Origin: Fimbriimonadales bacterium
Lineage (GTDB): Bacteria > Armatimonadota > Fimbriimonadia > Fimbriimonadales > GBS-DC
Direction of reading: 5' to 3'
Length of the DNA stretch: 64,000 bases
NCBI GenBank assembly: GCA_025061985.1
Contig: JANXAW010000030.1
Location: 30,172 to 94,171 of the forward strand
The notes under the pieces: generated by a model
What the model was told of the DNA's origin: nothing
What the model saw: only the letters and a program-made list of their open reading frames with translations
The model's database searches: none
Program-made: the position numbers and the translations under genes
Shown here: positions 1 through 64,000 of the stretch, in pieces
Layout: each line of letters opens with the position of its first letter
How positions within the stretch are numbered: position 1 is the stretch's first letter

Positions 1-441
1 CCACAAGGGTTCCACACTAATCAGAAACAGCATTCGGGGCTTTCGGCGAGGTGCTTTGCGCCGAATGCGTGCCACATGTATCTGCATCGTGCGCACCAGT
101 TGCTCAGCGGTGCGGGCGGTGCCTGTGGCATGTCCAATTGCGCGGATGAAGGCGTAGAGTTTGTCGAACCGGTTGGGGTTTGCGCTCAGCACGCGCAAGC
201 CCAGTCGCCTTAGCACAGGAATGACGCGCACATTCAGCACATCGTGTGCCACCACCAAGTCAGGCTTAAGGGCGACCACACGCTCTGGGCTGATTTGGTG
301 GTCGCCCACTTTGGGCTTCTGTTTGGCTTCGGGTGGGTAATCGCACAGTTCTGTGACGCCTACCACGCGCTCGCCCAGCCCTAGCGCAAACAGAATCTCA
401 GTGATTGACGGCGCCAGCGACACGATTCGTTGGGCTTGCAT
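1..441 (-). CDS. Cobalamin/iron-type ABC transporter periplasmic substrate-binding protein (BtuF-like), partial at window edge
   Basis: Own translation of the minus strand from ATG 441: MQAQRIVSLAPSITEILFALGLGERVVGVTELCDYPPEAKQKPKVGDHQISPERVVALKPDLVVAHDVLN...; the RIVSLAPSxTEILFALG and KPDLVVA motifs are typical of BtuF/TroA-type binding proteins. Confidence 0.85.
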   Translation of the reverse strand, partial: MQAQRIVSLAPSITEILFALGLGERVVGVTELCDYPPEAKQKPKVGDHQISPERVVALKPDLVVAHDVLNVRVIPVLRRLGLRVLSANPNRFDKLYAFIRAIGHATGTARTAEQLVRTMQIHVARIRRKAPRRKPRMLFLISVEPLW

Positions 442-524
442 TTGCCGCAGCGAGAGTGTACCGCACGTTGCGTAGGCGGGTTGCAGGCGCGCAGTAGGGT
501 AATGCGTACGGGCTAGTCGCGAAA

Positions 525-1256
525 TTACTTGTTCAGCACCTGCTCTATCGCTTTGGCTTGCAGTTGGAACACCTGTTGCAGTCCGCTCTGCGCGAGGTCA
601 AGCAGTCGGAGCAGGCGCTCGCGCGAGAAGGGCGCGCCTTCCGCCGTGCCCTGCACCTCTACAAACCGCCCGCGGTCGGTCATCACCACGTTCATATCTA
701 CGGAGGCTTGCACATCCTCTTCGTAGCAGAGGTCTAACAGCTCTTCGTTGCGTACCACGCCCACGCTGATTGCTGCCACGCGCTCTTGGAACGGCAGGCG
801 CGTGATGTAGCCCTGGTCTAACATCCAGCGGCAGGCTTGCGCAAATGCCACGAAGCCGCCTGTGATGCACGCGGTGCGCGTGCCCCCATCGGCTTGGATA
901 ACATCGCAGTCTAAGGTAATCGTGCGTTCGCCCAGCAGGGAGAGGTCAACAACGGCGCGAATAGCGCGCCCAATTAGACGCTGGATTTCCATCGTGCGCC
1001 CCGAGGGGGCGCCGCGAGCCACTTCGCGCTGGTTGCGCTGCTTGCCCGCGCGAGGGATCATGCTGTACTCCGCTGTAACCCAGCCGCTTCCTGTGCCCTT
1101 GAGAAAGGGGGGCGTCTTGTCCTCTACTGTGGCAGTGATAACGACGCGCGTGTTGCCCATCGTAATCAGGCAGGAGCCTTCTGCAAAGGGGTGGAAACCT
1201 GGCTCGAACACGATCGGGCGCAGTTCGTCGGGTGCTCTACCATCCACTCGTCGCAT
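525..1256 (-). CDS. rph: Ribonuclease PH
   Basis: 243 aa: MRRVDGRAPDELRPI...GWVTAEYSMIPRAGKQRNQRE...LGERTITLDCDVIQADGGTRTACITGGFVA; near-diagnostic RNase PH motifs. Confidence 0.97.
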   Translation of the reverse strand: MRRVDGRAPDELRPIVFEPGFHPFAEGSCLITMGNTRVVITATVEDKTPPFLKGTGSGWVTAEYSMIPRAGKQRNQREVARGAPSGRTMEIQRLIGRAIRAVVDLSLLGERTITLDCDVIQADGGTRTACITGGFVAFAQACRWMLDQGYITRLPFQERVAAISVGVVRNEELLDLCYEEDVQASVDMNVVMTDRGRFVEVQGTAEGAPFSRERLLRLLDLAQSGLQQVFQLQAKAIEQVLNK

Positions 1257-1273
1257 AGCGCGGTATAGGATAC

Positions 1274-2626
1274 CTAAAACAAGGCAGTTGCTTGCAGGAA
1301 CCAGCCCGCGCGTACCTCAGGCGGACCATTATCGCGCAAATAGCTGGCGCGGTAGCGCAGCGCGAGCATGGCGCTTTCTGCCACTTGATAGCCAACAATC
1401 AGCTCTAAGGTGTAGCCGCGTGCCCCTGCTCGGTACTCGTGGAAGCGGCGCAGCGTGGCGTAGTCGACTGCGCCCACCCAGCGCCCCGACTCGTGTTCTG
1501 CTCGCACGTAGAAGCCGATGCGGTTCGCCCCTATCGGATGTCCCATCGGCAAGCCTTTGTAGAAGTAGGCGTAGCGAGGCGCGTGTCCTGAAGCGTCATA
1601 CACGCCCCCTGTGGGCGTGCCGTCGGAGCGCACCAGCTCCATAACTAAGCGTGTGCGGGGGGTGGGATGCAGGCGTAGTCCTATCAGCGTAGCGACTTTG
1701 CGGGGCGTTATCGGGGCACCACCAAATGCTGTAGGAGCGCGGAAGTCGTCCAGTAGCCAGAACAGATAGGCACGGTTTTGCTCACTGAGTTTGTAGACTA
1801 CGCCTACCTCCGCCAAGTAGTTGAACCATCCAGAGGCACGCGGAGCTTCTGAAAACCATTTCTGGTAGAGGTAGTAAGGCACAAGTTGGCTTAGGGCGCC
1901 TGTAGGCAGGTCTAATGCCTTGAACGCTTCGGCGAGCGAGAGGCTCCAGCGTGCGTTTAGTTCGCGTTCAAAGCGTCGTGCGCCCCACCAGGTCGTTGCC
2001 CCGTCTTGCTCGAACTGGCAGAGAAACTGTTCTACGTGCCATGTGCCAATAAGAGGCAGGCGCAGTGGGAACTGCACACTGAGGTGTGGAACGGGGGGCA
2101 TCGCGTCGTTGACCAATAGTCCCCCGCTGTAGCCGCCTGCCCAGCGCAGCGTGCTGTAGCCTGCTTGCCACTGCCACGCGCCTGTGCGCAGGGTGAGCTT
2201 GGCGTAGGGGAAGGTATCGAACGCGCGGGCGTTGGTGCGACGACGGGCGTCGCTCCAGACGACTTCCAGTAGGGCACTTGGGCTAAGTGCCCACGCTCCT
2301 ACGATGCGATATTCTCCTGTGGCAGTTTGCCATGCGCTGGCTTGGGGGTAGGCGAAGTAGCTCACTTCTACGCCGAGCCATTGTGTGCCGTGTGGCAAGG
2401 TGGCGCTGCTACCGAGTTTCCAACGCGCAAGGGCTGCGGCGGGCGCTTGGCTGCGCTCGAAAGTGCGCAGGAGTTCGTCGCGCTCGCGTGGCAGTCGTAG
2501 GAGGGCAGCAGGAGTAGGGGCTACGCGCGCGGCCCAGTCGTATAGAGGATCGTCACGTGAGGGCAAGTGCTGCGCTGCTGCCGTAAGTATGCATGCAAGT
2601 GCCCACGCGGTAGCTTGTCGCCTCAA
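1274..2626 (-). CDS. Wzi-like capsule assembly / outer-membrane beta-barrel protein
   Basis: 450 aa, signal peptide-like N terminus, aromatic-rich alternating strands, AGYSTLRWAGGYSGGLLVNDAMPPVPHLSVQFPLRLP region; start overlaps the CapD-like stop by ATGA (2623-2626). Confidence 0.6.
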   Translation of the reverse strand: MRRQATAWALACILTAAAQHLPSRDDPLYDWAARVAPTPAALLRLPRERDELLRTFERSQAPAAALARWKLGSSATLPHGTQWLGVEVSYFAYPQASAWQTATGEYRIVGAWALSPSALLEVVWSDARRRTNARAFDTFPYAKLTLRTGAWQWQAGYSTLRWAGGYSGGLLVNDAMPPVPHLSVQFPLRLPLIGTWHVEQFLCQFEQDGATTWWGARRFERELNARWSLSLAEAFKALDLPTGALSQLVPYYLYQKWFSEAPRASGWFNYLAEVGVVYKLSEQNRAYLFWLLDDFRAPTAFGGAPITPRKVATLIGLRLHPTPRTRLVMELVRSDGTPTGGVYDASGHAPRYAYFYKGLPMGHPIGANRIGFYVRAEHESGRWVGAVDYATLRRFHEYRAGARGYTLELIVGYQVAESAMLALRYRASYLRDNGPPEVRAGWFLQATALF

Positions 2627-4533
2627 GACTTAGCGACGCCTCCTCGGAGGGTAGAGTACCTTTTTGCCAGCTTGCCCGTGGCTAACTCCATTAGCATCGT
2701 GCGCGCGGCATCGGCTTGCTCTTTCTCGCATAGCTCCAGCAGCACGCTAAGCTGCTCTTGGAGCCAGTCCCACGGGGGCACTTCGGGCGAGCGCACGCGC
2801 CGAATCTTAGGATGGGGGGTCTCTTCCAGCTGTTCAGTGTCGTAGCATAGCTGTTCGTGCAACTTTTCGCCGGGACGCACGCCTGTGAACACAATCTGGA
2901 TGTCTTGACCGGGCACTAGCCCGTAGAGGCGAATGAGGTCGTGGGCAAGGTCTACAATGCGAATCGGTTCTCCCATATCGAGGATGTAAATATCGCCGTG
3001 GCTGCTAAACGACCCAACTCGCAAGATGAGGTGGACGGCTTCGTTGACGCTCATAAAATAGCGCTGCATCTCTGGGTGGGTGATACGCACTGGTCCGCCC
3101 TGCTCGATTTGCGCTTGGAGCGTGGGGATTAGGCTACCGCGACTGCCTAGTACGTTGCCAAATCGGACGATTGCGAACTCGGTATCGCTTTCGCGGGCAA
3201 GGGAGCTTACGATAATCTCACCTACACGCTTGGTTGCCCCCATTACGCTCACGGGATCAACGGCTTTATCGGTGGAAATGTAAACGAATCGGCGCACCTT
3301 GTGCCGATGCGCTGTTTCTGCCATCACCCACGTGCCTAAGACGTTGTTTTTGATGGCTTCGACTAGGTTTGCTTCCATCAAGGGAACATGCTTGTGCGCC
3401 GCGGCGTGGAATACCAGGGTGGGCTGTTCCTTGCGGAACACGGCTTCAATGCGGGTGGCGTCGCGCACGTCGGCGATGATGCATTCGGGTTCGTAGTCGT
3501 AGCGCGTGCGCAGCTCTTGTTCGATTTGGTAGATGCTGTTTTCCCCTTTGCCCAGGAGGATAAGGCGTGCGGGTCCGAAGTCTGCGATTTGGCGTGCTAG
3601 TTCGCTTCCGATGGAGCCGCCCGCGCCAGTAATCAAAACGCGCTCGCCTGCGATGTATTCTGCTACGGGGCGCAGGTCGAACTGCACAGGAGCACGGCGC
3701 AGCAAATCTTCGATGTTGATTTCGCGGATGCGCGCGAGTTTGAAATTTCCGTTGAGAGGTTGGAGCGAGGGCACGATTTGCACGCGCGTGTTGGTCGGTC
3801 GGCAGAGGTTATACACGCGCCGAACGAGGTTGCCATCCGCAGAGGCGTCGGCGATAATCACATCGTGAATGCCATGCTCAGCGATGAGGCGCGGGATGTC
3901 TTCGATGGTGCCTAACCAGGGGTAGCCGTGGATTCGAAGCGATTGCTTGTTTAGGTCATTGTCTACAAAGCCCACCACACGCACTTCGGCGTGGTGATTG
4001 CGCTGGATCTCGCGCATCACCACTTCCCCCATGTCGCCCCCGCCCACGATGAGGGCGCGTCGTCGGGGCGACTGATGACGAGAGTAGGCGATGTACCAAT
4101 CGTACATCCGGCGCCATAGGCGCGGTGCTGACACCATTGTAGTTGCCAGAAAGCCAAACAGCACCCACTCCGCCGAAGAAAATGGGCGTTTTGCCCAGTG
4201 TGCAAATGCCAATAGCCCAATCAGGCACAGCACGCTTAGCCCTATACCTACCTTCAGCAAGTGAAACAGCTCCGTGATTCCTGCGTAGCGGCTGTGCACT
4301 CGATACAGCCCGTAGCAAAAGAGGGCGCAAACGCCAGCGACAGAAAGCAATGGGGCACACCACTGAAGCAAAAGCACATCTTGCGCCGTGTAGCGGAAGT
4401 CACGCACTAAGCCTACACTTAGTACCAAAGCGGTGGAGAGCAAAAGCACATCAGTTGCTACCGCTCGCAAGAGCGTTGCCCAGCGCTGCGGAGGTACTTG
4501 GCGCAGCCACTCCCACCGGCTTTTGTTTTGCAA
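2623..4533 (-). CDS. Membrane-anchored nucleoside-diphosphate-sugar epimerase/dehydratase (CapD/WbpM/PglF family)
   Basis: 636 aa: N-terminal TM region, then VLITGAGGSIGSELARQIADFGPARLILLGKGENSIYQIEQEL...VFHAAAHKHVPLMEANLVEAIKNNVLGT...VYISTDKAVDPVSVMGATKR. Confidence 0.93.
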   Translation of the reverse strand: MQNKSRWEWLRQVPPQRWATLLRAVATDVLLLSTALVLSVGLVRDFRYTAQDVLLLQWCAPLLSVAGVCALFCYGLYRVHSRYAGITELFHLLKVGIGLSVLCLIGLLAFAHWAKRPFSSAEWVLFGFLATTMVSAPRLWRRMYDWYIAYSRHQSPRRRALIVGGGDMGEVVMREIQRNHHAEVRVVGFVDNDLNKQSLRIHGYPWLGTIEDIPRLIAEHGIHDVIIADASADGNLVRRVYNLCRPTNTRVQIVPSLQPLNGNFKLARIREINIEDLLRRAPVQFDLRPVAEYIAGERVLITGAGGSIGSELARQIADFGPARLILLGKGENSIYQIEQELRTRYDYEPECIIADVRDATRIEAVFRKEQPTLVFHAAAHKHVPLMEANLVEAIKNNVLGTWVMAETAHRHKVRRFVYISTDKAVDPVSVMGATKRVGEIIVSSLARESDTEFAIVRFGNVLGSRGSLIPTLQAQIEQGGPVRITHPEMQRYFMSVNEAVHLILRVGSFSSHGDIYILDMGEPIRIVDLAHDLIRLYGLVPGQDIQIVFTGVRPGEKLHEQLCYDTEQLEETPHPKIRRVRSPEVPPWDWLQEQLSVLLELCEKEQADAARTMLMELATGKLAKRYSTLRGGVAKS

Positions 4534-4675
4534 GGTCTCCCTCCGTAGATGTGCGTGCTCCTATTAGCCTACCCCTTGCTCCGCAATTATACCTAACCCC
4601 CTTAGGCCTATCAACCCCCACCACTGCTGTTTTCTTGCTTGTGCTTGCTCGCCGTAGGGTATAATTTTGATGCGT

Positions 4676-4768
4676 GGAGCGGTGCCCGAGTGGCTGAAGG
4701 GACACGACTGGAAATCGTGTAGGCTCCGATGAGGGGTCTCGTGGGTTCGAATCCCACCCGCTCCGCCA
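4676..4768 (+). tRNA. tRNA-Ser (anticodon GGA), long variable arm, CCA encoded
   Basis: ggagcgg...cacgactGGAaatcgtg...ggttcgaatcc...ccgctccgCCA; 7-bp acceptor and 5-bp anticodon stem pair fully; GGTATAAT box just upstream. Confidence 0.96.
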
Positions 4769-4803
4769 TAAGGCTTTGCTTATTAGGTGCTCAGGAGTGC
4801 CCT

Positions 4804-5889
4804 ATGAAAGGAGCGCAGCGAGTCTGGCTTGTGGTGGGGTTGGCGCTGCTGGTGCCCCTTGCGCTTGCCACCGAAGTTCGGATTGTCAGCTGGAACATTG
4901 CGCGTGCGGTTGGCGCGAACAACCCCCGAAGTGGCCAAGCCCCGTTTGTAGCCAAAACGCTCAACTACCTCCGCCCTGATATCATCGTGCTGCAGGAAGT
5001 TGGTGGCGATACGCGCGTCAGTTGGAACGCTTTCGCTCAGGAAGCGGCATTAGACGCTTTCGTGCGCAATAACCTCACTTACTTAGGCACAAATCCTCAG
5101 CGCAACCGCGATTACTACCTGTATGTGAACCGCCTAAGCGATGGTTGGGTGAGCAACGCGATTATCAGTCTCTACCCGTTCCGCACCATTACGGATGTAA
5201 GCATTGGGGCGCCCTATCGGGGGCTAACTATCGGGCTGATTGATGTGCCAGGCACAAATGGGCTGGGCGTGTTTGGAGTGCACTTTGATTCAGGGGGCGA
5301 CGACGGGAGCAGTGCGCGTCGCCAAACGAACGCGGAAAACACGCGCAACCAAGTGCGCAATTGGCGTCTTCGCAATCGGAACTCCGCCTATGTGCTGGGA
5401 GGCGATTTGAATGAGAACGAAGACCCCGACCTAAACCCCGTTCGAGCCATCAACTCCACTCTGCCTGATGGGCGGCTGTATGCTCCGATTAGCACGGTAA
5501 TGTCTGCGCGTTTGCGGGATCCTGTGCCAGTGGATGCCTTAGGGGGTAAGCGCACGTGGCGTGTGGCAGACACGAACTCAGCGTTGCGCCATCGATTTGA
5601 CTATCTGTTGGTATCGCCGACTGAACCTGGGCGCGATCGGATTGTGGTGCTGGAAGCGTCTCTATTCAATACGCGCCGCTTTCCTGCGGGGCAGCTGCCT
5701 CCCGGCTTTGCGATCACAGATAGCCAGAACGCCTCTGACCACACGGCGGTGTTTCTGCATGTGCGCATTGATAGGTGGCGAAGCCTGCCAGGGGGCGGGG
5801 GCGAATGGGTGCCCGAGCCTGGCACACTGCTGATCTTAGTGGTGTTTACAGGCGGTGCGCTTTACTGGCGTCGCTCTTGGGCGCGCTAA
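4804..5889 (+). CDS. Secreted endonuclease/exonuclease/phosphatase-family protein with PEP-CTERM-like C-terminal sorting signal
   Basis: Signal peptide MKGAQRVWLVVGLALLVPLALA; RIVSWNIARAVG, PDIIVLQEVGGD, GDLNENEDPD, SDHTAVFLHV motifs; C terminus VPEPGTLLILVVFTGGALYWRRSWAR. The ORF-track start at 4729 lies in the tRNA. Confidence 0.88.
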   Translation: MKGAQRVWLVVGLALLVPLALATEVRIVSWNIARAVGANNPRSGQAPFVAKTLNYLRPDIIVLQEVGGDTRVSWNAFAQEAALDAFVRNNLTYLGTNPQRNRDYYLYVNRLSDGWVSNAIISLYPFRTITDVSIGAPYRGLTIGLIDVPGTNGLGVFGVHFDSGGDDGSSARRQTNAENTRNQVRNWRLRNRNSAYVLGGDLNENEDPDLNPVRAINSTLPDGRLYAPISTVMSARLRDPVPVDALGGKRTWRVADTNSALRHRFDYLLVSPTEPGRDRIVVLEASLFNTRRFPAGQLPPGFAITDSQNASDHTAVFLHVRIDRWRSLPGGGGEWVPEPGTLLILVVFTGGALYWRRSWAR

Positions 5890-7172
5890 GCAAGCACTGC
5901 TTGTACCAGCTCGCGAGCAACCGCTACCGACTCGGCGAACACTTGCAGCGCGAACTCGGCATCGCGTTCGGTGATAATCAGGGGCGGCTCCATGCGAATG
6001 ACCTTGGGGTTGTTCAGGGTGTAGGCAGCGATCACGCCCCGCTGGATCATGTTGGTGATGGTCAGCTCGCCGTAGTCGGCTTCGTGGAACTCCACGCCGA
6101 TCATTAGCCCGCGCCCGCGTACTTCTTGGATGAAGTCGGGGTACTCGGCTTGCACTTGGCGCAGCCCGTGCAGTAGTTTCGCGCCGATGTGTCGAGCGTT
6201 CTCTACCAGCCCCTCCTGCTCAATAACCTCTAGTGCTGCCAGTCCCGCCGCACATGCCAGCTCGTTGCCTCCGAAGGTGCTGGTGTGCAGCAGGGGGTTC
6301 TCGCCGAACATCTCTTCCCACAGCTTAGGTGTTGCCGAGAAGGAGCCGATGGGCATTACGCCTCCGCCTAGCGACTTAGCTAAGGTCACGACATCGGGCT
6401 GCACGCCCGAATGCTCCACGCCCCAGAGCTTGCCAGTGCGCCCCAAGCCGGTTTGCACCTCATCCACAATCAGCACGGCGTTGTAGCGGTCGCATAGTTC
6501 ACGCAAGCGTGGGAGGTAGTCGTCGGGGGGCACGCGAATCCCGCCCTCGCCCTGAATAGGCTCTACGATGACGGCTGCGGTATGTTCATCGAGGTGAGCA
6601 GCCACGGCGTCGGCGTCGCCGTATGGCACGTGCACAAACCCAGGCAGCAGAGGCTCAAACGGCTTGCGGTAGACCTCGCGCCCGCTGGCAGAGAGACTGC
6701 CCAGTGTTTTGCCGTGATAGCTGCCAATGGTACTGATTATTTTCACGCGCCCAGTGGCTTTGCGGGCAAGCTTGATGGCGCCTTCTACGGCTTCTGCGCC
6801 TGAGTTGCAGAAGAAGGTGCATTCAATCGCGCCAGGCAGAAGCTGCGCAAGCTTCTCAGCCAACTTCGCTTGAGGGGCATTGAACATGATTTTGCTGGGC
6901 ATCGGCATCAGGTCCAGTTGGCGTTTGACGGCTTCCACCACTTTGGGGTGGCGGTGCCCCAGTGCGAACATCCCATAACCGCCCAGGAAGTCCAAAAACT
7001 TGCGCCCCTGTGCATCCCAGATGTATGCGCCTTCGGCGTACCATTCCACGCCCAGCCCCGCAAAACGCAAAACCTTCGCCAAGCCGGGGTTGAGGTAGCG
7101 CTCGGTAAGTTCGGCGATTGTTTCCGTGAAGGCTTCAGGATTTTCAGGGAAAGGCACCATTGCTTTTTCCAC
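5886..7172 (-). CDS. Class III aminotransferase (putrescine/acetylornithine aminotransferase-like)
   Basis: 428 aa: CNSGAEAVEGAIKLARKATGRVKIISTIGSYHGKTLGSLSASG...VIVEPIQGEGGI...LIVDEVQTGLGRTGKLWGVEH...DVVTLAKSLGGGVMPIG. Confidence 0.93.
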   Translation of the reverse strand: MEKAMVPFPENPEAFTETIAELTERYLNPGLAKVLRFAGLGVEWYAEGAYIWDAQGRKFLDFLGGYGMFALGHRHPKVVEAVKRQLDLMPMPSKIMFNAPQAKLAEKLAQLLPGAIECTFFCNSGAEAVEGAIKLARKATGRVKIISTIGSYHGKTLGSLSASGREVYRKPFEPLLPGFVHVPYGDADAVAAHLDEHTAAVIVEPIQGEGGIRVPPDDYLPRLRELCDRYNAVLIVDEVQTGLGRTGKLWGVEHSGVQPDVVTLAKSLGGGVMPIGSFSATPKLWEEMFGENPLLHTSTFGGNELACAAGLAALEVIEQEGLVENARHIGAKLLHGLRQVQAEYPDFIQEVRGRGLMIGVEFHEADYGELTITNMIQRGVIAAYTLNNPKVIRMEPPLIITERDAEFALQVFAESVAVARELVQAVLA

Positions 7173-7243
7173 CTCGTTGGGGGATTATACCTGCTCGTGG
7201 GGGCATCGGCATCTGATAAAAACTTCGCGCAGGGGTCTACAAA

Positions 7244-7262
7244 GGGCGCGGGAACCGCGCCC
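7244..7262. repeat. Dispersed hairpin GGGCGCGG-N3-CCGCGCCC (copy 1)
   Basis: gggcgcggg aa ccgcgcccct; same arms recur at 17941-17960. Confidence 0.7.
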
Positions 7263-7321
7263 CTTCGTGGGTTGGGCGTCTCGCTCGGACGTTGTAGGGG
7301 ACGGCGTTTTGCTTTCTGCGT

Positions 7322-9313
7322 TTAGCGCACGATGCTGCCGCTGGGCACTTCGCGGTCGGGATGTAGCAGCACCGCCTTGCCATCTACATCGGCTGCCAGC
7401 ATCATCCCTTCGGAGACGACCCCTCGTATTAGCGCGGGTTGTAAGTTCACTAACACAGGGATCTGCTTGCCGATGAGCTGCTCAGGCGTATACTCCTCGG
7501 CGATCCCCGCCACGATGACGCGCTCTTCGCCGCCCACATCCAGCGTGAGCTTGAGCAACTTGGTAGATTTGGGCACTCGCTCGGCAGCCTTGATGGTGGC
7601 AATGCGGATTTGCAATCGCTTGAACTCCTCGATGGTGATAAGGTCTTGCATAGCCGTGGGTTTGGGTTCTGTGGTAGTTGTTGCTTCGGGTTGCCCTGCT
7701 GGCGAAGCGGGGGTTGCCGTCGCTGCGGGTTGAGCCGCTGGCGTAGCTGGGGTAGCGGCGGAGGGTTTCGCCTGCAGGCGCGGGAAGATGGGCACTGGCT
7801 CTTGTAGGGGGTGTCCTGCTGGGAAAGCGTCTGCTACTACAGCCTCATCCCAGCGGGGTACTTCGGATAGGTTCAGCTGGCGCGCGATTTCGCGCGCTAC
7901 TTGGGGCATTACAGGTTCCACCAGCACGCTTAGGGTGCGCGCGGCGATTAGCCCTGCGTACAGCACTTGCCCTGCCCGCTCGGTGTTGCCTTGTCGCGCC
8001 AGTGTCCAAGGCGCCTGCTCGTCATAGTAGCGGTTTACGGCGCTAATGATTTGCCATGCTTCGCGCAAGCCGCGCGGGAAGTCTACTGCCTCATACGCTT
8101 CAGTGGTGCGGGCAACTTGCTGGGCAAATAGGTCGGCAAGCCCTGCGTCTAGTCGCGCCCCTGCGGGCACGCGCCCATCAAAGTAACGGTGCATCATCGA
8201 TAGCGTGCGATGCAGCATGTTGCCCAAGTCGTTGGCTAAGTCGCCGTTGTAGCGCGTTTCTACGCCTTCCAAGCTGAACTCGGCATCGGAGTCGGTGGGC
8301 ATTTCGCGAAGCACGTAGTAGCGGAAGGCGTCTATCGCATAGGGCAGGGCGCATCCTGAAGCGTCGGCTAAAGCTTGCGCTACCTCCAGCGGCGCGTACA
8401 CATTGCCAAGCGACTTAGACATCTTTTGCTTGTTCACAATCCACCAGCCGTGCCCGTAGAGGCGTTCGGGCAGGGGCAGGTTGAGTGCCATTAGCATCGC
8501 GGGCCAAATCGTAGCGTGGAAGCGCGGTAGGATGTCCTTGCCCATTAGCTGTAGGTCGGGGGGCCATGTGTCTAAGTACGCTTCGCCGCGCTCTAGCCAG
8601 CCTGTGGCGGTAAGGTAGTTCAGCAGGGCGTCGAACCACACATACACCACACCAGCTTCGGGGTCGTCGGGCACGGGCACGCCCCATTCTGCTCCCGAAC
8701 GCGATACTGCCACATCTTGCAAGCCCTCTGCGAGGAAGCCTAAGGTCTCGTTGCGGCGCACTTCGGGCTCAATAAAGTGCGGATTTGCCAGAATGTGTTC
8801 GCGCAAACGCGACTCGTAGGCGGAGAGGCGGAAGTAGTAGCACTGCTCGTCGCGCCACTCCAGTGGTTTGCTGCAGTCAGGGCAGGTTTTTGCCTCGCCG
8901 ATTTTGCTAGGCGCGAAAAAGGTTTCGCAGGAGATGCAATACCAGCCCTGATAGATGCCTTTGTAGATGTCGCCTTGTTCGCGCAGACGGCGGAATACTT
9001 CTGTCACCACGCGCTTGTGTCGCTCTTCGGTGGTGCGGATGAACACGTCGTACTCAATGTGCAACGCGCGCCATGTGCGCTCAAACACTTCCGCCATTTC
9101 GTCGACGAACTGTTGGGTGGGGATGCCCCGTTCTTGTGCGACGCGATGCACTTTGGGCGCGTTCTCGTCGGTGCCTGTCAAAAAGTAAACGGCGCGCCCG
9201 CGTCGTTTCTGGAATCGGGCACAGGCGTCTGCAACGAGAGTGGTTAGTGCTGTGCCGATATGGGGCACGCTGTTTACGTAGTAGATTGGCGTGGTGATAT
9301 AGTATCGTTTCAT
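7322..9313 (-). CDS. metG: Methionyl-tRNA synthetase with C-terminal tRNA-binding domain
   Basis: MKRYYITTPIYYVNSVPHIGTALTTLVADACARFQKRRGRAVYFLTGTDENAPKVHR...[15 protein letters not shown]...; Ala/Pro/Thr-rich linker then a Trbp111-like domain (IEEFKRLQIRIATIKAAERVPKSTKLLKLTLDVG). The ORF-track start at 9469 is upstream of the likely ATG at 9313. Confidence 0.97.
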   Translation of the reverse strand: MKRYYITTPIYYVNSVPHIGTALTTLVADACARFQKRRGRAVYFLTGTDENAPKVHRVAQERGIPTQQFVDEMAEVFERTWRALHIEYDVFIRTTEERHKRVVTEVFRRLREQGDIYKGIYQGWYCISCETFFAPSKIGEAKTCPDCSKPLEWRDEQCYYFRLSAYESRLREHILANPHFIEPEVRRNETLGFLAEGLQDVAVSRSGAEWGVPVPDDPEAGVVYVWFDALLNYLTATGWLERGEAYLDTWPPDLQLMGKDILPRFHATIWPAMLMALNLPLPERLYGHGWWIVNKQKMSKSLGNVYAPLEVAQALADASGCALPYAIDAFRYYVLREMPTDSDAEFSLEGVETRYNGDLANDLGNMLHRTLSMMHRYFDGRVPAGARLDAGLADLFAQQVARTTEAYEAVDFPRGLREAWQIISAVNRYYDEQAPWTLARQGNTERAGQVLYAGLIAARTLSVLVEPVMPQVAREIARQLNLSEVPRWDEAVVADAFPAGHPLQEPVPIFPRLQAKPSAATPATPAAQPAATATPASPAGQPEATTTTEPKPTAMQDLITIEEFKRLQIRIATIKAAERVPKSTKLLKLTLDVGGEERVIVAGIAEEYTPEQLIGKQIPVLVNLQPALIRGVVSEGMMLAADVDGKAVLLHPDREVPSGSIVR

Positions 9314-9328
9314 GGCGCGTCGGCAGTA

Positions 9329-9349
9329 AGTGTACCTGACGGGTACACT
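9329..9349. promoter_or_regulatory. Back-to-back divergent -10-like boxes between metG and ccmA-like gene
   Basis: agtgtacc-tgacg-ggtacact: 8-bp perfect inverted repeat; each arm reads GGTACACT toward its gene. Confidence 0.55.
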
Positions 9350-9357
9350 GAGAATGG

Positions 9358-9969
9358 ATGTGGCGACTGGAGTGCGCGCGGCTGGGCAAGCGGTTTGGTG
9401 AACGCTGGATATTTCGAGGGTTGGAGTTGGCTTTGGAGACGGGTACGGTGCTGATTGTGCGGGGGGCAAACGGCACGGGCAAGACCACCTTGTTGCGCTT
9501 GATTGCGGGGTTGCTTGCGCCCACGGAGGGGACGGTTGTGCTACGGATGAACGGCAAGGCAGTTGCCGACCGCAGGCGTTACCTGGGATGGTGTGCTGCT
9601 GATGGTGCGTTGTACCGCGAGCTGACAGGGTATGAGCATTTGCGATGGTGGGCGCAGGTACGCGGTTTGCCTGCTGAGCCAGACTTGCTGCTTGCCCACT
9701 TGGAGCGGTTTGAGCTAGGATCGCGTGCGCACGAGCGGGTACGCGCCTATTCGGCGGGGATGCGTCAGCGCTTGCGCTTAGCGATTGCCACCTACGGCAC
9801 GCCTCCCGTATTGCTGCTAGATGAAGCGGATGCAGGGCTGGATGTTGCAGGGCTAAATCTGCTAAGGCGCACTATCGATGAGCAAGCCACTTGTGGAATC
9901 GTCTGTTTCGCCACCAACCGTGCCGAGCTTATCGGCTGGGGCAACCTTGCGCTCGAGCTGGGGGCGTGA
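9358..9969 (+). CDS. ABC transporter ATP-binding protein, CcmA-like (heme exporter)
   Basis: Walker A GANGTGKTTLLRLIAGLLAPTEG, signature YSAGMRQRLRLA, Walker B PVLLLDEADAGLD; followed by a CcmB-like permease. Confidence 0.85.
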   Translation: MWRLECARLGKRFGERWIFRGLELALETGTVLIVRGANGTGKTTLLRLIAGLLAPTEGTVVLRMNGKAVADRRRYLGWCAADGALYRELTGYEHLRWWAQVRGLPAEPDLLLAHLERFELGSRAHERVRAYSAGMRQRLRLAIATYGTPPVLLLDEADAGLDVAGLNLLRRTIDEQATCGIVCFATNRAELIGWGNLALELGA

Positions 9970-9970
9970 G

Positions 9971-10612
9971 GTGGTGGCGATTTGGCGCAAGGACCTGGTG
10001 CAGGAGTGGCGCCTGCGGCAGGGCATTGTGGCGTCGCTGCTGATGGGGGTTGCCACGGTTGTGGGCGTAGGCTTTGCAGCGCTGGGACAAACGCTTTCTG
10101 CAGGGTTGCAGGCGGGGTTGTTTTGGGTGGCACTGCTGTTTGGGCTATTTCCCGCGTTGGCACGCGGGTTCATTGTGGAAGAGGAGACGGGTACAGCCGA
10201 CTTGTTGCGGGTGGGCGCACGCCCTGTGAGTGTGTTTTGGGGCAAGTGGCTGTTCCACGCCACGCTTTACTTGCTGCTAAGCGCGGTGCTGGTGCCACTG
10301 TACGCTTTACTCGTGGCGCCCTTGAAGGGCAATCTGCTCAGTTGGCTGTTGTTGTGGCTGGGTGGTGGGTTTTGTCTAACTAGCGTGCTGACCTTATGCG
10401 GTGCGCTTACTGCCCAAGCCGCCACGCGGGGTGCTTTGCTGGCAGGGCTAAGCTTCCCGTTGCTATTGCCCCTCGTGCTCATCCTAATCGCGGGCACGCG
10501 CCAAGCATTAGAGGGGTCATTTCCTGCTGAGCCATTGCAGGGCATTTTCGGCTATGCGCTGGCGCTAAGCGCTGGCGGCGCGTGGGTGTTCGAGAGGGTC
10601 TGGCAGGAATAG
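9971..10612 (+). CDS. CcmB-like ABC transporter permease
   Basis: VVAIWRKDLVQEWRLRQGI...six hydrophobic segments; likely GTG start at 9971 (ORF track starts at 9878 inside ccmA). Confidence 0.75.
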   Translation: MVAIWRKDLVQEWRLRQGIVASLLMGVATVVGVGFAALGQTLSAGLQAGLFWVALLFGLFPALARGFIVEEETGTADLLRVGARPVSVFWGKWLFHATLYLLLSAVLVPLYALLVAPLKGNLLSWLLLWLGGGFCLTSVLTLCGALTAQAATRGALLAGLSFPLLLPLVLILIAGTRQALEGSFPAEPLQGIFGYALALSAGGAWVFERVWQE

Positions 10613-10682
10613 TTTTCCTTCCTAAGAATCTTCTCAGTGGCAGGCTTCGATACTTGTGTGGGATCTTTTTGGAGGCTTGAGG

Positions 10683-12386
10683 ATGAGAAAGGAAGCGCTA
10701 ATCGCAGGGCTATGCACTACTGTTGCGTGTTTATGGGCGCAAGTACAGATGCACGCGCATCTTGAGACGGAACCAAACAATTTTCTTGGCGCTGCTCAGC
10801 AGATTCCAACAGAAGTAGACGCCACCACAGGTTTTGTTGTGTGGGATGCAGCGGTTTTGCCAGCGGGCGACCACGATTTCTACCAGTTTCGAGTACGCCA
10901 AGCTGGTACCTACTCGATCCGAGTCGATACTAACCTTGACTTGGTGTTGCGCCTGTACAATGCGCATGGTGAGTTGGTTGCGGAAAGCGACAACGCGGGT
11001 AATCCCGATTTGCCTTTGGCGCGGTTTGCGCCTGGGCTTACGCGCACTCTCTCTGCAGGCACTTATGTCGTGATGGTGCTCTATAATCCGAGCCTGGGTT
11101 TTCAGGGGCAAGCACGCTACGCGCTGCGTGTGTTCCCTGGTACAGCGGCTCCTGACTACGACCTTACGGAACCCAATGACACCCCCAGTCAAGCGGTGGA
11201 TTTAGGAGGCCTTTCTGATGGTGAGCTGACTAACTCCACCTACGCCTTTCTCAGCTATCGTCAGGGCGATATTGATGTCTACAAGTTCACTCTCCACGCT
11301 GGAGGGCTGACGCTTGCAATTCGCACGCAAACCTACTTAGACACGGCCATGCGTGTTGTAGCGCCGGACGGACGTGTGTATGAGAACGATAACTCCGACT
11401 GGGACGCGCTTAACCCGTTGGCCTCGGCGGTGAAGATTTTGCTTGCACCAAGTGGCACTTACTATGTGTTCGTGCGTGCGGCGGTAGGATGGGGCGGATA
11501 TTATCGGCTGCGCATAAGTGCGCTTCTACCTGAGGAGGTTGTTCTTCAGGACGGGGATGCTCAGTTTCGCTTGCGTGAGCTAGGCGGCGATCCCGCGCGC
11601 AATCCGTTCAATAACGCTGACTGGGTGCAGCAAGGAATCGATCACTTCTACCAAATGGGTTGGTGGTATCGCATAGAGGGCGCTCACCCGCGCGAGTATA
11701 CCCTTAGTGGGTTTCGCCACCTCGAGCAAGACCGCCCTAATCGTGTCCGCTTGCACTATTGGGAGCCAGAAGGGCTACGGATTGCCGCTCAGTACGAGCT
11801 GAAACGCACCTCTGATGGAGGCAGCGTTTTGTATGCCGACCTACTGGTGATCAACTTCCATTCCCAAGAGCGTGTCGTTCACCTTTTCCATTTCGCAGAC
11901 CCTGATGTGGGCGGCAGGACGCATAACCACGCCCACTGGGACGCCGACCGTGTTCTAGTTCGCACTCCAATAACAGAGCGCGTTGCTGCCCGCCTGTGGC
12001 TTACTGCACTTACGCCCTACATGCGCTGGGAAGTCTCGCCTTACCCGACCCTACTGGAGCGATTGCTGGATGAGGCAGCCGATACGCTCAGCAACGGAAG
12101 CTTGCCCTTTGAGGGTGACTTCACTGGCGCGTTCCAGTGGAGCTTGACGCTTGCGCCCTTTGAGTGGCGCGTCGTTAGCGTGCATTACGCACTCAACACA
12201 ACCTTCGTTCCTAGCAGCGCCGATGTAAACCGCGACGGTTGCGTGAACAACTCGGATTTGCTGGTAGTGCTTGTGGCGTTTGGGCGGTCGGGCCTTTGGC
12301 TGGAGGGCGACGTGGATGGCAACGGAGTTATCAACAATGCCGACTTAGTGCAAGTGTTGCTCCAGTTTGGAGGCGGCTGCCGATAG
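10683..12386 (+). CDS. Secreted protein with two PPC-like beta domains and C-terminal dockerin-type repeats
   Basis: Signal peptide MRKEALIAGLCTTVACLWAQ; ETEPNNFLGAAQQI...GDHDFYQFRV (PPC-like); C terminus DVNRDGCVNNSDLLVVLVAFGRSGLWLEGDVDGNGVINNADLVQVLLQFGGGCR. Confidence 0.85.
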   Translation: MRKEALIAGLCTTVACLWAQVQMHAHLETEPNNFLGAAQQIPTEVDATTGFVVWDAAVLPAGDHDFYQFRVRQAGTYSIRVDTNLDLVLRLYNAHGELVAESDNAGNPDLPLARFAPGLTRTLSAGTYVVMVLYNPSLGFQGQARYALRVFPGTAAPDYDLTEPNDTPSQAVDLGGLSDGELTNSTYAFLSYRQGDIDVYKFTLHAGGLTLAIRTQTYLDTAMRVVAPDGRVYENDNSDWDALNPLASAVKILLAPSGTYYVFVRAAVGWGGYYRLRISALLPEEVVLQDGDAQFRLRELGGDPARNPFNNADWVQQGIDHFYQMGWWYRIEGAHPREYTLSGFRHLEQDRPNRVRLHYWEPEGLRIAAQYELKRTSDGGSVLYADLLVINFHSQERVVHLFHFADPDVGGRTHNHAHWDADRVLVRTPITERVAARLWLTALTPYMRWEVSPYPTLLERLLDEAADTLSNGSLPFEGDFTGAFQWSLTLAPFEWRVVSVHYALNTTFVPSSADVNRDGCVNNSDLLVVLVAFGRSGLWLEGDVDGNGVINNADLVQVLLQFGGGCR

Positions 12387-12476
12387 GGTGTAGGCTGTTT
12401 GTTTCTCTCTAAGCGTGAAAACGGGTATGCTATTAGCTGGGTTGAGCACGAGCGTTCCATCAAAACGGAGGCGCGT

Positions 12477-13616
12477 ATGAGCGAGAAGGAGATTATTCCG
12501 TATCGCCCAGGCTTAGAGGGCGTAACGGCAGGCATTAGCGCGATTTCCGATGTAATCGCGGCGGAGAATCGCCTCATCTACCGCGGCTATGACATTCGCG
12601 ACTTGGCGCAACACTGCACTTTTGAGGAGGTAGCGTATCTTCTGTTGATGGGCGAGTTGCCCACGCGTGCCCAGTTGCAGCAGTTCGAGACAGAGCTAAA
12701 AGCTCATCGCGAGCCACCCGAAGCCGTTTATCAGGTGTTGCGGGCACTGCCGAAGCAAGGCAGCCCCATGGCAGCGCTTCAAGTGGGTGTCGCGACGCTG
12801 GGCATGCTTGACCCAGCAGCGAACGATAACTCGCACGCAGCGAACCTGAAGAAGGCGATTCGCCTCACAGCAAGCATGGCAACGCTTGTTGCCAACAGCT
12901 ACCGGATTTTGCAAGGGCAGGATCCCGTAGCGCCCCGCTCGGACTTAGGGCATGCTGCGAACTTCTTGTACATGCTGTTTGGGCGAGAGCCTGAACCGCT
13001 GCATGCTCAGGTGATGAACCTTACCTTTATCCTCTACGCCGAGCATGGGTACAACGCCTCCACCTTTACAGCGCGGGTGATTGCCTCCACGTTGGCAGAC
13101 ATGTATTCGGCGGTGGTGGGCGCGATTGGTGCGTTGCGCGGCGCACTTCACGGCGGCGCTAATGAGGCAGCGATGGAGGCGATTTTGGAGATTGGCACGC
13201 CTGAGCGCGCCGAAGCGTGGGTGATGGAAAAGCTTGCTCAAAAAGCGCGTATTATGGGCTTTGGGCACCGCGAATACAAAACAGGCGATGCCCGCGCCAT
13301 AATCCTCAAACCCTACGTGCGCCAGCTTGCCGAGCACGCCGGGCGCATGGACATCTACCAAATCCAAGAGATCATGGAGCAGGTGATGCTGCGCGAAAAG
13401 AACCTGTTCCCGAACGTGGACTTCCCTGCTGCAGCCGTGTACTACCTGATGGGCATCCCCATCCCCTTGTACACGCCGATTTTCGCAGCAGCACGAATTG
13501 TTGGTTGGGCGGCACATGTAATGGAGCAGCACGACGAGAACCGACTCATCCGCCCGCGAAGCGATTACAAGGGTCCACGCGACCTTACCTTCGTGCCGTT
13601 AGACCAGCGTGGCTAA
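12477..13616 (+). CDS. gltA: Citrate synthase
   Basis: GLEGVTAGISAISDV...LIYRGYDIRDLAQ...YAEHGYNASTFTARV...GALHGGANEAAMEAI...MGFGHREYKTGDARA. Confidence 0.95.
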   Translation: MSEKEIIPYRPGLEGVTAGISAISDVIAAENRLIYRGYDIRDLAQHCTFEEVAYLLLMGELPTRAQLQQFETELKAHREPPEAVYQVLRALPKQGSPMAALQVGVATLGMLDPAANDNSHAANLKKAIRLTASMATLVANSYRILQGQDPVAPRSDLGHAANFLYMLFGREPEPLHAQVMNLTFILYAEHGYNASTFTARVIASTLADMYSAVVGAIGALRGALHGGANEAAMEAILEIGTPERAEAWVMEKLAQKARIMGFGHREYKTGDARAIILKPYVRQLAEHAGRMDIYQIQEIMEQVMLREKNLFPNVDFPAAAVYYLMGIPIPLYTPIFAAARIVGWAAHVMEQHDENRLIRPRSDYKGPRDLTFVPLDQRG

Positions 13617-13642
13617 GATCCGACACACGTGGCAGGCATCAG

Positions 13643-13670
13643 CAGCGCGGGGCAGCCCCCCGCGCTGTTT
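13643..13670 (+). terminator. Rho-independent terminator after citrate synthase
   Basis: cagcgcgggg-cagcc-ccccgcgctg-TTT, perfect 10-bp arms. Confidence 0.75.
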
Positions 13671-13746
13671 AGCGTTTCTCCTTTGCGGCTGCAGGTATAC
13701 TGTGGGCAGCGACTTACACACAGCCGCCTTGGGGGAGGTAAACGGC

Positions 13747-14967
13747 ATGAAACCTATCTTTGCAACCATGCTTCTTCTGACTGCCGCTGCAGGGCTTTTT
13801 GCGCAGACCGCCAGTCAGATTATGGACCAAACCGCTCGCACATACGCCAATCTCCAATCGTTGCGGTTCGAGGCACGCATCCAGACAGTTTATGAAGTGC
13901 GAGCGCAAGGCACAGAGATGCGCTCTACCGATCAAAGCACCTACACTGTAACTATGGCTCGCCCGAACCGTCTGCGGTTGGTGGTGCGCAAGCAAGACGG
14001 CACCACCTTTACTGCGCTCCAGAGCGACGGCAGCACCCTCTACATCGAGGACCGCCTGCTCCAGCAAACGCTTCGCAAAGCCGCGCCGAAAACACTGCGC
14101 GAGATTTGTTCAGAACAAAACCTCGCTTTGGCAGGGCTGGTACAGGCGGGAGTGGGTCCGTTGGCACTGATGGCGTATGGAGATTGGCGTCCATTTGTTA
14201 GCAAGCCCAAGCTCGTAAGGCGCGAGCGCGTTGGGGGACGCCCCACCTATAAACTCACACTCCGACTTCAGTCATCAAGTGTGCTTGGGCAAATGCAGGC
14301 ATCGGGCACTCAGACTCTGTGGATTGGCACTCAAGATAAACTCATTTGGAAGTGGGAAGCCACGCTCCGCTTATCGAGCCGCCAGGGGTCAATCGTGGTC
14401 CACTCTCGCGGGATCATTCTCCGTCAGGAACGCAATCCCAAGATAGACGCTGCCGTGTTCACCTACCAGTTGCCCCAAGGCTACAAGATGGTGGAGTGGT
14501 TCGAACTACCCACCCTTCCCGCAGAATCCGAAGAGGCTTCGCTCAAGGGCAAACCCGCTCCAGAGTTTACACTCAAGGACTTGAGCGGGAAAGAAGTGCG
14601 ACTTTCTGACTACAAGGGCAAAGTGGTGGTGCTGAACATTTTCGCTCACTGGTGCGGACCATGCCACCGGGAAGCCCCCGAACTGGAGAAGGATGTTTGG
14701 CAGGCGTACCGCAACCGAGAGGTGGTGGTGCTGGGGGTTGCCATTTGGGCGCAAAGCGAGCCAGCCAAACGCGCCGCCGAGTTTGCCAAGCAGCATAAAC
14801 TAACTTTCCCTGTGCTGGTAGACGCTGATAACACGGTTGCTGGCTTGTACAAAGTGCAGGGTGTGCCCACGACTTACATCATCGATAAGCAGGGCACGAT
14901 TCACGAAGTGGTCATAGGGGCGGATGTAGCAGCCATCAAGCGCGCGGTTGAGGCGTTGCTCCAGTAG
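13747..14967 (+). CDS. Secreted LolA/DUF2092-like domain fused to TlpA-type thioredoxin
   Basis: MKPIFATMLLLTAAAGLFAQTASQIMDQTARTYANLQSLRFEARIQTVYE... then FTLKDLSGKEVRLSDYKGKVVVLNIFAHWCGPCHREAPELEKDV...VQGVPTTYIIDKQG. Confidence 0.85.
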   Translation: MKPIFATMLLLTAAAGLFAQTASQIMDQTARTYANLQSLRFEARIQTVYEVRAQGTEMRSTDQSTYTVTMARPNRLRLVVRKQDGTTFTALQSDGSTLYIEDRLLQQTLRKAAPKTLREICSEQNLALAGLVQAGVGPLALMAYGDWRPFVSKPKLVRRERVGGRPTYKLTLRLQSSSVLGQMQASGTQTLWIGTQDKLIWKWEATLRLSSRQGSIVVHSRGIILRQERNPKIDAAVFTYQLPQGYKMVEWFELPTLPAESEEASLKGKPAPEFTLKDLSGKEVRLSDYKGKVVVLNIFAHWCGPCHREAPELEKDVWQAYRNREVVVLGVAIWAQSEPAKRAAEFAKQHKLTFPVLVDADNTVAGLYKVQGVPTTYIIDKQGTIHEVVIGADVAAIKRAVEALLQ

Positions 14968-14987
14968 GCGTGCGTAAGTTACCGAAT

Positions 14988-15016
14988 GGGAGGCGCATCC
15001 CCCCGCTGCGCCTCCC
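14988..15016 (+). terminator. Hairpin terminator-like element after the TlpA gene
   Basis: gggaggcgca-tccccccgc-tgcgcctccc, perfect 10-bp arms; only a weak T tract. Confidence 0.5.
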
Positions 15017-15091
15017 TCAGCCTGAGGATAGTCTTTGGGCGCTTCCGCACCTTGGAGGAAGGAAGCAGACTGTGGCGAACCTGAAGGGCAG

Positions 15092-15541
15092 ATGAAGGTC
15101 TTCCTCTACACCGACGGCGCCTCGATTGGCAACCCTGGCGTAGCAGGTATCGCGTATTTGCTCAAAGACGCTCACGGCTCGATTATCGCCTCGGGTTGCG
15201 AGCCGATTGGTATTGCGACGAACAATCAGGCGGAGTATCGCGCGCTACTGCGTGGGCTAACGCAGGCGCGTGCGTTGGGCGCAACTGAGATCGAGTGGTT
15301 TTCCGACAGCGAGTTGCTTGTGAGGCAGTGGGTGGGCGCCTACAAGGTGCGTCATCCCGCCCTTCAGCGGTTGCTACGGCGAGCAAAAGCATTAGCGAAG
15401 GGGATTCAGGTGACTCCTCACGCCGTTGCGCGCAACAGTCTGCCCGAGATGGCACAGGTGGATCGTTGGGCGCGGCAGGCAGCACGTCAGCAGCTGCGAA
15501 AAAGCTCGGAGCCGACAACCGCGCCTTGCTCGGCTGTGTGA
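15092..15541 (+). CDS. RNase H-like protein (RNase HI family, reverse-transcriptase-like)
   Basis: MKVFLYTDGASIGNPGVAGIAYLLKDAHG...ATNNQAEYRALLRGL...IEWFSDSELLVRQWVGAYKVRHP. Confidence 0.9.
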   Translation: MKVFLYTDGASIGNPGVAGIAYLLKDAHGSIIASGCEPIGIATNNQAEYRALLRGLTQARALGATEIEWFSDSELLVRQWVGAYKVRHPALQRLLRRAKALAKGIQVTPHAVARNSLPEMAQVDRWARQAARQQLRKSSEPTTAPCSAV

Positions 15542-15554
15542 CGCCTAAGCAGCA

Positions 15555-17081
15555 TCACTTGGTGCGCTTGGCACGGGCGAGGGCAGCACTGCTGGCGGGA
15601 CGCGCACGCATCTGCGCCCACTGACGCAACGCCTCAATCTCCTCTCGCATCATTACGGAGAGCGGCACCGTGTGGCGGATTTCCTCCAGCATATCCTCGG
15701 TGGTTAGCTCGCGCTTAGCGTCGAAGGCGGTAAACAGCCCTGCCACCACCACCTGCTCAATCTCCGCGCCTGAGAAGCCTTCGGTGGCGCGCGCCAACCG
15801 TTTAAGGTCGTACTGTTGGGGGTCGCGTCCGCGCTTGCGCAAGTGGATAGCGAAAATCTGCTCGCGCTCCGCAAGCGTGGGCAGGTCTAAGAAGAAAATC
15901 TCGTCAAAGCGCCCCTTGCGCAGCAGCTCAGGCGGCAGTTGCGACACATCGTTGGCGGTAGCAACCACGAACACAGGGGCGCGTTTTTCCTGCATCCACG
16001 TTAGGAAGGTAGCGAAAACGCGTGCCGTTGTGCCTGAGTCAGACATCGCAGAGCTTTGCACGCCTGCAAAGCCCTTCTCCAGCTCGTCAATCCACAGGAT
16101 GCATGGGGCAATGGCTTCAGCAACGCGGATTGCCGTGCGCATATTGGCTTCCGAGGCGCCCACTAGACTGCCGAACACGCGCCCCACATCTAAGCGAAGC
16201 ATCGGCAAGCCCCACAGGTTGGCGATGGCTTTGGCGCTGAGGCTCTTGCCCGTGCCTTGTACACCGAGCAGCAGCACGCCCTTGGGGGCGGGCAAGCCGA
16301 AGGCGCGCGCCTCTTGCGTGAACGCCGCCCGCCGCTTGCGCAGCCACTCTTTGAGCAAGTCCAGCCCGCCCACATCGTCCATCGTCTCAGAGGCGTCATA
16401 GTACTCCAGCACGCCCGACTTGCGCACGATTTGCTTTTTCTCGCTAAGGATGGCATCCACCACTAATGCCTTATGCTCCACTACCGAGCGGGCGCACACG
16501 TTCTCAATCTCGTCCATCGTCAGCCCTTGGGCTGCGCTTACAAGCTCATCCAGTTCAGCAGGCGAAAGGTCGGTGCGCACTTCAGGGTGGCTCGCCTTGA
16601 GCACCAGCAGGATTTCGTGAATCTTTTGGGCAATCTCCTCGCGCGTGGGCAGGGGCATCTCCAGCACGGTGATTTGCTTTTCCAGCTCGGGGGGGAGCTT
16701 GAGCACGGGGCTGAGGAAAACCACAGTGCGCCATGAGCGATGCAGGCGCGGGTAAAGGTCGCGCAGCAAGCGGATCACGCGCTGGTCGCCCAAAAAGGGG
16801 TGGAAGTCCTTCAAGATCACTAGCGCCTCGTCTTGCAGGCGCAGCAGGTGCGTAATCGCTTCGAGTTCGGGGGCAAGTGGGCGGGTAGAGGCGGTCTCGG
16901 TAGGCGCGGGGATAGGCGGTTCGTAGCCGCGCGTATACGTCCACACATAGACGCGCTTGTGGCGCTGTTGCGCGATGTGCCTGAGGATTTCTTCCGCGCG
17001 GGTCTCCTCTGCTGTCTGCAGGTAAATCAGCGGGTAGCGGGCTTTGATAAGCAGGTTCAGCTCGCGCTCAAACTCGCTCAT
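15555..17081 (-). CDS. Ycf46-like AAA+ ATPase
   Basis: 508 aa: GVLLLGVQGTGKSLSAKAIANLWGLPMLRLDVGRVFGSLVGASEANMRTAIRVAEAIAPCILWIDELEKGF; RKGRFDEIFFLDLPT. Confidence 0.9.
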   Translation of the reverse strand: MSEFERELNLLIKARYPLIYLQTAEETRAEEILRHIAQQRHKRVYVWTYTRGYEPPIPAPTETASTRPLAPELEAITHLLRLQDEALVILKDFHPFLGDQRVIRLLRDLYPRLHRSWRTVVFLSPVLKLPPELEKQITVLEMPLPTREEIAQKIHEILLVLKASHPEVRTDLSPAELDELVSAAQGLTMDEIENVCARSVVEHKALVVDAILSEKKQIVRKSGVLEYYDASETMDDVGGLDLLKEWLRKRRAAFTQEARAFGLPAPKGVLLLGVQGTGKSLSAKAIANLWGLPMLRLDVGRVFGSLVGASEANMRTAIRVAEAIAPCILWIDELEKGFAGVQSSAMSDSGTTARVFATFLTWMQEKRAPVFVVATANDVSQLPPELLRKGRFDEIFFLDLPTLAEREQIFAIHLRKRGRDPQQYDLKRLARATEGFSGAEIEQVVVAGLFTAFDAKRELTTEDMLEEIRHTVPLSVMMREEIEALRQWAQMRARPASSAALARAKRTK

Positions 17082-17089
17082 AGGCGTGT

Positions 17090-17536
17090 ATGACTATACC
17101 TAAGCTGTTGACTGTATGTGCGCACTGCGTCCCCAAGTTTATGGTGAGCAGGATGCGACGCTACCGAGTGTCGGCGAAGCCGCATCCGCAGTTTCGGGGC
17201 TATCGCAAGGGAGGCATCTGGTTCCCAAACGCGCCTGATTATGTGGAGCTGGATGAGAACGCCCTCACAGATGCCATTCGCAACTGCCCCCTGCTGCTGA
17301 TTGAGGAGGTGAGCGACGCTGAAACGCACGATCCTACGATGGGCATGGCGGATGCTCAAGCCGATGCTACTGCAGTGGTTGAGGGAGCGAGCACTATGCC
17401 TCAGCGCGGCGCAACGCGACGCGCTCGCACTGCGCCTAAGCGTGCCCGCAGCCACCGTCGAGCAAGTCGAGACAATGCTACGCCAACTCGTGCTGCATCA
17501 ATTGGAACGCTGGAATCCCTGACGGAGGCACGCTAA
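17090..17536 (+). CDS. Hypothetical; internal segment resembles the FluMu/HI1506-type N-terminal domain of Mu-like phages
   Basis: MRRYRVSAKPHPQFRGYRKGGIWFPNAPDYVELDENALTDAIRNCPLLLIEEV; basic low-complexity tail; start uncertain. Confidence 0.45.
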   Translation: MTIPKLLTVCAHCVPKFMVSRMRRYRVSAKPHPQFRGYRKGGIWFPNAPDYVELDENALTDAIRNCPLLLIEEVSDAETHDPTMGMADAQADATAVVEGASTMPQRGATRRARTAPKRARSHRRASRDNATPTRAASIGTLESLTEAR

Positions 17537-17811
17537 TGGAGTGGACACAACTCATCCCGATTGTGAGCGCACTGGTGGGGTGGGCATTCGCGCTGACACG
17601 CCAAATCCTGCACCGTATGGACAAGCTCGTGGAGAGCGCGCAGCGCCAAGAACAGGCGATTACTGAGGAATTCATCGCCTACCTGCGCGAGAGCATCACC
17701 CGCGCTGAAGCCACCTACGAGCGGTTGGAGCTGGCGTTAGACGATGTGCGCGAGGCATTAGTGAGCCTGCGCCACGCAATCATGCAGTGGCAAGAAGCGC
17801 ATAAGCCGTAG
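17536..17811 (+). CDS. Small membrane-anchored coiled-coil protein
   Basis: 91 aa: one N-terminal hydrophobic segment (LIPIVSALVGWAFAL) then heptad-rich helix; directly follows the 17090 ORF. Confidence 0.5.
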   Translation: MEWTQLIPIVSALVGWAFALTRQILHRMDKLVESAQRQEQAITEEFIAYLRESITRAEATYERLELALDDVREALVSLRHAIMQWQEAHKP

Positions 17812-17843
17812 CGTCGGCATCTTGCTGGCAGCTGACTACCGCC

Positions 17844-17897
17844 TGTCATTCCGAGCGTAGCGAGGAATCTGAGACCCCTCACTCCGTTTGGGGTGAC
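17844..17897. repeat. CATTCCGAGC...GAGGAATC dispersed repeat (copy 1)
   Basis: tgtcattccgagcgtagcgaggaatctgagacccctcactccgtttggggtgac; related copy at 43715-43768. Confidence 0.7.
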
Positions 17898-17940
17898 AAA
17901 GGGCGCTTGCGCAGCATCAGCGTTTCGCCAGCGAAAAGCA

Positions 17941-17960
17941 GGGCGCGGCAAACCGCGCCC
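17941..17960. repeat. Dispersed hairpin GGGCGCGG-N4-CCGCGCCC (copy 2)
   Basis: gggcgcgg caaa ccgcgccc. Confidence 0.7.
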
Positions 17961-17987
17961 CTACTTAGCCAAAAACGGTGATGAACT

Positions 17988-18389
17988 ATGCTGACCGTCT
18001 CACGCGAAGATGTCAAACGCAAGTTGCGCCTCACTACCTCTGCCTACGATGCTGAGATCGACGCGTTGATTGCTGAAATGGTGCCCGTATTGCGCTATGC
18101 CATCGAGCCGAGCTACCTACACACCAGCGACCCCGATCTGCAAGCAACCCTGAACTTAGGTGCGCTGGAGGTGGTTGCGGGCGAGATGGGCGCGACGCTG
18201 TACCGCGAACTTAGTGCATGGGCGGGCTTTCGGATTGGCTGGCTGCAAGTACTACCACCTGCCCCACGCGACCCCAGCGACCCCACAGGGCTGAAGGCGC
18301 AGGGCTACGCACGCCTCAAGCCGTTCCTCAAGCGCGATGCGCAGCTACTGTTTGTCTACCGCCCGCCCGAGGAGGATGAGCCGCGATGA
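17988..18389 (+). CDS. Putative phage head-tail connector-like protein (gp6-like)
   Basis: MLTVSREDVKRKLRLTTSAYDAEIDALIAEMVPVLRYAIE...: N-terminal pattern of gp6-like connectors; ATGA overlap with the next ORF. Confidence 0.5.
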   Translation: MLTVSREDVKRKLRLTTSAYDAEIDALIAEMVPVLRYAIEPSYLHTSDPDLQATLNLGALEVVAGEMGATLYRELSAWAGFRIGWLQVLPPAPRDPSDPTGLKAQGYARLKPFLKRDAQLLFVYRPPEEDEPR

Positions 18390-18694
18390 TACTTCACGAG
18401 TGCCTTAGGCAGTGGCTGCTGCGCTACGGCGAACCGTTTCAGGTAGGGGAGCAGACCCATTACGGCTTGTTCTTCCAGCCACCTGCGGGGTTGTTGCGCT
18501 GGCATTTCAGCCCCGAAGCCCTCGCCGAGCTGCCACGCCCCCTATGGGCAGTGATGCTCACGCCCGATGTGGCGTTAGAAGCCGACTCTGCCCTTTGGTG
18601 GCGAGAGCGTCTCCATCGCGTGCTGCGCACCCTCGAGTTTCGCGTAGGCACGACGCCCCTCTATCGGCTCCTGCTGATTGCGCTTGTCTCCTAA
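18386..18694 (+). CDS. Hypothetical, phage-cassette associated
   Basis: 102 aa, translationally coupled (ATGA) to the preceding gp6-like ORF. Confidence 0.45.
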   Translation: MILHECLRQWLLRYGEPFQVGEQTHYGLFFQPPAGLLRWHFSPEALAELPRPLWAVMLTPDVALEADSALWWRERLHRVLRTLEFRVGTTPLYRLLLIALVS

Positions 18695-18742
18695 CCTCAG
18701 TCGGGTACACTATGCAGGCAATTTGCACAGCAGGAGCGCGGT

Positions 18743-19717
18743 ATGGCGGTCAAACTCTTTCGCGAGGCAATCCGCGAAGCCTTAATAGAGGAAATGGAGC
18801 GCGACCCGAATGTGATCCTGATGGGCGAAGACATCGGGCGCTACCAAGGCTCGTTCCGCGTAACGGAAGGCTTGTTCCAGCGCTTTGGACCCAAGCGCGT
18901 TTGGGATACCCCCATCTCAGAGCCGGGCTTCGTCGCCATCGCCATCGGCGCAGCCATTGAGGGGCTACGCCCTGTGGTGGAGATGATGACTTGGAGCTTC
19001 GCGCTGCTGGCGTTTGACCAAATCATCAACCACGCTGCCAAAATCCTCTACAAGTCGGGCGGGGCGTGCCCTGTGCCGATTGTGATTCGCGGTCCTGCAG
19101 GACCAGGGCGCCAGTTGGCAGCACAGCACTCCAATAGTGTGGAGGCGTGGCTGGCGCATACACCAGGGCTAAAAGTTGTGCTGCCTAGCACCCCCGCGGA
19201 TGCCAAGGGCTTGCTCAAGACCGCCATCCGCGACAACAACCCCGTGATGTTTATCGAACACCCGCGCCTGTATCTCACCAAGGGCGAAGTGCCAGAGGGC
19301 GAGTACACCATCCCGTTTGGCGTGGCGGATATCAAGCGACGAGGGCGCGATGTGACGATTGTCACCTACTCGCGTGGCGTGCAAATTGCGCTCAACGCTG
19401 CTGAGCAACTTGCGGAGCAGGGCATCGAGGTGGAAGTGATTGACCTGCGCACCTTAGTGCCCTGCGATTGGGAGACCGTGTTCAACTCGGTGCGGCGCAC
19501 GCACCGCGCGATTGCCCTGCACGACGACACTCGCTATGTCGGCTTTGGCGCGGAAATCGCCGCGCAAATCCAAGAGCACGCGTTTGACTACTTAGATGCC
19601 CCTGTGTTGCGCGTGGCGGGCGCTGATGTGCCAATGCCCTACAACCGCCACCTTGAGGCATTAGCAATCCCAAACGAGCAGCGCGTGATAGAGGCTGTGC
19701 GCGAAGTTTTGGCGTAA
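18743..19717 (+). CDS. pdhB: Pyruvate/2-oxoacid dehydrogenase E1 component beta subunit
   Basis: NVILMGEDIGRYQGSFRVTEGLFQRFGPKRVWDTPISEPGFVAIAIGAAIEGLRPVVEMMTWSFALLAFDQIINHAAK. Confidence 0.95.
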   Translation: MAVKLFREAIREALIEEMERDPNVILMGEDIGRYQGSFRVTEGLFQRFGPKRVWDTPISEPGFVAIAIGAAIEGLRPVVEMMTWSFALLAFDQIINHAAKILYKSGGACPVPIVIRGPAGPGRQLAAQHSNSVEAWLAHTPGLKVVLPSTPADAKGLLKTAIRDNNPVMFIEHPRLYLTKGEVPEGEYTIPFGVADIKRRGRDVTIVTYSRGVQIALNAAEQLAEQGIEVEVIDLRTLVPCDWETVFNSVRRTHRAIALHDDTRYVGFGAEIAAQIQEHAFDYLDAPVLRVAGADVPMPYNRHLEALAIPNEQRVIEAVREVLA

Positions 19718-19727
19718 GGAGGCAAGT

Positions 19728-20978
19728 ATGCACACGATTATTATGCCGAAAATGGGCGACGCGATGGAGGAAGGCACGCTGGTTCGCTGGCTCAAGCGCG
19801 AAGGCGATCCAGTGCAGGAAGGCGAGCCGATCGCTGAGATTGCCACCGACAAGGCGACGGTTGAGATTGAGGCACCTGCATCGGGCGTGTTGCGCGGGAT
19901 TCGCGTGGCGGAGGGCGCCGTTGTGCCTGTAAACACCCCGCTGGCGTATATCCTTCAAGAGGGCGAGGAGTTGCCCAGCGAGACCGACGGCAAAGCAACA
20001 GCGCCTTCGGCAACGCCTGCTCCTGCGCCTGCAGAGCCCGCAGCTGCGTCGGCGCCTTCAGCAGCTCCCGCGCCTACAGATGGCGGTACACGCATCCTTG
20101 CCTCACCCCTCGCCCGCAAAATCGCTGCCGAGCACGGGATTGACCTCGCCCTCATTAAGGGCACAGGTCCCAAAGGGCGGATTGTAGAACGCGATGTGCT
20201 GGCGTACATTCAGGCACAGAAAGCCGCTGCACCTCAGCCTGCGGTTGCGCCAGTTGTCGCGCCCGAACCCGCGCCTGCAGTCGCTGCACCTGCAGCTGCC
20301 GAGCGCGTAGAAAGCCTTAACCGCCTGCGCTTGATTACCGCGCAGCGTACCACCGAAGCGCACCAGACCATCCCCCACTTCTACCTCACGATGGAAATCG
20401 ATATGGAAAACGCGCTCGCGCTGCGCCAACAGCTGAACCAGTTAGACGAATCGCTACGCATCAGCATAAACGACCTGATTGTCAAAGCGTGCGCCGTTGC
20501 GCTTGAGAAGCACCCCGTCATCAACGCGCGCTACCAAGATGGGCAACTGGTGTACCCCAACGGGGTCCATATCGGGATTGCCGTTGCGGTAGAGCAAGGG
20601 CTGTTGGTGGCGGTGGTCAAGCACTGCGAGGGCAAGTCGCTACGACGGATTGCCCAAGAGGCGCAAGCGCTCATTCAAAAGGCGCGCGAGGGCAAACTGC
20701 TCCCCGACGAAATGACGGGCAACACCTTCACTGTGTCTAACTTGGGGATGTTCGGGATCGAGCAGTTTACGGCAATCATCAACCCACCTGCAAGCGCGAT
20801 TTTGGCAGTGGGCGCGACCAAGCGCATACCTGTCGTGCAGGAGGATGGCTCCATCGTCGCGCGTCATCGGATGAAGGTCACGCTGTCATGCGACCATCGC
20901 GTGATTGATGGCGCAGTTGGCGCCCAGTTCCTGCAGACGCTCAAACACATTTTGGAGAACCCGCTGCTGATGCTGTAG
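19728..20978 (+). CDS. pdhC: 2-oxoacid dehydrogenase E2 (dihydrolipoamide acyltransferase)
   Basis: Lipoyl domain (GEPIAEIATDKATVEIEAPASG), Ala/Pro linker, E3-binding domain (ASPLARKIAAEHGIDLALIKGTGPKGRIVERDV), catalytic motif DHRVIDGAVGAQFL. Confidence 0.95.
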   Translation: MHTIIMPKMGDAMEEGTLVRWLKREGDPVQEGEPIAEIATDKATVEIEAPASGVLRGIRVAEGAVVPVNTPLAYILQEGEELPSETDGKATAPSATPAPAPAEPAAASAPSAAPAPTDGGTRILASPLARKIAAEHGIDLALIKGTGPKGRIVERDVLAYIQAQKAAAPQPAVAPVVAPEPAPAVAAPAAAERVESLNRLRLITAQRTTEAHQTIPHFYLTMEIDMENALALRQQLNQLDESLRISINDLIVKACAVALEKHPVINARYQDGQLVYPNGVHIGIAVAVEQGLLVAVVKHCEGKSLRRIAQEAQALIQKAREGKLLPDEMTGNTFTVSNLGMFGIEQFTAIINPPASAILAVGATKRIPVVQEDGSIVARHRMKVTLSCDHRVIDGAVGAQFLQTLKHILENPLLML

Positions 20979-20994
20979 TTGGGGCTATTTCCCT

Positions 20995-21140
20995 GTAGCG
21001 TCGGCGTCCTCGCCAACGAAAAAAAAAAGCGCGCAGTGTCGCCCTTGCGGACGCTATGGTAGCGTTGGCGTCCCGCCGACGAAAGACCTGTGGCGTTGGT
21101 GCTCCGCCGACAGTGTAGGAGCAGACCCTTATGTCTGCCC
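20995..21140. repeat. Cluster of GTAGCGTYGGCGTCCYCGCCRACGAAA repeat units plus a GCAGAC...GTCTGC hairpin
   Basis: Units near 20995-21022, 21059-21085 and 21090-21115; adjacent gcagacccttatgtctgc. Confidence 0.6.
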
Positions 21141-21155
21141 AAGCGCGTTGATAGA

Positions 21156-21986
21156 ATGCTGGCGCGGATTGCATATCTGTTTGTGGGACTAAACCTGCTA
21201 GTAGCGATTGCCACAGTGGTGGGCAGCGGGCTGTTGTTCAGCGGCGTGCCCAACCTGCCGCCACTCAACTACGACCGCTTGTCCCGCACGCTGGGCATCC
21301 TTTGCACGCTCTTTGGGATTGGCGCCTCGCTGTTTCATATGGCGCATACCCAAGGCTGGCGCGCTACCCTGTGGCTGCTGAGCATCTGCACGGTACTGGC
21401 AGGCGCAGTGGAGCTAATCGGCATCCTCACGGGGTTCCCCTTCGGTCCCTACGAATACACGGATCGTCTGGGACCGAAGTTTCTGGGGCACTTGCCCTAC
21501 ATCATCCCGCCCTCGTGGTTTATGATGCTTTACCCCGCCTTGCACATCAGCTTCATGCTGCAGCTACCGCGCTGGGCGGTGCCGTTCAGCGCAGCAGCAC
21601 TGCTGACGCTGTGGGATGTAGCGATGGATGCAGCGGTTTCCACCTCGCGCGTCAACCCTGGCACGGCAGCGTTCGTGTACTGGCTGTGGGATGTAGACGG
21701 CGCGTTCTATGGAATGCCGTTGCAAAACTGGCTGGGCTGGTTTGCGACAGGGCTACTGCTCAGCTGGGTGTACCTGAAGGTTGTGCCTGAATGGCGCCCG
21801 TCGCATGCGCTGACGCCTTTAGTTATCTGGCTGATTCAGGGCGCAACGATGGCGGGACTGGCGTTTTGGATCAAGCGCCCGCTTGCCACTTTGATCTGGA
21901 GTGTAGGGGCATTGGTGGTGGTCAGGCTGGCGCTGGTCAAGCGGCGCGAGACATCCACCGCATCTGTAGGGGGTACGACGGCATAG
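21156..21986 (+). CDS. Carotenoid biosynthesis protein, CruF-like
   Basis: Polytopic; GFPFGPYEYTDRLGPKFLGHLPYIIPPSWFMMLYPALHI...LWDVAMDAAVS...GAFYGMPLQNWLGWFATG, typical of the Caroten_synth/CruF family. Confidence 0.85.
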   Translation: MLARIAYLFVGLNLLVAIATVVGSGLLFSGVPNLPPLNYDRLSRTLGILCTLFGIGASLFHMAHTQGWRATLWLLSICTVLAGAVELIGILTGFPFGPYEYTDRLGPKFLGHLPYIIPPSWFMMLYPALHISFMLQLPRWAVPFSAAALLTLWDVAMDAAVSTSRVNPGTAAFVYWLWDVDGAFYGMPLQNWLGWFATGLLLSWVYLKVVPEWRPSHALTPLVIWLIQGATMAGLAFWIKRPLATLIWSVGALVVVRLALVKRRETSTASVGGTTA

Positions 21987-21999
21987 ATGCCGTCGTACC
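21972..21999. terminator. Perfect 13-bp hairpin between convergent genes, stop codon in loop
   Basis: ggtacgacggcat-ag-atgccgtcgtacc; TAG of the cruF-like gene is 21984-21986. Confidence 0.65.
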
Positions 22000-22007
22000 G
22001 AAGGGGC

Positions 22008-23120
22008 TTACTGCTGCACGCGCTTGATGGTGCAGCCAAACGCGCGGGTCTCCTTCACGGGCGGTTCCTTGCCAGCCAGAAGTGCATCCAGCGCGTTCTT
22101 GAGGTCGCGCTGGGTCACATTCTGTGGGTTCTGGCTGTCGTCGATTCGCCCGTGATAGCGCAAGCGGAAGTTCGAATCCACCACGAACACTTCAGGCGTG
22201 ACACGCGCGCGATACAGGTCTGCTACGCGGTTGCCTTCATCTTTGAGCACGGGGAAGGTGAAGCCCTTCTCGCGGGCGTGTCGCGCTACCTCCTCCGCAG
22301 GCTCCGTGCGGTTGGAGTTGATACCGATGAACTGCACGCCTTTAGGGCTGTATTCGCGGGCGAGCGCCGCAATGCGCTCATCGTAATCCAGCGAGATCGG
22401 GCAGCGCGTCGCGATGAAAATAATCACGATAAGCTTCTTGTCGCGAATGTCGTACAAGGTGACGCGCTCAGGCAACCCCTCACGGCGGTTCACATTCGGC
22501 AAGGTAAAGTTGGGCACGCGCTGGCCAATCTCCAGCTTTTCGGGTTGCCCTGATGCAGCTGCTGGGGTTTGACCCTGCGGTTGCTGCCCGTATTGCGAGC
22601 TGGCGAAGTAGCTCAGCAGCTCTGCTGCATGATTGCTCGTGCCCGCCTTCTCGAATACCTTCTCAATCGTGCCGTCAGGCGCAATGACGAAGGTCGTGCG
22701 GCTGGCAAAGCCCATCGTGGTGCGCACGCCATACGCTTCGGCGACCTTGCCATCCGTGTCGGCAAGCACCACATGGCGCAGGTTGTGGCGTTTCGCAAAC
22801 GCCGCCTGCGTCTCAGGGGAATCCACACTAATCGCCAGCACCACGGCATACTTGGAGAGCCGCTCATACTCGTCGCGGATAGCGCAGTTTTGAGCCGTGC
22901 AGCCAGGCGTGTTCGATTTGGGATAGAACATCAGCACCACACGCTGACCGCGGTAGTCGCTGAGGCGGTGCACCTTACCGTCGCTTCCAACGAGGCTAAA
23001 ATCGGGGGCTTTGGAACCCTCTTTCAGCGGCGTTGCAGAGAACACTACGCTCCACACGCCCCACAGCAACACACCAATAGTAAACGGAATCAGCCACCAG
23101 AAACGGTTGCGCTTATGCAT
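22008..23120 (-). CDS. BCP-type peroxiredoxin domain fused to a second redoxin domain
   Basis: Domain 1: GSKAPDFSLVGSDGKVHRLSDYRGQRVVLMFYPKSNTPGCTAQNCAIRDEY; domain 2: IGQRVPNFTLPNVNRREG...IFIATRCPISLDYDERI...; C-terminal FGCTIKR. Confidence 0.85.
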   Translation of the reverse strand: MHKRNRFWWLIPFTIGVLLWGVWSVVFSATPLKEGSKAPDFSLVGSDGKVHRLSDYRGQRVVLMFYPKSNTPGCTAQNCAIRDEYERLSKYAVVLAISVDSPETQAAFAKRHNLRHVVLADTDGKVAEAYGVRTTMGFASRTTFVIAPDGTIEKVFEKAGTSNHAAELLSYFASSQYGQQPQGQTPAAASGQPEKLEIGQRVPNFTLPNVNRREGLPERVTLYDIRDKKLIVIIFIATRCPISLDYDERIAALAREYSPKGVQFIGINSNRTEPAEEVARHAREKGFTFPVLKDEGNRVADLYRARVTPEVFVVDSNFRLRYHGRIDDSQNPQNVTQRDLKNALDALLAGKEPPVKETRAFGCTIKRVQQ

Positions 23121-23254
23121 GGTTCGCCAACCTCCCTATCAGGTTTAGACGCGCGCCCATGCGCGTGGTTCAGAGTATACCTGTTTGGGGGAACGGATCA
23201 CACCCGCTCGCCCCAGAGAGGAGGGCGCTCCAGAGACGCGAATAATTTCGAGTT

Positions 23255-23659
23255 GTGTCGCATCTAATCCGTGAGTATTGGCGCGAAATCGAGCAAGCCC
23301 TACAAACAGGCGATGCCACAGAAAACACGCATCGCCCCGCGTTGGTGCGCCTGCTGCAGCGCCTACAGCCCGACGCGCTGATTATCAACGAACCGAAGCG
23401 CATTGAATGCGGCGCGCCTGATTTAGCCGTGTAGCGCACATCAGGCGCGTGTGGATCAACAAAACGCATCGAGGGCATTGACGAAGTGGTGTGGCGGTTT
23501 CAGGTGGGGGGCTACCAAGTGTGCGACAAGTGGCTCAAAGACCGCCGCGAGCGCACGCTCAGCAACGCCGAAATCCAGACCTATCGGCGCATCGCCTTTG
23601 CGCTCGCGGAGACGATACGGCTGATGGGGGCGATAGACGAGGCAAGAGGTAAACTGTAA
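23255..23659 (+). pseudogene. Remnant of type ISP-like restriction-modification enzyme (N and C termini only, in-frame TAG)
   Basis: VSHLIREYWREIEQALQTGDATENTHRPALVRLLQRLQPDALIINEPKRIECGAPDLAV*RTSGACGSTKRIEGIDEVVWRFQVGGYQVCDKWLKDRRERTLSNAEIQTYRRIAFALAETIRLMGAIDEARGKL*; the NEPKRIECGAPD and VW.F.VGGYQVCDKWLKDRRERTLS motifs are typical of the two ends of that family. Confidence 0.8.
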
Positions 23660-23670
23660 TCGGTGAGCCT

Positions 23671-23883
23671 ATGAGCAAGTACTACGAGGCAATGCTGGAG
23701 CGCATTCAGAGCCTGCCTGAAGAAGAGCGCGAGCGCTGGGCGGAGTGGATTCTGAGCGAATTAGAGTCCGAGCAGCGCTGGCAAGAGTTGTTCGCCCGCT
23801 CTGATGAGATGCTAGCGCGCTGGGCGCAAGAAGCCCGCGAGGAACATGATCGCGGGAAGACCTTGCCACTGGAGTTAGAATGA
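23671..23883 (+). CDS. Antitoxin-like protein of a RelE/ParE-type TA pair
   Basis: MSKYYEAMLERIQSLPEEERERWAEWILSELESEQRWQELFARSDEMLARWAQEAREEHDRGKTLPLELE; ATGA overlap with the toxin frame. Confidence 0.75.
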   Translation: MSKYYEAMLERIQSLPEEERERWAEWILSELESEQRWQELFARSDEMLARWAQEAREEHDRGKTLPLELE

Positions 23884-24146
23884 AATCGCGCACCACGCGG
23901 CGGTTCCGCAAGGCACTGGAGAACCTGCCCCCAGAAGTGTAAAGGCAAGCAAAAGAGGCATACAAACTGTTCCAGCAGAACCCGTTCCACCCCAGTCTAC
24001 ATTTCAAGCGCGTGCACCCAACGGAGCCGCTCTACTCTGTGCGCATATCCCACAGCTACTGCGCGATTGGACTGTGGGAAAGCGACACAATCGTGTGGAT
24101 ACGGATCGGCTTACACGATGACTATGAACGCCTGCTTCGCTCGTAG
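23880..24146 (+). pseudogene. RelE/ParE-like toxin with in-frame TAA
   Basis: MKSRTTRRFRKALENLPPEV*RQAKEAYKLFQQNPFHPSLHFKRVHPTEPLYSVRISHSYCAIGLWESDTIVWIRIGLHDDYERLLRS*; TAA at 23940-23942, frame open on both sides. Confidence 0.8.
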
Positions 24147-24234
24147 GCAGTTCGCTGCTCGCGGTGCGCATTATTCTGTTTGGCGAAGCTCATTGAAATC
24201 GCTGGCGGCATAGGGTAAAATTTCGATGCTGCGC

Positions 24235-24325
24235 GGAGGGGTGGCCGAGTGGCTGAAGGCGGCGGTCTTGAAAACCGCATCCCACCTCGTGTGGGACGGG
24301 GGTTCGAATCCCTCCCCCTCCGCCA
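24235..24325 (+). tRNA. tRNA-Ser (anticodon TGA), CCA encoded
   Basis: ggagggg...gcggtctTGAaaaccgc...ggttcgaatcc...cccctccgCCA. Confidence 0.96.
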
Positions 24326-24359
24326 GCTTCTGTTTTTTGCATAGGAAGGAGAGAGGGGC

Positions 24360-25736
24360 GTGAAGCGCTGGCTACTTCGCCTTCTGGTGGCCACGGTAGG
24401 GGCGCTTAGCTCATATATGGGGCTGAGCGTGGTGCTGTTTGTGTTGAGCCTTCATCGTGCAAGCCTTTCCCACCAAGCGCATGCTGCGCGTCCCTTGCCT
24501 ACGCTCCGCGCTGAAGACCGTATACTGATTATCGCTCCGCATCCCGACGACGAGGTGTTAGGGTGTGGCGGGTTGATCGCAACGGCAGCTCAGCAGGGCA
24601 TCCCCGTGCGGGTGGTGTATCTGACATGTGGGGATGGGTTCGCAGCGGCAGCGGCGTTGGTAGCGCGCAAGGCGCCTCAGCCACGAGAGTGCCTGGTGCT
24701 AGGGCAGTTGCGCCAGCAAGAGGCGCGCCACGCGCTGCAACAGTTGGGGCTAAGCCCCGACGCTGCCGTATTTCTAGGCTACCCCGATAGGGGACTGCTG
24801 CCGATGCTACTGGCTCCTGGGAAGGCTTACCGCGCGCCTGCAACCCAAGCCCATGCGGTTCCTTACGCCACTGCGCTGACCCCCAACGCGCCGTACACAC
24901 CTCAGGCACTTGTGGCAGACCTACGCCGCGTGCTGGCAGAGTTCCAGCCTACGCGCGTGTTCACCACCCACCCGCTGGACGACCACGAAGACCACATGGC
25001 AGCCGCACTCCTAACGCGCGAGGCAATCGCCCAAGCCCTTGCTGCAGGCGAGCTGAGGTGCGCTCCTGCGCTCTACTACTACCTTGTCCATCGAGGTGAC
25101 TGGCCCCTCCCGCAGGGATATCACCCTCAGCACGCCCTCAAGCCCCCTGTAGGGCTGGAATCACCCGCGTGGTACACCTTGCCCTTGGACGAGCCAATCC
25201 GAGCCCGCAAGCTGCGCGCCCTCCAAGCGCACAAATCCCAATACACCCTGATGACACGCTTCCTCAGCAGCTTCATACGGGCAAACGAACTGTTTGCACC
25301 AGACCCCTTGCGCGAATCGCTCCAGCCGTTCAACGACAATCCTGTCGTTCACTTGCAGCCCCGCGCGGATTTGGCTTATGTTGCTGCAGAGGGTGGTCGC
25401 GCAGGCGTGCGTGTGCGTGTGGAAACCCATAAGCCGTTCCGCTCCCCGTACCAACTGGAAATCACGCTGCTTACGGTGGATTCCGCAGGCAACTGGAACG
25501 CAACGCGCTGGCGTTACCCCAACCGTCGCTTGTGGGTACGGCGAGAAGAAGCGGTCTTGAAGCTCTGGCTCCCCCATCGGGCAATCCAGTCCGCCAAGCG
25601 CGCATATCTGATGGTGAGCACTAAGTTGTACGGGGCGGAGCTGGATCGGACAGGCTTCCTACAGGTGTCACTGCACGCGGCGTTCGCGGAATCGGATGCC
25701 CAACCTCGTAGGTCAACGCCTCGATACGCTCCATAA
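24360..25736 (+). CDS. PIG-L/LmbE-family deacetylase
   Basis: RILIIAPHPDDEVLGCGGLIATAAQQGIPVRVVYLTCGDG...TRVFTTHPLDDHEDHMAA. Confidence 0.9.
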   Translation: MKRWLLRLLVATVGALSSYMGLSVVLFVLSLHRASLSHQAHAARPLPTLRAEDRILIIAPHPDDEVLGCGGLIATAAQQGIPVRVVYLTCGDGFAAAAALVARKAPQPRECLVLGQLRQQEARHALQQLGLSPDAAVFLGYPDRGLLPMLLAPGKAYRAPATQAHAVPYATALTPNAPYTPQALVADLRRVLAEFQPTRVFTTHPLDDHEDHMAAALLTREAIAQALAAGELRCAPALYYYLVHRGDWPLPQGYHPQHALKPPVGLESPAWYTLPLDEPIRARKLRALQAHKSQYTLMTRFLSSFIRANELFAPDPLRESLQPFNDNPVVHLQPRADLAYVAAEGGRAGVRVRVETHKPFRSPYQLEITLLTVDSAGNWNATRWRYPNRRLWVRREEAVLKLWLPHRAIQSAKRAYLMVSTKLYGAELDRTGFLQVSLHAAFAESDAQPRRSTPRYAP

Positions 25737-26328
25737 TCAGCTCTGTGAACGCCTCACGTGCAGCGCGGTCTGTGCGCTCGCCAAAAAGCTTTCGGTAGTC
25801 CAGTGGCTCGCCGAATGCGACTTTGACGTGGGCGCGTCGGGGAAGCCTTGCGCCTTTGGGCCACGCCCGCTCCGTGCCTACGATTGCCGTCGGCACAACA
25901 GGTGCGCCTGACTGGCGCGCCAAAAGGGTCGCCCCTGGTGTTGGCGGCAGTAGGTACTTGCCCGTGCCGCGCGTGCCTTCGATGAAGATAAGCACCGCAC
26001 GCCCCTCACCGAGCCACTGCAGGGCTGTCCTAATCGCGCTTACATCCGCCGTGCCACGCTCCACAGGGAACGCTCCTAAGCGACGAATGAACCGCGCAAA
26101 CAGCCGATGCTCAAACAGCTCGGCTTTTGCCATATAGCGCAGCTCGCGCGGACACGCACAGCCAATCAACGGAGGGTCTAACACGCTGAGGTGGTTGGAA
26201 GCAACGATCAGCCCGCCCTCTAAGGGCACGCGCTCGGCACCAACCACCTCCAAGCGCCACATCAGGCGAGCAAAGCCCCGCACCAGCACCCATCCAATGC
26301 GATAGAGCCAATCGTTCGAACGAACCAT
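25621..26328 (-). CDS. plsC: 1-acyl-sn-glycerol-3-phosphate acyltransferase
   Basis: GGLIVASNHLSVLDPPLIG (NHxxxxD), GAFPVERG, IFIEGTRGTGKYLLP motifs. Confidence 0.9.
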   Translation of the reverse strand: MVRSNDWLYRIGWVLVRGFARLMWRLEVVGAERVPLEGGLIVASNHLSVLDPPLIGCACPRELRYMAKAELFEHRLFARFIRRLGAFPVERGTADVSAIRTALQWLGEGRAVLIFIEGTRGTGKYLLPPTPGATLLARQSGAPVVPTAIVGTERAWPKGARLPRRAHVKVAFGEPLDYRKLFGERTDRAAREAFTELIMERIEALTYEVGHPIPRTPRAVTPVGSLSDPAPPRTT

Positions 26329-26331
26329 CAG

Positions 26332-26748
26332 CTACTTCTCGATCACGAACTCACTGCGCACCTCTGTGGGCATACGCAGCGTTGCAGACGCAGAACAATA
26401 CTTCTCATCCGAAAGGCGGACCGCCTTCTCCACCATCGCTGGGTCTAAGTTGTTGCCTCGTAGGTAATGCGTAATCACCACCTTCGTAAAGCGTCGGGGA
26501 TGCTCTGGGTGTCGCTCCGCGTGGATTTCGATGCGATACTCGGTGAGTTCTTGCTTCATTTTGCGAAGAATCGCCACGACATCCATCCCCGTACAGGCAG
26601 CCACCGCCAGAAGCAAATGCTCCATTGGGGTGGCAGCAATGTCGTTGCCACCGACATTTGGGTGCGTGTCAAAAAGCACCTTGTGCCCCGACACATCGCA
26701 CGCTCCTTCAAATAGCATATTCCCCTTCCAAACTAGCTCGCCACTCAT
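26332..26748 (-). CDS. OsmC/OhrA-family protein
   Basis: MSGELVWKGNMLFEGACDVSGHKVLFD...ATPMEHLLLAVAACTGMDVVAIL...VRLSDEKYCSASATL. Confidence 0.88.
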   Translation of the reverse strand: MSGELVWKGNMLFEGACDVSGHKVLFDTHPNVGGNDIAATPMEHLLLAVAACTGMDVVAILRKMKQELTEYRIEIHAERHPEHPRRFTKVVITHYLRGNNLDPAMVEKAVRLSDEKYCSASATLRMPTEVRSEFVIEK

Positions 26749-26811
26749 AGCTCGAAGGATACCTGATGTGGCAGGAGGCGCGTCTTGCAAGGCGAACCTG
26801 TTCATTTAGCT

Positions 26812-28113
26812 ATGAATGGCGTGATTAGTCGTCGGGAGTTTTTGCGGCAGAGCGCGAGTGCTGGTGCTGGGTTGTTGCTGCTTAAGTCGTGGGGCAAAGG
26901 TCAGTCGCCGAACGACAAGCTCAACATCGCAGTGATCGGCGTTGGCGGACGCGGTTGGGACAACTTGCAAGCGGTTGCCAAGACCGAGAACATCGTGGCG
27001 CTGTGCGATGTGGACTTGAACATGCTGGCGCGGGCAGCGCGGGAGTTCCCCAATGCGCGACTGTGGGTGGACTACCGACGCATGTTCGATCGGCAAAAGG
27101 ATATTGACGCCGTAGTAATCAGCACGCCAGATCACACGCACGCCTTACCAACGATGCTGGCGCTGCTGCACGGCAAGCATGTGTATTGCGAAAAGCCGTT
27201 GGTGCACAGCCCTTGGGAGGCGCGTCAGGTGCGCGAAGCCGCGCGCAAAGCAAAAGTCGCCACACAGATGGGCAATCAGCATCACGCTAGTGAGCCGCTG
27301 CGGATGGCGGTGGAGGTGCTGCGCTCAGGAGCGATCGGCACCGTGCGCGAAGTGCATGCGTGGAGCGACCGCCCGATTTGGCCTCAGGGCATTGCGCGTC
27401 CCACAGGCGAGAAACCGGTGCCCCCGCATCTGTTTTGGGATGCGTGGCTCGGTCCTGCGCCATATCGCCCTTACCACGATGGCTACCATCCGTTCAACTG
27501 GCGCGGTTGGTGGGACTTCGGCACGGGCGCGCTGGGCGATATGGGATGCCACATCATTGACCCCGCCTATTGGGCGCTCGATTTGGGGCTACCTACCAGC
27601 GTGGAGATGGAAGGCGAACCGCGCATGCCCGAATCGGGCCCCAAGTCCAGCCGCGCAATCTTCGAGTTCCCTGCGCGGGGCAACCGACCTCCCGTCAAAC
27701 TTTACTGGTACGACGGCGGTCTCAAGCCCGACCCCGCGTTGATCGGTGAGAAAAGTTTAGCGCCCAACGGCATAATTTGCATCGGCGACAAGGGTGCCCT
27801 CTACTTCATCCACCCCTACCAGTACCGCCTCTACCCGAAGGAGCGGTTTGAGGGCTTTACCCTCAAAGAGCGCACGCTACCCGTGTCGCCTGGGCACCAC
27901 GAGGAATGGCTGCGGGCATGCAAAACAGGCAGCCCGACCTACAGCAACTTTGAGTACGCCACCATGCTCACTGAAGCAGTGCTGCTGGGCAACGCGGCAT
28001 TTCGGGCAGGCGAAAAAATCTATTGGGATGCCAAAGAAGGGCGCGTGACCAACACGCGCAAGGCGGACGAGTACATCCGTCGCCCCTACCGCAAGGGCTG
28101 GGAGTGGTGGTAG
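26812..28113 (+). CDS. Gfo/Idh/MocA-family oxidoreductase with TAT signal
   Basis: MNGVISRREFLRQSASAGAGLLLLKS (twin-arginine) then NIAVIGVGGRGWDNL...DAVVISTPDHTHALPTMLALLHGKHVYCEKPLVHS. Confidence 0.92.
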   Translation: MNGVISRREFLRQSASAGAGLLLLKSWGKGQSPNDKLNIAVIGVGGRGWDNLQAVAKTENIVALCDVDLNMLARAAREFPNARLWVDYRRMFDRQKDIDAVVISTPDHTHALPTMLALLHGKHVYCEKPLVHSPWEARQVREAARKAKVATQMGNQHHASEPLRMAVEVLRSGAIGTVREVHAWSDRPIWPQGIARPTGEKPVPPHLFWDAWLGPAPYRPYHDGYHPFNWRGWWDFGTGALGDMGCHIIDPAYWALDLGLPTSVEMEGEPRMPESGPKSSRAIFEFPARGNRPPVKLYWYDGGLKPDPALIGEKSLAPNGIICIGDKGALYFIHPYQYRLYPKERFEGFTLKERTLPVSPGHHEEWLRACKTGSPTYSNFEYATMLTEAVLLGNAAFRAGEKIYWDAKEGRVTNTRKADEYIRRPYRKGWEWW

Positions 28114-28160
28114 GCTCACCTGCGACGACAGCCTACCGCTGAATCGGTGCGCAGGCTAAG

Positions 28161-28200
28161 AGTAAAAAAATTCGCAGGGGGGCGCTTGCCCGCCCTGCGG
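28161..28200 (-). terminator. Rho-independent terminator of the minus-strand sulfide operon
   Basis: Minus strand: GC-rich hairpin CGCAGGGCGGGCAAGCGCCCCCCTGCG then AATTTTTTT. Confidence 0.75.
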
Positions 28201-28220
28201 GAGGTGGAAGGAAGGTCGAT

Positions 28221-28466
28221 TCAGTTGTGCTGCGTGAGAGGCAAGCCTTTCTCTTGCCGTGCAGCGATACCGCCCGTGAGGTTGTACAGGTTGCGAAAGC
28301 CTTGTGTGCGCAATGCGCTACCAGCGAGGCTAAAGCGGTCATCCACATAGCAATAGACAATCACGGGCTTGTCTTCGGGAGCTTCGCCCGCCTCGCCCAT
28401 TGCAGGGCAGCCGAAAAAGTACGATGCCTGTGCCAAGCCCTCTTCGCAGATTTGGCGGAAAATCAT
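28221..28466 (-). pseudogene. Internally deleted metallo-beta-lactamase/rhodanese fusion remnant (81 aa)
   Basis: MIFRQICEEGLAQASYFFGCPAMGEAGEA (MBL-fold N terminus) joined in frame to PEDKPVIVYCYVDDRFSLAGSALRTQGFRNLYNLTGGIAARQEKGLPL (rhodanese C terminus). Confidence 0.65.
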
Positions 28467-29044
28467 CGCTGCACCTCTGTTGGGATGATTTTGACAGAGA
28501 AGGCGCCCCGCAAATCGCCCATTCGGTAACCACGCGCTTTGTCGTTGGGATAACGCTCGCGAATCAGACGCAGCACTTCAGGCTTGATTTGCGTCCCGTG
28601 GCACTCTAAGCATACAGGCGCAATGATTCGGATAGGTCGCATATAGCGAAACACGCGCTGTCCGCGCTCAGTGCGCCATTCCGCCACTTCCGTGATGGGT
28701 TTACCCTCGCGTAGGCCACGTTCCCAGCGCAGGAGCACTTGGCGCTCCCAAGCGTCGGGAGCATTGCGTGGGTTGCGGTTTTTGAGCGAGACGCGCCGGA
28801 TCTGCACGCCATGTTCGCGCCCTACCTGCTGCGTGAGCACTTGAGCGACTTGCGAGCAGACCTTTACGCCGCGCTCTGCCCCGCCTTGCTGATACTCGGC
28901 GTTAAGTCTTTGCAGCAGGCGGCTAAACAGCGCATCTGCGGCGGTGCGTGCTCGCTGCAGCAACGCTGTTTCAAACGCACTTTGGGCGACACTTATGCCT
29001 ACCAACAGCACTACCGAGCCAACAAACAGCCCTATGCGTCGCAT
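28463..29044 (-). CDS. Tll0287-like/DUF3365 heme-domain protein
   Basis: Signal peptide MRRIGLFVGSVVLLVGISVAQ; KVCSQVAQVLTQQVGREHGVQIRRVSLKNRNPRNAPDAWE; CLECH heme-binding motif. Confidence 0.82.
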   Translation of the reverse strand: MRRIGLFVGSVVLLVGISVAQSAFETALLQRARTAADALFSRLLQRLNAEYQQGGAERGVKVCSQVAQVLTQQVGREHGVQIRRVSLKNRNPRNAPDAWERQVLLRWERGLREGKPITEVAEWRTERGQRVFRYMRPIRIIAPVCLECHGTQIKPEVLRLIRERYPNDKARGYRMGDLRGAFSVKIIPTEVQR

Positions 29045-29107
29045 CGTTGGGACACCCCTATTCACACAGGGATGGGGCGTGGGCTTGCTTAGCCCACGCG
29101 AAGCCAC

Positions 29108-30364
29108 TTACGCCAATCCGCGCAGCATCAAGTTCCAGTACATCCACGGCAGCCCGTACTTCTTGAGCAGCCACATATCAAACCGCTCCTTGCAGGTGTT
29201 GATGAACGGAATGGTGGGGGTTGGTTTGCCACTGTAGTCAAACTCTGCCAGCACCATCCGCCCATAGCCCGTTACGATGGGGCAGGCGGTGTAGCCGCCA
29301 TAATGCTTATCTGGCTCTTTGCCATCCATTACGCGCAGGAGGTTATGAACGAGCACGGGCGCTTGCTTGCGCACAGCTGACCCTGTGCGCGAGGTGGGCA
29401 AACCTGACGCATCGCCCAACGCAAACACGTTCGGATAGTCGGGGTTCTGCAGGGTATGAATGTCCACCTTCACAAACCCAACGAACCGCCCCTCTTGATG
29501 GGCGATCGGCGACTCGCGCACAAACTGAGGCGGACGCTGCGGCGGTCCAATGTGGAGCATGTTGAACTCAATTTCACGGACCTCGCCTGGCTTGTCCTTG
29601 AGGGCAAAGGTAGCCACCTTCCGAACAGGGTCTACCGCCACCAGCTCGTGTCCAGTGAGTACCTCAATGTTGTAGCGTGCGCAGACGCCCTCCAGCACTT
29701 TACAGAACTCAGGTACGGTAAATATCGTGTTCCCAGCTGTGGCGTAAATCACCTTCACGGGGCGGTTGTGCATGCGGAAGTAATCAGCAGCCATGTAGGC
29801 AATCTTTTGGGGTGCGCCCCCACACTTGATGGTGTAACCTGGCTCGGCGTTGTTGGGCATCGTAAATAGTGCGACGCCTTCTTTAGTTTGCTGAATGAAC
29901 TCCCAAGTCTTCGGAGCAAGCTCGTAGCTATAGTTAGTGCTAACACTATTGTGCCCAAGCGCTTCTTCTGCGCCTTGGATCTTGCTCCACTCGGAAACCA
30001 CCCCAGGGGCAACAACCAGAAAGTCATACCGCACTCGCGTGCCGTTGCGAGTGCACACGATCTGCTGGTCTGGGTCAATCTCTACGGCGTAGTCTTGGAT
30101 CCAGCGCGCGCCTTTGGGGATAAACTGTGCCTCATCGCGCACGCTCTGCTCCGGTTTCGCCACGCCTGCGCCCACTAAAGTCCACAACGGCTGGTAGTAA
30201 TGCTTTGAGGAAGGCTCGATAATCGCTATGTCGCGTACGCCCTTGCGTGCTAACTGAGCCGCTACGGTGATTCCACCCGTGCCACCACCAATAATCACTA
30301 CGCGATGATGAACCGTCTCACGCGCCTTGATGGGCGCAGCACCTACTCCTGCGTAGGTTTGCAT
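29108..30364 (-). CDS. sqr: Sulfide:quinone oxidoreductase
   Basis: HHRVVIIGGGTGGITVAAQLARKG...YYQPLWTLVGAGV...CGGAPQKIAYMAADYFR...GDASGLPTSRTGSAVRKQAPVLVHNLL. Confidence 0.9.
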   Translation of the reverse strand: MQTYAGVGAAPIKARETVHHRVVIIGGGTGGITVAAQLARKGVRDIAIIEPSSKHYYQPLWTLVGAGVAKPEQSVRDEAQFIPKGARWIQDYAVEIDPDQQIVCTRNGTRVRYDFLVVAPGVVSEWSKIQGAEEALGHNSVSTNYSYELAPKTWEFIQQTKEGVALFTMPNNAEPGYTIKCGGAPQKIAYMAADYFRMHNRPVKVIYATAGNTIFTVPEFCKVLEGVCARYNIEVLTGHELVAVDPVRKVATFALKDKPGEVREIEFNMLHIGPPQRPPQFVRESPIAHQEGRFVGFVKVDIHTLQNPDYPNVFALGDASGLPTSRTGSAVRKQAPVLVHNLLRVMDGKEPDKHYGGYTACPIVTGYGRMVLAEFDYSGKPTPTIPFINTCKERFDMWLLKKYGLPWMYWNLMLRGLA

Positions 30365-30511
30365 CGCTGGGTACCTCCCACCAAAATTAGAGGCGGGAAC
30401 GTGGTGAAAGGATTCATCGAAGGGCGTGCTGATTTTGCAGGGGGAGCGCTTTAGAAATGCATGTTGCAGAGCGGGTAGGGCGCGGTGGAGTCAGAGGAGC
30501 GTTTCAGTGCG

Positions 30512-31501
30512 CTACACAATTCCGCTGCGCAGCAGGTCTTTGAGCACCACCATGCCGATGGGCTTGCCTTGTTCATCCAGCACGGGCAGGTCGCCGATTT
30601 TGCGAGGCGCGCTGTTGAAGCACTCTAGCACTTCTATCGCCAGCGGGTTGCCCGTAATGACCATCGGATTGCGGGTCATTGCTTCGGACACGGGGCGGCT
30701 GAGCGCGGTCTCGTCTTGCAGCAATCGGCGGCGGATGTCGCCGTCTGTGACTATGCCCACCATCACGCCCGCTTCGTTGACTACGCATGCAGCCCCTGCG
30801 CCTGCCTTGGTGATAGCAAACAGCGCGTCACGCAGAGGGGCATTTTCGGGCACAATCGCCAAACTGTCCCCTGTGCGCATCACATCGTGCGCACGCAGCA
30901 GCAGGCGTCGCCCTAACGCCCCTGCGGGGTGATTGAGCGCGAAATCGCGCGGGGTAAAGCCACGCGCTGCCATCGTTGCCATCGCCAAAGCGTCGCCTAA
31001 TGCCAGCATCGCCGTTGTGCTGGCGGTAGGCGCTAAGTTATGAGGGCACGCCTCGCGCTCCACAGGCACTTCCAAGACCAAATCTGCCATGCGCCCTAGG
31101 GTGGAGTCGGGGCGACCCGTCATTACGATCGTGTATACGCGCAGCCGCTTGAGCGCAGGACATAGCAGCACCAACTCGTCGCTCTCTCCCCGAAACGACA
31201 ATAGAATCGCTACATCCTGCTCTGTAATCGTGCCCAAGTCGCCGTGCGCAGCTTCCGTAGGGTGTAAGAAGATAGCGGGCGTGCCTGTGCTGCTGAAAGT
31301 ACCTGCCAGTTTGCGTGCAATCGCGCCCGACTTGCCCACCCCACTTAGCACCACGCGCCCCTGACAGCGCAACAGAACCTCTACCGCCCGTTCAAAACGT
31401 GCGTCAAGTGCCTCCAGCACTCGCTGCAGGGCTTCGATTTCGATCTGAAGCACCTCGCGCGCCACCGCCAGCGCGTCCGTGCGCTCTATAACAATGCTCA
31501 T
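30512..31501 (-). CDS. kdsD: KpsF/GutQ-family arabinose-5-phosphate isomerase (SIS + CBS domains)
   Basis: VVLSGVGKSGAIARKLAGTFSSTGTPAIFLHPTEAAHGDLG...FALNHPAGALGRRLL...CBS domains with IVTDGDIRRRL. Confidence 0.95.
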   Translation of the reverse strand: MSIVIERTDALAVAREVLQIEIEALQRVLEALDARFERAVEVLLRCQGRVVLSGVGKSGAIARKLAGTFSSTGTPAIFLHPTEAAHGDLGTITEQDVAILLSFRGESDELVLLCPALKRLRVYTIVMTGRPDSTLGRMADLVLEVPVEREACPHNLAPTASTTAMLALGDALAMATMAARGFTPRDFALNHPAGALGRRLLLRAHDVMRTGDSLAIVPENAPLRDALFAITKAGAGAACVVNEAGVMVGIVTDGDIRRRLLQDETALSRPVSEAMTRNPMVITGNPLAIEVLECFNSAPRKIGDLPVLDEQGKPIGMVVLKDLLRSGIV

Positions 31502-32232
31502 ACCAAGTTATCGTCTAGCTCTGGGATGATGCGGGGGCGCCGCTTGCGTCGCCCGCTTTGTGACGATTCGCCGTAGTTTTCTTCGTAGACTTGGATCAGC
31601 TTCTTCTTTACGCGCTGGAGCGCATTGTCGATACACTTTGTGCCCCGACACAAGATTTCCGACATTTGCTTATATGACATGCCTTCCAAGTAAAAATCCA
31701 GAACTTTTCGCTCCAGCTCGCTCATCTTCTCGCGAGCCATATGCATCACGGCAAGCGGAATACGACGCTGCAGAATCCACTGCTCAGGAGTGAGGGTATT
31801 TGGATCGGGCAAGATGTCGGTGAGGTTAGAGTCGGTCTCGTCGTTGTGGTGATTTTGCAATGGGCGATAGAGCGAAATGTAGTCGTTGAGCGGGATGTGT
31901 TTCTGGCGGGTGGCAGCCTTTACGGCAGAGATGATTTGGCGCGTTACGCATAGCTCGGCAAAAGGGCGGAACTTATGAACGCGCTCGTTGCGAAAGTCAC
32001 GAATGGCTTTGTATAATCCAATCAAGCCTTCTTGGATGACGTCCTCATGGTCTGCTCCCATAAGGAAATACAGCCGCGCCTTGCTTTCGACTAGTCCGCG
32101 GTAGCGTTTGAGAAGGGTCTCGGTAGCGCGCTCATTGCCTTGCTTAGCGTAAAACACTAATTCTTCGTCTGCCATGTGCGTAGTGCACAGGGTTACCTCG
32201 TCGTAGTTATGTTGGTGATCGGTCATCGCCAT
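31498..32232 (-). CDS. sigH: SigH (Spo0H)-type RNA polymerase sigma factor
   Basis: DEELVFYAKQGNERATETLLKRYRGLVESKARLYFLMGADHEDVIQEGLIGLYKAIRDF...AATRQKHIPLNDYISL...; ATGA overlap with kpsF. Confidence 0.88.
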   Translation of the reverse strand: MAMTDHQHNYDEVTLCTTHMADEELVFYAKQGNERATETLLKRYRGLVESKARLYFLMGADHEDVIQEGLIGLYKAIRDFRNERVHKFRPFAELCVTRQIISAVKAATRQKHIPLNDYISLYRPLQNHHNDETDSNLTDILPDPNTLTPEQWILQRRIPLAVMHMAREKMSELERKVLDFYLEGMSYKQMSEILCRGTKCIDNALQRVKKKLIQVYEENYGESSQSGRRKRRPRIIPELDDNLV

Positions 32233-32515
32233 GCCTCAGTCCCTCCGTTGGTTGTAGGATTGAACCAGGCCGCAAGCAGCGTCGCCCGAGTGTCAAGGTG
32301 GGTACGCGCCCTTTTCCCTCTGCCTCGTCCAACGCCTGCGCCGTGAAAGTAGGCTCGCATACCTCCCCTGCGAACATGATTAGTTTAGACGATAGGCGAC
32401 CGAAAAGTCAAGAGCTTGAGCTGGATTTTGCCCGACTTGGCTGCGGATTTAGCAGGAGTTAGGGGCACGCCCCCGAACTAAGTCCTTTGCGCTTACGCTG
32501 ATAGGGAGGTCAGCC

Positions 32516-34123
32516 ATGGACAAGCGGATTGTGAGTGTGTTGGCGCTGCTGGGGCTGAACGCCACAACAGCGGTAGTAGGAGGCGTCCAGTCGCCCCTGC
32601 AAATCATAAAGCGAGAGCCGAACCGCCTTACACTACAATTTCGCGGGGCTAAGCCCGCTATGGTAGAAGTGGTCGTGGAGGGCGTGGTAATTGCGAGCCG
32701 CTACCTTACTCCGCGAACCACTCAGCTGCAACTTGACCTGCTTGGCACAGGGCTGGCACCAGGGAGCCATACCGCTGTGATTAAGCTTTACGATGCGCAA
32801 GGGCGACTGATGAGCCAAAGCACGACGCGCATTGAACTCCTACCTGACCCGAACAGCCCTCTGACGATCTGGATGCCACGCAATGGCGCACAAGTGTCAG
32901 GCATTACTCCGATAGAGGTGCGCGTGAACAACCCTAACCCTGTGTATGTCTCATTTTTTATTGACGGGCAGGTACGGGGGCTGCGCAACTACCCACCCTA
33001 CATCTACCAGTGGGACACAACGCGCGAGCAAAACGGTTGGCACACCATTGAAGTGTGGGGCTACGATGGTAACCAGACCCTGCGCACGCCTCCGTTGCGC
33101 GTGTATGTGAACAATCCTGGGGGGCGCACGGAGCGTCAGAGCACATCAAAGCCTGCCGAAGTAGCTCCTCCTGAAACCATGCCCGCCGAAACTGTCCCCA
33201 CCGCTTTAGGCGAGCAGCGTGAGAGCCACCCTGAGGCGCGGCTAAGCGACTCTGCACGCGCCAGCGTGCCACCAATGCCCGAAGCCAGCCCTGCCGTCAA
33301 GGAAGCCTCGCCATGGCATGGCGACTCTGCGCCTGCAGGCGCATTGACTTTGCCCAAACAGGGCTACTCCTTCAGGGGGACAGCACTGCAGCGTAGGGAG
33401 CCGCCGCGGCTATCTGCGCCAAGGAGCGAGGCGCTGGTAGCCGATGCGCCGTCCGAGGCACCTCTTTCCACAGCAGTGCAACCTACCTTGCCGAGCAGCG
33501 CACCCAACCTGCCGATGCGTTTGCCCCCTACTCCGCCACAGCCGAGCGCGTTGACACCGCGCAATGCCAATGCGCCTCAAGAGCCTGAAACCGTGCCTAC
33601 AGGTGCTAACCCCACCTTCGGCACGCAGACGATGCGCCTTGCCCAAGCAGAACCGCACATGCGCGGGCAAAAGCTCCGCATGCCGCAGGTTGCGTTTGCA
33701 GAACCCGCTACCCCTACGCCCACACGGTGGCTCAGCATCGAGTACGGCACGCGCCTGCCTGCAGGCACTAGCCAATTTGAAGTTGTGCTAGACGCTACCG
33801 TGCTGAGCTTCGACGTTGCGCCCCAAGTAGAAAACGACATTCCGCTGGTGCCTATCCGTCGCGTGCTGGAGCAGTTAGGCGCGCAAGTGCACTGGGATAA
33901 CCGGGAGAAGGTTGCCTCAGCGCAGCTGGGCACTCACTCCCTCATGTTGCGTGTGCGCGAGAACCAAATCCTTGTGGACGGTACGCCTGTGCCCACCGAG
34001 GTGCCACTCCGAATCGTGCGTGGACGCACCCTTGTGCCCGCCTCGGCGCTGCGCCAACTGCTCAACGCAGAGGTCGCCTACGACCCAGCAACCGCGCAAC
34101 TTATCATCAGCACAGGTAGGTAG
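32516..34123 (+). CDS. Secreted protein: Ig-like region, Pro-rich linker, C-terminal copper-amine-oxidase-N-like stalk domain
   Basis: VSFFIDGQVRGLRNYPPYIYQWDTTREQNGWHTIEVWGYDGNQ; C-terminal IPLVPIRRVLEQLGAQVHWDNREKVASAQLG...GRTLVPASALRQLLNAEVAYD. Confidence 0.75.
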   Translation: MDKRIVSVLALLGLNATTAVVGGVQSPLQIIKREPNRLTLQFRGAKPAMVEVVVEGVVIASRYLTPRTTQLQLDLLGTGLAPGSHTAVIKLYDAQGRLMSQSTTRIELLPDPNSPLTIWMPRNGAQVSGITPIEVRVNNPNPVYVSFFIDGQVRGLRNYPPYIYQWDTTREQNGWHTIEVWGYDGNQTLRTPPLRVYVNNPGGRTERQSTSKPAEVAPPETMPAETVPTALGEQRESHPEARLSDSARASVPPMPEASPAVKEASPWHGDSAPAGALTLPKQGYSFRGTALQRREPPRLSAPRSEALVADAPSEAPLSTAVQPTLPSSAPNLPMRLPPTPPQPSALTPRNANAPQEPETVPTGANPTFGTQTMRLAQAEPHMRGQKLRMPQVAFAEPATPTPTRWLSIEYGTRLPAGTSQFEVVLDATVLSFDVAPQVENDIPLVPIRRVLEQLGAQVHWDNREKVASAQLGTHSLMLRVRENQILVDGTPVPTEVPLRIVRGRTLVPASALRQLLNAEVAYDPATAQLIISTGR

Positions 34124-34142
34124 CGGGTAGAATTTTGTCTGT

Positions 34143-34916
34143 ATGGCGCACGATAAGATTATCATCTCAGGCGCGCGAGAGCACAACCTCAAGAACCTCT
34201 ATGTGGAAATCCCGCGCGACAAGTTAGTGGTGATTACGGGCGTGTCGGGGTCAGGGAAATCCACCCTGGCTTTCGACACGCTCTATGCTGAGGGTCAACG
34301 CCGCTATGTGGAAAGCCTCTCCTCCTACGCCCGCCAGTTCTTGGGCGTGATGGATAAGCCCGATGTGGACTACATTGAGGGGCTGTCGCCCGCCATCTCC
34401 ATTGACCAAAAGTCTACCAGCCACAACCCTCGCAGTACGGTTGGCACCGTTACGGAGATTTACGACTACCTGCGCTTGCTGTTTGCGCGAATAGGGCGCC
34501 CCCACTGCCCCCAGTGCGGCAAACCGATTGCCCGCCAAACAGTAGACAGTATCGTGGACACCGTGATGCGACTCCCTGAGGGCACGCGCATTCAGGTGCT
34601 CGCGCCCGTCGTGCGCGGGCGCAAAGGCGAGTACCGCCACATTTTCAGCGAAGCCCAAAAGATGGGGTTTGTGCGCGTGCGCGTAGATGGCGTGGTCTAC
34701 GAGGTCACCGAAGTACCCCCACTAGATCGCTACAAGCAACACACGATAGAGATCGTGGTGGATCGTATCGTAGTGCGCGAGGGGGTGCAGTCGCGCCTTG
34801 CAGAGGCAATCGAGACCAGCCTCAAATTGGCGAAGGGGATGGTCACGATTCACATCGTAAGTTTGCCCGAACACGCTGTTGTGCAGTCTGGCGATGGCAC
34901 TACCTCCTCCGAGTGA
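34143..34916 (+). pseudogene. uvrA: UvrA N-terminal fragment (257 aa, truncated)
   Basis: [126 protein letters not shown]...; ends in non-UvrA sequence overlapping the next gene. Confidence 0.85.
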
Positions 34917-35604
34917 TATTCAAGCTGAGTGGGATGCGCTCAATCAGCAGCTGATTGCGTGTGCCTGTTGCCCCCGCTTGGTTGCCTACCGCGAACAGGT
35001 TGCACAAACAAAGCGTGCCGCCTTTCGCGCGTGGGAGTACTGGGGCAAGCCCGTGCCCAACTTTGGCTCGCCAGATGCTCGCCTGCTGATTGTAGGGCTT
35101 GCGCCCGCTGCCCATGGGGGCAACCGCACAGGGCGAATCTTCACCGGCGACGCCTCTGGCGACTTTCTGTTTGAGGCGCTCTACCGCGCAGGCTTCTGCA
35201 ACCAGCCCACCTCAACGCATCGCGACGACGGGCTAACGCTTTACGATGTGGCGCTTACAGCTACTGTTCACTGCGCGCCACCCCAAAACAAGCCCACCCG
35301 CGAAGAACAGGCGAACTGCTTCCCCTACCTTCTGCAGACCTATCGCCTGATGCCCAACTTGCGTGGCATGTTGGCGTTGGGTCAACTCGCGTTTGAGGCG
35401 TGCGTGCGCTTGGCGCGCCACGAGCAACTCCTGCCTGCAGCAGTGCGCCCCACTTTCAGGCACGGCGCGTTCTACGAACTGCGTAACGGCATGTTCCTTG
35501 CCGCGAGTTATCACCCCAGCGCGCGCAACACCTACACCAAACTGCTCACGATGCCGATGATGATAGAATTGCTGCATACTATCCGAGCGCGCCTAAGCGA
35601 TTGA
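34894..35604 (+). CDS. Uracil-DNA glycosylase, family 5 (UDGb)-like
   Basis: [36 protein letters not shown]...[38 protein letters not shown]...[19 protein letters not shown]. Confidence 0.9.
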
Positions 35605-35649
35605 ATCGAATCCCCCACTTAGGTACTCTATCAGAGTGGAAACTGACAG

Positions 35650-36333
35650 GTGGAGGTAGAAATGAAGCTCATTCAGGAGAAGGATCGGCGGACTCTTAGG
35701 CAGCGTTTTGAGAAGCTTCAGCATCCTGTGAAGCTGGTCGTTTTTACCACAAGCAAGCAGCCAGAGACCAGCGAGCTGCTGTCGCAAATGGCACAGGAGT
35801 TAGCAGAGGTTAGCGCGGGCAAGATTACCGTAGAGCAGCATAGCCTGGAGGCGGAGCCCGCAGTGGCGCAAGCCTACAACATCACGCTTGCCCCTGCGAT
35901 TGTGGTGCGTACGGAGGAAAAAGACTACGGCATTCGCTATCTGGGCGTGCCCGCAGGCTTTGAGTTTGCTTCGCTGGTCGGCGCGATTGAAGATGTTGGC
36001 ACAGGCAATCCGGGGCTATCGCCCGATACACGCTTGATGTTGGCGAATTTGCGTAAACCTGTGCACATTCGCGTGTTTGTGACCTATACTTGCCCGTATT
36101 GCCCTGCGGCGGTGCGCTTGGCGCACAAGCTTGCGCTTGCAAGCGACCTCGTCACTGCCGAGGGCATTAGCAGTGAGGAATTTCCAGAGTTGGCAAACCA
36201 GTACGGCGTGATGGCAGTGCCCAAGGTGGTGATCAACGACCGCCACAGCTTCGAGGGGGCGCTACCTGAGCCAGCCTTCGTGCAGCAGGTGTTGCGTGGC
36301 GCTGCAGGCAGTGGGCTGATTGTTGTGCCATAA
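35650..36333 (+). CDS. Protein disulfide oxidoreductase (double-thioredoxin-fold glutaredoxin-like)
   Basis: Two Trx-fold halves; C-terminal VFVTYTCPYCPAAVRLAH retained, N-terminal half FTTSKQPETSELL lacks CxxC; MAVPKVVIND. Confidence 0.8.
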   Translation: MEVEMKLIQEKDRRTLRQRFEKLQHPVKLVVFTTSKQPETSELLSQMAQELAEVSAGKITVEQHSLEAEPAVAQAYNITLAPAIVVRTEEKDYGIRYLGVPAGFEFASLVGAIEDVGTGNPGLSPDTRLMLANLRKPVHIRVFVTYTCPYCPAAVRLAHKLALASDLVTAEGISSEEFPELANQYGVMAVPKVVINDRHSFEGALPEPAFVQQVLRGAAGSGLIVVP

Positions 36334-36336
36334 GGC

Positions 36337-36930
36337 TTAGCCAAGCTGCTGCAGTGCCTCGGCGGTGGACATCAAGCGCGCACCAGCGTTCTGCATCTCT
36401 TGTAAGGCGCGAGCGCTATCGTCGGGCTGAAGGTTCACGCCCCGAATGGCATCGGTGAGCACAATCACCTCGTAGCCGTGCCGCAGCGCGTCCAGCACCG
36501 AGGCGCGCACGCAATAGTCAGTGGCTAACCCGCCCACCAGCAGTCGCTTGATGCCGCGCGCTCGTAGTGCCTCATCCAGCGTTTTGCCGTCCTCCGTGTG
36601 CCCCTCGAACGCAGAGTAGCCGTCATCCTCTGTGCCTGTGCCTTTGGAGATGATGACGGTGCCCTCAGGCAGCCGGAGGTCTGGATGGAACGCCGCTCCT
36701 TCGGTGCCCTGCACACAGTGGACGGGCCACTTGCCCCCAAACTCAGCGAAGTGCTTTGTTTGGCGCGGATGCCAGTCGCGTGAGGCAAAAACCGCGCCCC
36801 CGCGCTGCGCAATTGTCGCCGCTGCCTCATTCAGCGGAGGGATCACTTGATCGCCTTCCGCTACCGCCAACGCCCCACCTGGGCAAAAGTCGTTTTGCAC
36901 ATCCACAATCAGCAACGCCACATCGTTCAT
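36337..36930 (-). CDS. pncA: Nicotinamidase
   Basis: ALLIVDVQNDFCPGGALAVAEGDQVIPPLN...FASRDWHPRQTKHF...GGLATDYCVRASVLDAL. Confidence 0.94.
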   Translation of the reverse strand: MNDVALLIVDVQNDFCPGGALAVAEGDQVIPPLNEAAATIAQRGGAVFASRDWHPRQTKHFAEFGGKWPVHCVQGTEGAAFHPDLRLPEGTVIISKGTGTEDDGYSAFEGHTEDGKTLDEALRARGIKRLLVGGLATDYCVRASVLDALRHGYEVIVLTDAIRGVNLQPDDSARALQEMQNAGARLMSTAEALQQLG

Positions 36931-37151
36931 AGGTTCACCACCCTCTGCAGTTGCTCTTGATTACCCTGCAACGTTTATTATAATCGATGCTGCTACCTTC
37001 TCTGGGGTTGCTCGCCGCTGCACAGTGCCGAGGGCTGAAGGAGGCGCATGTCGCGTTGCCTCGCCTTATAGGGCAAGCGACAAGTATTTTGCGAACCCCC
37101 TCCGCGAGGCTCCTCGCGCAGTGAGAAACCCGTCGGTATAATCCGTGGCGG

Positions 37152-38240
37152 ATGCGCATCGGCCTGTTTACCGTTAGTTTGGAAGCTGGAGGCGCGGAGC
37201 GCACCTTTGTGACCTTAGCGAACCAGTTTGTGCGGCGTGGGCATACTGTGTTTATGGTGCTGATGAAGCCCGAGGGCGTTCTGCGCAAAGAACTCCATCC
37301 CGCCGTGGAGATTGTAGACCTGCGAACTTATCGCACGCTGCGCACGATGGTGCCATTAGCGCGTTGGCTGCGCCAAGCACGCCCTGATGCGTTGCTAAGC
37401 ACGCTCAGCCAGCCCAATCTTTGCGCAATTGTTGCCAGACGCCTTGCAGGCGTGCCGTGTCGCGTGGTGGTGCGTGAGGCGAACACCCCTTCTTATGAGT
37501 TTGGCAATGCGCGCCTGCTCAAAGATCGCCTTGTGCCTGCGATGATTGCGCGTTTGTATCGGTATGCAACGCTGGTGGTAGCGGTCTCCAAGGGCGTGCA
37601 GAGCGATCTGCTGCGCCTAACGCGCTTGCCCGCCTCGCGCGTGGTGTGTATCTACAACCCCACAATCACCGAGGCGATGCTCCAAGCCTCCGAGGCGCCC
37701 GTGGAACACCCGTGGTTTGAAGCAGGTGCGCCTCCTGTAGTGCTTGCAGTCGGGCGGCTAACCCCTCAGAAGGACTATCCCACCTTGCTCCGAGCCTTCG
37801 CGAAGGTACGCGCAACGCACAACGCTCGCCTGCTTATCTTGGGCGAGGGCGAACAACGCGCAGAGTTAGAGCAACTAGCGCAACAGTTGGGGATTGCCGA
37901 GTTCGTGCAGATGCCCGGCTACGAGCCAAATCCGTATCGCTACATGCGACGCGCGGCTGTGTTTGTGCTCTCCTCGCGCTATGAGGGGCTGCCGAATGCT
38001 CTGATTCAAGCAATGGCGTGCGGTGCCCCTGTAGTTGCAACCGATTGCCCCAGCGGACCGCGCGAAATCTTGGATGACGGCAAGTACGGCGCGTTAGTGC
38101 CCGTAGGCGATGCGGATGCCTTAGCGCAAGCGATTGCGCACGCCCTTGAAGGCAAAGTGCCAATAGCCCCTAAGAGCTGGCTCCAGCAATTTGAGGAAAA
38201 CCACGTAGCGGAGCAGTACCTGCAGGTGCTTCAAGGCTAA
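37152..38240 (+). CDS. Glycosyltransferase family 4
   Basis: MRIGLFTVSLEAGGAERTFVTLANQFVRRGHTVFMV...VVLAVGRLTPQKDYPTLLRAFAKV...VFVLSSRYEGLPNALIQAMACGAPVVATDCPSGPREIL. Confidence 0.93.
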   Translation: MRIGLFTVSLEAGGAERTFVTLANQFVRRGHTVFMVLMKPEGVLRKELHPAVEIVDLRTYRTLRTMVPLARWLRQARPDALLSTLSQPNLCAIVARRLAGVPCRVVVREANTPSYEFGNARLLKDRLVPAMIARLYRYATLVVAVSKGVQSDLLRLTRLPASRVVCIYNPTITEAMLQASEAPVEHPWFEAGAPPVVLAVGRLTPQKDYPTLLRAFAKVRATHNARLLILGEGEQRAELEQLAQQLGIAEFVQMPGYEPNPYRYMRRAAVFVLSSRYEGLPNALIQAMACGAPVVATDCPSGPREILDDGKYGALVPVGDADALAQAIAHALEGKVPIAPKSWLQQFEENHVAEQYLQVLQG

Positions 38241-38265
38241 AACCCTCGCAGGTAGAATCGAGCCC

Positions 38266-39276
38266 GTGCGAGCGTTTCGCACTGTAAGCCAAGCGGTGGA
38301 CGCCCTATATGCGCAGGTGATGCGCCCTGAGAACAAGGGGCGGTATTCCGAGGAGCTGTGGCACTATTACCCTCAGCTTACGCACTCGCGTGGGCGCATC
38401 CAGGAAACCCGCTATGTGTACGACCTTTGTCGCTTGGCGCGGTTTGACCCCGAAGGCGCGCGTGTGCTGGACGCGGGCTGTGGGTACGGGCTACAACTCA
38501 CCATTTTGCACTTTATGGGCATCCGCGAGGGCATTGGGATCGACCCCTACGAAGACCGGCTGAACACCTTTCGCCAAATCATCCAAGACTTTTGCCTCCA
38601 GACAACCCTTCAGGGGTACCCTATCGGTTTGGAAAAGGCGACCTTCGAGCCAGAGTCGTTTGATATGGTCTTGTCGAACGAGGCAATCTCCCACTATCCC
38701 GATGTGGAGCTGTTTTTCAAGAAGGCATACCAATGGCTGCGCCCTGGTGGGGTGCTGATTATCGCGGATGGCAATAATGGGGCGAACCCGCGCTTGGTGC
38801 GCTTTACGCGCGAGGTGTGGCGCCGCTTTGAGCAGGGACCGCCAGGCACTATTGGTGCCCATTGCATAGAGCGCCCCTATGTGGAGATGCGTGCGGAGAT
38901 TATTCGGCAAACGTACCCTGATTTAGAACAGAGCGTCGTGCGCCAGTTAGCTGAACGCACCAGCGGGATGACCAAGGAGGCGATCCTCCAAGCGGTTGCT
39001 CATTATCTGCGCACGGGCGAGTTGCCTCAGTCTATCTTTGACGGAACGCAGTGCCCTGTGAACCCCTATTCGGGGGCGGTTATTGAGCGTCTGTTCCATC
39101 CTTTGCGGTTGGCGCAGGAGCTGCAGCGGTTCGGCTTTCGGGCGCGGGCTTACGCCTACTTTGGTGGTGCGGGGGGCAATCCGCTGGTTCGCATAGCAAA
39201 TGCCGTGCTGCAGGCGATGACGCCTCTTTCGGTACGCTGGGCGCCAAGCTTTCGTATCGTGGCGTACAAGCAGTAG
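38266..39276 (+). CDS. Class I SAM-dependent methyltransferase
   Basis: GARVLDAGCGYGLQLTILHFMGIREGIGIDPYEDRL...FDMVLSNEAISHYPDVELFFKKAYQWLRPGGVLIIADG; GTG start. Confidence 0.88.
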   Translation: MRAFRTVSQAVDALYAQVMRPENKGRYSEELWHYYPQLTHSRGRIQETRYVYDLCRLARFDPEGARVLDAGCGYGLQLTILHFMGIREGIGIDPYEDRLNTFRQIIQDFCLQTTLQGYPIGLEKATFEPESFDMVLSNEAISHYPDVELFFKKAYQWLRPGGVLIIADGNNGANPRLVRFTREVWRRFEQGPPGTIGAHCIERPYVEMRAEIIRQTYPDLEQSVVRQLAERTSGMTKEAILQAVAHYLRTGELPQSIFDGTQCPVNPYSGAVIERLFHPLRLAQELQRFGFRARAYAYFGGAGGNPLVRIANAVLQAMTPLSVRWAPSFRIVAYKQ

Positions 39277-39284
39277 CCCACGGC

Positions 39285-40013
39285 TCACACACGTATGGTG
39301 AAGCCTCTTGCCTCCTGCCTTGGTGCTCGCCTTGCCGTGCGGGCATAGCGTTGCATTCGTTGCCAGAGGCGGTATGCCCAAAGCACACCTAGCGCCAACC
39401 CCACGGTGCCGCCGATCCACATCCCTGGTGTCTCTGCCAGCCACCAGCCCGCAGTTGCGGATAGCGCAGTCGGTAACCCCAGCGCGCACAAGTACACCGC
39501 TAATAACCCCACCACCATCCCCGCCACTACGCCCACCAGCGCGCCAGGTAGGCAGCCGATAATCCCGAATGGCAAGCCCAGCACAAAGCCCACAACTAAC
39601 CCTGCGCCTGCGCATAGCCCTGCCACTGCACGCGCCCATGGCGGCAGCCCCAATGTTGACAGGCGCACCCGAGACCATCGCTGCTGGTAGCCCGCCCGAA
39701 TGTGGAGGTACGGATCGTTGCGCTGCGTGTAGGGAGTCGCGCCTGCTATTCCTTGGCGCAGGGTACCGTTCTGCCCTGTTGGGGCACGCAGACGGTCGTA
39801 GAGCTGGCGCGTGTCGGGGTTCTTGAGCATCTCATACGCTTGGTTGATGCGCTTCATCCGCTCCTCGTATTCTGCCTCGCGTCCTTTGGGGGCGCGGTCG
39901 GGATGGTATCGGCGTGCCAACGCCAAATACGCTTGCCGAATCGCCTCCATCGAGGCATCTGGGGGCACCCCCAACTCGCGATAAGCGTCGAGATTCGGGT
40001 CGAAGCGCATCAT
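39285..40013 (-). CDS. DnaJ-domain membrane protein
   Basis: AYRELGVPPDASMEAIRQAYLALARRYHPDRAPKGREAEYEERMKRINQAYEML (HPD motif) then Gly-rich TM segments; ATGA overlap with the M16 gene. Confidence 0.85.
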   Translation of the reverse strand: MMRFDPNLDAYRELGVPPDASMEAIRQAYLALARRYHPDRAPKGREAEYEERMKRINQAYEMLKNPDTRQLYDRLRAPTGQNGTLRQGIAGATPYTQRNDPYLHIRAGYQQRWSRVRLSTLGLPPWARAVAGLCAGAGLVVGFVLGLPFGIIGCLPGALVGVVAGMVVGLLAVYLCALGLPTALSATAGWWLAETPGMWIGGTVGLALGVLWAYRLWQRMQRYARTARRAPRQEARGFTIRV

Positions 40014-42466
40014 CGCAATTGTACACTCGAAGCTTGCCACAGGCGCTCTCGGTAACGGTCAACGATCTCTGGTGTAAGCGTGCGCAAGTAGTCAGGCGCG
40101 TTTAACACGCTCTCGTAGCCCAGCCCACTCAGTTCCGCCCACGCTAATGCAGCGCTCAGCGCCGCGAAATCCAAGTGTAGGCGTGCCCACTCGCCCTGTA
40201 GCAACGCCTTTGCACGCTCAAGTTCGGCGGGCAGCACAGGCGAGGTAAAGACCTCCGCCGCACCCGCTGCAGCGCCATTGATATCGCCTGCTTGAACCCC
40301 TGCCCAGCCCACTGCACTGCCTCGGCGCAGTTCCGTAGCTACGCACACGGTGTAGCCCCTTCCTCGGTACTCCCGTGCATGCACAAACAATCGCGCCCGC
40401 TTGCCCTCGCCTAAAACCGCTTGCCACGCCAGCAGAGCATAGTAATCCGTTGCCTGCGCGACGGGCATCTCCCACACATATCCTGCGTAGGCAACGCCTG
40501 CCACTGCTGTAGCCCTTCGGCAGAGGTACTCGGCTACAGGCGCCTCGGCAGTACGCTGCGCAACGGCTCGCTCCCACGCGCTGCCGAACACCACGCGCAC
40601 ATACTCTGTGAGCGTTTCGGGGCGCATGGCGCCCACCGCCACAATCACCGCGTTTTCGGGGCGATAGTAGCTGCGGTAGTAGGCTCTTATTGCTTCCAGC
40701 GAGGTGCGCTCCAGCGCGCTCGAGTCAGCGTATAGCCCTGTGAGATGCACCCCCATGTGCCCGTCGCAGCTAGTGAGGGCGTAGCGACGGTCGTAGAGTG
40801 CGTGGCGGAGGGCACGCTGGCGCGCAGGTTCACTGAACTCAGCGCGAAACAGCGCTTCTTTCAGCAGCGACAGCACGCTCACTACCGAATCAGGGCGCAC
40901 CACTGCCGAGACCAGCGCGCCCGCGGGCGCCCAACGCACCTGCAAAGTGCCCCCTGAGCGAGCAATTCGCGCAGCTAAGGTGCGCTCGGTTTCGTTATGC
41001 GTGGCGCCAAAGAGCATCCGCGCCGTTAGCTCGCCCGCAGCCACATCAGCGTTGGGCGGATGCCCAACCGCTACCTGCAGGAACACGGCTTCTGCGCTCA
41101 GTGCGGAGACGGCAACCACGCGCAGGTTGTTTGCCAATCGCTGGCGTGTCGCATGCAGGGGATATCCGCTGCCGTTGCGAGCAAGGGTTGGGGTAGCGGG
41201 GATGTGCCCAAACGCGCTTGCAGGCGCTTGACGCGTATTGCCCAGCAAACCTGCGACGAACGCCTCTAGGTACTCTACAGGCAGCTGGTCCAGCACGGAA
41301 GCATACCGCTCAGGGGCGGGTTCAAGGCGAAGCGTGGCGCATAGCCCGTACCATCGAGCGCGTTCCAGCAGCTGGCGTGTTGTTGCCATATGGCGTGTCA
41401 GCACGAGTGTGCGTGCCTGCTCCAGTGCATCGCGTGCCTTGCCTTCGGCAATTTGGTGCAGCACAGCGCGCAAACGCGCTTGCAGCTGCGCCTGCCACTC
41501 CTTCACTGGCTCCACAGGGGGCAAGGCGAATAGCGCGATCAGGCTCCCATAAAGGCGCGGCAGGTACTCGCTATGCAGCCTGCCGAACGGCACTGGCTCG
41601 CCCCCATAGAGCAAACCGCGATAGGGTTCCGCCAACACCACGCGCAGCCATTCTGCCGCCGCCCACCCTTCCAACTCGCGCGTGGGAGGCACAGGTAGCC
41701 CAATAGCGAGGCATTCTCCCTGCTCCACTATCGTCGGCTGGCTTTGCTGCAGAGTTGGAAGCAAAGGTGGCGACGAGTCGGGCTGAGCTGGCTCGCGAAC
41801 AGTAGCCCCACTTTGGCGCACGGCATGCTCTACGACTTGACGCACCTCCTGCGGTGACACAGCCCCCACTACAACTACTGTCATCCGTTCTGGGCGGTAG
41901 TGGGTGGCGTGGAAACGGTGCAAGGCGGCTCTGTCTAGCCGTCGCACTACTTCTGGGTCGCCCAGCAGCGGGAGGCTGTAGGGATGCCCCTTGAACGCCT
42001 GCTCGAACAGGGCATACCGCGCCTTTCGGATTGGGTCGGCGCGATGCAACGCATATTCGTCGAGCAGAATGATCTGGCGCTCTTGCTCCAGTGCTTGAGC
42101 GGGCAAAGCGGGGCTAAGCAGTGAGCGCAATAGCACCTGCAGGGGCGCTTGCCAGCGGTTGGGCAACACGCTGGCGCAGTAGCGCGTCCAATCCCGCTCG
42201 GTGAAGGCGTCCAGAATGCCCCCTGCTTGTTCAAAGGTCTCATCTAAGGCATTTGGGGGCATGCCCACTGCCCCGCGAAACACGAGATGCTCCAGCAGGT
42301 GAGCGATTCCCGAGGTGGCAGGCGTCTCGTTGGCTGTGCCTGCGCGCACCCACACCTCCACTGCCACAACGGGCGCTTCCGCAACAGGCTCCACGATTAG
42401 GTGCAGACCGTTGGGCAAGCGCACGGAGTGGGTTGCGATCCCTCCCTTGCTATGCAACCACAGCAA
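40010..42466 (-). CDS. M16-family (insulinase-like) zinc metallopeptidase, two-domain
   Basis: SGIAHLLEHLVFRGAVGMPPNALDETFEQAGGILDAFTERDWTRYCASVLPN (HxxEH); duplicated M16 fold. Confidence 0.92.
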   Translation of the reverse strand: MLWLHSKGGIATHSVRLPNGLHLIVEPVAEAPVVAVEVWVRAGTANETPATSGIAHLLEHLVFRGAVGMPPNALDETFEQAGGILDAFTERDWTRYCASVLPNRWQAPLQVLLRSLLSPALPAQALEQERQIILLDEYALHRADPIRKARYALFEQAFKGHPYSLPLLGDPEVVRRLDRAALHRFHATHYRPERMTVVVVGAVSPQEVRQVVEHAVRQSGATVREPAQPDSSPPLLPTLQQSQPTIVEQGECLAIGLPVPPTRELEGWAAAEWLRVVLAEPYRGLLYGGEPVPFGRLHSEYLPRLYGSLIALFALPPVEPVKEWQAQLQARLRAVLHQIAEGKARDALEQARTLVLTRHMATTRQLLERARWYGLCATLRLEPAPERYASVLDQLPVEYLEAFVAGLLGNTRQAPASAFGHIPATPTLARNGSGYPLHATRQRLANNLRVVAVSALSAEAVFLQVAVGHPPNADVAAGELTARMLFGATHNETERTLAARIARSGGTLQVRWAPAGALVSAVVRPDSVVSVLSLLKEALFRAEFSEPARQRALRHALYDRRYALTSCDGHMGVHLTGLYADSSALERTSLEAIRAYYRSYYRPENAVIVAVGAMRPETLTEYVRVVFGSAWERAVAQRTAEAPVAEYLCRRATAVAGVAYAGYVWEMPVAQATDYYALLAWQAVLGEGKRARLFVHAREYRGRGYTVCVATELRRGSAVGWAGVQAGDINGAAAGAAEVFTSPVLPAELERAKALLQGEWARLHLDFAALSAALAWAELSGLGYESVLNAPDYLRTLTPEIVDRYRERLWQASSVQLR

Positions 42467-42507
42467 CGATGGTGCCTCCTTTCACCTGCCTCCGTGCCTC
42501 GGGCAGC

Positions 42508-43329
42508 CTACGGTTGGTGCCACTGTTGGCTTTTTTCGCGTGCTTCCTCCCACGCTTGGCGGTAGAGGCGTTCGCGCTCGGCTTGGCTGGGCGACTTGCC
42601 TGTGGCATAATACCATGCGGCAGCACGCCCTACTGTGAGCGTGCCTGCGTAGGCAATCATCCCCTTCGCCACCACGCCGACGCCACCGGGCACTATGCCC
42701 GCCAGCTGGCGCGCTAAGGCTCGCCAGCCAAATGCCGCGCCCAGCACGCTTGCAATCTCAGGCAACCGCTGCTTCCAATCGGGCGACTTGCCAAAAGCTG
42801 CCGCCACGCGCAGCACCATCAGCAGCTGATTCTTGGTCAAAAGCACCATATCGGCAACTGCAGCGGGCGGCGCCAGTAGCCCCAGCAAGGGGAATACCGA
42901 AGGCAAGGCAGACATCATCGCCAACCCCGCGTTCAAGGTTGCTACATCCTCGATGATGCGGTTCACCACTAAATCGCGCGTGCCCGGCAACACCCGTGCC
43001 AGTGCAACCAGCGGAAACTCGTGCCGCTGGAAGTGGTCGACGATTGCCTCAATCGCGTCTTGGGGCACTTCAAGGGCGTCGCACCCTAATACGAAGTCAA
43101 ACTCTTCCGACACGGGCGCGTTGAACCGCTCGACATACTCCGAGGCGGTCTGCAGTTGCGACGGGCCTGCCCCCGCGGTAAGCACGCGCCACACTGCCTC
43201 CACACGGTCAGGCTGCCCTACGAGCGCAATCCGAAACGGCGTAAGCAGCTCGCGTTCTACCTGCTTTGGCGACAGTTCTTTTACGACATTCCACCAATGC
43301 GTCAGTTGGCTGAGCTTCTCTCGTATCAT
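42508..43329 (-). CDS. DUF697-like membrane protein
   Basis: VVNRIIEDVATLNAGLAMMSALPSVFPLLGLLAPPAAVADMVLLTKNQLLMVLRVAAAFG...; start ATG 43329. Confidence 0.6.
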   Translation of the reverse strand: MIREKLSQLTHWWNVVKELSPKQVERELLTPFRIALVGQPDRVEAVWRVLTAGAGPSQLQTASEYVERFNAPVSEEFDFVLGCDALEVPQDAIEAIVDHFQRHEFPLVALARVLPGTRDLVVNRIIEDVATLNAGLAMMSALPSVFPLLGLLAPPAAVADMVLLTKNQLLMVLRVAAAFGKSPDWKQRLPEIASVLGAAFGWRALARQLAGIVPGGVGVVAKGMIAYAGTLTVGRAAAWYYATGKSPSQAERERLYRQAWEEAREKSQQWHQP

Positions 43330-43447
43330 GCTGTCCCCCTCTACGGTGCATGCGTGCCGCCTCTGGAGCGCATGATACCTGATTACTTGCAGATGCCAGT
43401 ACACGCCGCGCTGAGGGGCTGGATGGGGGGCAAGGCGCAATAAAAAA

Positions 43448-43522
43448 TGGTGGGCGGTGTTGGATTCGAACCAACGACCTCTTCGGTGTGAACGAAGCGC
43501 TCTACCACTGAGCTAACCGCCC
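43448..43522 (-). tRNA. tRNA-Val (anticodon CAC), CCA encoded
   Basis: Minus strand: GGGCGGTTAGCTCAGTGGTAGAGCGCTTCGTTCACACCGAAGAGGTCGTTGGTTCGAATCCAACACCGCCCACCA. Confidence 0.96.
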
Positions 43523-43534
43523 GTGAGGTTTCAC

Positions 43535-43619
43535 TGGTGCGCGGGGTGGGACTCGAACCCACACGGGATACCCCACATGGCCCTCAACCATGCGTGTCTA
43601 CCAATTCCACCACCCGCGC
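43535..43619 (-). tRNA. tRNA-Leu (anticodon GAG), CCA encoded
   Basis: Minus strand: GCGCGGGTGGTGGAATTGGTAGACACGCATGGTTGAGGGCCATGTGGGGTATCCCGTGTGGGTTCGAGTCCCACCCCGCGCACCA. Confidence 0.96.
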
Positions 43620-43714
43620 TTGCGCACGAAATTATACCCTATCTGCAACGCGGATCTGTCAAGAGGGTAAGGCAGCTCTTTGCCGATAACTACGACTGAG
43701 GTTGCGCTCATCCC

Positions 43715-43768
43715 TGTCATTCCGAGCCGAAGGCGAGGAATCCAAGACTCCTCGCTGCGCTCAGGGTG
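43715..43768. repeat. CATTCCGAGC...GAGGAATC dispersed repeat (copy 2)
   Basis: tgtcattccgagccgaaggcgaggaatccaagactcctcgctgcgctcagggtg. Confidence 0.7.
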
Positions 43769-43837
43769 CAGATTTCCCTTCTGATGGCTTTCACGAAACT
43801 TGCAGGAATACGCGCGCCTGCTTAGAACTTGCTGCAT

Positions 43838-46800
43838 ATGTTGCGAACGGCTCGCCTATTGGTCGCTGCGTTGATTGCGTGCGTTTGCGCCAGCGCGTTT
43901 ACTGACCAGTCGGATATCTCAGTAGAGCTGTTCAAGAACCTACGCCCACGCAACATTGGACCCGCCAACATGGGCGGGCGTATCACCGATGTAGAAGGCA
44001 TCCCTGGCAACCCTGGCACGGTCTACGTAGGCACTGCCACAGGCGGACTGTGGAAGACCACCAACTGGGGCATCACTTGGACGCCCCTATTTGACGAACA
44101 AGAGACCACCACGATTGGCGATATTGCGATTGACCCCCAAAACCCCGACATCATCTGGGTTGGCACGGGCGAGGCGAACACGCGCAACAGCATCTCCATT
44201 GGCTGCGGCGTGTATAAGTCCACCGACGGTGGCAAGACTTGGCAATACATGGGCTTGCGCGAAACCCGCCAGATTAGCCGAATCATCATCCACCCGCGCG
44301 ACTCCAACACGGTCTGGGTGGCTGCCGTCGGCTCGGCGTTTGGTCCTAACCCCGAGCGCGGCGTGTTCATGACCACCGACGGGGGCAAAACCTGGCAGAA
44401 AGTGCTTTACATTGACGAGCATCACGGCGCGTCGGACTTGGATATTGACCCCAGCAACCCCAACATCCTTTATGCAGGCATGTGGCGCTTTGAGCGCAAG
44501 CCATGGACGCACACCAGTGGCAGTGAGCAAGGGGGCGTGTTCAAGTCCACAGACGGCGGGCGCACATGGCGCAAGCTCACGAACGGGTTGCCCAAGCTAA
44601 TGGGGCGCATCGGCGTCAAAGTCGCGCCCAGCAACCCGAACGTGGTGTATGTGATTGCCGAGTCTAACGAGGGCACGCTGTTCCGCTCCGACAACCGTGG
44701 GGAAAGCTTTCAGCGCGTCTCGGATGACACACGCATCGTCTCGCGCGGGTTCTACTACGCAGACATGCGCGTCTGCCCCCGCGATGAAAATCGGCTCTAT
44801 TTCTTGGCGACGCAGTTGCGCGTATCCATTGATGGCGGACGCACCTCGCAGCAGATTGCCAGCCGCGTGCATGTAGACCACCACGCGCTGTGGATTGACC
44901 CCACTAACCCCAACATCCTCTGGAACGGCAACGACGGGGGGCTGGCATTCTCGCTGGACCGCGGGCAAACATGGGATGTGATTAGCAACCTTCCGCTGGG
45001 GCAGTTCTATCAAATCTGCTGCAGTTGTGAAGCCCCGTTCTACCAAGTGGCGGGTGGGCTGCAAGATAACGGCAGTTGGATCGGCTGGGCACGCACCAAA
45101 GAGGGCGGGATCGTCAACGAACACTGGCGGATGGTCAGCTTCGGCGACGGCTTCTTCTGCATCATCCACCCGCGCAATCCGAATCTCATCATCAGCGAGT
45201 CGCAGGGAGGCAACATTTTGCGCACAGATTTGGCAACAGGTATTCAGCAGAACATCAGCCCCCAAGCGCGTCGTGCCGATGGCGGACCCGCCCGCGAACT
45301 CAAGTACCGCTTCAACTGGAACACACCAATCATCGCCTCGCCGCACAATCCCGACACGCTGTATGTGGGCGGGAATGTGGTGTTCAAATCCACCGACTTC
45401 GGTACAACGTGGAGCGTTATCAGCCCTGACCTAACCACTGACGACCCTGAAAAGCAAAAAGATGCGGGCGGACCAGTGTGGGTGGAAAACACCACTGCTG
45501 AGTATCACTGCACGATTATCAGCCTTGCCGAGTCGCCCGTGCGAAAGGGGCTGTTGTGGGTAGGCACGGATGACGGACGCCTCTGGAAAAGCCCTGATGA
45601 CGGCGCCACTTGGATTGAACTGACGCGGAATGTGCCCGACCTGCCCCCAAACTCACCCGTATCGCACATAGAACCCTCGCGCACTAGCCCCAACGTTGCC
45701 TATGTCGCCTTTGACCGCCATATGCTCAACGATTACAAGCCCTATCTTTACAAAACCACCGACGGCGGCAAGACTTGGCAGTCGCTGACCAACGGGCTAC
45801 CCGACGAGGCGTATATCTTCGTCATACGCGAAGACCCACGCAACCCGAACCTGCTGTACGCGGGCACCGAGCGCGGGCTGTATGTATCGTTTGACGGCGG
45901 ACGTAAGTGGCAGCGGATGCCCAATCTGCCTCCTGTGCCTGTACACGACCTTCTGGTGCATCCCCTGATGAACGACCTTATCATCGGCACGCACGGGCGC
46001 AGCATCTACGTGCTGGATGACATCACACCCTTGCAAGAGATTAGCCCACAGGTGCTGGAGAAGCCTGCACACTTATTCACCCCGCCAACGGCGTGGCGTT
46101 ATGCTACGCGCATGACGCGCTACGGGCGTGGCGACCGCCCAATCGTTGCGCCAAACCCACCCTACGGCGCGATGATCACCTTCTACCTCAAAGAGAAGCC
46201 CAAGCAGGGGCGCGTGCGTATCCAAATCCTCGACTCGCAGGGCAATCTGCTACGCGAGCTTAGCCGCGTGCCTCAAGAGCCGGGCATCCACCGCGTGGTG
46301 TGGGACTTGCGCTCGCGCGGCGAAGCTCCCGAAGACGAAGAAGAACCCCCGCGTGAAACCGAGCGTACCCGACGCGACCAGCCACCTCGCGGCCCCTTGG
46401 GACCCCAAGTGCTGCCTGGCACCTATCGCGTGAAGCTCATTGTGGGCGACTACGAAACCGAGCAACCTCTCACTGTGAAGGTGGAGCCTGCTTTAGAGCC
46501 TTATCTCACTAACCTCAAGGCAGGCTATCAGTTCGCGATAGAAACGCTGGGGATGATTCGCCAACTCAACCGCGCGATGCAGGTGCTTACCAGCGTGGAA
46601 GATCAGCTCACCAACTTGCGCCAAGCCGCCCGTCAGCAAAACATCAAGCTGCCTGAGGCGGTAGACAAAGCCATCAGCGAGCACCTCAAACAGATAGCCA
46701 ACCTCAAGGCGAGGGTGGATAACCCCGCCACGGGGCTGGCATATGCCCGCAGCCCACGCCTGCGCGGTCGGCTCAACAGCGTCTACAACCAAATGAGCAG

Positions 46801-46966
46801 CGACACGGGACCGACGCTGGCGCAAGTGGCGTACTTCAACGAGGTCAAAGCGGAGTTCGAGAGCGTCTACGGCGAGATACGCGCCTACCTCACGCAAAGC
46901 GCACCGCAGCTTAGCGAGTTGCTCAAATCCAACAACCTACCCGCGTTGCTCATCGGTGAGTTGTAG
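43838..46966 (+). CDS. VPS10/BNR-repeat (sortilin-like beta-propeller) secreted protein
   Basis: Repeated STDGGKTWQ, TTDGGKTWQ, SFDGGRKWQRM Asp-box motifs; IGTHGRSIYVLDDITPLQE C-terminal motif. Confidence 0.92.
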   Translation: MLRTARLLVAALIACVCASAFTDQSDISVELFKNLRPRNIGPANMGGRITDVEGIPGNPGTVYVGTATGGLWKTTNWGITWTPLFDEQETTTIGDIAIDPQNPDIIWVGTGEANTRNSISIGCGVYKSTDGGKTWQYMGLRETRQISRIIIHPRDSNTVWVAAVGSAFGPNPERGVFMTTDGGKTWQKVLYIDEHHGASDLDIDPSNPNILYAGMWRFERKPWTHTSGSEQGGVFKSTDGGRTWRKLTNGLPKLMGRIGVKVAPSNPNVVYVIAESNEGTLFRSDNRGESFQRVSDDTRIVSRGFYYADMRVCPRDENRLYFLATQLRVSIDGGRTSQQIASRVHVDHHALWIDPTNPNILWNGNDGGLAFSLDRGQTWDVISNLPLGQFYQICCSCEAPFYQVAGGLQDNGSWIGWARTKEGGIVNEHWRMVSFGDGFFCIIHPRNPNLIISESQGGNILRTDLATGIQQNISPQARRADGGPARELKYRFNWNTPIIASPHNPDTLYVGGNVVFKSTDFGTTWSVISPDLTTDDPEKQKDAGGPVWVENTTAEYHCTIISLAESPVRKGLLWVGTDDGRLWKSPDDGATWIELTRNVPDLPPNSPVSHIEPSRTSPNVAYVAFDRHMLNDYKPYLYKTTDGGKTWQSLTNGLPDEAYIFVIREDPRNPNLLYAGTERGLYVSFDGGRKWQRMPNLPPVPVHDLLVHPLMNDLIIGTHGRSIYVLDDITPLQEISPQVLEKPAHLFTPPTAWRYATRMTRYGRGDRPIVAPNPPYGAMITFYLKEKPKQGRVRIQILDSQGNLLRELSRVPQEPGIHRVVWDLRSRGEAPEDEEEPPRETERTRRDQPPRGPLGPQVLPGTYRVKLIVGDYETEQPLTVKVEPALEPYLTNLKAGYQFAIETLGMIRQLNRAMQVLTSVEDQLTNLRQAARQQNIKLPEAVDKAISEHLKQIANLKARVDNPATGLAYARSPRLRGRLNSVYNQMSSDTGPTLAQVAYFNEVKAEFESVYGEIRAYLTQSAPQLSELLKSNNLPALLIGEL

Positions 46967-47092
46967 GCAACAGGTGGGGGTGGCTTCGGCTCACCCCCGA
47001 ACTGATCCCAATCCTTTGCCCACAAGGGGTTGTAAATTAGCAGGAATTTGCCACAGCTTGTGGTAGACTTTATAGCCAAACGGAGCGGAGAG

Positions 47093-47380
47093 ATGGCGCG
47101 TACAGGGAGGTCGTACCGCACTTGGAGCGTCGTGCTGTGGCTGTTTGCGATCTGGCTAACCGTTCACACCACGCCTCGCACGGTGCGTCTACTTGACCAA
47201 TGGCGCCAAACGCGCGCGGAAACCCACCAGCTCCAACGCGAGCTAGAGGCACTGCGTCAGCAGGAGCAGACACTGCGAGCGCAGCTGGAACGCGCTCGTA
47301 CCGACTTAGGGCGTGAGTCGCTTGCGCGTCAGCGCGGTTGGCTCCGCAAGGGCGAACAACCCTTGCGACTCAACCCCTAA
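47093..47380 (+). CDS. FtsB/DivIC-like septum formation initiator
   Basis: One TM helix then coiled coil ELEALRQQEQTLRAQLERARTDLGRESLARQRGWLRKGEQPLRL. Confidence 0.7.
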   Translation: MARTGRSYRTWSVVLWLFAIWLTVHTTPRTVRLLDQWRQTRAETHQLQRELEALRQQEQTLRAQLERARTDLGRESLARQRGWLRKGEQPLRLNP

Positions 47381-47895
47381 AATACATACGGCGCCGTCTC
47401 AGGGTTGCTTTTGAGCATCACCCATTCCGCTTCGGAGAGGGGCTGTGGCGAGTCGCGCTCCGCATCGGCAGGGCACAGGAACCCAAACGGCTCGTCGTAG
47501 GGGTTTATCCAGCGGTGGGGCGTGTAGGGAGGCACATAGAGCACATCGTAGGGCTTGAGTTCAAACACGCGCATGCCCACCAATGCGCGCCCACGCCCGC
47601 GCAACACCACTACCAGATGCACATAGGCGTGCTTCTCAAGGCTTGAGTAGCCGCCTGGCTCTATCTCAAAGTAGCGCAAGGCAAACCGTGCCTCTATAAG
47701 TGGCGGGCGTCCAAGGCTGTAGCGCTTGACCCCGCGCCAGCCCATCCCGGGAGCGTCTCCCGCATGCTCCTTGTACTCCACGGGCAGGATGCCTTCCCAC
47801 TGAAAATGCGCAGGGTCGAAGGGAATGTGCAAGCGCTGCAGGGCTTGTTGCAGCGCCGCTGCTGCTTGCGCTAATGCTTCAGAAGAGGGTTTCAT
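47377..47895 (-). CDS. Cupin-domain protein
   Basis: ALRYFEIEPGGYSSLEKHAYVHLVVVLRGRGRALVGMRVFELKPYDVLYVPPYTPHRWINP. Confidence 0.88.
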   Translation of the reverse strand: MKPSSEALAQAAAALQQALQRLHIPFDPAHFQWEGILPVEYKEHAGDAPGMGWRGVKRYSLGRPPLIEARFALRYFEIEPGGYSSLEKHAYVHLVVVLRGRGRALVGMRVFELKPYDVLYVPPYTPHRWINPYDEPFGFLCPADAERDSPQPLSEAEWVMLKSNPETAPYVF

Positions 47896-49487
47896 CGCCG
47901 TCGAATGGGCAAGTTGTTTAGGTCAACGCGCTCAGGGCGTTCTGGAGCATCCGCAAGTGCCCACGCCAAGCCGAACGCCGTGCGCGCTACCTGTGTGAGT
48001 TTCTCAAAGTCGATCTTTTCTACCGTGTCTGTGGGCTGGTGGTAGTCTGCATGCAGCCCTGTGAAGAAGAACACCGCAGGGATTCCCACGCTCACGAAGC
48101 TGTACTGGTCGCTTCGGAAAAAGAGTTGCTCAGGGTGATTGACAGAGTCGTACATCGGGTTCAAGCGCAGTTGGAGGTACTGCTGGTTGACGCGCTCCAG
48201 CAGTTTGCCGATGTCGGGGCTGGCGATATTGGGTCCGATTACATACACCTCGTTTGGAGCCGACAGGTAGCGATTGCGTGGGTCTGCATCGTTGGGCTTG
48301 CGGCTGCGCCCTACCATATCCAAGTTGATGTTCACGATGATGTTCTCCAAGGGTACGGTTGGTTGTTGCACGAACAGGCGCGAGCCGAGTAGCCCCTGCT
48401 CTTCACCAGCGTACCAAAGCAACAGTACAGAGCGGCGCGGGCGCGGACCTGTAGCAAACGCCTCAGCCATCTCTAATAGGGCCACGCAACCAGAACCGTT
48501 GTCGTCGGCGCCGTTGTAAATGCGCACAGTGCCGTCGCGCTCCTGAAAAGCTCCGATGTGGTCTAAATGCGCTCCAATCGACACATACTCGTCTTTGAGG
48601 GTGGGGTCTGCCCCTTCAATCAGACCGATGATGTTGTAGGCAACTTCGATGCGTGTTTGCGCCTTCAGCGTGATGCGGATTCGCTTTTGAGGGTTTAGCG
48701 CGAAGGCGGGGGCAGGTTCGTTGCGCTCGGCGCGCTGAATCAGCTCTGCTGCGCTAATAGGCTCGCCAGCGAAGATCGCTTCCAGCAAGCTCCGCGAAGC
48801 GACGATAAGGGGCACACGGCTAGATGTCTCAAGCCCCTCAACGCTGCGGCGCGTGCTCCACGCGCGCACGAGGCGCTCTAAGCGTTCCATGTCGATAGGG
48901 TCGATCCGAATGATAGCGACTGCGCCTTTTTCGAGGGCGTTTTGCTCAGGGCTACGCCAGCCAAGCGCTTCGGCTCGTTCAAACCCATGCTCTGAGACCT
49001 CGCGTGGGTAGCCCGTTTGCACTACCAGCACTTTGCCGCGCACATCCAACCCTGCGTAGGGGTCAATCCCCTGCGCGGGGTTTGACCAGCCGTTGCCCAC
49101 ATACACTAACGGGGCGGTCGTCTCCAAAGCCACGGGGCGTGCCACGAAATCGCGCCCAAGCTCGAAGGCGCGTTCGCCAACTTGGATGCGCGTCTCGCGC
49201 GGGTCGAGGCTCTCTATCCGATACCGCAATGCTTGGAAGTAGGTGCCGTTTTCGCCTGCGGGTTTCACCCCCCATCGCTTGAGGTGCGACACGATATACA
49301 ATCCTGCGATGTTCAGCCCACGCGAGGGGGTATTGCGCCCTTCCAGTTCATTCGAGGCGATAAACTCCAAATGCGCTTGCAACTCCAGCGGGGTGATTGT
49401 TTCGGCGCGCGCCATCCATAGCGGGCGGTCTGCCCACGCGCTTACGAGCAGTACACTAAGGCTTAGTGCTAACAAGCGTCTCATCAC
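47892..49487 (-). CDS. M28-family secreted aminopeptidase with PA domain
   Basis: YNIIGLIEGADPTLKDEYVSIGAHLDHIG...YNGADDNGSGCVALLEMAEAFA...LLWYAGEEQGLLGSRLFVQ; likely ATG at 49484 (GTG at 49487). Confidence 0.92.
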   Translation of the reverse strand: MMRRLLALSLSVLLVSAWADRPLWMARAETITPLELQAHLEFIASNELEGRNTPSRGLNIAGLYIVSHLKRWGVKPAGENGTYFQALRYRIESLDPRETRIQVGERAFELGRDFVARPVALETTAPLVYVGNGWSNPAQGIDPYAGLDVRGKVLVVQTGYPREVSEHGFERAEALGWRSPEQNALEKGAVAIIRIDPIDMERLERLVRAWSTRRSVEGLETSSRVPLIVASRSLLEAIFAGEPISAAELIQRAERNEPAPAFALNPQKRIRITLKAQTRIEVAYNIIGLIEGADPTLKDEYVSIGAHLDHIGAFQERDGTVRIYNGADDNGSGCVALLEMAEAFATGPRPRRSVLLLWYAGEEQGLLGSRLFVQQPTVPLENIIVNINLDMVGRSRKPNDADPRNRYLSAPNEVYVIGPNIASPDIGKLLERVNQQYLQLRLNPMYDSVNHPEQLFFRSDQYSFVSVGIPAVFFFTGLHADYHQPTDTVEKIDFEKLTQVARTAFGLAWALADAPERPERVDLNNLPIRRR

Positions 49488-49556
49488 GCTGTATATTCTA
49501 CCTACGCAAGCAAGAAGGCAGTGGATCGTTTGCTCTGGTTGGGTATCCTTCAGGGC

Positions 49557-51356
49557 ATGAAGCGTTGGCAGCTGGCATGGATTGCTGGGGCAGTGTTTTT
49601 AGGCGTAGCCCACGCGCAACTTTTGCAAATCAAGTTCCAAACCGAAGTCATCCTGCAGCGCACTGCCTACGCGCCTGGCTCGCCAGTCAATGGCATCGTG
49701 TTGCTCAAGGTCGAAAAGCCCTACCATGTGAATGCGAACCCCCCTTCAGAGGACTACCTTATTCCCACAGAGCTGAAAATCGAGGCGAGCAAGGGCTACA
49801 AGGTAGGCAAAATCGAGTATCCCAAGCCACTTGAGAAGGCGTATGAGTTTTCTCAGGGCAAGCCCCTCAAGGTTTACGAGGGCGATGTGCCCATCAAGTT
49901 CCAAATCCTTTTAGACAAGCGCGTGCCTAAAGGCACGCTCGTTGTGAAAGCCACGCTGCGCTACCAAGCCTGCGACGACAGAAACTGCTACCCGCCACGC
50001 ATTTTGCGGATTGAAATCAAAATCCCCATCAGCGACAAAGAGGGGGCTGTCAATCCCAGATACGAGCAAGCTCTCAAAGGTGCGTCTCAATCGAAGACCG
50101 ACGAGAGGGGAGGGCTGACAGAGTATCAGTCGCGTAGCCTTTTGGAGCAATGGGTGGAAGACACGTTTCGCTCGCGGCGCTGGGTGCTGTTTGCGGTCGT
50201 GTTGTTTTTAGGGGGGCTTTCGCTGAACCTCACGCCCTGTGTGTTGCCCCTGATTCCGATAACGCTGGGGTTTTTCAGTATGCAGGCGCAGGGGCAGGTG
50301 CGCCGACGCATTACGCTCACTGCCCTGTATGCGTTGAGTATGGCGTCAATGTACGCAGGGTTGGGCACAGTTGCGGCGGTGGCGGGCAAGGCATTCGGTT
50401 TCCAGTTGCAAAACCCGTGGGTGGTGGGCACGCTAGCGGTGCTGATTGTGCTGTTTGCTCTTTCGCTGTTTGATGTGTACAAGTTTCAGGTACCCCCTGC
50501 GCTGATGCGTTATGTGGGTGCGCGTCAGGGATGGATTGGCGCAATTTTGATGGGCATGTTAGCAGGCGTTGCGGCGGCGCCCTGTATAGGACCTGTGATT
50601 GTGGCGCTCATCTCTATCGTTGCTGCGTTAGCTAACCCATGGGTTGGGTTTTTGGTGTTTCTGTTGCTTGGCTTGGGGTTGGGGGCACCATACTTCGTGC
50701 TGGGACTGTTCTATGAGCGGCTGCAAAGCCGCCTACCGCGTTCAGGTGAGTGGACAGTGCTAGTTGAGCGCGTGTTCGGCGTGTTATTGCTGGCAGTGGC
50801 GCTTTACTTTGCGAACACGCTGATGCCTGCTGACTGGCAAAGCTGGGCGTGGGTGGCTTTCTTAGGGCTGGCAGCGCTGTACTTTTTGTTAGCGGAACGC
50901 AAAGCGTTCACGCAGCCGCGGGTGCTGCGCTTCAAGCAAGCGTTGGGCGTGGTGCTGGCGCTGTGGATGGGCTACAACGCTTACTCCCTCACGCGCCCCA
51001 AGGTGGCGATTGTGTGGGAGCCGTACAGCGTTCAGCGCCTAGAGCAAGCGAAAGCCCAAGGCAAGCCTGTTGTGATCGATTTCACGGCTCAGTGGTGCAT
51101 CGCCTGCGGTGAGCTAAAGCGCTACACTTTCACCGACCCCGCTGTGGTGCGCGAATCGGAGCGTTTTGTGCGCTTAGTAGTGGATGCCACGCGCGCCACA
51201 GACCCTACTGTGCAAGAGACCCTGCAGCGCCACGAGGTGGTTGGGCTACCCACCGTGATTTTCATAGACTCGCAAGGCAACGAGCGACGCGACCTGCGTC
51301 TTACGGGCTTTGAGCCTGCTAGCAAGTTTCTCAAGCGTTTGCAAGCGGTGCGGTAG
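49557..51356 (+). CDS. dsbD: Thiol:disulfide interchange protein DsbD
   Basis: N-terminal DsbD-alpha-like domain (ATLRYQACDDRNCYPPR), TM domain LSLNLTPCVLPLIPITLGFFS, C-terminal Trx IDFTAQWCIACGELKRYTFTDPAV. Confidence 0.93.
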   Translation: MKRWQLAWIAGAVFLGVAHAQLLQIKFQTEVILQRTAYAPGSPVNGIVLLKVEKPYHVNANPPSEDYLIPTELKIEASKGYKVGKIEYPKPLEKAYEFSQGKPLKVYEGDVPIKFQILLDKRVPKGTLVVKATLRYQACDDRNCYPPRILRIEIKIPISDKEGAVNPRYEQALKGASQSKTDERGGLTEYQSRSLLEQWVEDTFRSRRWVLFAVVLFLGGLSLNLTPCVLPLIPITLGFFSMQAQGQVRRRITLTALYALSMASMYAGLGTVAAVAGKAFGFQLQNPWVVGTLAVLIVLFALSLFDVYKFQVPPALMRYVGARQGWIGAILMGMLAGVAAAPCIGPVIVALISIVAALANPWVGFLVFLLLGLGLGAPYFVLGLFYERLQSRLPRSGEWTVLVERVFGVLLLAVALYFANTLMPADWQSWAWVAFLGLAALYFLLAERKAFTQPRVLRFKQALGVVLALWMGYNAYSLTRPKVAIVWEPYSVQRLEQAKAQGKPVVIDFTAQWCIACGELKRYTFTDPAVVRESERFVRLVVDATRATDPTVQETLQRHEVVGLPTVIFIDSQGNERRDLRLTGFEPASKFLKRLQAVR

Positions 51357-51449
51357 CAAAGTTTGCAGCACGGGGGGAGCGTAGCCCGCTAAGGCGCACT
51401 GCCTTGGGTAGGCGCAACTTTGCCCTCGATGCTTGGTATAATCAAGTCG

Positions 51450-52523
51450 ATGAACGAGCGCAAACGAGTACTGACAGGCGACCGACCGACGGGCAAACTG
51501 CACTTGGGGCATTATGTTGGCTCCCTTCAAAACCGCGTGAAACTTCAAGATGAGTACGACTGCTACTTCCTCATCGCCGACTTGCACATGCTCACGACGC
51601 GCCCCACGCGCGAAGACATTGAGGAAATGCGCGACAACATTCGCGAGATGGTGCTGGATTACCTCGCCGTGGGGATAGACCCGAACAAATCCACTATCTA
51701 CTTGCAGTCGGCGGTGCATGCGGTGTATGAGATGAACCTCTTTTTTGAGATGCTGGTGTCGCTGCCACGCCTGTTGCGCCTGCCCAGTCTCAAGGAGATG
51801 GCGCGCGCCGCAAACATCGACGAGGAGGCGATGCCGTTTGGCTTGATCGGCTATCCCGTGTTGCAGGCAGCGGATATTCTGATGGCGCGCGCGCACTTAG
51901 TGCCTGTAGGCAAGGATAACGAGGCGCACGTGGAGGTCACCCGCGAAATCGCACGGCGGTTCAACTACCTCTATGGCGAAGTGTTCCCTATCCCTGAAGT
52001 GATGCTCAGCGATGTGCCCACCCTAGTGGGCATTGACGGCAAAGCGAAAATGAGCAAGAGTCTTGGAAACGCCATCTTCCTCTCGGATGACCCCAAAACC
52101 GTTGAGAAAAAAGTGCGCAGTATGTACACTGACCCCAAGCGCATCCGCGCCGACATCCCTGGCACAGTGGAAGGCAACCCTGTGTTTATCTATCACGACA
52201 TCTTCAATCCCAACCGCGAGGAGGTAGAGGACCTCAAGGAGCGGTATCGGCAGGGGCGCGTGGGCGATGTGGAAGTGAAAGAGAAGCTGGCGCGCGCCTT
52301 GAATGCCTTTTTAGACCCCATTCGCGAGCGACGTGAGCAGTTTGCGAAAGAGCGCGGCTTGGTAGAAGAAATCATCTACACAGGCACGCTGAAAGTGCGT
52401 GCGATCGCCGAAGAGACGCTGGAGGCAGTCAAGCAGGCGATGGGGTTGCGGGGCATCTGGCGCAGCATTGAGCGCAAAGCCCGTGAGCGAATGCAAGAGC
52501 TGGCAAAGCTTCAAACGCTCTAA
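51450..52523 (+). CDS. trpS: Tryptophanyl-tRNA synthetase
   Basis: [25 protein letters not shown]...[33 protein letters not shown]. Confidence 0.96.
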
Positions 52524-52524
52524 A

Positions 52525-52558
52525 AGCGAGGGGGCAAAGAGAGTGCCCCCTGCTTGTT
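52525..52558. terminator. Bidirectional hairpin terminator between convergent trpS and metalloprotease gene
   Basis: agcgagggggca-aagagag-tgccccctgctTGTTTT. Confidence 0.65.
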
Positions 52559-54073
52559 TTAGCATCCCTGTCCGAAGTTGAACAGTACCAACAGCAGGTC
52601 GGCGTTGTTCACGACGCCATCGCCGTTTCCGTCTGCTGCGGGATTGTTTGTGCCGAAGTTGAACAGCACCAGCAGCAGGTCAGCGTTGTTCACACAGCCG
52701 TTGCCGTCCATGTCGCCCGTCGGCAGCACGACCTGCTGCACAGTCAGACGATAGCGTTGCACATCGTCTGCTGAGCCTGTTCCAGAGAAGACGCGCACAA
52801 AGAATGTACCGCCCGCTGGTGGAGGCACGAAGTTCGCAATCTGCTCAGATTGCCCTATGCCGTTGGAGTTCGCAGTGGCAATCACGGTGCCAGTACTATT
52901 GCACAGCTCCATATCTAGGTTTTGAATGGCGCGAGTGTTGATGGTGCTCGCTGTGCCTCCCTCTGGGCCGACTTGGTAGGTAGCGCCGATAGGCGCGGCA
53001 GTGATTGTAAGGCGGCGGAACGCGGGCACTTCTAGGCGATACCAGTCCACATCGGCGCTTCTGTCGAGGCTTGCCCACTCGAGAGTGACGGTAGCTTCAG
53101 GGAGTTCTACAGGGGTTGCTTGTGCTTGTGTATTGTTCACTTCGTAGGGGTCGCCGTACAGGCGATGTGCCCCACGAATGTCGTCGTCTTGAGGTCCGTC
53201 AAACGCAAGGCTCAAATACGGCTCCATGAGCTTAGTTTCGTTTACAGGGATTACGTGCCCAAGTCCCAAGCCGTGCCCGTGTTCGTGCATGACCGTGTTG
53301 CGTAGGAAGCGGTAGCTTGCAAAAGCGTTTTGCCAGCTTTCACTGCTGTCTAACACCATATCGCCCACGTTGGGGAAGTAGTTGAACGCTAAGATGCCAC
53401 TGGGTCCATCCAAATTACGTGCGCCGATGCGCACATCGCCGCGCGGAACTGTAGCGGAACCCGGAGCGTTCGGGAAGGACGCTCCATCGTCGCTGACCTC
53501 TGTGTAAGTTATGCCTGCTACCTGCTGCCAGCGCGCGAAGCTGTTGCGAAACTGGGCTAGCCATAGCCCGCGATTACCGCCAAACTTGTTATCCATACTG
53601 CTGAAAAGGTTGCTGGGCAATGTGTTATTGCCCGGTCCTGGCAGTTGTGTGCCATCGGGCACAAGGCTCCAGCGTAGGCGGATTGGCGTGCCCCGTGAGC
53701 CCGTACTCCCGTACGAAGTGAAGGTCCAACGATTGCCCAAGTTGTACGCTGGCATAAACTCGCCGAAAATGAGGCGCGACATATACTCCACATACCACTC
53801 AGGCGTGCCAGGCGCAAAACACAAGTGCGCTAAGTGTCCGTCGTGTGTGATGCCTTCCACACAGCACTGACCAACCCCACCAATACCCGTAAGCTGCTCC
53901 AGTACTCGGTGGCTCCCGTCGAAGGAGTGAGGTCGCTCCCAATCCCACAAGGGTAGCCACGAGGGCAAAATCGGATGGTTTACAAATAGCGGGCGTCGCT
54001 GCGTAGGTGTATCCGCAGTGGCTACGCCTAAAAGCAAAGTTCCCGCTAGCCAGCCCACGAGATTCCGCCTCAC
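52559..54073 (-). CDS. Secreted matrixin-like metalloprotease with PPC domain and C-terminal dockerin-type repeats
   Basis: HEHGHGLGLGHV zinc motif; C terminus GDMDGNGCVNNADLLLVLFNFGTNNPAADGNGDGVVNNADLLLVLFNFGQGC; likely GTG start 54073 after GGGAGG. Confidence 0.88.
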   Translation of the reverse strand: MRRNLVGWLAGTLLLGVATADTPTQRRPLFVNHPILPSWLPLWDWERPHSFDGSHRVLEQLTGIGGVGQCCVEGITHDGHLAHLCFAPGTPEWYVEYMSRLIFGEFMPAYNLGNRWTFTSYGSTGSRGTPIRLRWSLVPDGTQLPGPGNNTLPSNLFSSMDNKFGGNRGLWLAQFRNSFARWQQVAGITYTEVSDDGASFPNAPGSATVPRGDVRIGARNLDGPSGILAFNYFPNVGDMVLDSSESWQNAFASYRFLRNTVMHEHGHGLGLGHVIPVNETKLMEPYLSLAFDGPQDDDIRGAHRLYGDPYEVNNTQAQATPVELPEATVTLEWASLDRSADVDWYRLEVPAFRRLTITAAPIGATYQVGPEGGTASTINTRAIQNLDMELCNSTGTVIATANSNGIGQSEQIANFVPPPAGGTFFVRVFSGTGSADDVQRYRLTVQQVVLPTGDMDGNGCVNNADLLLVLFNFGTNNPAADGNGDGVVNNADLLLVLFNFGQGC

Positions 54074-54176
54074 CGCTAACCTCCCGACTTGCTTTGAGAC
54101 TGCGAGGGCACGACTGCTGGTCGCACCATGGGGATTATAGCACATCTTGTGCCAAGCGGGGGTATCCTACGGTTGT

Positions 54177-55307
54177 ATGCGTCGAGTGCTGGTGCTTGGC
54201 TCCACTGGTTCGATTGGGAGGCAAACTTTGGATGTCCTGCGTCGGTTGCCCCAACAGTTGCAGCTTGTTGGGTTAGCGGCATATTCTGACTACTGTGCGC
54301 TTCAAGCCCAAGCGACAGAGTGGGGGGTTGAGGTGCTTGGGCTGGTCTGCCCACCCAAGGGGGCGACGGGGATTAGCTACGTGGGGGTGGAAGGGCTATG
54401 CGCAATGGTGCAGCGTGAGGACGTAGACGTTGTGGTGGTGGCGCTAGGCGGGGCTGTAGCGCTTGAGCCGACATTAGCAGCGTTGGAAGCAGGCAAAACC
54501 GTCGCCTTAGCTACCAAAGAGGTGCTGGTGGCTGCAGGGGCGCTGGTGATGGAAGTTGCGCAGCGCACAGGAGCGCCCCTACTTCCCATCGATAGCGAGC
54601 ATTCGGGAGCGTTTCAAGCGATGCAGGCAGGTAAACGCGAGCAGGTCGCGCGCCTAACGCTCACTGCCTCAGGCGGCCCGTTCCGGACCCGCCCGCTGGA
54701 TACCTTTGACACCATCACAGTAGAGGAAGCCTTAGAGCACCCCAACTGGAAAATGGGCAAGAAAATCACTGTTGACTCCGCCACGATGATGAACAAGGGG
54801 CTGGAAGTGATAGAAGCACAGTGGCTGTTTGGGTTGCGCTTGGAGCAGGTAGAGGTGCTCATCCATCCCCAAAGCATTGTGCACGCGCTGGTGGAGTTCG
54901 TGGACGGCTCGGTGATCGCGCAGCTAAGCCTGCCTGATATGCGCCTACCGATTTTATACGCGCTAATGTATCCAGAGCGCGTAGCGACGGAATTCCCGCG
55001 CCTGCGTTTAGAGCAGATTGGGCAGCTAACCTTCGAGGCTCCTGATCCGCAACGCTATCCATGCTTGAGCTTGGCGTACGAGGCTGCCCGAATCGGCGGC
55101 ACAATGCCTACTGTACTAAACGCTGCAAATGAGGTGGCAGTGCGTGCCTTTTTGGAGCATCAGATCCGTTTCACGGATATTCCGCGCCTTGTGGAGCAGG
55201 CGATGGCAGCCCATGCGCCTGTGCCCCCTACGCTGGAAAATGTGTTGCAAGCGGATGCGTGGGCACGTGCGTGGCTTGCAGCGCGCTTAGCCCAGCGTTC
55301 GGTATAA
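54177..55307 (+). CDS. dxr: 1-deoxy-D-xylulose 5-phosphate reductoisomerase
   Basis: MRRVLVLGSTGSIGRQTLDVLRR...LLPIDSEHSGAFQAM...LTASGGPFR...MGKKITVDSATMMNKGLEVIEA. Confidence 0.96.
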   Translation: MRRVLVLGSTGSIGRQTLDVLRRLPQQLQLVGLAAYSDYCALQAQATEWGVEVLGLVCPPKGATGISYVGVEGLCAMVQREDVDVVVVALGGAVALEPTLAALEAGKTVALATKEVLVAAGALVMEVAQRTGAPLLPIDSEHSGAFQAMQAGKREQVARLTLTASGGPFRTRPLDTFDTITVEEALEHPNWKMGKKITVDSATMMNKGLEVIEAQWLFGLRLEQVEVLIHPQSIVHALVEFVDGSVIAQLSLPDMRLPILYALMYPERVATEFPRLRLEQIGQLTFEAPDPQRYPCLSLAYEAARIGGTMPTVLNAANEVAVRAFLEHQIRFTDIPRLVEQAMAAHAPVPPTLENVLQADAWARAWLAARLAQRSV

Positions 55308-55318
55308 TCATAAACCCT

Positions 55319-57025
55319 ATGATACGCCAGCAGTTAGCAGCGTGGGTGCAGCAAGCAGCCTATGCCGCCCAAGCAGCGGGCGCACTCGCCTTCGAAACGC
55401 TCCCCGAGTTTGAGATAGAGACTCCGCGCAACCCTCAGTTCGGCGATTATGCTGCGAACCTGGCGATGCTTTTGGCGCGGCAAGTGCGCCGCAACCCTCG
55501 CGAGGTCGCCGAAATTATTCGCCAACACTTGCCCCAGGCAGCTTACGAGTGGGTTGAGCGTGCGGAGGTGGCAGGGGCGGGCTTTTTGAACTTTTACCTC
55601 AAGCCCAACTGGGCAGGCGCAGTGGTGCGCCACATCCTCACGCAGGGCGAGCAGTACGGCAACCTCACGATTGGGGCGGGCAAGCGCGTGCTGGTTGAGT
55701 TCGTAAGTGCAAACCCAACGGGCCCGCTCACATTAGGGCATGGGCGCAACGCTGCGGTAGGCGATAGCCTCGCACGCATCTTGGAAGCTGCAGGCTACCA
55801 AGTGGAGCGCGAGTTCTACATCAACGACGGCGAGAACTCCACCCAAATCCGCAACTTTGGGCTGTCTGTGCTCGCCCGCTATCGGCAACTGCTGGGCGAA
55901 CCCGCCAAGGTGCCCCCAGACGGCTACCATGGCGAGTATGTGAAAGAGATTGCCCAAGCCATTCGCGAGCAATACGGCGACTCGTTTGCCGAAGGCGACC
56001 CCGAAACGGTGCTGAAGCGGTTCGAGCAAATCGCCAAGCAACAGATGCTTGCCGAACACGAGCGCGACTTAGCGGAGTTCGGTGTGCGTTTTGACCGTTG
56101 GTTCTCTGAGCAAAGCTTATATGACTCGGGCAAGGTGCAGGAGACGCTGAACCTATTGCGCGAGCGCGGCTACGTCTATGAACACGAAGGCGCACTCTGG
56201 TTCCGATCCACCGCTTTTGGCGACGAGAAGGACCGCGTGCTAGTGCGCGCCAACGGCTTGCCCACCTATCTGGCTGCCGATATTGCCTATCACCGCGACA
56301 AATACGAGCGTGGCTACGACTTGCTCATCAACCTTTGGGGAGCAGACCACCACGGCTACGTGGCGCGGATGCGCGCCGCCGTTGCTGCACTGGGCTATGA
56401 CCCCGACCGGCTGCACATTCTGATTTATCAGCTGGTGAACCTATTTCGGGGCACAGAGCCAGTGCGGATGTCTAAGCGGGCGGGCGAGTTCATTACCTTG
56501 CGCGAGGTGATGGATGAAATCGGCACCGACGCCCTGCGCTTTTTCTACCTCCTGCGCTCGCACGATAGCACCTTGGATATTGACATTGAACTTGCGAAGG
56601 AGCAATCTGAGAAGAACCCCGTGTTCTATGTGCAGTATGCGCACGCGCGGATTTGCAGTATTGAGCGCACGGCGGCGGAGCGCGGCGTTCCTATGCCGGA
56701 TGTTGCCACCACGGACCTCAGCGTGCTGACCCACCCTGCGGAGCTGGCGTTGGTGAAGCGGTTAGCAGACTTGCCCGATGAGATTGCCTTAGCAGCGCGC
56801 CACAACGCTCCGCATCGGCTCACCACCTACGCGCTGGATGTGGCGCGGGCGTTCCACAGCTTCTACACCGAGTGCCGCGTGCTGGGGGCAGAGCCTGCCC
56901 TGCAAGATGCGCGGTTGTTGCTGGTGCGTGCCACACGCCTTACGCTGGCGCGAACCTTAGGCTTGCTGGGCGTATCGGCTCCTGAGCGCATGGAGCGCGC
57001 TGAGGCGGAGGCAGTTGCCACTTAG
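55319..57025 (+). CDS. argS: Arginyl-tRNA synthetase
   Basis: VLVEFVSANPTGPLTLGHGRNAAVGDSLARILEAAGYQVEREFYINDGENS...RMSKRAGEFITLREVMDEIGTDALRFFYLLRS. Confidence 0.96.
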   Translation: MIRQQLAAWVQQAAYAAQAAGALAFETLPEFEIETPRNPQFGDYAANLAMLLARQVRRNPREVAEIIRQHLPQAAYEWVERAEVAGAGFLNFYLKPNWAGAVVRHILTQGEQYGNLTIGAGKRVLVEFVSANPTGPLTLGHGRNAAVGDSLARILEAAGYQVEREFYINDGENSTQIRNFGLSVLARYRQLLGEPAKVPPDGYHGEYVKEIAQAIREQYGDSFAEGDPETVLKRFEQIAKQQMLAEHERDLAEFGVRFDRWFSEQSLYDSGKVQETLNLLRERGYVYEHEGALWFRSTAFGDEKDRVLVRANGLPTYLAADIAYHRDKYERGYDLLINLWGADHHGYVARMRAAVAALGYDPDRLHILIYQLVNLFRGTEPVRMSKRAGEFITLREVMDEIGTDALRFFYLLRSHDSTLDIDIELAKEQSEKNPVFYVQYAHARICSIERTAAERGVPMPDVATTDLSVLTHPAELALVKRLADLPDEIALAARHNAPHRLTTYALDVARAFHSFYTECRVLGAEPALQDARLLLVRATRLTLARTLGLLGVSAPERMERAEAEAVAT

Positions 57026-57061
57026 TGAGGCGGCGAAGCTGCCTCTGGTATAATACGAGCG

Positions 57062-57976
57062 ATGGCACAGATTGAGCTGGTCAACCGCAAGTTCCCCGAA
57101 TGGCTGAAGGTGCGCCTGCCCAAGCCCGACAAAATCCAGCACATCGAGCAGATGATGCGCATGGCGCGTTTGCATACCGTGTGCGAGAGCGCGCGCTGCC
57201 CCAACCTGCCCGAATGCTGGTCTAAAGGCTCGGCGACTTTTATGATTTTGGGCGATATCTGCACGCGCCACTGTGGCTTTTGTGCCATCAAAACGGGCAA
57301 GCCCCTGCCCGTAGACCCACAGGAGCCGATGCGCGTTGCCCAAATCGCCAAGCGCATGGGACTAAAGCACATCGTGGTGACCTCCGTCGCGCGTGATGAC
57401 CTGCCCGACGGAGGCTCTGGGCAGTTCGCAGCAACCATCCGCGCCTTGCATGAGACCATCCCCCACGCGATTGTGGAGGTGCTCACGCCCGACTTCAAGG
57501 GCAAAACATGGTGCATTCGGCGCGTGGTGGACGCCCAACCCGAGATTTTCAATCACAACATCGAGACCGTTGAGCGATTGCAGGCTATCGTGCGCCCGCA
57601 AGCGCGCTACGACCGCTCCCTAAAGGTGCTGGAAACCGTCAAACGGTTAGACCCGACCATCTACACCAAGTCGGGCATTATGTTGGGGCTGGGCGAGACG
57701 CGCGAGGAAGTGATTCAGACGATGCGCGACTTGCGTAATGCGGGCGTAGACGCGCTGACCATTGGGCAGTACCTGCGCCCCACGCAACGCCACCTGCCCG
57801 TGCAAGAGTACATCCACCCTGACCAGTTTGAGGAGTACCGTGTGTTGGGGGAGGAGATGGGCTTCCTGTTTGTGGCGTCGGGACCGTTTGTGCGCAGTTC
57901 GTATAATGCGATTGCGTTCTCGCAGCGCGTGATGGCAGAGAGGCTCGCTAGGGTCGGTGCGGTGGAGAGCGCGTAG
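57062..57976 (+). CDS. lipA: Lipoyl synthase
   Basis: CESARCPNLPECWSKGSATFMILGDICTRHCGFCAIKTGKPLPVDPQEP...VVTSVARDDLPDGGSGQFAATIRALH...TKSGIMLGLGETREEV. Confidence 0.97.
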   Translation: MAQIELVNRKFPEWLKVRLPKPDKIQHIEQMMRMARLHTVCESARCPNLPECWSKGSATFMILGDICTRHCGFCAIKTGKPLPVDPQEPMRVAQIAKRMGLKHIVVTSVARDDLPDGGSGQFAATIRALHETIPHAIVEVLTPDFKGKTWCIRRVVDAQPEIFNHNIETVERLQAIVRPQARYDRSLKVLETVKRLDPTIYTKSGIMLGLGETREEVIQTMRDLRNAGVDALTIGQYLRPTQRHLPVQEYIHPDQFEEYRVLGEEMGFLFVASGPFVRSSYNAIAFSQRVMAERLARVGAVESA

Positions 57977-60900
57977 CGTCGGTTGGCGTGTTGCTCAACT
58001 CCTGCTGGTGATAGTGCCCGCTACAATCATCGGGCTATCGGGGGTGATGTACCTCTGGCAGGTCAAGCTCGCCCTTGAGGAGAGTTTGCCCCCTGCCCTA
58101 CGTGCCTATGTGCGGCGCCAAGCCAAGCTGGATGTGCGTGTGCAGCGGGTGCGCCTCTATTGGGGCGGCGCTGTGCTTACCGAAACCGAAGTGCGTACCA
58201 TAGATGGCGCACTGCTGATGCGCGCCCGCGCCATAGAGGCGCGACTGCCTACTGCAAACGCTCCTCTTACCGTAGAGTTGTATCGCCCTGAGGTGTGGAT
58301 TGCGCGTGACCGTCGAGGACAGTGGAACATCGAGCCGCTGCTGCGCCAACCGCGCCCGCCTGAACCCGTGCCGCTGACCCTTCGCGTGCTGGCGCAACAC
58401 GGCACTTTGCGCTATGAAGACCTGTTCCCCCAAACGCCTGTGCGTGCGACGATATCGGTGGACGAGCTTACTTACAGCCAGCCTTCGGTAGGTGCCTATC
58501 TTCGGGCGCGTGGCACAAGCGCAACGCTTGGCACGCTCCAGTTGGACGCGCTTACTGACGGCAAGCGCTGGCTCGCAGAGCTGCACGCGCGCTCGGTAGA
58601 TGGCACTGTGCTCAAGCCCTATCTGCCCCGCCTGCCGATTGACCTTCGGCAAGCTAAGGGGGATGTGGCGCTCCAGCTCGTGTACGAACCCCAACAGCCG
58701 CTGAAGGTGCAGGGCGTTGCGCGTGGCGTCGCCCGTCAGTTCACTTTTCGCAACAAATCCCTGCCCTGGCACGAGGCGCGGTTTCTGCTCACATTCACCG
58801 AGGTGGGGCTAAGCGGAGAGGCACGCACGCCCGACGGCACTGCCCAAGCCCATCTACAGCTGGACTGGAGCCAGTCGCCTATCCGCTTCAACGGGCAAGT
58901 GCGGGCGTTGGGAGAAGCTACCGCACTGTGGCGCCTTTTCAGTACTGAGAAGCCTTCAGTAGACGGCAAGTACACCCTCAACGCGCGTGTGGCAGGCACG
59001 CCCGACGCCTTTCAAGCCGTTGGCGAGGCGACCCTGGAGCGCGTGCGTACGCCGCAGGGAATGCTCCATCGCGTGCGTAGCCCGTTTGTGTTTGCGCAGG
59101 GGCAGCTGTACCTACCCGCGCTCCAAGCCGAATACGCAGGGCGAACCCTACGCGGCAGGCTTTGGCTGGATACGCGCCCCAAGACCCCGCAAGTGCGCCT
59201 TTTCGCCAGTGCGCGGCGGCTGCCGCTGCAACGCATCCTCGCATTGCAGGAGACCGATGTGCGGGGTGAAGCAGATATCGCCCTCATCGCATACGGCGCA
59301 CTGAATGACCTACGCTTGGAAGCGAACCTGCTTGCCGATGCGCTTACTTACAATCAGCACTCGCTGGGCGGCGTGCGAGCGCGCGTGCGCTATTATCGCG
59401 ACGCTCTAGAAGTGCCCCTCATTGCGATTCAGGGCGCTGTTGGCGCAATTCAGGTGTCGGGCGTGGTGGAGCGCCCCTTCGCCGACAATCCGCGCTTTGA
59501 CCTCACTGTCGACGCCGACGAGTTAGACCTCAACTTGCTGGCAACGCTGCTTGGCTACACAGAGGGCGCGCTTGCTCACGACGAAGCGGGTAAGCCGTTG
59601 CGCTTGGACGGCATTGGCTACCTCACGGCAGCCTTGCGGGGCACGCGCCAGTCGCCCCAAGCGATTGTGGAAGCTGTTGTGTTCGACGGGCGATTGGGCG
59701 ATATCGGCGCGGAAGTCATCATCGCCAACCTGAACTTGGTGGGGCGCGAGCTGCGGATTGCGGAACTGCAGATTCTGCGCCGTGCGGCGCAGCTGATTGC
59801 CTCAGGCGTGGTGCAACTGCCCGAACGCGCAGACCAACCGCCCCAGTTTCGTCTGCAAGGCAACCTGTATGAGTTAGACCTCGCCACGATTCCCGACTGG
59901 CTCAGGCGCGAGTTGCTGATTGCGGGCGTTGCCTCAGGGGCGTTTGAGGCAGTGGGCGCGCCGCGGCGGTTTACCGTGAACGCGCAGCTGAATGCCGAGA
60001 CGCTTCAGTTTGACCAAACCCTGATGCGCGAGGGGCGCGTGGCGCTGATTGCCCGCTATCAAGAGGGCGATGTGCAGGTGGAAGTGCTCTCCGCGCAGGC
60101 GCAAGTGGCAGGTGGGCAGCTGCAGGTGCAAGGGAGCTGGCATTCCGATGGTGCGTTCGCGCTAAAATGGCAGCTGCGCGACGCAGCGTTGGAGGCATTT
60201 GCGCCTTACCTGCCCGTAGAGTATCGCCTCACAGGGCAGGCGACGCTGACGGGCACGGCTACGGGCACGCTTCAAGCCCCTACCCTCACCGCGCAACTCG
60301 TTGCTGAGCAGCTGCGGCTCAACGGCGTGCCGATTGGCACGTTGGAAGCGCACGCGCAGTACACCTCTCCTGAGCCAACGGCTCCCTCTGTAAGTGCAGA
60401 TGCCTCTGCGACGCCTACTAGGAATGGCATTTTGGAGGGCACCTTTACCTTGCGCACGCCCGATGGCGTCATCCGTTGCCCCAAGTTCGCCTATGACCTT
60501 GCGCAAAATGTGGTGCAACTGACCGCCGAGACCGAACCATTGCCCGTAGAGTGGCTGCGTCAGGTGGCGAATGCGGTTCCGAACCTCGTGCCTCCTGCAG
60601 TTGCCGAGCGGTTGGAGACTCTGCAAGGTAGGGCGCAGGCGCAGCTGCGCTTGGAAGGTGCGCTGGAGCAGCCGATCGCAACGCTGGTGCTGAACGCCGA
60701 CGCGATTCAGTGGCGTGCGCAGCCGCTGGGCACGCTTAGCCTACAAGCCGCGTGGCAAGGCACTGCAGATATCGCCGACCTTGCCGAAGCGTCTCCGTTG
60801 GAGCGTGCCCTTGCTATTGTGCGCCGCTGGCGCACCCAACAGGCGACGCTCAGTGAACTGCGCTGGCAAGCCGAAAATGCACGCCTGAAGGCGCGCCTTA

Positions 60901-62597
60901 GCTACACGCCCGATGCGCTCCGCGCTGACGTGGAAATCGCCCAACTACCTCTGCGCTGGGCACGGCTCTGGGACCCCAGCTTGCCCGAACTGGATGGGCA
61001 ACTTGACCTCAGTCTTATCGGAACAGGCAACCCCGAATCGCCTGAACTCACGCTCAGCGCCACCCTAAGCAACTTTAAGTACGGCGACTACACGATTGAC
61101 CAAATCCTGTTCAGCCAAGTGGAGTGGCGCGAGGGCGTCATTCAAACCGACGACGCGCTAATACGAGTGGGGGATTACCAAGCGCGCCTGTCAGGGCGTG
61201 TGCCATTTCACTGGTCACCATTCGGCGTGCCCGACGATGAACCGATTCAGGTGCAGGTGCGCGTGCGTGAGCAGCCGCTGATGCTACTGGGGTTGTTTGC
61301 GCCAATAGATACCGAGCGCACGCGCGGCACGATTGACGCGCAGCTGGAGATTGCGGGCACACTATCTGCCCCGCAGCCACGCGGGCAGCTGCAGATAAAA
61401 GGCGACACGCTGGCACTGCCTGACTTGCGCACTGCGCTTGAAGACCTCACTGTAGCCGTTGAGTTTGACGGCGAGCGGGCACGCATCATGCAGGCGCAGG
61501 CACGTTCCTCTGAAGGGGGCACAGTGCGGCTGGAGGGGGGCATTCTGTTCACAGGGGAACAGCCCACGGCAGCGCTCCAGCTTGTGGCAGATGGCTTCAC
61601 CGCTGTTGAGCCAAAGCTCCCTGTGTTGGGCACGGGCGCACGAGCAGTGATTTCGGGCAGAGCGAGCATCACGGGCACTCTACGCCAGCCAACTGTGCAA
61701 GGCGCGTTTACGGTTCAGCAAGGCTTTCTGTATCTGCCTGCAGAGCTTGCCCCAAGTGAAGCTCGCGCGGCGTTCCCCATAGACCCGCGCTTTGAGATAA
61801 GCGTTCAGCTACGCGACGACAGCGTCTTCCGCAACCCGAATATCGATGCGCGGTTGGAAGGCACCTTGCAGATTGGTGGCTCGCTCAGCGAGCCTACACT
61901 ACTTGGCGAGTTCAACATCCGCACTGGCGCGCTAAACCTGCCTACGGCACGCCTGCGAATCGAGCCAGATAGCGTCGCCCGCTTTACCTACCCTGCTGCC
62001 AACGCTGCAGGCGAGACTATCGCGCGTGTAGAGCTGGATGCTCGCGCCACCACCAGCCTCGTCGCTCCCGACCTCACAGGCGAGCCGACTCGCTACCGAA
62101 TCGAACTCAGCGTTCGCGGGACTTTGGATGACCCTAAGCGATTGCAGCTTACCGCACACTCTGAGCCACCAGGTTTGTCCGAGCAGACCATTTTGACCCT
62201 GCTGGGGCGCGGGCAGGCGTTGACCGCCCTCGCACGGGGGGCAGACCCTGCCCAAGTGCTCCGCGAGCAACTCAGCGAGATTTTCACGGCGCACGTGTTG
62301 CCCGAACTGCTTGCGCCTTTAGAGGCAGGAATTGCCGAAGCGCTCGGCTTGGAACTGTTTACTGTAGACTACACGGGCTTGCGCCCCACCAGCGTGTACC
62401 TTGTGAAGAGCCTGTTCAACGGCTTTGGCATCACCTACCGTCGCGGGATTGGCATTGCCGAGGACGAATACCAAGTGCGCCTGTTTTACCGTTTGCCGTT
62501 GCGCAATCGGCTGTTGCAACGCTTGCGCGTGGGCTTTGGGTTTGACCATACGCAAACGCGGTTTTTCTTCATCGAGGGTAGCCTACTGTTCCGCTGA
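57957..62597 (+). CDS. Very large TamB/DUF490-like translocation and assembly protein
   Basis: 1546 aa, N-terminal TM anchor, long repetitive beta-strand region, C-terminal SEQTILTLLGRG...LEAGIAEALGLELFTVDYTG...LYYRLPLRNRLLQRLRVGFGFD-type TamB end; GTG start overlaps lipA. Confidence 0.88.
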   Translation: MRWRARSVGWRVAQLLLVIVPATIIGLSGVMYLWQVKLALEESLPPALRAYVRRQAKLDVRVQRVRLYWGGAVLTETEVRTIDGALLMRARAIEARLPTANAPLTVELYRPEVWIARDRRGQWNIEPLLRQPRPPEPVPLTLRVLAQHGTLRYEDLFPQTPVRATISVDELTYSQPSVGAYLRARGTSATLGTLQLDALTDGKRWLAELHARSVDGTVLKPYLPRLPIDLRQAKGDVALQLVYEPQQPLKVQGVARGVARQFTFRNKSLPWHEARFLLTFTEVGLSGEARTPDGTAQAHLQLDWSQSPIRFNGQVRALGEATALWRLFSTEKPSVDGKYTLNARVAGTPDAFQAVGEATLERVRTPQGMLHRVRSPFVFAQGQLYLPALQAEYAGRTLRGRLWLDTRPKTPQVRLFASARRLPLQRILALQETDVRGEADIALIAYGALNDLRLEANLLADALTYNQHSLGGVRARVRYYRDALEVPLIAIQGAVGAIQVSGVVERPFADNPRFDLTVDADELDLNLLATLLGYTEGALAHDEAGKPLRLDGIGYLTAALRGTRQSPQAIVEAVVFDGRLGDIGAEVIIANLNLVGRELRIAELQILRRAAQLIASGVVQLPERADQPPQFRLQGNLYELDLATIPDWLRRELLIAGVASGAFEAVGAPRRFTVNAQLNAETLQFDQTLMREGRVALIARYQEGDVQVEVLSAQAQVAGGQLQVQGSWHSDGAFALKWQLRDAALEAFAPYLPVEYRLTGQATLTGTATGTLQAPTLTAQLVAEQLRLNGVPIGTLEAHAQYTSPEPTAPSVSADASATPTRNGILEGTFTLRTPDGVIRCPKFAYDLAQNVVQLTAETEPLPVEWLRQVANAVPNLVPPAVAERLETLQGRAQAQLRLEGALEQPIATLVLNADAIQWRAQPLGTLSLQAAWQGTADIADLAEASPLERALAIVRRWRTQQATLSELRWQAENARLKARLSYTPDALRADVEIAQLPLRWARLWDPSLPELDGQLDLSLIGTGNPESPELTLSATLSNFKYGDYTIDQILFSQVEWREGVIQTDDALIRVGDYQARLSGRVPFHWSPFGVPDDEPIQVQVRVREQPLMLLGLFAPIDTERTRGTIDAQLEIAGTLSAPQPRGQLQIKGDTLALPDLRTALEDLTVAVEFDGERARIMQAQARSSEGGTVRLEGGILFTGEQPTAALQLVADGFTAVEPKLPVLGTGARAVISGRASITGTLRQPTVQGAFTVQQGFLYLPAELAPSEARAAFPIDPRFEISVQLRDDSVFRNPNIDARLEGTLQIGGSLSEPTLLGEFNIRTGALNLPTARLRIEPDSVARFTYPAANAAGETIARVELDARATTSLVAPDLTGEPTRYRIELSVRGTLDDPKRLQLTAHSEPPGLSEQTILTLLGRGQALTALARGADPAQVLREQLSEIFTAHVLPELLAPLEAGIAEALGLELFTVDYTGLRPTSVYLVKSLFNGFGITYRRGIGIAEDEYQVRLFYRLPLRNRLLQRLRVGFGFDHTQTRFFFIEGSLLFR

Positions 62598-62707
62598 GGG
62601 AGCGACTTCCGCCTTCAAACTGCGACCAGCCAGCCTCGCAAGTGCCCCATCCACTCGTGCAACGCAAACGTAACTATGCCAGTAGGTTTAAGGTATATCT
62701 TGCCCTG

Positions 62708-63454
62708 ATGGACGCCCAGGTTGTGCTGATTGCGTTGGGGATTTTGGTGTTGGCGTTCTTTTCGGGGATGTTGGGGTTCGGTGTGGCGTTGGCGTCTGTG
62801 CCCTACCTCAGCCTGTTCTATGCAGACTTGGCGCGTGAAGTGCAGCCGATGAGCATCGCGTTAGGGGGTATCACGGCGCTGCTCGCTGCGATTGGCTTCG
62901 CACGGTATGGCTATATGGAGTGGCGCTACGCGTGGCGAATGGCGGTGATTGCCGCGCTTACCGCGCCTGCAGGGGTGTGGCTGGCGCATCGGGTTGCCCC
63001 CGCTTTGCTGTGGGTGCTGTACTTTGTCAGTGTGAGCTACCTGCTCTACCGAATGGTGCATCCGCGCTTTCTGGAAGCGAAGCGTGAGGCGTCGCTGGGG
63101 TGGGCGTTAGCGCTCACGGTGCCGATTACAGTGTACAGCACGATGTTGGGCGTAGGCGTAGGCTTCCTGCTCGTGCCCACGCTGATTGCGTTGGGAATGG
63201 AGCCGAAGCGTGCAGCCGGCAGCAACGCCTTGGTAGTGTTCGCGCAGTCGGCAACCGCGTTCGTAGCGCACCTTCCCACAGCGCGTCTGGACTCTGTGGC
63301 GCTTGCGGCGGCGCTGGCGACGGGGGCGCTCGGGGCGTATCTGGGCGCGCGCTTTACCAGTTTGCGCTTAGGCGGCAAGCAAGTGCGCTGGACTTTTGCC
63401 CTACTAATGGGTGCGATGATGCTCTACAAGGCGTGGACGCTGGTGTGGGGGTGA
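62708..63454 (+). CDS. TauE/SafE-family sulfite exporter-like permease
   Basis: VVLIALGILVLAFFSGMLGFGVALASVPYLSLFYADLAREVQPMSIALGG...; polytopic, two-halved. Confidence 0.85.
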   Translation: MDAQVVLIALGILVLAFFSGMLGFGVALASVPYLSLFYADLAREVQPMSIALGGITALLAAIGFARYGYMEWRYAWRMAVIAALTAPAGVWLAHRVAPALLWVLYFVSVSYLLYRMVHPRFLEAKREASLGWALALTVPITVYSTMLGVGVGFLLVPTLIALGMEPKRAAGSNALVVFAQSATAFVAHLPTARLDSVALAAALATGALGAYLGARFTSLRLGGKQVRWTFALLMGAMMLYKAWTLVWG

Positions 63455-63475
63455 GCAGGTACAATTCCCCTCGCT

Positions 63476-63655
63476 ATGCCTGACTTTGATGTCGTCGTGG
63501 TGGGGTCGGGGCACGCAGGGTGCGAGGCAGCATTAGCAGCCGCGCGGATGGGCTGTCGCACGGCTGTCATCACGCTCAACCTCCAGCGCACCGCCCATAT
63601 GCCCTGCAACTGCTCCATCAGTGGTTTCGCTAAGATGCATCCCATGCACGAATAG
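63476..63655 (+). pseudogene. mnmG: MnmG/GidA N-terminal fragment (about 60 aa)
   Basis: [59 protein letters not shown]: canonical GidA N terminus degenerating just after the MPCN...G.AK.H motif, then stop. Confidence 0.8.
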
Positions 63656-64000
63656 GCAAACCTCGCGTCGCTGGTAAGGCTGCCACAAGCAAAGTGAACG
63701 AGATGGCATTCCCCCACTTTCACCCAAAACGGCAGAGACAGCCCACCGCCATTCCAACCCAAGCGATTAGTAGCAGTTTCTGCTGCACACCTCAGATGGA
63801 CACGGAACATCGGTGAACAAGCTCCACCTGTCGCGGACTGCGCTTTCCGTGCCATCCGCGGGGTCAATGCAGGGACGCAGATACGTGCGTGCACGCTGTA
63901 CCGAGCCATCAATCCGCGCACGAAGCGTCAACCCCTGACAACAGGTCTCGGCGCACGGGGGAATATCGTTGCGACAAGTGGGTAGACAATCCCCGTGCAA

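Follow-up and report, generated by a model that had tools for sequence, protein, structure and literature searches.

The window (the whole 64,000-nucleotide stretch of DNA that was analyzed) contains an 81-aa open reading frame that joins the beginning of one enzyme domain to the end of another at the end of a sulfide operon. The question at this locus is whether this frame is a small working protein, what is left of a larger enzyme, or an error of the assembly. Comparison with related genomes suggests that it is probably a non-enzymatic, decaying remnant of a CstB-type persulfide dioxygenase (PDO)-sulfurtransferase. The genome of the species of the window is referred to here as G000 and its sister species as G001.

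Structure of the Short Reading Frame

Alignment to full-length relatives agrees with the preliminary description, in which the frame was said to join a metallo-beta-lactamase (MBL)-fold N terminus to a rhodanese C terminus in frame. Codons 1-26 match the N terminus with 88% identity in most of the full-length orthologs in the genus, the C-terminal part has 55-69% identity to the ortholog C terminus (69% across 49 codons with G001), and nothing lies between the two halves. The frame corresponds to the two ends of a 474-aa MBL/rhodanese/rhodanese protein, 26 codons from its start and ~54 from its end. The coding sequence is 246 nt in G000 vs. 1,425 nt in G001, a difference of 1,179 bp (exactly 393 codons). 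This internal deletion removed 83% of the ancestral gene, and it joins codon ~26 to codon ~419, so that residues ~27-418 of the intact protein are missing. The parts of the frame are the following:

28221-28466, minus strand: 81-aa ORF, putative remnant of a CstB-type PDO gene (MBL-rhodanese-rhodanese)
28389-28466, minus strand: codons 1-26, N terminus of the MBL domain, without metal ligands; the blastn block to G001 stops at 28389
28374-28388, minus strand: deletion junction with near-tandem GGCGAGGCG/GGCGAAGCT; 1,179 bp missing vs. G001
28221-28385, minus strand: C-terminal half of the last rhodanese domain with the Cys39 loop CYVDDR (Pfam PF00581, positions 58-98 of 102)

Intact orthologs consist of an MBL domain, a middle rhodanese domain without Cys, and a last rhodanese domain with Cys. 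Their HxHxD metal motif (ETHIHAD) and their middle rhodanese-like domain are deleted in the window copy. Pfam finds rhodanese positions 58-98 of 102 only (PF00581, E=3e-6), which falls short of a complete rhodanese domain (~100 aa, alpha/beta). The earlier claim that the metal site and most of both domains were lost is borne out by these results. A structure model of the intact protein was good in the rhodanese part and poor in the MBL part, and in it the lost part of the last rhodanese includes a helix (374-383), a strand (387-390), and another helix (394-399).

Rhodanese loops are defined by six residues, with the catalytic Cys first and Arg (or Thr/Ser) last (PMC8533005). CYVDDR, which had been proposed as a remaining candidate catalytic loop, is a six-residue loop of this type; Cys and the loop-end Arg are retained, and the conserved loop Gly is Asp. 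A small known family matching the frame end to end was ruled out, because Pfam and NCBIfam detect the rhodanese half only and the relatives are full length. The near-tandem GGCGAGGCG/GGCGAAGCT makes a microhomology-driven deletion plausible, as read from this single junction.

Operon Context and Orthologs

Two genes precede the frame on the same strand:

28463-29107, minus strand: Tll0287-like (PF11845) protein with CxxCH, upstream of the remnant with an ATGA overlap
29108-30364, minus strand: sulfide:quinone oxidoreductase-like (type III) flavoprotein (SQR), intact

The top match of 29108-30364 is the type III sulfide:quinone reductase model (E=1.4e-67, under the curated cut-off of the model), and together with the Tll0287-like CxxCH heme protein it agrees with the sulfide operon proposed earlier. 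The Tll0287 gene and the PDO start share the 4-nt ATGA overlap that was also described earlier, and G001 and G010 have the same overlap. A single contig carries SQR, Tll0287, and PDO in this order in G001, G010, G004, G005, and G006 (the SQR gene is truncated by the contig end in G005 and G006), and SQR immediately precedes PDO in G016. Because this order recurs in relatives, the locus is orthologous and not a random fusion. Operon position, ATGA overlap, and 3'UTR are as in the intact orthologs, which points to descent of the remnant from the CstB-type PDO-sulfurtransferase family.

Nine full-length orthologs have a single open frame, eight with 81-100% identity to the G001 copy and one with 74%; the full-length gene is carried by species of the same genus and family. 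Most of them sit behind the same Tll0287 and/or SQR genes. No deletion common to relatives was found in the 18 genomes of the family examined. G009 was considered as an independent PDO loss and was unusable, as its contig ends where PDO would start. SQR supports pairing of G000 with G001 as sisters (100% support), and the remnant itself also groups with G001; because of this grouping, the tail of the remnant is the tail of the native ortholog.

Other irregularities were seen at this gene in the genus. Compared to G005, the PDO gene of G004 (L037:9030-10470, minus strand) has insertions of 2 bases and 1 base, and the shifted stretch contains a TAG; this may be another broken copy in the genus, or assembly errors may be the cause. 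In G012, contigs C197 and C250 (loci L039 and L040) share one PDO end with its 3'UTR, and each stops at codon ~359, which looks like a duplicated or strain-variant assembly end. Outside the orthologous region, 28 bases of the window (43715-43742) are identical to G001 (L034:6490-6517) near a tRNA-Leu/tRNA-Val pair, possibly a repeat.

Selection on the Retained Codons

Selection was measured with a codon model that gave the G000 branch its own omega and was fitted to 75 retained codons from 11 species. One-ratio omega was 0.068. The two-ratio fit gave an omega of 0.233 on the remnant branch vs. 0.057 elsewhere (LRT 8.67), and the LRT was 8.54 on a second topology and 6.69 without the junction codons. 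The observed LRT was reached in 1 of 120 null simulations, and that one had no raised foreground omega. SQR and Tll0287 had no shift on the G000 branch (omega 0.064 and 0.109). Selection on the retained codons is relaxed, as in a pseudogene.

Six of the 45 columns that are invariant among orthologs are changed in the remnant, compared to a maximum of four in any other species by the same count. Among the changes are Asp in place of the loop Gly, Phe in place of the Ser that follows the loop Arg, and Arg in place of a Trp.

The preliminary description offered two readings, a dead PDO-rhodanese and a domesticated mini-sulfurtransferase. The second would make the fused peptide, with its Cys39 loop, a small persulfide carrier beside SQR. 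Retention of the catalytic Cys and the loop-end Arg, an intact start, coupling, frame, and stop, and an omega below 1 all speak for such a carrier and count against a dead remnant. Setting omega to 1 along the whole remnant branch made the fit worse by 2.45 lnL. This poorer fit would be expected where the branch is in part older than the deletion, which is probably the case, or where some constraint remains. In a neutral simulation with 0.05-0.1 substitutions per site, 50-69% of runs left an 81-codon frame free of stops, so an open frame of this length says little in favor of function. The proposed carrier has half a rhodanese domain only; its selection is relaxed, not maintained, and it no longer has the conserved Gly, Ser, and Trp. 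AlphaFold, run on the 81-aa sequence alone without an alignment, gave no confident fold (pLDDT 41); this is a weak test, to which we give little weight. A decaying remnant is favored because the metal site and half of the last rhodanese are lost and because selection is relaxed on the remnant branch but not in the two operon neighbors; we consider a domesticated mini-sulfurtransferase very unlikely. The reading as a dead PDO-rhodanese, in turn, agrees with the intact syntenic orthologs, the one in-frame deletion, the significant branch-specific rise in dN/dS, and the changes at conserved rhodanese positions.

Assembly and Other Copies in the Genome

A further explanation is faulty assembly, in which the population would have the full-length gene, and the assembler or a strain mixture would have skipped 1.18 kb. 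Full-length genes in relatives had been named beforehand as one half of what would indicate a misassembly, and that half was found. The window comes from a 66% complete assembly of 44 contigs, and contigs break within or at the PDO gene in G012, G013, G002, and G009, so this region can be hard to assemble. Against an artefact, the remnant tail has its own accelerated amino acid change, which is not expected of a chimera of intact sequence, and it groups with the sister species G001 as expected. The deletion site is far from contig ends, and the rest of the G000 assembly does not contain the missing ~390 codons. An artefact is therefore quite unlikely in our assessment.

The search for a second intact PDO copy, suggested in the preliminary description, found none in the 66% complete G000 assembly. 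The only other match was a tandem-domain sulfurtransferase of the thiosulfate/mercaptopyruvate type on contig C44, which is intact (L096:44-919) and has the loop CRIGER. Some of the sulfur transfer could pass to this enzyme.

The history of the remnant is as follows. PDO was the third gene of an ancestral SQR - Tll0287 - PDO operon, and a single in-frame deletion of ~1.18 kb fused codon ~26 to codon ~419. The deletion left in place the start with its translational coupling, the stop, and behind it the conserved 3'UTR motif with the terminator, and the retained codons evolved under weaker selection on the G000 branch. The resulting peptide would be unable to bind Fe(II) or to form a complete rhodanese domain and would have no PDO activity, and its short length and young age would be the main reasons why the frame is open. 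SQR would still make persulfide or polysulfide. As gene loss this case is ordinary but clear: a sulfide operon appears to have lost its PDO while SQR is under normal selection, and therefore persulfide disposal must have changed. Disposal may have moved to other enzymes or to genes missing from the assembly.

Conserved 3'UTR Element

Downstream of the stop codon is a conserved element that was absent from the preliminary description, apart from the terminator:

28203-28218, minus strand: conserved C-rich 3'UTR motif CGACCTTCCTTCCACC, 16 nt, directly after the stop codon
28164-28199, minus strand: intrinsic terminator hairpin and U7, with a covarying stem in seven species

The terminator described earlier is present as a hairpin followed by seven U at 28164-28199. 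The hairpin is GC-rich (-23.5 kcal/mol, z=-3.5) and was missed by a simple terminator scan. The whole element (28164-28218, minus strand) has the same place in G001, G002, G004, G005, G006, and G012.

Seven species of the genus have an identical 16-mer, CGACCTTCCTTCCACC, behind PDO. Across 113 genomes of the order it occurs behind PDO only (twice in G012, where the gene end is on two contigs), and a covariance model of the element has strong full-length matches behind PDO only, which rules out a dispersed repeat. Read-through coding was ruled out as well, as stop codons and spacing vary between species. From the stop codon to the T tract, G000 and G001 are identical at 46 of 48 bases vs. 47% at SQR fourfold sites (Fisher p=2e-11). 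Hairpin pairs are kept at 92% with three compensated pairs, a covariation score reached by none of 500 shuffles; slid controls went down to about 50% paired. Four genus members with PDO have a different 3'UTR (G007, G008, G010, and G011).

Well-known bacterial regulators include C-rich stretches that pair with ribosome binding sites and also RNAs that derive from 3'UTRs (PMC8383071). The element combines a conserved sequence with a covarying intrinsic terminator, as 3'UTR-derived small RNAs do, and our preferred reading is that it may be such an RNA. No Rfam match was found. The near-complement targets examined fall inside coding regions and none was convincing, and pairing with start regions was no better than the general Shine-Dalgarno background.

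This raises another explanation for the persistence of the gene, in which the coding part is dead and the transcription unit is kept for a 3'UTR RNA (a C-rich single strand and the terminator hairpin) acting in trans or in cis. The 3'UTR identity between G000 and G001, the restriction of the 16-mer to sites behind PDO, the covarying stem, and the non-coding nature of the element argue for it. Candidate targets that are mid-gene or unspecific and the four PDO-bearing genus members with other 3'UTRs argue against it, and if the deletion is recent, retention could be inertia. We hold this explanation to be tentatively possible and on the improbable side. Its specific form, in which the PDO gene, reduced to a shell that is still transcribed and terminated, would persist mainly as the carrier of a conserved regulatory RNA derived from the 3'UTR of the sulfide-oxidation operon, is improbable. 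Retention for an RNA is compatible with a dead protein and does not exclude the decaying remnant. The 3'UTR sequence could matter more than the gene loss, as its constraint is far above that of synonymous sites and it could tie a small RNA to sulfide oxidation. Our literature search found no paper on a small RNA tied to PDO or on PDO pseudogenes beside SQR.

Comparison with Known Systems

Bacterial 3'UTR-derived sRNAs (types I and II) (PMC8383071) resemble the element of the window in having a C-rich stretch beside an intrinsic terminator at the operon end; they differ in that the window element is known from sequence alone and has no Rfam match. Single-domain rhodaneses such as PDB 1qxn and GlpE have a C-terminal half that resembles the remnant tail (1qxn, E=1.4e-8). 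These proteins have about 100-140 aa and all strands, whereas the remnant lacks the first half.

The PDO-rhodanese fusion BpPRF has MBL and rhodanese domains in one chain. It differs from the intact orthologs in having one rhodanese domain only (PDB 5ve3-5ve5), and its match to the intact ortholog is weaker and lies in the rhodanese part (E=6e-21). Among solved structures, 3tp9 (E=3e-137) and 3r2u (E=5e-108) are the nearest relatives of the intact ortholog, both matched over the whole length. We take PDB 3r2u to be CstB of Staphylococcus aureus, reportedly characterized by Shen and colleagues in 2015 as a persulfide dioxygenase-sulfurtransferase. The window copy differs from CstB in lacking residues ~27-418. 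The cstB gene adjoins SQR (PMC9995734), and the intact orthologs likewise adjoin SQR.
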